From the NCBI GenBank assembly GCA_005792225.1, contig SXSP01000187.1, positions 1 to 17,251 on the forward strand: a DNA stretch of 17,251 nt, read 5' to 3'. Each line of letters begins with the position of its first letter. Within the stretch, counting starts at the first letter, position 1. Positions 1 to 17,251 of this stretch are shown in pieces. A program made the translations under genes and the position numbers. The stretch is from Bdellovibrionales bacterium. Its GTDB lineage: Bacteria; Bdellovibrionota; Bdellovibrionia; Bdellovibrionales; JAMPXM01. Below the pieces are notes generated by a model that was not told where the DNA came from, searched no databases, and saw only the letters and a program-made list of their open reading frames with translations.

Positions 1-203
1 CAGCCCTTCTTTGTGCCCGTGAGTCCCATATGCTCCCGGAGGGCATCGAGGAGAGAGGTCCAATGTTTCACATCAAGGTGAATGTCCTCACCGTTTACTT
101 TTAGGTGAATTCCGTTCGACCCCTCGGTCGATGAATTTTGTTGAGTCGACGATCGAGTTTCCAATGGCATTTTTGGCGGTGAATCCGTCGTTGGTTTTTC
201 CAT
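1..203 (-). CDS. (2Fe-2S)-binding subunit of a xanthine dehydrogenase/aldehyde oxidoreductase-type enzyme, N-terminal part (cut by left edge)
   Basis: Reading the minus strand from the ATG at 203 gives an open frame of 67 codons that runs off the window. After about 30 Ser/Thr/Pro-rich residues comes LKVNGEDIHLDVKHWTSLLD, followed by ALREHMGLTGTKKG. This matches the start of the plant-type ferredoxin domain of molybdenum-hydroxylase small subunits, where the next residues are normally the cluster-binding CDxGxCGACT. Those cysteines lie beyond the edge. In this family the subunit passes electrons between the molybdopterin centre and FAD during hydroxylation of aldehydes or purines. A Shine-Dalgarno-like GGAGGGGG lies just upstream of the chosen ATG. 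An overlapping ATG seven bases earlier is in another frame and soon hits a stop. No twin-arginine signal is seen, unlike periplasmic PaoA-type subunits, so a cytoplasmic enzyme is likely. The large Mo-binding subunit and FAD subunit would be expected further left. Confidence 0.82.
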   Translation of the reverse strand, partial: MEKPTTDSPPKMPLETRSSTQQNSSTEGSNGIHLKVNGEDIHLDVKHWTSLLDALREHMGLTGTKKG

Positions 204-320
204 TCCATCCCCCTCCGCGTTGACATCATCATCAAAGGAGGAATGCCGAATGGCCAACGTCAGATTCATTCGTGTATCACGTTACAAACCCCACCGATCT
301 GTTTTGTTGAATTGGAGAAC

Positions 321-785
321 TCACAGACTCAACTCCATCTGAATATTACATCTCAAGTAGTCGTCGTGGCTCGTGCCGCATTCGGTGAAGCCGTGCTTTC
401 GATAAAGTGAGATTGCGGGCTCAAGAACCGTATTCGAAAGGAGCAAGACTTTGCTCGCGTGATGCCGTCTGGCCCAATCGATTGCGGCTTCGATCAGAAG
501 GTCTCCATAACCGCGGCCACGATACTTGGGATCAACGGCCATTTTTGCCAGCTCAAAGCAACTCGGCCCGTGCGGTATGAGTGCGCATGTGCCAACCGGC
601 GTCCCCTCATCTAAAACAAAAAAGATCTCTCCGCCGGGCGACAGGATCGCTCGCTCGGGGTTTTCGAGCTGCTCCAAGTCCGTTTTCTCAACGCTGAAGT
701 GAGTTTCGATCCACTCCAGGTTAAGTTCCTTGAATGCGGCGAGATAGCGCGGGTGAAAGGTCTCGACGTTTGATGAACTCCTCAT
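321..785 (-). CDS. GNAT-family N-acetyltransferase
   Basis: The protein has 154 residues, normal for a single-domain GNAT enzyme that transfers acetyl from acetyl-CoA to an amine. The acetyl-CoA pyrophosphate loop is visible as VDPKYRGRGYGDLL (R/Q-x-x-G-x-G/A type) after the beta strand CFELAKMAV. The later segment SLYRKHGFTECG is the typical end of the fold (YxxxGF). The substrate cannot be told from sequence. The start codon overlaps the stop of the DUF2000 gene upstream (ATGA, 782-785), so the two are translationally coupled and belong to one transcript. That transcript probably answers to the divergent HxlR regulator at 1319. Confidence 0.88.
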   Translation of the reverse strand: MRSSSNVETFHPRYLAAFKELNLEWIETHFSVEKTDLEQLENPERAILSPGGEIFFVLDEGTPVGTCALIPHGPSCFELAKMAVDPKYRGRGYGDLLIEAAIDWARRHHASKVLLLSNTVLEPAISLYRKHGFTECGTSHDDYLRCNIQMELSL

Positions 786-1201
786 GCAAATAACCGGAAC
801 GAAGACGTCATCGACGAAATTAATTTTTTCGGGCCGAGAAGCGCGATACCGACGTAGCTGAGATCTTCATTTGAAGTGAGCGCGAGCAGTTCGCGATAAG
901 CTTCGAAGGTCCGCGCTTTGCGGGCCGGTTCCGAAAAGTCGATGACGAGGACTTCTTTGTTTTCGCCCGCGAGGTCGCGAAGGTTCTTGAGATCCGTTGG
1001 GCTTGCCTGCAAGAGCGGAACGGGAATATTAACCAAGCCGGCGTGGAAGATACCAGAGCCATCCTGAAGGTCCTCGGCGACGATCTCCGGATTCTTCATG
1101 CCGATCGTGATGGCGAGAACCGCCGACGCGTTGGCCGCGAAGCCAGGGGGCAGGCCCTCGGCGAGAATGATGACACATTTTTGATCCGGTTTCCCGTTCA
1201 T
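782..1201 (-). CDS. DUF2000 family protein
   Basis: The protein has 139 residues and the DUF2000 pattern: KCVIILAEGLPPGFAANASA near the N-terminus, a middle segment with GSGIFHAGLVNIPVPLLQAS, then VLVIDFSEPARKARTFEAYR and a C-terminal YVGIALLGPKK. The family has a peptidyl-tRNA-hydrolase-2-like fold as far as I recall, but no established function, so no activity is claimed. A strong Shine-Dalgarno (AGGAG at 1209-1213, seven bases before the ATG) supports the start. It is the first gene of a two-gene unit with the GNAT gene and is divergent from an HxlR regulator. This arrangement suggests a small inducible module for modifying or detoxifying a small molecule; that role is inference. Confidence 0.85.
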   Translation of the reverse strand: MNGKPDQKCVIILAEGLPPGFAANASAVLAITIGMKNPEIVAEDLQDGSGIFHAGLVNIPVPLLQASPTDLKNLRDLAGENKEVLVIDFSEPARKARTFEAYRELLALTSNEDLSYVGIALLGPKKLISSMTSSFRLFA

Positions 1202-1275
1202 CTCTGATCTCCTTTCGTTGCGTTGAAAATTGATGTATCACCGGATGCGAAAACCGATCGAATAGGAGATTTCAG

Positions 1276-1303
1276 AAACTAGTATCGTTTTGGATACTAG
1301 TTT
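1276..1303. promoter_or_regulatory. Perfect inverted repeat, candidate HxlR operator
   Basis: AAACTAGTATC (1276-1286) and GATACTAGTTT (1293-1303) are exact reverse complements separated by six bases. The repeat lies between the divergent DUF2000 and HxlR genes and ends 15 bases before the HxlR start codon. Each arm contains GATACT read outward, a plausible -10 element, so binding here could block both promoters. Assignment to the adjacent HxlR protein is by position and symmetry, not by a known consensus. Confidence 0.7.
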
Positions 1304-1318
1304 TGATGGGGTGCCGAA

Positions 1319-1687
1319 ATGGCGAAAAAGAAATTTAACTGTCCAGCTGAGTTGTGCCTGAGTCTCATCGGGGGTAGGTGGAAGGCGATTCTTCTCTACA
1401 ACATGCGAAAATCGCCTCGCAGATTCGGTGAGCTGCGACGGCTTTCGCCTGGTATTACTCAGGCAACTCTGACTCGGGAGTTGCGGGATCTTGAGGCAAG
1501 CGGACTGGTCGAACGCTCGGTCTTGGGGCGCGATCGGCTCTCGGGTGTCGAGTACGCACTGAGTCCCAAGGGCGAATCACTTAAGCCGATTCTCTACGCG
1601 ATGATCCGTTGGGGAATCGCCAACCAATCCGATTACGTCATCGGCGAATTCGGAATGGCACCGTTTACCAATTCGCGAGGCTCATGA
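1319..1687 (+). CDS. HxlR-family winged-helix transcriptional regulator
   Basis: The 122-residue protein has the compact HxlR layout. NCPAELCLSLIGGRWKAILLY opens the winged helix, FGELRRLSPGITQATLTRELRDLEASGLVER is the recognition helix region, and VEYALSPKGESLKPIL forms the wing and the start of the dimerisation helix. Family members bind as dimers to palindromes and often sense electrophiles or oxidants through an N-terminal cysteine. Cys8 and Cys13 lie in the right area, which makes redox sensing possible but unproven. It is divergent from the DUF2000/GNAT pair, with a perfect inverted repeat just upstream. Its last 23 bases overlap the 3' end of the convergent LysR gene. Confidence 0.92.
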   Translation: MAKKKFNCPAELCLSLIGGRWKAILLYNMRKSPRRFGELRRLSPGITQATLTRELRDLEASGLVERSVLGRDRLSGVEYALSPKGESLKPILYAMIRWGIANQSDYVIGEFGMAPFTNSRGS

Positions 1688-2591
1688 GACAAGCGGATTT
1701 CGGTCCGCGAATGAGTTCGTGATTTTCGACGAAGTTTAAAAAGGATCGAAGGGCCGAACTCTCGTTTTTCTCCGACCAGTAGGCGGCCAGACTCATTCGG
1801 GCGAACTCATTCTTGATCGGAACAAAGCTCGTACCGGGTATCGCGAATTGACTGAGTGATTGAGTCGTCAAGAGGAGCCCGCGTCCGCTGGCCACGAGAA
1901 AGGGGCAGTGTTGATCTTGCTCTCTTTGGTGAAACCGGACCTCGGTCTTTTCTTGTCTGAAGAGCTGAACGACGGAATTGTAGAAGCCCTCGACTTCCTT
2001 TTTGTCGTGCATGATCAACGTTTCGCCTTGAAGATCCTGGATTGAGATATGTTTTCTCCGTCTGAGCCGGTGGTCGTCGGGCACCAAGACGCCGAGCGCT
2101 TCCTGAACGAGGACGAGTGAAGAGTATTCGTCGTGCGGGGCCGCCGGCGCTTGGACGATCGCGAGGTCGATTCGCGATTTCTTCAGGCGAGTCATTTGCT
2201 CGTCCACTTTGCCGTCGAATGTCTCGAGTTGAACTCGCGGATGACTCTCCTTAAATTTCCAGATCGCCTTCATTACACTCGAATAAAGGGCAGCGGTTGT
2301 AAGCCCGATCCGAATGGTGCCGCTCCGAACGCGCTCGGCTTCTTTTGCGGATCTCTTCGCCTCATTCACGCTCTGGAGGATGTCACGCGCATCTTTTAAA
2401 AGCGACATTCCGGCCGCGGTGAGTTCAACCTTTCGGGTGTGTCGGAGAAAGAGTTTAACGCCGAGATCCTCCTCGAGCTTCGCGATCAAACGCGTCAGCG
2501 GAGGTTGGGTCATATTGAGGCGCTCGGCCGCAAGTCGGAAGTTGAGAGTCTCCGCCACCGATACGAATGCCGACATTTCACGTATATCCAT
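1665..2591 (-). CDS. LysR-family transcriptional regulator
   Basis: The protein has 308 residues, typical for LysR regulators. The N-terminal helix-turn-helix is clear: MSAFVSVAETLNFRLAAERL, NMTQPPLTRLIAKLEEDLGV, then KLFLRHTRKVELTAAG. The effector-binding domain begins near residue 90 with GTIRIGLTTAALYSSVM. No strong Shine-Dalgarno precedes the ATG at 2591. The gene is divergent from the flavoprotein gene at 2691, with 99 bases between the starts, the classical arrangement for a LysR regulator controlling its neighbour. The inducer is unknown. The 3' end overlaps the convergent HxlR gene by 23 bases. Confidence 0.93.
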   Translation of the reverse strand: MDIREMSAFVSVAETLNFRLAAERLNMTQPPLTRLIAKLEEDLGVKLFLRHTRKVELTAAGMSLLKDARDILQSVNEAKRSAKEAERVRSGTIRIGLTTAALYSSVMKAIWKFKESHPRVQLETFDGKVDEQMTRLKKSRIDLAIVQAPAAPHDEYSSLVLVQEALGVLVPDDHRLRRRKHISIQDLQGETLIMHDKKEVEGFYNSVVQLFRQEKTEVRFHQREQDQHCPFLVASGRGLLLTTQSLSQFAIPGTSFVPIKNEFARMSLAAYWSEKNESSALRSFLNFVENHELIRGPKSACLMSLANW

Positions 2592-2604
2592 GAGAGCATT
2601 ATTA

Positions 2605-2635
2605 CCTTTTTTGTATCAATCGTCGATCAAAAAGG
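2605..2635. promoter_or_regulatory. Candidate LysR operator between LysR and flavoprotein genes
   Basis: CCTTTTT (2605-2611) and AAAAAGG (2629-2635) are exact inverted arms. Between them an ATC...GAT pair (2615-2617 and 2625-2627) adds nearly aligned symmetry. It lies in the divergent gap, 14 bases from the LysR start, where LysR proteins usually bind. The identification rests on symmetry and position only. Confidence 0.4.
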
Positions 2636-2690
2636 AAATTCACAAGGTGCGTGGGTAACGTTAATCTTAAGTCAAAAAAGGGGAGCCCTC

Positions 2691-3632
2691 ATGGCGAAGT
2701 TATCCAAAGCATACGATGTGCTCGTGATTGGCGGGGGCCCGGCGGGCCTAAGTGCGGCACTCGCCCTCGGGAGGATGAAGAGAACAGCTCTCGTCTGCGA
2801 CGATGGGCGCCCGAGAAATGCGCCATCTTCTCATGCGAACAATCTTCCTTCTCAAGACGGAATTCATCCGGGACTCTGGCGCGAGAAGGCGCGTGCGGAC
2901 TTAAGAAAATACAAGACGATTGAGTTTCATGATGGCGCCGTTCACTCCGTGGTGAGTCGCGACAAGCATTTTCTCGTGGAGCTTGGCTCGGGCGAAAGTT
3001 TAGTCGTCAGAAAGGTCATTCTCGCGCACGGGATTCGTGACCGCTTACCCGCGATCGAGGGTCTCGAAGCGCTTTGGGGAAAGGCGGCCTTCCACTGCCC
3101 ATATTGTCACGGATTCGAGATTCAGGGAAAAAAGCTCGGCCTCATCGGAAACGGAAAGATGGCGGAACATCTGATTCCGATGCTCGCTACACTCAGCGAC
3201 GATCTCATGCTCCTGACTCAAGGGCCATCGGAGCTCGATCCAGAGTTCCGTTCAAGACTCGATCAGCATGGGATCAAGGTCGTCGAAAAGACAATTGCGA
3301 CCCTTGATTTTACTGGTGAAGAGCTAAAGGCCGTTCGATTTGAAGACGGCCAACGCCTCGAGCGCGAAGCCCTCTTCATTGCTCCGACGTTCCCGATCGC
3401 CATGAAGGCGGACTTCGGTGAGAAGCTTGGTTGCGAGAAAACGGAAATGGGCCACTTTAAAACCGTGGAGACCGGAAAGACAACGGTTGCGGGAGTCTTC
3501 GCCGCCGGCGATATTGCCGTGGGCCCGCAATCCGTTCTGGGTGCCGCGTCCCTCGGGCAACTCGCTGGGGCGGGTGCGGTCCATGAGCTCGTGCACGAGG
3601 ACTTCAAACTTGGACGGACTTCAAAGTCCTGA
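2691..3632 (+). CDS. Thioredoxin-reductase-like NAD(P)/FAD-dependent oxidoreductase with CPYCHG motif
   Basis: Starting at the ATG at 2691 gives 313 residues, the usual length, and GGGGAG just upstream (2680-2685) fits as ribosome site. Upstream in-frame ATGs would reach into the LysR gene and are unlikely. The protein has an FAD-binding GGGPAG (14-19), a redox motif Cys136-Pro-Tyr-Cys139-His140, a second dinucleotide motif GNGKMA (153-158) and the FAD-closing FAAGD (270-274). CxxC followed by His is shared with bacterial thioredoxin-reductase-like enzymes and fungal dithiol oxidases of the GliT type, whereas classical TrxB has CATCDG. The substrate is therefore probably a small dithiol or an unrecognised thiol partner rather than thioredoxin itself; this is inference. 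It is divergent from a LysR gene and overlaps the convergent MFS gene by 29 bases. Confidence 0.88.
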   Translation: MAKLSKAYDVLVIGGGPAGLSAALALGRMKRTALVCDDGRPRNAPSSHANNLPSQDGIHPGLWREKARADLRKYKTIEFHDGAVHSVVSRDKHFLVELGSGESLVVRKVILAHGIRDRLPAIEGLEALWGKAAFHCPYCHGFEIQGKKLGLIGNGKMAEHLIPMLATLSDDLMLLTQGPSELDPEFRSRLDQHGIKVVEKTIATLDFTGEELKAVRFEDGQRLEREALFIAPTFPIAMKADFGEKLGCEKTEMGHFKTVETGKTTVAGVFAAGDIAVGPQSVLGAASLGQLAGAGAVHELVHEDFKLGRTSKS

Positions 3633-4758
3633 TCATCGCGGCGCCGCTGGCGAGGAGAGCCAAGGCCATCACACCTCGCCAACCGAAACCTCCGTATACG
3701 TTGGTTGAAATCGCGGAGCCGAGAGCGAAACTGATAAACATTCCCGTAACAAAAACCGCGTTCAGCGAAGAGCGGGAGGACGCATCGAGCGAATAGATGA
3801 TCGATTGGTGCGAAATCAGCGACATCTGTGTTCCGGCATCGAAGACGATCGCTCCCAAGATGAGCGCCAAAATCGAGCTCGGGAGGGCGAACATCCAAGC
3901 GAATGATGCGATCACCAGGAGAACCGCGAGGCGAATGACGAAAACGGGGCCACGGGAATCAGAAATTTTTCCCGCAAGGGGAGCGACGAGGGCGCCGGCC
4001 GCGCCCGCAAGACCGAAGAGCCCGATCTGCAGAGTCGAAAACTGAAACTCCGGCTCGGAGAGATGAAACGAGAGGTTAGTCCAAAAAGCGCTGAAGGCAA
4101 ATCCAACCAAACCGTGGGTGATGAGTGACCGAGTCAGAAGGGGTTCGCTCAGAGGAAGTCGAATGAGCTTTTTCATCAACTCTGCATATCGGATCGACTG
4201 GGCAGGTGCGGTCGAAGGTAAGAGCAGAAAAACTGCTCCGAGAAAGAGCGCAATGAGAATCGAGAAAGACCAAAACACCCATCTCCAGTCAAACTGTGTC
4301 TCGATCCACCCACTCACGGTTCGAGAGGCCAAAATGCCGATGAGAAGGCCCGACATCACGAGGCCAACGACCTTTCCGCGCTCCTTTGCCGGCGCGATCT
4401 CGGCCGCGATGGGAACAAAGTCTTGCGCGACACTCGCGAAGATGCCTACCACAAAGCTCGCGGCAAAGAGTTGCCAGAGTGACGTCGATGCACCAATCGC
4501 GAGAAGACCCAACGAGAGCACAAGCATCTTACGAGTGGCGAGCTGCTTTTTATTTACGATGTCTCCTAGGGGAACGAGAAAGAAGATTCCCAGCGCGTAA
4601 CCGATCTGCGTGATTGTCGCGAGGAGACCGATCACCGACGCTTGAGTTTGAAAGACGTGCGCAAGTTCACCGAGAATGGACTGGTTGAGGTAAATACCGG
4701 AAACCGCGAGACCGGTTGCGACGGCGAGGACGAAATAAGTGAGTTTTAAAGTTTTCAT
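3604..4758 (-). CDS. MFS transporter (drug/metabolite efflux type)
   Basis: The protein has 384 residues with about twelve hydrophobic segments, the length of a single major-facilitator carrier. The N-terminus YFVLAVATGLAVSGIYLNQSIL followed by GELAHVF resembles the 'YLNQPIL' opening of bacterial MFS exporters. VPLGDIVNKKQLATRKML is the conserved cytoplasmic loop between helices 2 and 3. Motif-C-like glycines follow in GLVMSGLLIGILASRTVSGW, and GKISDSRGPVFVIRLA is the matching loop in the second half. It probably exports a small compound by proton antiport; the substrate is unknown. It is divergent from the LysR gene at 4853, its likely regulator. The 3' end overlaps the flavoprotein gene. 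Confidence 0.9.
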   Translation of the reverse strand: MKTLKLTYFVLAVATGLAVSGIYLNQSILGELAHVFQTQASVIGLLATITQIGYALGIFFLVPLGDIVNKKQLATRKMLVLSLGLLAIGASTSLWQLFAASFVVGIFASVAQDFVPIAAEIAPAKERGKVVGLVMSGLLIGILASRTVSGWIETQFDWRWVFWSFSILIALFLGAVFLLLPSTAPAQSIRYAELMKKLIRLPLSEPLLTRSLITHGLVGFAFSAFWTNLSFHLSEPEFQFSTLQIGLFGLAGAAGALVAPLAGKISDSRGPVFVIRLAVLLVIASFAWMFALPSSILALILGAIVFDAGTQMSLISHQSIIYSLDASSRSSLNAVFVTGMFISFALGSAISTNVYGGFGWRGVMALALLASGAAMIRTLKSVQV

Positions 4759-4813
4759 GGAGCACCTCTCAAGCCAAACAATAGCGGAATGATCTCGTCA
4801 GTTCCAATTCGAC

Positions 4814-4829
4814 ATTGGCATCAATTGAT
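4814..4829. promoter_or_regulatory. Overlapping palindromes, candidate LysR operator for the MFS gene
   Basis: ATTGGCATCAAT (4814-4825, inverted arms ATTG/CAAT) overlaps the perfect palindrome ATCAATTGAT (4820-4829). Both lie in the gap between the divergent MFS and LysR genes. The site would abut a start codon at 4835, which slightly favours the later LysR start at 4853. Confidence 0.4.
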
Positions 4830-4852
4830 AAGAAATGCTAATCAGTGAAGAT

Positions 4853-5728
4853 ATGGACATCCACCAACTTCGTTCATTTTTGGTTCTGGCGAACCTCCTT
4901 CATTTTCGCAAAGCCGCCGAGGCACTCAACATGACCCAGTCGGCGCTCAGTCAGCAGATGGCGAAACTCGAACGTGAGTACGATCTAGAACTCTTTCACC
5001 GCACCAGCCGCGCCGTCTCGCTCACCTCCGCGGGGCGTCTGTTGCAGCGACGGGGGCGGAAGCTCGTCGCGGATTACGAGAAGCTGGATCAAGAGATGCG
5101 ATCGATCTCCGAGCGAAGTTCCGTGCGACTCGGGTATCTTGAGTACCAAAACTTAGGCTTCGTTCATCGCACGGTTCGAAACTTCTCGAATGAGTCGGAC
5201 AAAGCCCGACTTGAAGTCATAAACGTCAATGCGAAGGAGATCGTTCAGCAGGTGATTCAGGGCGAGATCGACCTCGGCATCACGCATCTTCCGGTCGACG
5301 GCGGAGACTTGATGGTGTCACCCTTGTTAAAAGGTGAGTGGGGGTTCATCGTGCCTTCCGATCACCCGTGCGCTGAAAAACCTCGGCTCACCGCCGCTGA
5401 CGTCGAAGGTGAAAAGCTGATTCTCTTTAAGCGAGACTTAAATCCCACCGCATACGACACGTTCATTAAGAGTTTGAAGGGGCGAAAACCGAAGGTGAGC
5501 CTTCACATCACCCAATCCGCTCAGGGACCGCAGCTCGTTAAAGATCGCGCGGGTTTATTTCTCGTCGCCTCTTACGTTGTCCAGCCGCTCGCGCAAGGTC
5601 TCGTCTTCAAACCCTATACGGGTTTGGGCCGCGAGATCCAACTAGGCCTCATCTGGCGAAAAAGGCCAAAGGCGTCTACCCGACTCGTCATCGACGAGTT
5701 GAAGCGGCAAGCAAAAAGCTTCGAATGA
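4853..5728 (+). CDS. LysR-family transcriptional regulator
   Basis: From the ATG at 4853 the protein has 291 residues and begins MDIHQLRSFLVLANLLHFRK, the standard LysR opening. The helix-turn-helix is AAEALNMTQSALSQQMAKLE, followed by LFHRTSRAVSLTSAG. The effector domain begins near residue 85 with SVRLGYLEYQNLGFVH. An ATG at 4835 would add six residues; neither start has a convincing ribosome site. I prefer 4853 by similarity to family N-termini and because a palindrome lies just before 4835. It is divergent from the MFS exporter, its probable target. Its 3' end overlaps the NadM-Nudix gene by 41 bases. Confidence 0.92.
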   Translation: MDIHQLRSFLVLANLLHFRKAAEALNMTQSALSQQMAKLEREYDLELFHRTSRAVSLTSAGRLLQRRGRKLVADYEKLDQEMRSISERSSVRLGYLEYQNLGFVHRTVRNFSNESDKARLEVINVNAKEIVQQVIQGEIDLGITHLPVDGGDLMVSPLLKGEWGFIVPSDHPCAEKPRLTAADVEGEKLILFKRDLNPTAYDTFIKSLKGRKPKVSLHITQSAQGPQLVKDRAGLFLVASYVVQPLAQGLVFKPYTGLGREIQLGLIWRKRPKASTRLVIDELKRQAKSFE

Positions 5729-6710
5729 TGTGAAAGTGGTCCTCGAAGAATTCGGGTTCCATTTTTTCGATTTGCTCGAGCGGAAACCAACGCGCATCCG
5801 CCGCATCATCGTTTGCTTCGATCTTCGCCGTCGAATCACCTGGTAGCTCAAAGAGATGCGCGTGGGTGATCGTGCGCCCCCGACTCGAACGTAGCGGATG
5901 ATCAAAGGTGCGCGCATGGCTGAAAGCACGACGTAAAGACGCGTCGGGAACTTCGATCTTCGTTTCTTCTCGCAGCTCCCGAAGTGAGCAATCGAAAATC
6001 AATTCACGTGGATCAAGAAAGCCCCCCGGGATGGCCCAAAGGTCTTTGCCCGGTGCCTTCTTCCGTTTGATTAAGATCATCCGCCCTGCTTGGATCACGA
6101 GAGCATCCGTCGTGACGAAGACTGGTTCAAAGGGGCTCTCCGACCACGCATCCTTATATTTATCGATCGCGCGTTGTTCCTCGACGAGCCGCTGATACTC
6201 AGGCGTCGTAGCAAAGCGCGTAAGAAATTTCTTCGTCGCCTCTGCGAGATTGAGATCCGAATTGACCGAAGAGGCATCCCTAAAAAAGTTTTCGCGAATG
6301 GACTTCTGGCTCACGTTCGAAAATCCTTCGACCTTCTTGAAATCCCAGTTCGTAAACCACTTTTCGTCAGCGAGATTGTAGTGAGTGAATCGCCGCGCGT
6401 TCGGGGCGATACTTGTCACGGAATCGATCACGCTCTTGATCCAGACCGCTTCATCGTCGAACCGGTCGGGAACTTCAATGAACAAGACGCGCGACCGATG
6501 TTGTGGATCAAGATTCGCGTCGATGAAATCGCGTCGCTCACTTGCAATCCAAGGGTTGCGCAGGCTACGAGCCGACCTTGCAGATCCGATGATCACCACC
6601 ACGCCATCGTTCGCCGCCAGTGCGGTCTCAACAAGTTTTCGGTGTCCCTCGTGAAAAGGCTGAAATCGACCGACAACCACTCCAACGGTTGAAAAGCTTA
6701 AATTCATCAT
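5688..6710 (-). CDS. nadM: Bifunctional nicotinamide-nucleotide adenylyltransferase / Nudix hydrolase
   Basis: The protein has 340 residues and two domains. The N-terminal half (about 1-170) is an NMN adenylyltransferase, joining NMN and ATP to NAD+. It shows GRFQPFHEGH (14-23), the RNPW-x3-ER segment (51-59) and VSQKSIRENFF (133-143), equivalent to the C-terminal ISxxxIR motif. The second half (about 195-340) is a Nudix hydrolase with the box from Gly230 (GFLDPRE) to Ile252 (RELREETKI). The glycine near the end of the box is Lys251 here, while the metal-binding RE-x2-EE residues are present. Fusions of this kind are known, for example in Synechocystis and Francisella, where the Nudix part acts on ADP-ribose. 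It is the last gene of the pncB operon and overlaps the upstream fragment by four bases (ATGA). Confidence 0.94.
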   Translation of the reverse strand: MMNLSFSTVGVVVGRFQPFHEGHRKLVETALAANDGVVVIIGSARSARSLRNPWIASERRDFIDANLDPQHRSRVLFIEVPDRFDDEAVWIKSVIDSVTSIAPNARRFTHYNLADEKWFTNWDFKKVEGFSNVSQKSIRENFFRDASSVNSDLNLAEATKKFLTRFATTPEYQRLVEEQRAIDKYKDAWSESPFEPVFVTTDALVIQAGRMILIKRKKAPGKDLWAIPGGFLDPRELIFDCSLRELREETKIEVPDASLRRAFSHARTFDHPLRSSRGRTITHAHLFELPGDSTAKIEANDDAADARWFPLEQIEKMEPEFFEDHFHIIRSFLLAASTRR

Positions 6711-7033
6711 CCCTGAAGTCCTCTCTGACGGCTGCGAATTTCACCGACCATTTTATTTTTTAGCTCAAAGAGATTCGTCTCTAAGCCGACCGGGTAGGAG
6801 TGAGGATTCAAAAAACGCTGAATCGTCGGATGCAAGTAACTGATGTCCTCAGCGCGACGCCGACGGCTGGATTCGACATGGGTGTCTCGCCGAATCACGG
6901 CACCATTTCTCACGACGGGTTTCAAGAGATCCTCGAATGTGGACGAGGGTGAGAAGACTTTTCTCCGCGTGGCATCCGAAGGATCCACAATCTCAAAGGA
7001 ATCACTCGGGGAGTGATTCAAATCAAAAATCAT
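6707..7033 (-). CDS. C-terminal fragment of nicotinate phosphoribosyltransferase, in frame with pncB after an internal TAA
   Basis: This open frame of 108 codons looks like a separate small gene, but its sequence belongs to the C-terminus of nicotinate phosphoribosyltransferase. The end, PTIQRFLNPHSYPVGLETNL followed by FELKNKMVGEIR, is the family's usual C-terminal motif (NPHxYPVGL...L). It lies in the same frame as the pncB frame that ends at 7061. The nine codons between the TAA and this ATG read RADGFFSGD, which joins smoothly to MIFDL. The ATG at 7033 is therefore an ordinary internal methionine of the ancestral gene. No clear ribosome site precedes it, so independent translation is doubtful. 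The 3' end overlaps nadM by four bases. Confidence 0.85.
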   Translation of the reverse strand: MIFDLNHSPSDSFEIVDPSDATRRKVFSPSSTFEDLLKPVVRNGAVIRRDTHVESSRRRRAEDISYLHPTIQRFLNPHSYPVGLETNLFELKNKMVGEIRSRQRGLQG

Positions 7034-7060
7034 ATCGCCGGAGAAAAACCCGTCGGCGCG

Positions 7061-8230
7061 TTACCTGCGGACCTGATGAAGCCCGGGAGTCGTGATCTTC
7101 GCGAGCTGCTCCGAAAGCTTCATCCGATATTTCCAATCGGAGTCGCCGTCTTTGACCGCAACAAGTTTAAAGACTCCACCGAGCGCCGGCTGATCCGAGG
7201 CAGTCACGAGTTTGGTTCCGATTCCCCAGATGTCGATTCTCGCACCTTGCATCTTCAAGTTCTGGATCAAGGTTTCATCCAGGTCATTGCTCGCGACGAT
7301 CTTTGCCTCGGGCAGACCCGCGGAATCTAGAATCTGCCTCGCCTCGCAACTTAAGTAAGCGAGGTCGCCTGAATCAAGACGAATGCCGAGCATCTGGTGG
7401 CCCTGGCTCTTCAGCCACCGACCGGCTTCCGCGGCATTCCGAACTCCTTCGAGAGTATCGTAAGTGTCGACGAGAAAAACCGAGTTGTTCGGCATGGCGT
7501 CCGCGAACGCCAGAAAGGCTTCTCGCTCGTCATCAAATGCCATCACCCAACTATGAGCGTGCGTTCCCCGAACGGGAATTCCGTGAAGCTTGCCCGCCAA
7601 GATGTTCGATGTCGCATCGGCTCCACCCACGTACGCCGCGCGCGACGCGGAAATTCCTCCATCGACACCTTGAGCGCGACGTAAACCAAATTCGAGAACG
7701 TCATCGCGACCTGCCGCGAATTTTACTCGCGCAGCCTTGGTCGCAATGAGAGTTTCAAAATTAATCAGATTGAGGAGGGGAGTTTCGAGAAGCTGACATT
7801 GCCAAACGGGACCCTGCACGCGCAACAGAGGCTCACCCGCGAAGACGACCCGTCCCTCTTCAACGGCATCGATATCGACCTCAAGCCGCGTCTCTTGTAA
7901 GAAGCGAAGGAAGGCCGGGTCAAAGAGCGGCTTTCCATCGCGCCCCTTCAAACTTTCAAGGTAGGCGCAATCAGAGTCGCTGAACCCGTAAGACTCGATG
8001 AGATCGAGCGCGGAGTTGAGGCCGCAGTGAATCGCATATCCGCCGCCAAACGGGTTCGCACGAAAGTAAAGATCGAAAACTCCCACCTTCCGTCGCGGGC
8101 CTTGGGCAGTTCCTGACTTCCATCCCGCGTACGCCATCGTGAGTTGGTAGAGGTCGGTGAGCATGGAGAGATTTTCTTTGTAGATCGATCCCATGGGTTC
8201 ATCTATCTCAGCAGAGTCATCGAGGTCCAC
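7061..8230 (-). CDS. pncB: Nicotinate phosphoribosyltransferase, interrupted by an in-frame stop
   Basis: The frame codes for 389 residues with family landmarks: MLTDLYQLTMAYA (23-35), FRANPFGGGYAIHCGL (56-71), the catalytic-site GTHAHSW (222-228), RLDSGD (284-289) and IWGIGTKLVTASDQPAL (334-350). It then stops after KLSEQLAKITTPGLHQVRR. Family members continue here, usually with an aromatic residue, for about another hundred residues; the rest is found in the same frame at 6707-7060. Joined, the protein would be about 507 residues. The enzyme makes nicotinate mononucleotide from nicotinate and PRPP in the Preiss-Handler salvage route. The frame opens with GTG at 8230; an ATG at 8194 is an equally plausible start, and neither has a strong ribosome site. 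It is the first gene of the operon and is controlled from a palindrome-rich gap shared with the DUF2239 gene. Confidence 0.9.
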   Translation of the reverse strand: MDLDDSAEIDEPMGSIYKENLSMLTDLYQLTMAYAGWKSGTAQGPRRKVGVFDLYFRANPFGGGYAIHCGLNSALDLIESYGFSDSDCAYLESLKGRDGKPLFDPAFLRFLQETRLEVDIDAVEEGRVVFAGEPLLRVQGPVWQCQLLETPLLNLINFETLIATKAARVKFAAGRDDVLEFGLRRAQGVDGGISASRAAYVGGADATSNILAGKLHGIPVRGTHAHSWVMAFDDEREAFLAFADAMPNNSVFLVDTYDTLEGVRNAAEAGRWLKSQGHQMLGIRLDSGDLAYLSCEARQILDSAGLPEAKIVASNDLDETLIQNLKMQGARIDIWGIGTKLVTASDQPALGGVFKLVAVKDGDSDWKYRMKLSEQLAKITTPGLHQVRR

Positions 8231-8262
8231 GGAAAATCAGGTAGTTACCAGGAGTCCATGGG

Positions 8263-8280
8263 ATATTACCCGGGTGATAT
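8263..8280. promoter_or_regulatory. 18-bp palindrome, copy 1 (candidate operator of NAD-salvage operon/DUF2239)
   Basis: ATATTACCC-GGGTGATAT is a palindrome with one mismatched pair. It has the same core as copy 2, with centres 28 bases apart. Its last base is the first base of the -35 element of the DUF2239 promoter. On the minus strand it contains TAATAT (8268-8263), a possible -10 for pncB, although the matching -35 is poor. Confidence 0.75.
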
Positions 8281-8308
8281 TGACGGCGGAATAATACCCG
8301 GGTAATAT
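8280..8308 (+). promoter_or_regulatory. Sigma-70-type promoter of the DUF2239 gene
   Basis: TTGACG (8280-8285) and TAATAT (8303-8308) are separated by exactly 17 bases, a good match to TTGACA-N17-TATAAT. Transcription would begin near 8315, leaving a leader of about 14 bases with the ribosome site GGGAGG (8318-8323) five bases before the ATG. Palindrome copy 2 fills the spacer and -10 box, so a bound protein would exclude RNA polymerase. Confidence 0.7.
8291..8308. promoter_or_regulatory. 18-bp palindrome, copy 2 (candidate operator of NAD-salvage operon/DUF2239)
   Basis: ATAATACCC-GGGTAATAT is a palindrome with one mismatched pair. Together with copy 1 it defines the consensus ATATTACCCGGGTAATAT. 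Its right end coincides with the -10 box of the DUF2239 promoter. Two near-identical palindromes in a 99-bp divergent gap are unlikely by chance and point to a specific regulator. Confidence 0.75.
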
Positions 8309-8328
8309 AGGGAAGAAGGGAGGCCATA

Positions 8329-8907
8329 ATGCTCACCTACACGGCCTTTGAAGGATTTAAGCGACTCTCGCGCGGAGATATCGAAACCGTCGCCCTCGAC
8401 GTCGCCAAACACCTGAAGAAGAATTCATCAGCGAGTGTTCTCATCTTCAGCGACTCCTCAGGAAAACAAATGGACCTCGACCTGAGTGGAAGTGAACGCG
8501 ACATCATCGGTCGCCTTAAAGTTTTTGCGACACCTGAGGCGTCAACAGCCTCCGGCCCTGGTCGACCCAAACTGGGAGTCGTGTCGCGCGAAGTTTCGCT
8601 TCTTCCTCAACACTGGGAGTGGCTCGCGACCCAAACCGGTGGTGCTTCGGCGACGATTCGACGTCTCGTTGACGAGAAAATGAAAGCACCGCTGAACGAA
8701 AAAGACCGCGCGAAGCAAGCACAAGAGTCGGCGTACCGTTTTCTCACCGCCATCGCCGGAAACTTACCGAACTTCGAAGAAGCGATTCGCTACATGTATC
8801 GCCGAGACAAGAAGAAATTCAAAACGCTCGTCGCCGAGTGGCCATCGGATTTGCTGGATCACACGATGATACTGACCGAGGCCGTTTTTTCGCAGGAATC
8901 CAAATGA
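8329..8907 (+). CDS. DUF2239 family protein, possible ribbon-helix-helix regulator
   Basis: The protein has 192 residues and the DUF2239 pattern: YTAFEGFKRLSRGDIETVAL, a segment VLIFSDSSGKQMDLDLSGS, then GRPKLGVVSREVSLLPQHWE followed by WLATQTGGASATIRRLVDEK and a helical C-terminus. No function is established for the family to my knowledge. The stretch 87-119 reads like a ribbon-helix-helix unit: strand REVSLLP, helix QHWEWLATQ, a GG turn, and second helix ASATIRRLVDEKMK. The preceding GRPKLG adds a basic arm. A Shine-Dalgarno GGGAGG lies five bases before the ATG. The gene has its own promoter overlapping twin palindromes that also lie upstream of the NAD-salvage operon. This supports a role as autoregulated repressor, but that is inference. 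It ends eight bases from the convergent kinase gene. Confidence 0.85.
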   Translation: MLTYTAFEGFKRLSRGDIETVALDVAKHLKKNSSASVLIFSDSSGKQMDLDLSGSERDIIGRLKVFATPEASTASGPGRPKLGVVSREVSLLPQHWEWLATQTGGASATIRRLVDEKMKAPLNEKDRAKQAQESAYRFLTAIAGNLPNFEEAIRYMYRRDKKKFKTLVAEWPSDLLDHTMILTEAVFSQESK

Positions 8908-8915
8908 GCTCCAGC

Positions 8916-11264
8916 CTACCGGCCGCCCACAAGCGAATGAACCTCGCTCACGAGCTTATCGCGGGTAATCGGTTTGGTTAAATGAGCGTCGAATCCCGCA
9001 TCGAGAGATCTTTTTACTTCTTCAGGCATCGCGTGGGCGGTGAGCGCCACGATGATGCCTGGGTAGCCGAGCTTTCGGAGTTGGCGAGTGGCTTGAATTC
9101 CGTCAACTTTCGGCATTTGAATGTCCATGAGAATGAGGTCGAATTTTCTGCCGGTTGCCTCTTTCATCGCTTGCGCCCCGTCGCTGACGAGGTGGACCTC
9201 GGCGCCGGCGCTGACGAGGTACCTCTTCATGAGCACCTGATTATCGGCAACGTCTTCGGCCAAAAGAACGCTCACGCCTTCGAGCGGGAGGTTCTCGATA
9301 AAATCCGTTGTTCTGGACACAGGCTTTTCGTGATTGGATTCTCCGTACTCGAAGGGAGCGCCGTAGACCTTCACTTCGAAACAGCTTCCTCGGCCGGGAT
9401 GGCTTTCAACCAATTCAAGGCTTCCACCTAACTGCTCCGCCAGACGTCTGGACAGTAAAAGGCCCAAGCCCGTGCCGCCAAACTTTCGCGAAATCGATTC
9501 GTCAGCTTGTGCGAACGGCTGGAAGAGTTTCGATTGATCCGATTCGGCGATACCGATGCCGGTGTCCCTGACTTGAACGATGAGGGTCGATGAGCCCTCC
9601 GAGCGGAACGTGATCGTCACCTCGCCATTAGAAGTGAATTTGACCGCGTTACCAACGAGGTTCATGAGGATCTGGCGAAACCTTGCGGGATCGCAGTGAA
9701 CCGAAGAAGGGATCTCCCCTACGGATTTGATCCTCAGCTGAACTCCCTTTTGTTCTGCGCTCAATCGAAGCATCGAGACGACATCAGACGCCATTGCGAG
9801 CGGCGAATACCTCGATTTATGAATGGCGAGCTTACCCGCTTCGATCTTGGAGATGTCGAGCACGTCGTCAATGATGCGAAGGAGGGAGCGGCCACTGGTG
9901 TCGATGCGATCAATGGCATCCCGCTTTTCTTCTTCCGTTAAATCGGGATCACGCAGAACTTCGGTGAAGCCCAGAACCGCCGTCATGGGAGTGCGAATTT
10001 CGTGACTCATGTTTGCGAGAAACGAGCTCTTCGTTTGGCTCGCGGCCTCTGCAGCAAGGCGAGATTCCTTGAGTTCTTCTTCGAGGACTTTTTGTTCGTG
10101 AATGTCGGTGTTAGCGCCGACGTATTTCGTGATTTGGCCTTCGGCATTTCGGATCGGGGCGCCGCGAACCGCATGCCACCGGTACTGGCCATCGCATCCG
10201 CGTCGGAAGCGCTGTTCAAAAATAAATTCTTCGCCGGCCTGAACAATTTTGTACCAAACTTCTTTTGTTTTCTCGATGTCATCGGGATGCATGACCAGAT
10301 TTTCCGGATCATCCCAAGTCGTGCGATCCGGAGTGGCCAAATAGCGCTGCCACCAATCGTTATACCAATCAACGAAGCCATCGGGTCGGGCCGTCCAGAC
10401 GATGACGGGAAGCCCGTTCGCGAGCTCGCGAAAGCGCAGTTCACTTTCGCGAAGAGATTGTTCGGTCTTCTTGATCTCTGTCGCGTCTCGCAGAACCTTG
10501 ATGTATCCCATCAGCGTTCCGTCATGCATCAACACGGGATTCATCGCGCCGGTCGCAAAAAACCGAGTTCCATCTTTTCTAATGTGCCACCGGTTGTCCT
10601 CGGCTCGTCCGTTTTCTCGAGCCGTTTTCATCTCCTGCAGATGAACGCCATTTGCTAAATCTTCGGGCGTGAAGATCAAGCTACCCTTTTTTCCGATCAT
10701 GTCTTCTTTTGTGAAGCCCGTGATGTTGGCAGCCCCGGTGTTCCATTCGAGGACGGTTCCGTCGAGATCGGTGAGGATGATCGCATGATCTTTGACGCCT
10801 TCAACGACGATACGGAAACGATTCTCCGTTTGGAGCTGGTACTCGGCGACCGCGTTGCGAATTCCGACGGTGATGGCGTCGAGAATGACGTCTTGTTCTT
10901 TTTCGGTGAGATCCCCTTCAGCGCGAAGGACGTCGAAGATGACCTGCCGAAGCACTTGGTATTCTTCGATCATTTGCGAGAGGTCGTAGACGGGCTGCGA
11001 GCTCCGCTCGGCTCCGTGTTCTCGCGCAAGTTCTTTCTCCTGCAGACGTTGTGCTGGAGACACGTTCGAGAGCTTCGAAATCGACTCCGCGAGCTGGTCC
11101 AAGAAGCGGGGCAAGGAGTTGCGAAGAGAATTCGAGTCGAGCGCTTGAGCCGCCGGGATGCAACGTCGTACGCGAGCTTCCCAGGCATTGAGAATTTCGC
11201 TCTTCGCTTGAGCGATGCGATGACCACATTCGGGTCCGCGCAGGGTTGACTCTTTCTCATCCAT
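8916..11264 (-). CDS. Hybrid sensor histidine kinase/response regulator with RsbRD-like N-terminus and two PAS domains
   Basis: The protein has 782 residues. Residues 15-145 form an all-helical segment resembling the RsbRD N-terminal domain (KSEILNAWEARVRR, DLSQMIEEYQVLRQVI). Two PAS/PAC units follow at about 150-265 (DLDGTVLEWNTGAANITGFT) and 275-395 (VIVWTARPDGFVDWYNDWW), then HisKA with FLANMSHEIRTPM and phospho-acceptor His421. The ATPase domain has the N box NLVGNAVKF, DTGIGI (567-572) and GGTGLGL (596-602). The C-terminal receiver has acidic Glu670/Asp671, phospho-acceptor Asp714, Thr742 and Lys764. There are no transmembrane segments, so it is a cytoplasmic sensor. The receiver carries no output domain, so phosphate is probably passed to a separate Hpt protein or used for feedback. 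The ATG at 11264 lacks a good ribosome site. Confidence 0.95.
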   Translation of the reverse strand: MDEKESTLRGPECGHRIAQAKSEILNAWEARVRRCIPAAQALDSNSLRNSLPRFLDQLAESISKLSNVSPAQRLQEKELAREHGAERSSQPVYDLSQMIEEYQVLRQVIFDVLRAEGDLTEKEQDVILDAITVGIRNAVAEYQLQTENRFRIVVEGVKDHAIILTDLDGTVLEWNTGAANITGFTKEDMIGKKGSLIFTPEDLANGVHLQEMKTARENGRAEDNRWHIRKDGTRFFATGAMNPVLMHDGTLMGYIKVLRDATEIKKTEQSLRESELRFRELANGLPVIVWTARPDGFVDWYNDWWQRYLATPDRTTWDDPENLVMHPDDIEKTKEVWYKIVQAGEEFIFEQRFRRGCDGQYRWHAVRGAPIRNAEGQITKYVGANTDIHEQKVLEEELKESRLAAEAASQTKSSFLANMSHEIRTPMTAVLGFTEVLRDPDLTEEEKRDAIDRIDTSGRSLLRIIDDVLDISKIEAGKLAIHKSRYSPLAMASDVVSMLRLSAEQKGVQLRIKSVGEIPSSVHCDPARFRQILMNLVGNAVKFTSNGEVTITFRSEGSSTLIVQVRDTGIGIAESDQSKLFQPFAQADESISRKFGGTGLGLLLSRRLAEQLGGSLELVESHPGRGSCFEVKVYGAPFEYGESNHEKPVSRTTDFIENLPLEGVSVLLAEDVADNQVLMKRYLVSAGAEVHLVSDGAQAMKEATGRKFDLILMDIQMPKVDGIQATRQLRKLGYPGIIVALTAHAMPEEVKRSLDAGFDAHLTKPITRDKLVSEVHSLVGGR

Positions 11265-11289
11265 GGTGAGTGCCTGTGTTTCTCCAGTG

Positions 11290-11312
11290 CTCCACGACTT
11301 ACCGACGTGGAG
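11290..11312. promoter_or_regulatory. Inverted repeat upstream of the hybrid kinase gene
   Basis: CTCCACG (11290-11296) and CGTGGAG (11306-11312) are exact inverted arms around nine bases, 26 bases before the kinase start. It may be an operator or a leader hairpin. It is not followed by a T run on the strand leading into the kinase, so a terminator is unlikely. Confidence 0.35.
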
Positions 11313-11368
11313 TGCAAAGGACTAACACCGAGCCCGCCCTGAGCGCGAGGACCACAGTTGCTTGTTAA

Positions 11369-11398
11369 GAAAAAACCAACCGCTTCGGCCTTCCGTTA
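11369..11398 (-). terminator. Possible weak intrinsic terminator after purA
   Basis: On the minus strand, directly after the purA stop, GGCCG-AAG-CGGTT can form a five-pair stem (two G-U pairs). Two bases later comes a run of six T (11375-11370). The stem is short, so this is a weak candidate. Confidence 0.4.
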
Positions 11399-12691
11399 GT
11401 TGAACAGAGGCTTGATCCACAACGTCTGCTCGCGGCCCGGGCCGACGGACACGACGTCGATCGGAGTCGCGAGCTCGGTAGCGATAAACTGAACGTAATC
11501 GCGAGCCGCCTGCGGTAAATCCTGGATCGAGCGAACTTGGGTGATGTCCTCGCTCCAGCCCGCGAGGGATTTATAGATCGGTTCGATGCGCGAAAGTTCG
11601 GCCGATGAAGTCGGAAGATCTTTGATCTCCTGACCATCGAGGCGATAAGCGGTGCACACTTCAATCTTGTCGTGGCCGCTCAAGACATCAAGTTTCATGA
11701 GCGCCAAATTCGTAATCCCGTTGACTCGAATCGCGTATTTCATCGCGACGAGATCGAGCCAACCGCAGCGGCGGGGACGCCCCGTCGTTGCTCCGAACTC
11801 AGCACCCTCTTTACGAATGCGTTCGCCGAGATCGCCCTCGAGCTCCGTCGGGAACGGGCCCGAGCCCACGCGAGTCGTGTAGGCTTTCGTGATGCCGATG
11901 ATCTTTTGAACGCTATTCGGCCCGATGCCGCTTCCGACGCACGCGGAACCCGAGAGAGTCGAGGAGCTCGTGACGTACGGATAAGTGCCGTGAAGAAGAT
12001 CGAGCATCGTGCCTTGAGCGCCTTCAAACAAAACTTTTTTACCGCTCTTCAGCGCCCGGTGGATCATCGTCGATGCATCTTTGCAGCGGTAAGGAGCCAA
12101 CTCATCGGCGAGTTGAAGCAAGCGCTTATAGAGGGGCTCAACGGCGACGGGCTCGGTCTTGTAATAGCTCTCGAGAAGGAAGTTTTTCTCTTTCAACGAG
12201 GCCGTGAGCTTTTCTTTCAAGGTCGCGGGATCAAAGAGATCGCCAAACAAGATGGCCTGGCGTGCCGCGCGATCCTCGTATGCAGGGCCGATTCCGCGAC
12301 CGGTTGTTCCGATTTTCTCGTGGCCGAGTGCTTTCTCACGCGCTTGATCGATTTTGCGGTGATACGTGAGAAGAACCGTCGCCGAATCCGAAATGCGAAG
12401 TTGTTCGGGATTCTGGATGAGGCCCGCTTCTTTCAGTGCGTTGATCTCGCTCGTCACTTCTTCGATGTCGAGAACGACGCCGGCCGCGATAATGCAGACC
12501 GTTTTCGGATGCAGGATGCCCGAGGGCACCAAGTGAAGAACGGTTTTCACGCCGTTGACGACGAGCGTGTGACCCGCGTTCGCTCCACCCTGGTAGCGAA
12601 CAACGAAATCGGCCTGGGCGGAAAACACGTCCACCACTTTGCCTTTGCCCTCATCTCCCCATTGCGAGCCGACGACGATGATTCCTGGCAC
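11396..12691 (-). CDS. purA: Adenylosuccinate synthetase
   Basis: The protein has 431 residues, the normal length. It joins IMP and aspartate with GTP to adenylosuccinate, the first committed step from IMP to AMP. Visible signatures are the P-loop-like QWGDEGKGKVVD (10-21, catalytic Asp13), NAGHT with catalytic His41, TTGRGIGPAYEDR for IMP binding, FEGAQGTMLD, TSSSTLSGSACVGSGIGP, and TGRPRRCGWLDL near the aspartate-binding loop. Translation begins with GTG at 12691; AAAGGG lies about eight bases upstream. It is separated from the kinase gene by 131 bases and from the dehydrogenase gene by 193 bases, so it is probably a single-gene unit. It is a housekeeping gene with no sign of damage. Confidence 0.97.
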   Translation of the reverse strand: MPGIIVVGSQWGDEGKGKVVDVFSAQADFVVRYQGGANAGHTLVVNGVKTVLHLVPSGILHPKTVCIIAAGVVLDIEEVTSEINALKEAGLIQNPEQLRISDSATVLLTYHRKIDQAREKALGHEKIGTTGRGIGPAYEDRAARQAILFGDLFDPATLKEKLTASLKEKNFLLESYYKTEPVAVEPLYKRLLQLADELAPYRCKDASTMIHRALKSGKKVLFEGAQGTMLDLLHGTYPYVTSSSTLSGSACVGSGIGPNSVQKIIGITKAYTTRVGSGPFPTELEGDLGERIRKEGAEFGATTGRPRRCGWLDLVAMKYAIRVNGITNLALMKLDVLSGHDKIEVCTAYRLDGQEIKDLPTSSAELSRIEPIYKSLAGWSEDITQVRSIQDLPQAARDYVQFIATELATPIDVVSVGPGREQTLWIKPLFN

Positions 12692-12884
12692 GGATAATCC
12701 CTTTCTCGATAGCTATGCGCGTTCAAGGCGGATTCAAAGTCAAACGATCGCGATCATCGTGAGATCTCACGGCTAAAAAATTGCGATCAGCTTTTATCTT
12801 GAATCGACCCGTAAGAAAGTCGCTGAAATGGCCGGTGAAATCAAGGAGTGGGCGGCCAGAATGCGCCGCCTCAAATTACCGGAA
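12692..12884. other. Intergenic region between purA and the SerA-like gene
   Basis: These 193 bases hold no convincing gene. They contain the 14-bp perfect palindrome CGTGAGATCTCACG (12758-12771), the ten-base palindrome GATCGCGATC (12746-12755), and an inverted repeat GGCGGC/GCCGCC (12851-12856 and 12865-12870) that could form a hairpin after the dehydrogenase operon but has no T run. A purA promoter should lie here on the minus strand, with TTGAAT and TAGCTA about 16 bases apart as a weak candidate. Confidence 0.5.
12758..12771. promoter_or_regulatory. 14-bp perfect palindrome upstream of purA
   Basis: CGTGAGATCTCACG is its own reverse complement. It lies 67 bases before the purA start, where an operator or activator site could be. 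It does not resemble the E. coli PurR box. Its role is unknown. Confidence 0.35.
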
Positions 12885-13892
12885 TCACTCTGTGGGAGCA
12901 GATTTGAGAGAGCCCTTGCTAAAACCGGCCATCCACCACGGGTCCGTCGGCGGCAGGGGATCGCTCACCGTTTCGGAGCCAGCAAAAGCGCGTAGTTTTT
13001 CAGCAGCATCCCAGGATGCCTTTGCGAAAGCTTCCTTCGTCGTCGCCCCGATGTGGGGGCTTAAAACGACGTTGGGGAGATTTAAGAGCCCCGAGTAGCG
13101 CGGAAGCGGCTCGCGCTCGTAAACATCGAGGCCGCACGCCGAAATCCAACCCATGTTCAGGCCTTCAACGAGATCCTGTTCAGACACGACCGACCCGCGC
13201 GACGTGTTCACGAGAATCAGACTTCGGTTGGCCGTTTCCAGAAGGTGTCGATGGATCATCCCACGAGTTTCGTCCGCGGCTGGCACGTGAACGCTCACGA
13301 CGTCGGCGAGCATGAAGAGCTCGTCGATCGCGAAACGCTGCGCTCCCAGCGTCTCGAAATGGTCGTTCTCCTTGTAGGGGTCGAACGCGATCACTTTCAT
13401 CCCGAACGCTTGCGCCATTCGAGCTACGCGCGTTCCGATGCGACCGAGGCCCACGATCCCGTAGGTTTTTCCTTCGAGTTGCGTTCCGATCAGTGACTCA
13501 CGCTTCCAGTCGCCACCTTTGACCGAACGGTGCGCATCGACAACTCGTCTCGCGCAGGCGAGGACGAGCGCCCAGGTGAGCTCCGCAGCCGAAGCCGCGT
13601 TGGCTTCGGGCGTGTACATCACTTGAATGCCGCGTTCCCGGCACGCATCGAGATCGATGTGATCAAAGCCACTCGTCGCCGTCACGATCACGCGCAAGCG
13701 AGGAGATTTTTCGAGAAGGGAACGATCCACTCTTGTGCGACTGCGAATCGCGAGTCCGTCGACGGTCGCGAGCTCTTCCGCCGTCGGTTGCGGCTCGGCA
13801 CTCTTTGCTACGCGCAATCGACTGTCGCCCTGAAGGCGCGCGTAAGCATCAAGTTCAAAACGATCCGTCACGAGAACATGGAACGGCTTCAA
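12885..13892 (-). CDS. D-2-hydroxyacid dehydrogenase, probably D-3-phosphoglycerate dehydrogenase (SerA-like, no ACT domain)
   Basis: The protein has 335 residues. It has the NAD-binding GIVGLGRIGTRVA (145-157) with the charged partner Asp171 in IAFDPY, favouring NAD over NADP. The catalytic triad is Arg232 (NTSRGSVV), Glu261 (DVYEREP) and His280 (LSPHIGAT); the spacing Arg to Glu of 29 equals that of E. coli SerA. The substrate-binding part has TSGFDHIDLDA and TPEANAASAAE, the latter typical of phosphoglycerate dehydrogenases. The regulatory ACT domain is absent, so serine feedback by that route is not expected. Its start overlaps the stop of the class V aminotransferase (13889-13892, ATGA), so the two make one operon that fits the first two steps of serine synthesis. 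A different 2-hydroxyacid substrate cannot be excluded. Confidence 0.88.
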   Translation of the reverse strand: MKPFHVLVTDRFELDAYARLQGDSRLRVAKSAEPQPTAEELATVDGLAIRSRTRVDRSLLEKSPRLRVIVTATSGFDHIDLDACRERGIQVMYTPEANAASAAELTWALVLACARRVVDAHRSVKGGDWKRESLIGTQLEGKTYGIVGLGRIGTRVARMAQAFGMKVIAFDPYKENDHFETLGAQRFAIDELFMLADVVSVHVPAADETRGMIHRHLLETANRSLILVNTSRGSVVSEQDLVEGLNMGWISACGLDVYEREPLPRYSGLLNLPNVVLSPHIGATTKEAFAKASWDAAEKLRAFAGSETVSDPLPPTDPWWMAGFSKGSLKSAPTE

Positions 13893-15067
13893 GGTTTCTC
13901 CTCGGTCATGACGACGGCGGGAGCTTCCGCGAGCACGGTTTTAAGCCGTGCTCGCGCGGATGCGAGTTGCGCTTCGCTCACCGTTCCGCTTTTAAGTTTG
14001 TTCAAGCTTTTCGCAAGTGCTTCAAAAGTGCGAACTTGATCGGAGTCACTGATCGCGCCCATATGACCGATGCGAATGATTTTACCTTTGAGCTGATCCT
14101 GCCCACCCATGACGACGACTTGATGTGCTGTTTCCATTTCCGCGCGGACTTTTTGGCCATCGATTCCTTCGGGGATTCGAATCGCGGTGAGCGACGGGGA
14201 GGGCGCTTCAGGAAAAATTTCGAGTCCCATATCGCGAGCCGCGAGAATCGTCGCTTTCGAGAGTGTCTGGATGCGCTCGTAAACTCGCTGAAGCCCCTGC
14301 TTCAAGAAAATATCGAGAACCAAATCCAGCGCACGAATTTGCGTCACCGCCGTCGAATAATAAGATTCTCCCGCGGCGTTCGCGGCCCGTTCCTTCCGCA
14401 GATCAAAGTAAAAGCGGGGGCATTTCGCCGTCTCCGCGATGGCCCAAGCTTTCTTTGAAAAACTCACGAACGCGAGGCCCGTCGGAAGCATGAACGCTTT
14501 TTGACTTCCGCCAACCATCACGTCGATACCCCATTCATCCATGGGAATCGGAAGTGCACCGAGTGCCGTGATCGCGTCGACCGCGAAGAGCGCCTTGTGT
14601 TTCGAAACAACTTTCGCGAGCTCGCGGACGGGATGAAGGACACCGGTGCTCGTCTCGCACGCTTGCGTGAGGACCGCGACCGTATCCGGATCACGTTTGA
14701 GCGCCTCTTCGATTTGCTCGACGCGAACGGCGCGGCCCCAAGGGACCTCGATGCGATTCACTCGAGCGCCGAATGTTTCGGCCATTTCCGCCCAGCGTTC
14801 GCCGAATTTTCCGGAAACCACCGCGACAACTTTGTCGCCGGGAGAAAGACAATTCACAAGTGCTGACTCCATCCCGCCGGAGCCCGTCGAAGTGTGAATG
14901 AAAACAGGCTCCTTCGTGAGATAGACTTGCTTCATCCGTTCGAGAACGCGACCGAAGAGCGCTACGAACTCAGGTGTGCGGTGGTGCTCCATCGGCAATG
15001 CCAGGTTTTGAAGCACTTCGGGAGGGAGCGGGACGGGGCCCGGAGTCATGAGCGTGTAAGTCTTCAT
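13889..15067 (-). CDS. Class V aminotransferase (alanine-glyoxylate/serine-pyruvate type), possible phosphoserine aminotransferase
   Basis: From the ATG at 15067 the protein has 392 residues and begins MKTYTLMTPGPVPLPPEVLQ, the standard opening of this family. An upstream ATG at 15151 would add 28 unrelated residues and nearly collide with lptE, so it is rejected. The PLP lysine is Lys190 in VGGSQKAFMLP. STGSGGMESAL (60-70) holds the cofactor phosphate, FAVDAITALGALPI has the aspartate pairing with the pyridine nitrogen, and Arg332 in IIRIGHMG binds the substrate carboxylate. About 30 charged residues follow the usual end of the domain. The gene is coupled to the SerA-like dehydrogenase. This pairing suggests conversion of 3-phosphohydroxypyruvate to phosphoserine, although serine-pyruvate or alanine-glyoxylate exchange is also possible. 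Confidence 0.88.
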   Translation of the reverse strand: MKTYTLMTPGPVPLPPEVLQNLALPMEHHRTPEFVALFGRVLERMKQVYLTKEPVFIHTSTGSGGMESALVNCLSPGDKVVAVVSGKFGERWAEMAETFGARVNRIEVPWGRAVRVEQIEEALKRDPDTVAVLTQACETSTGVLHPVRELAKVVSKHKALFAVDAITALGALPIPMDEWGIDVMVGGSQKAFMLPTGLAFVSFSKKAWAIAETAKCPRFYFDLRKERAANAAGESYYSTAVTQIRALDLVLDIFLKQGLQRVYERIQTLSKATILAARDMGLEIFPEAPSPSLTAIRIPEGIDGQKVRAEMETAHQVVVMGGQDQLKGKIIRIGHMGAISDSDQVRTFEALAKSLNKLKSGTVSEAQLASARARLKTVLAEAPAVVMTEEKP

Positions 15068-15160
15068 GGCCACGGAGTTTAGACGCGAAAAGCGTCTTGA
15101 GGCAATCAAAGGAAAAGGGTAGTGTCGAACCATCGGATTCACCTTTAACAAAGATCATCA

Positions 15161-15784
15161 ATGAAGGTTCGAATGTCCCGCCACATCGGTTCAGTTCCCC
15201 GCCTCCTTGAGTCCGCGATTCGCGGTGGGCTCCTCGTCGCGGCGCTGGTCATGACTCTGGTGATGGCGGGTTGTGCCTATAAGGCCGGCTACGGTGATCG
15301 ACAACTTCCCGGCGGATACCGCACTATCGCCGTTCCGGTTTTCAAAAACAAAACCCACGACGCCGGAATCGAAACTTACTTCACCAATGCAATGGTGCGC
15401 GAGCTTGAGCGCATGCGCATCGGGCGCGTGACCAGCAAATCCGATGCGCAAGTCACTCTTCTCGGCACCGTCGGGGGCGTCGAGTACACGCCCGGAAACA
15501 CGGTGGTGGGTCCCGAGAGTGGTGTTCCGTCAAACGCGAAACTCAATTTGCAATATCGAATCAATCTCACCGTCGCGATGAAGCTCGTGCGCAATGCGGA
15601 TGACCGCGTTTTATGGGAAGGCAGCTTTTCGCGCGAACAAACGTACAGCACGCCGCAAATCGGAACTCCTGAACTGACTTCGGCAAACGCGCTCTACAAT
15701 CACAGTGCACGCTATCAAAACATCGAGGTCATGGCCGCGGATCTCATGGCCGAAGCCCACGACCGCTTGACGGAGAATTTTTAA
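15161..15784 (+). CDS. lptE: LPS-assembly lipoprotein LptE
   Basis: The protein has 207 residues. A basic N-terminus and hydrophobic stretch (GLLVAALVMTLVMAGC) end in a lipobox with Cys38, giving an outer-membrane lipoprotein after cleavage. The mature part has GYRTIAVPVFKNKTHDAGIE, then FTNAMVRELERM and YRINLTVAMKLVRNADDRVLWEG, the LptE-type fold pattern that plugs the LptD barrel during lipopolysaccharide insertion. The ATG at 15161 has a poor ribosome site. The ATG at 15173, with AAGG five bases before it, may be the true start and would remove four residues. The stop overlaps the holA start by one base (TAATG), the lptE-holA order found in many Gram-negative bacteria. Confidence 0.87.
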   Translation: MKVRMSRHIGSVPRLLESAIRGGLLVAALVMTLVMAGCAYKAGYGDRQLPGGYRTIAVPVFKNKTHDAGIETYFTNAMVRELERMRIGRVTSKSDAQVTLLGTVGGVEYTPGNTVVGPESGVPSNAKLNLQYRINLTVAMKLVRNADDRVLWEGSFSREQTYSTPQIGTPELTSANALYNHSARYQNIEVMAADLMAEAHDRLTENF

Positions 15785-16791
15785 TGGCCGAATCAACGGC
15801 TTGGACTCCGCAACGATTGAACGACACGGTCGCACGGGGCGAGATTTATCCTCTCTATTTCCTCCATGGAGATGAAACGTTCCTGATCGACGAAGCCTTA
15901 GCGAGCATCGAGCACGCGACGATCGGCGAAGGTATGCGCGACTTCAATCTTAATACTTTCTACGGTGGTGAAGCCGAGGCGTCACAAATTCGCGACGCGG
16001 TCGAAACTTTGCCGATGATGTCACCGGTTCGTCTCGTCGTCGTGAAAGATGCGCACTCGCTCACCGATAAAGAGTGGGATTTTCTCATGCCCCTCGTCGA
16101 AAACATCGTGCCCACGACGGCCTTCGTCTGCGTGGCAACGAAGATCGACAAGCGGAAGAAGCACATCAAACGATTCATGGAAAAAGGCGTCGTTGTCGAA
16201 TTCAAGCGCCCCTACGAAGACAAGATCCCTGATTGGATCCGTACGCTCGCCAAAAAACACGAACTCAAACTGCAAGGTGAAGCGGTCGAGCTGTTTCACC
16301 AACTCGTGGGCTCTAATCTCCAGGACATCAACGCCGAACTCGGCAAACTCAACCAGTTTCTCGGCGGAAAAAAGACTGCCACGGTCGACGATGTCTTAAA
16401 GGCCGTATCGCGCGTTCGGCTCGATAGCGTCTTTGATCTCACGGATGCGATCGGGCGAAACGATCGGGCCCGCGCGCTCGATTGTCTCGTGAACCTCCTG
16501 GACAATGGTCAGAACGAAATCGGCGTACTCGCGATGATCTCGCGGCACGTGCGAAATTTAAAACTCGTGAGCGACGGTTTAAAAGAGGGTCTCGCGGGTC
16601 AGCGGCTCAGCTCTAAGGCCGGGATTTCACCGTACTTCCTCAGATCTTACGTCGAACAAGCGCGCGCGTGGTCCGACCGTAAGATCGAAAAAACGTTTCA
16701 AGCACTTCTCGACACGGACCGGGCGCTCAAGTCGTCTCCGATTGCGTCTCACATTTGGCTTGAGAACTTCGTCGTCCAGACCTGCGTCTAG
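15784..16791 (+). CDS. holA: DNA polymerase III subunit delta
   Basis: The protein has 335 residues, normal for the delta subunit, which opens the beta sliding clamp as part of the clamp loader. The N-terminus YPLYFLHGDETFLIDEALAS is characteristic. It is followed by NLNTFYGGEAEASQIRDAVE, then TLPMMSPVRLVVVKDA, and by the clamp-loader collar region SVFDLTDAIGRNDRARALDC with LISRHVRNL-type helices (MISRHVRNLKLV). It is translationally coupled to lptE through TAATG. No obvious terminator follows; the next gene starts 73 bases later on the same strand, so read-through into the PilZ gene is possible. Confidence 0.93.
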   Translation: MAESTAWTPQRLNDTVARGEIYPLYFLHGDETFLIDEALASIEHATIGEGMRDFNLNTFYGGEAEASQIRDAVETLPMMSPVRLVVVKDAHSLTDKEWDFLMPLVENIVPTTAFVCVATKIDKRKKHIKRFMEKGVVVEFKRPYEDKIPDWIRTLAKKHELKLQGEAVELFHQLVGSNLQDINAELGKLNQFLGGKKTATVDDVLKAVSRVRLDSVFDLTDAIGRNDRARALDCLVNLLDNGQNEIGVLAMISRHVRNLKLVSDGLKEGLAGQRLSSKAGISPYFLRSYVEQARAWSDRKIEKTFQALLDTDRALKSSPIASHIWLENFVVQTCV

Positions 16792-16835
16792 CTGAATTGG
16801 TAGCTCAACTTAAGACTCACCTAAAGACCCGCTCA

Positions 16836-16858
16836 CTCCGATGAGAATATCGGAGGAG
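16836..16858 (+). promoter_or_regulatory. Hairpin overlapping the ribosome binding site of the PilZ gene
   Basis: CTCCGAT (16836-16842) and ATCGGAG (16849-16855) are exact inverted arms with a six-base loop. The strong Shine-Dalgarno GGAGGAG (16852-16858) begins inside the right arm, so the folded leader would hide part of it. The GTG start is six bases further on. Confidence 0.55.
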
Positions 16859-16864
16859 TGCCAC

Positions 16865-17251
16865 GTGGCCGCCGATTCGTTCAAGAAGACAGTTCCCACC
16901 GGAGTCGAAGCCCGTCGAACACCGAGACGCGTGTTTCAACGACCCGTTGGACTTCTTCGCCATGGTGAGTACACCGTGGTGGGTGCGCTTCAATTGAGTG
17001 AAGGCGGAATGCTCTTTCAGTCTAGAGAGAAGTTTCAGATCCATGAGTTCGTGGTGATCTCGATGGTGATCCCCGGTGGAGCGTCGATCGTCACTCGCGG
17101 GGAGATTATCTACGAGAGACCGCCGAATGCATCCGGGCTCCCGCAATTTGGCGTGCGTTTTTCCGGCCTGACTCTGCAGTTACGACGGCTCATCCGAAAT
17201 TACGTCACGGCGAAAACCCAAGCCGAGGCCGAGGCGGAAGCGAGCGAATTC
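16865..17251 (+). CDS. PilZ-domain protein, cut by right edge
   Basis: The frame from the GTG at 16865 stays open for 129 codons to the edge. It reads RRTPRRVFQRPVGLLRHGEY, then LQLSEGGMLFQ, VVISMVIPGG and QFGVRFSGLTLQLRRLIRNY, the order of a PilZ domain, which usually binds cyclic di-GMP. The arginine motif (RRTPRR) is present. The second motif, normally D/N-x-S-x-x-G, is QLSEGG here, with Gln in the first position, so nucleotide binding may be weakened. The GTG start is chosen because GGAGGAG ends six bases before it. An in-frame ATG at 16841 lies upstream of that site and is less likely. The C-terminus begins an Ala/Glu repeat (AEAEAEA) before the cut. Confidence 0.85.
   Translation, partial: MAADSFKKTVPTGVEARRTPRRVFQRPVGLLRHGEYTVVGALQLSEGGMLFQSREKFQIHEFVVISMVIPGGASIVTRGEIIYERPPNASGLPQFGVRFSGLTLQLRRLIRNYVTAKTQAEAEAEASEF

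Follow-up and report, generated by a model that had tools for sequence, protein, structure and literature searches.

Two 18-bp palindromes lie between a pncB-like gene and a DUF2239 gene that point away from each other in the window, by which we mean the whole 17,251-nt stretch of Bdellovibrionales DNA that was analysed. This arrangement raises the question of which protein binds the palindromes and which of the two units it controls. The original prediction was that an undescribed regulator, most simply the DUF2239 protein, controls both. From the comparison of related genomes and plasmids we consider it likely that DUF2239 is a sequence-specific DNA-binding autorepressor whose operator is formed by the twin palindromes. 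By the same comparison, the twin site goes with DUF2239 rather than with NAD salvage.

The twin palindromes and the promoter of the DUF2239 gene

The features of the locus are the following:

6707..8230, minus strand: divergent pncB-like gene (NAPRTase), judged to lie outside the general system
8263..8280, no strand: putative operator copy 1, ATATTACCCGGGTGATAT; its final base is base 1 of the -35 box
8280..8285, plus strand: -35 box TTGACG of the DUF2239 promoter
8291..8308, no strand: putative operator copy 2, ATAATACCCGGGTAATAT; within it lie the -10 box and the greater part of the spacer
8303..8308, plus strand: -10 box TAATAT of the DUF2239 promoter, the right end of copy 2
8329..8907, plus strand: DUF2239 gene (PF09998, 192 aa), the proposed autoregulator
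8560..8682, plus strand: most conserved part of DUF2239, residues 78-118, the proposed DNA-binding segment

Both palindromes have, as had been read from the window beforehand, one mismatched pair each and centres 28 bp apart, and each copy differs from ATATTACCCGGGTAATAT by one mismatch. The chance expectation for a match with at most three mismatches within the window is 0.00 (200 shuffles). In the window's assembly (64% complete, 546 contigs) such matches occur at 8263-8280 and 8291-8308 only, and a looser IUPAC pattern with one mismatch allowed added one further place. The proposed promoter TTGACG-N17-TAATAT (8280-8308, plus strand), which both copies overlap, was confirmed as the sole sigma-70-type match between 8100 and 9000, with a score of 9/12 and a shuffle mean of 0.4 matches. 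This good promoter is one-directional and reads into DUF2239. Copy 1 had also been said to carry TAATAT towards pncB; this hexamer is present on the minus strand, but the hexamer 17 bp before it, read by hand, is TTCCGC, a poor -35 box.

Distribution of the twin site

Of 368 genomes from the window's phylum 56 contain DUF2239, as do 24 of 72,556 plasmid records. We compiled 53 loci from Bdellovibrionota, the window included (G004, G105 and G230, which hold fragments, were left out of the 56 genomes), and 15 loci from the 24 plasmid matches, which span Deinococcota, Pseudomonadota and Bacillota; L028 and L029, which contain L104 and L106 and so repeat them, were removed. A locus was counted as carrying the twin if two copies lay at most 1,600 bp upstream of the gene and 24-32 bp apart with summed mismatches of at most 11, a threshold chosen post hoc with the data already seen. 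The search of relatives for the motif that the original prediction called for found the twin upstream of DUF2239 in 48/53 Bdellovibrionota and 13/15 plasmid loci (61/68 together). None of 1,360 first-order Markov resamplings (20 per locus) and none of 67 regions downstream of the gene passed the same test. The best shuffle sum was 12 mismatches, whereas 57/68 real loci had sums of 9 or less; both copies had at most 6 mismatches in 57/68 loci. A copy with at most one mismatch was found in 29/53 Bdellovibrionota and 3/15 plasmid loci. A conserved dyad that lies on the gene's own promoter and co-occurs with the gene, as is expected of an autoregulator, is thus present in both sets.

The spacing of the 61 twins was 28 bp in 42 cases, 27 bp in 13, 29 bp in three, 26 bp in two and 25 bp in one. 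The prevailing 27-29 bp (58/61) correspond to promoter spacers of 16-18 bp, since each copy carries one promoter hexamer. All 42 twins spaced by 28 bp have the TTG of the -35 box, followed by A in 36 and then by C in 36, and their central CCGG is conserved in 40-42 of the 42 at each position; nearly free are positions 2-6 after copy 2 (0.06-0.19 bits) and the middle of the linker (0.23-0.43 bits). As the DUF2239 relatives are 39-58% identical in protein sequence to that of the window and their gene neighbours vary, common ancestry of the flanking DNA does not account for the conserved site. A blind BLAST search with the 55-bp site against the 72,556 plasmids returned six records, the top four of which place the match just upstream of DUF2239 genes, namely Deinococcus gobiensis (E 2e-4), Cupriavidus sp. 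EM10 (E 1), Phyllobacterium sp. T1293 (E 6e-4) and Comamonas antarctica (E 4). The remaining two matches lie inside an ABC permease and a VgrG-like gene.

Failures in the two sets took several forms. No site is present in L109 (G240), and in L111 (G250) one site is fused to a fragment of the gene. The twin of L085 (G367), at 28 bp, is degenerate; in L126 (an Acinetobacter baumannii record) the two copies stand 19 bp apart rather than the usual 28, and L118 (Novosphingobium) retains a single good copy. Contig ends truncate L092 and L068, the latter starting with the right half of copy 2. L083 passed despite having one recognisable copy only. What is left of DUF2239 in L111 (G250:C26, around 33915) is its C-terminal 45 aa, to which a deletion has apparently joined the operator-like site. 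A further ten DUF2239 loci are on viral contigs (L127-L136, GC 0.65-0.71), and the conserved dyad was absent from all ten: none passed the twin test, their best sums of 13-20 resembled those of shuffles, and L136 alone had a copy with at most three mismatches. A search with one exact form of the site gave no match in viral contigs. Several of these loci have a single poor copy, centred on ACCCGGGT or TCCGGGT, close to the start of the gene. With all sets pooled, the twin accompanies 61/78 DUF2239 loci. Given the ten viral loci and the other failures, the twin occurs widely, though not at every DUF2239 gene.

Relatives without DUF2239 provide the counterpart. We scanned 71 of 73 such genomes, G005 (57% complete) and G012 (76%) being left out, and found a copy with at most one mismatch in 0/71 and a twin in none. 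Some place with at most three mismatches occurred in 31/71, at two mismatches in one of them. Many other three-mismatch places exist in the genomes, and a control pattern read backwards yields such matches too. Three kinds of candidate were discarded: ATTTTTCCCGGGTTATAT is found repeatedly in genus g19 whether or not DUF2239 is present, an apparent double twin in G110 is one site in overlapping contig ends, and additional places in G225 (two mismatches) and G098 (three mismatches) each fall within a reading frame.

These distributions bear on the strongest alternative, according to which another, widely conserved regulator binds the palindromes and DUF2239 is a target of it rather than the binder. 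DUF2239 has no recognised DNA-binding domain, some sites precede other genes at a distance from DUF2239, and the ten viral DUF2239 genes lack the twin as if a separate binder were missing there. However, none of the 71 related genomes without DUF2239 has a copy with at most one mismatch, and the site stands beside DUF2239 in four phyla, whether on a chromosome or on a plasmid, and next to unlike neighbours. We therefore regard this alternative as unlikely. Because the site accompanies DUF2239 in four phyla and close copies are missing from relatives that lack the gene, DUF2239 would be the best candidate for the undescribed regulator of the site. This part of the original prediction is supported, whereas control of the NAD unit by that regulator is not.

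NAD salvage and other candidate targets

Control of an NAD-salvage unit was suggested by the neighbours of the site. The pncB-like gene has NAPRTase N- and C-terminal domains in two frames' worth of open reading frame; it is broken by an in-frame TAA (7061-7063, minus strand), which the relatives L235 and L236 do not have at that place and which is either a mutation or an assembly error. Its probable start is the ATG at 8194 (or the GTG at 8230). The neighbours in the window also include an NMNAT-like and Nudix protein, which matches NMNAT-like and Nudix models only. Known regulators of NAD genes, NrtR, NadQ, NiaR and NadR, are expected near NAD-salvage genes. In contrast, the DUF2239 site does not follow pncB or nadM. 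No relative of either gene was detected by tblastn near DUF2239 in any of 54 other loci (52 distinct), in flanks of at most 4 kb upstream and 2.5 kb downstream, less at contig ends and with plasmid loci left out. Of the 56 DUF2239-bearing genomes 36 were searched for a pncB relative, which was found in three, the window's own among them; the other two pncB relatives are on contigs other than that of DUF2239, and their best match to the site has 7 mismatches. An operator upstream of pncB or nadM in relatives, as would be typical of an NrtR-like system, was accordingly not found.

The reading that the site is an NAD-salvage operator through which pncB-nadM and DUF2239 are controlled jointly draws on the divergent gap, in which 68 bp separate the beginning of copy 1 from the probable pncB start, and on the TAATAT towards pncB. 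It is nevertheless very improbable in view of the 0/54 loci, the two pncB relatives without a site, the poor reverse -35 box and the premature stop in the window's pncB. Joint control, as first proposed, is not borne out: the neighbourhood does not recur and the good promoter reads only into DUF2239. Judging from these genomes, the motif is retained where pncB is not, and the association with NAD salvage is probably a local coincidence, although the site may have a local effect on pncB in the window's lineage. A role for the palindromes as a structure in RNA or DNA, such as an attenuator or a mobile repeat, with no dedicated protein, would suit their near-perfect dyads but is scarcely credible, given that the assembly holds just two copies, that their spacing is tied to the promoter hexamers, that they lie at or before the expected transcription start and that no Rfam family exceeds its gathering score between 7900 and 8700. 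The sole match in the search for a riboswitch or other RNA, to a snoRNA family (20 bits versus a gathering score of 60), was taken as chance.

Genes that share the site with DUF2239 are of other kinds. In 14 loci an MFS gene is followed by DUF2239, and the site lies before the MFS gene, about 1.3-1.4 kb upstream of DUF2239. The nearest NCBIfam model for one such MFS protein is the myxochelin exporter MxcK, with 266.8 bits against a cut-off of 525. In G046 a lone DUF2239 gene has its own twin, and the MFS orthologue is unlinked, about 0.83 Mb away. This orthologue is 60-79% identical to the operon-borne MFS proteins and has a copy with one mismatch some 20 bp ahead of its start, plus a copy with four mismatches 35 bp further out. 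In L199 (3904-4410) a glyoxalase/bleomycin-resistance-like gene is divergent from the unlinked MFS gene, with the operator in their common gap. The genome of the window contains an MFS relative (42% identical; L252, G000:C541) that starts 44 bp into its contig, where the upstream DNA is truncated.

Related methyltransferase genes follow DUF2239 in six loci, and the one protein scanned belongs to the LCM family. G111 has a second LCM-family methyltransferase gene, preceded by a single site on TTGACA-N17-TAATAT; this gene is broken across two frames by mutation or assembly error. G067 contains a second twin, roughly 80 bp ahead of where a SnoaL-like gene probably starts. A MATE exporter follows DUF2239 in one plasmid record. 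On the plasmids L119, L122 and L123 (Eleftheria, Paenibacillus and Rhizobium) DUF1330 is directly downstream of DUF2239 and is a possible target. Among the matches listed, most genomes have no strong site besides the local one. Three genomes (G046, G111 and G067), one of them with a broken target, suggest that there is perhaps a regulon beyond the operon of DUF2239 itself. As a theme common to neighbours and targets we infer the export and modification of small molecules.

The DUF2239 protein and its possible mode of action

The product of the gene clearly belongs to its family, matching PF09998 with 219.3 bits (cut-off 25, E 4.6e-65) over profile positions 1-181 of 182. Conservation has its maximum at residues 78-113, and the segment 78-118 comprises a GRP arm, a possible short strand and two helices (93-100 and 106-118). 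An AlphaFold model from 13 sequences (mean pLDDT 82) has both helices after a low-confidence stretch; a model from the single sequence was poor (pLDDT 51) and was not used. Pfam, NCBIfam, PHROGs, PDB-sequence and fold searches recognised no DNA-binding domain. By eye, the GRP arm, a stretch ending in LP, the two helices and the motif S..(I/L)R.L(V/I) in the second helix resemble RHH_1 (PF01402), although the first helix is, also by eye, about one turn shorter than in the compared RHH segments. Profile searches gave no RHH match, neither with the whole protein (E up to 0.01) nor with seven isolated segments (E up to 10). The hhalign comparison with ribbon-helix-helix segments was weak, with a probability of 2.3% over 10 columns in helix B. 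Fold matches of the monomer model, in which the two helices are present and the strand region has low confidence, included no RHH chain. To regard the segment as a ribbon-helix-helix with a GRP arm, or as a helix-turn-helix, would be a guess from by-eye resemblance that the searches support in neither case. A profile match of the conserved segment in G021 (E 8e-4) was taken as chance, as the protein looks by eye like a membrane protein. Literature searches, with most subscription journals outside their coverage, returned no match for DUF2239, COG3644 or PF09998 and, with forms of the motif, no title on this subject.

In the proposed autorepression by DUF2239, each copy, a dyad (ATATTACCC/GGGTAATAT), would be bound by one dimeric unit. 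With the end of copy 1 on the -35 box and the -10 box inside copy 2, the bound protein would exclude RNA polymerase. A signal that frees the DUF2239 protein would then allow expression of DUF2239 and, in some genomes, of an exporter or modifying enzyme with the same site. Repression through blocking of the polymerase is the most straightforward interpretation; the position of copy 2 on the -10 box makes activation less likely. DUF2239 would probably be a DNA-binding switch for itself and sometimes for an exporter, and perhaps the autorepressor of a small efflux or detoxification regulon. The sequence comparison itself shows the site, where it lies on the promoter, that it accompanies DUF2239 across phyla, and a few unlinked copies; from these we infer DUF2239 as the binder, repression, a signal and a detoxification-like role.

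Local autorepressors of efflux genes of the TetR and MarR type have a dyad operator on the promoter of the regulator and sometimes of a neighbouring exporter, and their regulons are small. The proposed DUF2239 system would share these traits. However, DUF2239 matches no TetR or MarR model, and its operator is paired and similar across phyla. Tentatively, and with more doubt than confidence, DUF2239 could found a new family of DNA-binding switches, a self-contained repressor-operator module of at least four phyla and of plasmids with a little-changed twin operator, which would sense a small toxic or signalling compound and control how this compound is exported and chemically modified; in the window's lineage, where the module lies beside NAD salvage, it may couple both. 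A protein family without known function thereby gains a cheap and concrete test, namely the DUF2239 protein on twin-site DNA. If the protein binds, a regulator family, its operator and some of its targets could be named across many genomes at once, and the search for the signal could begin from the exporter, methyltransferase and SnoaL-like genes that bear the site.
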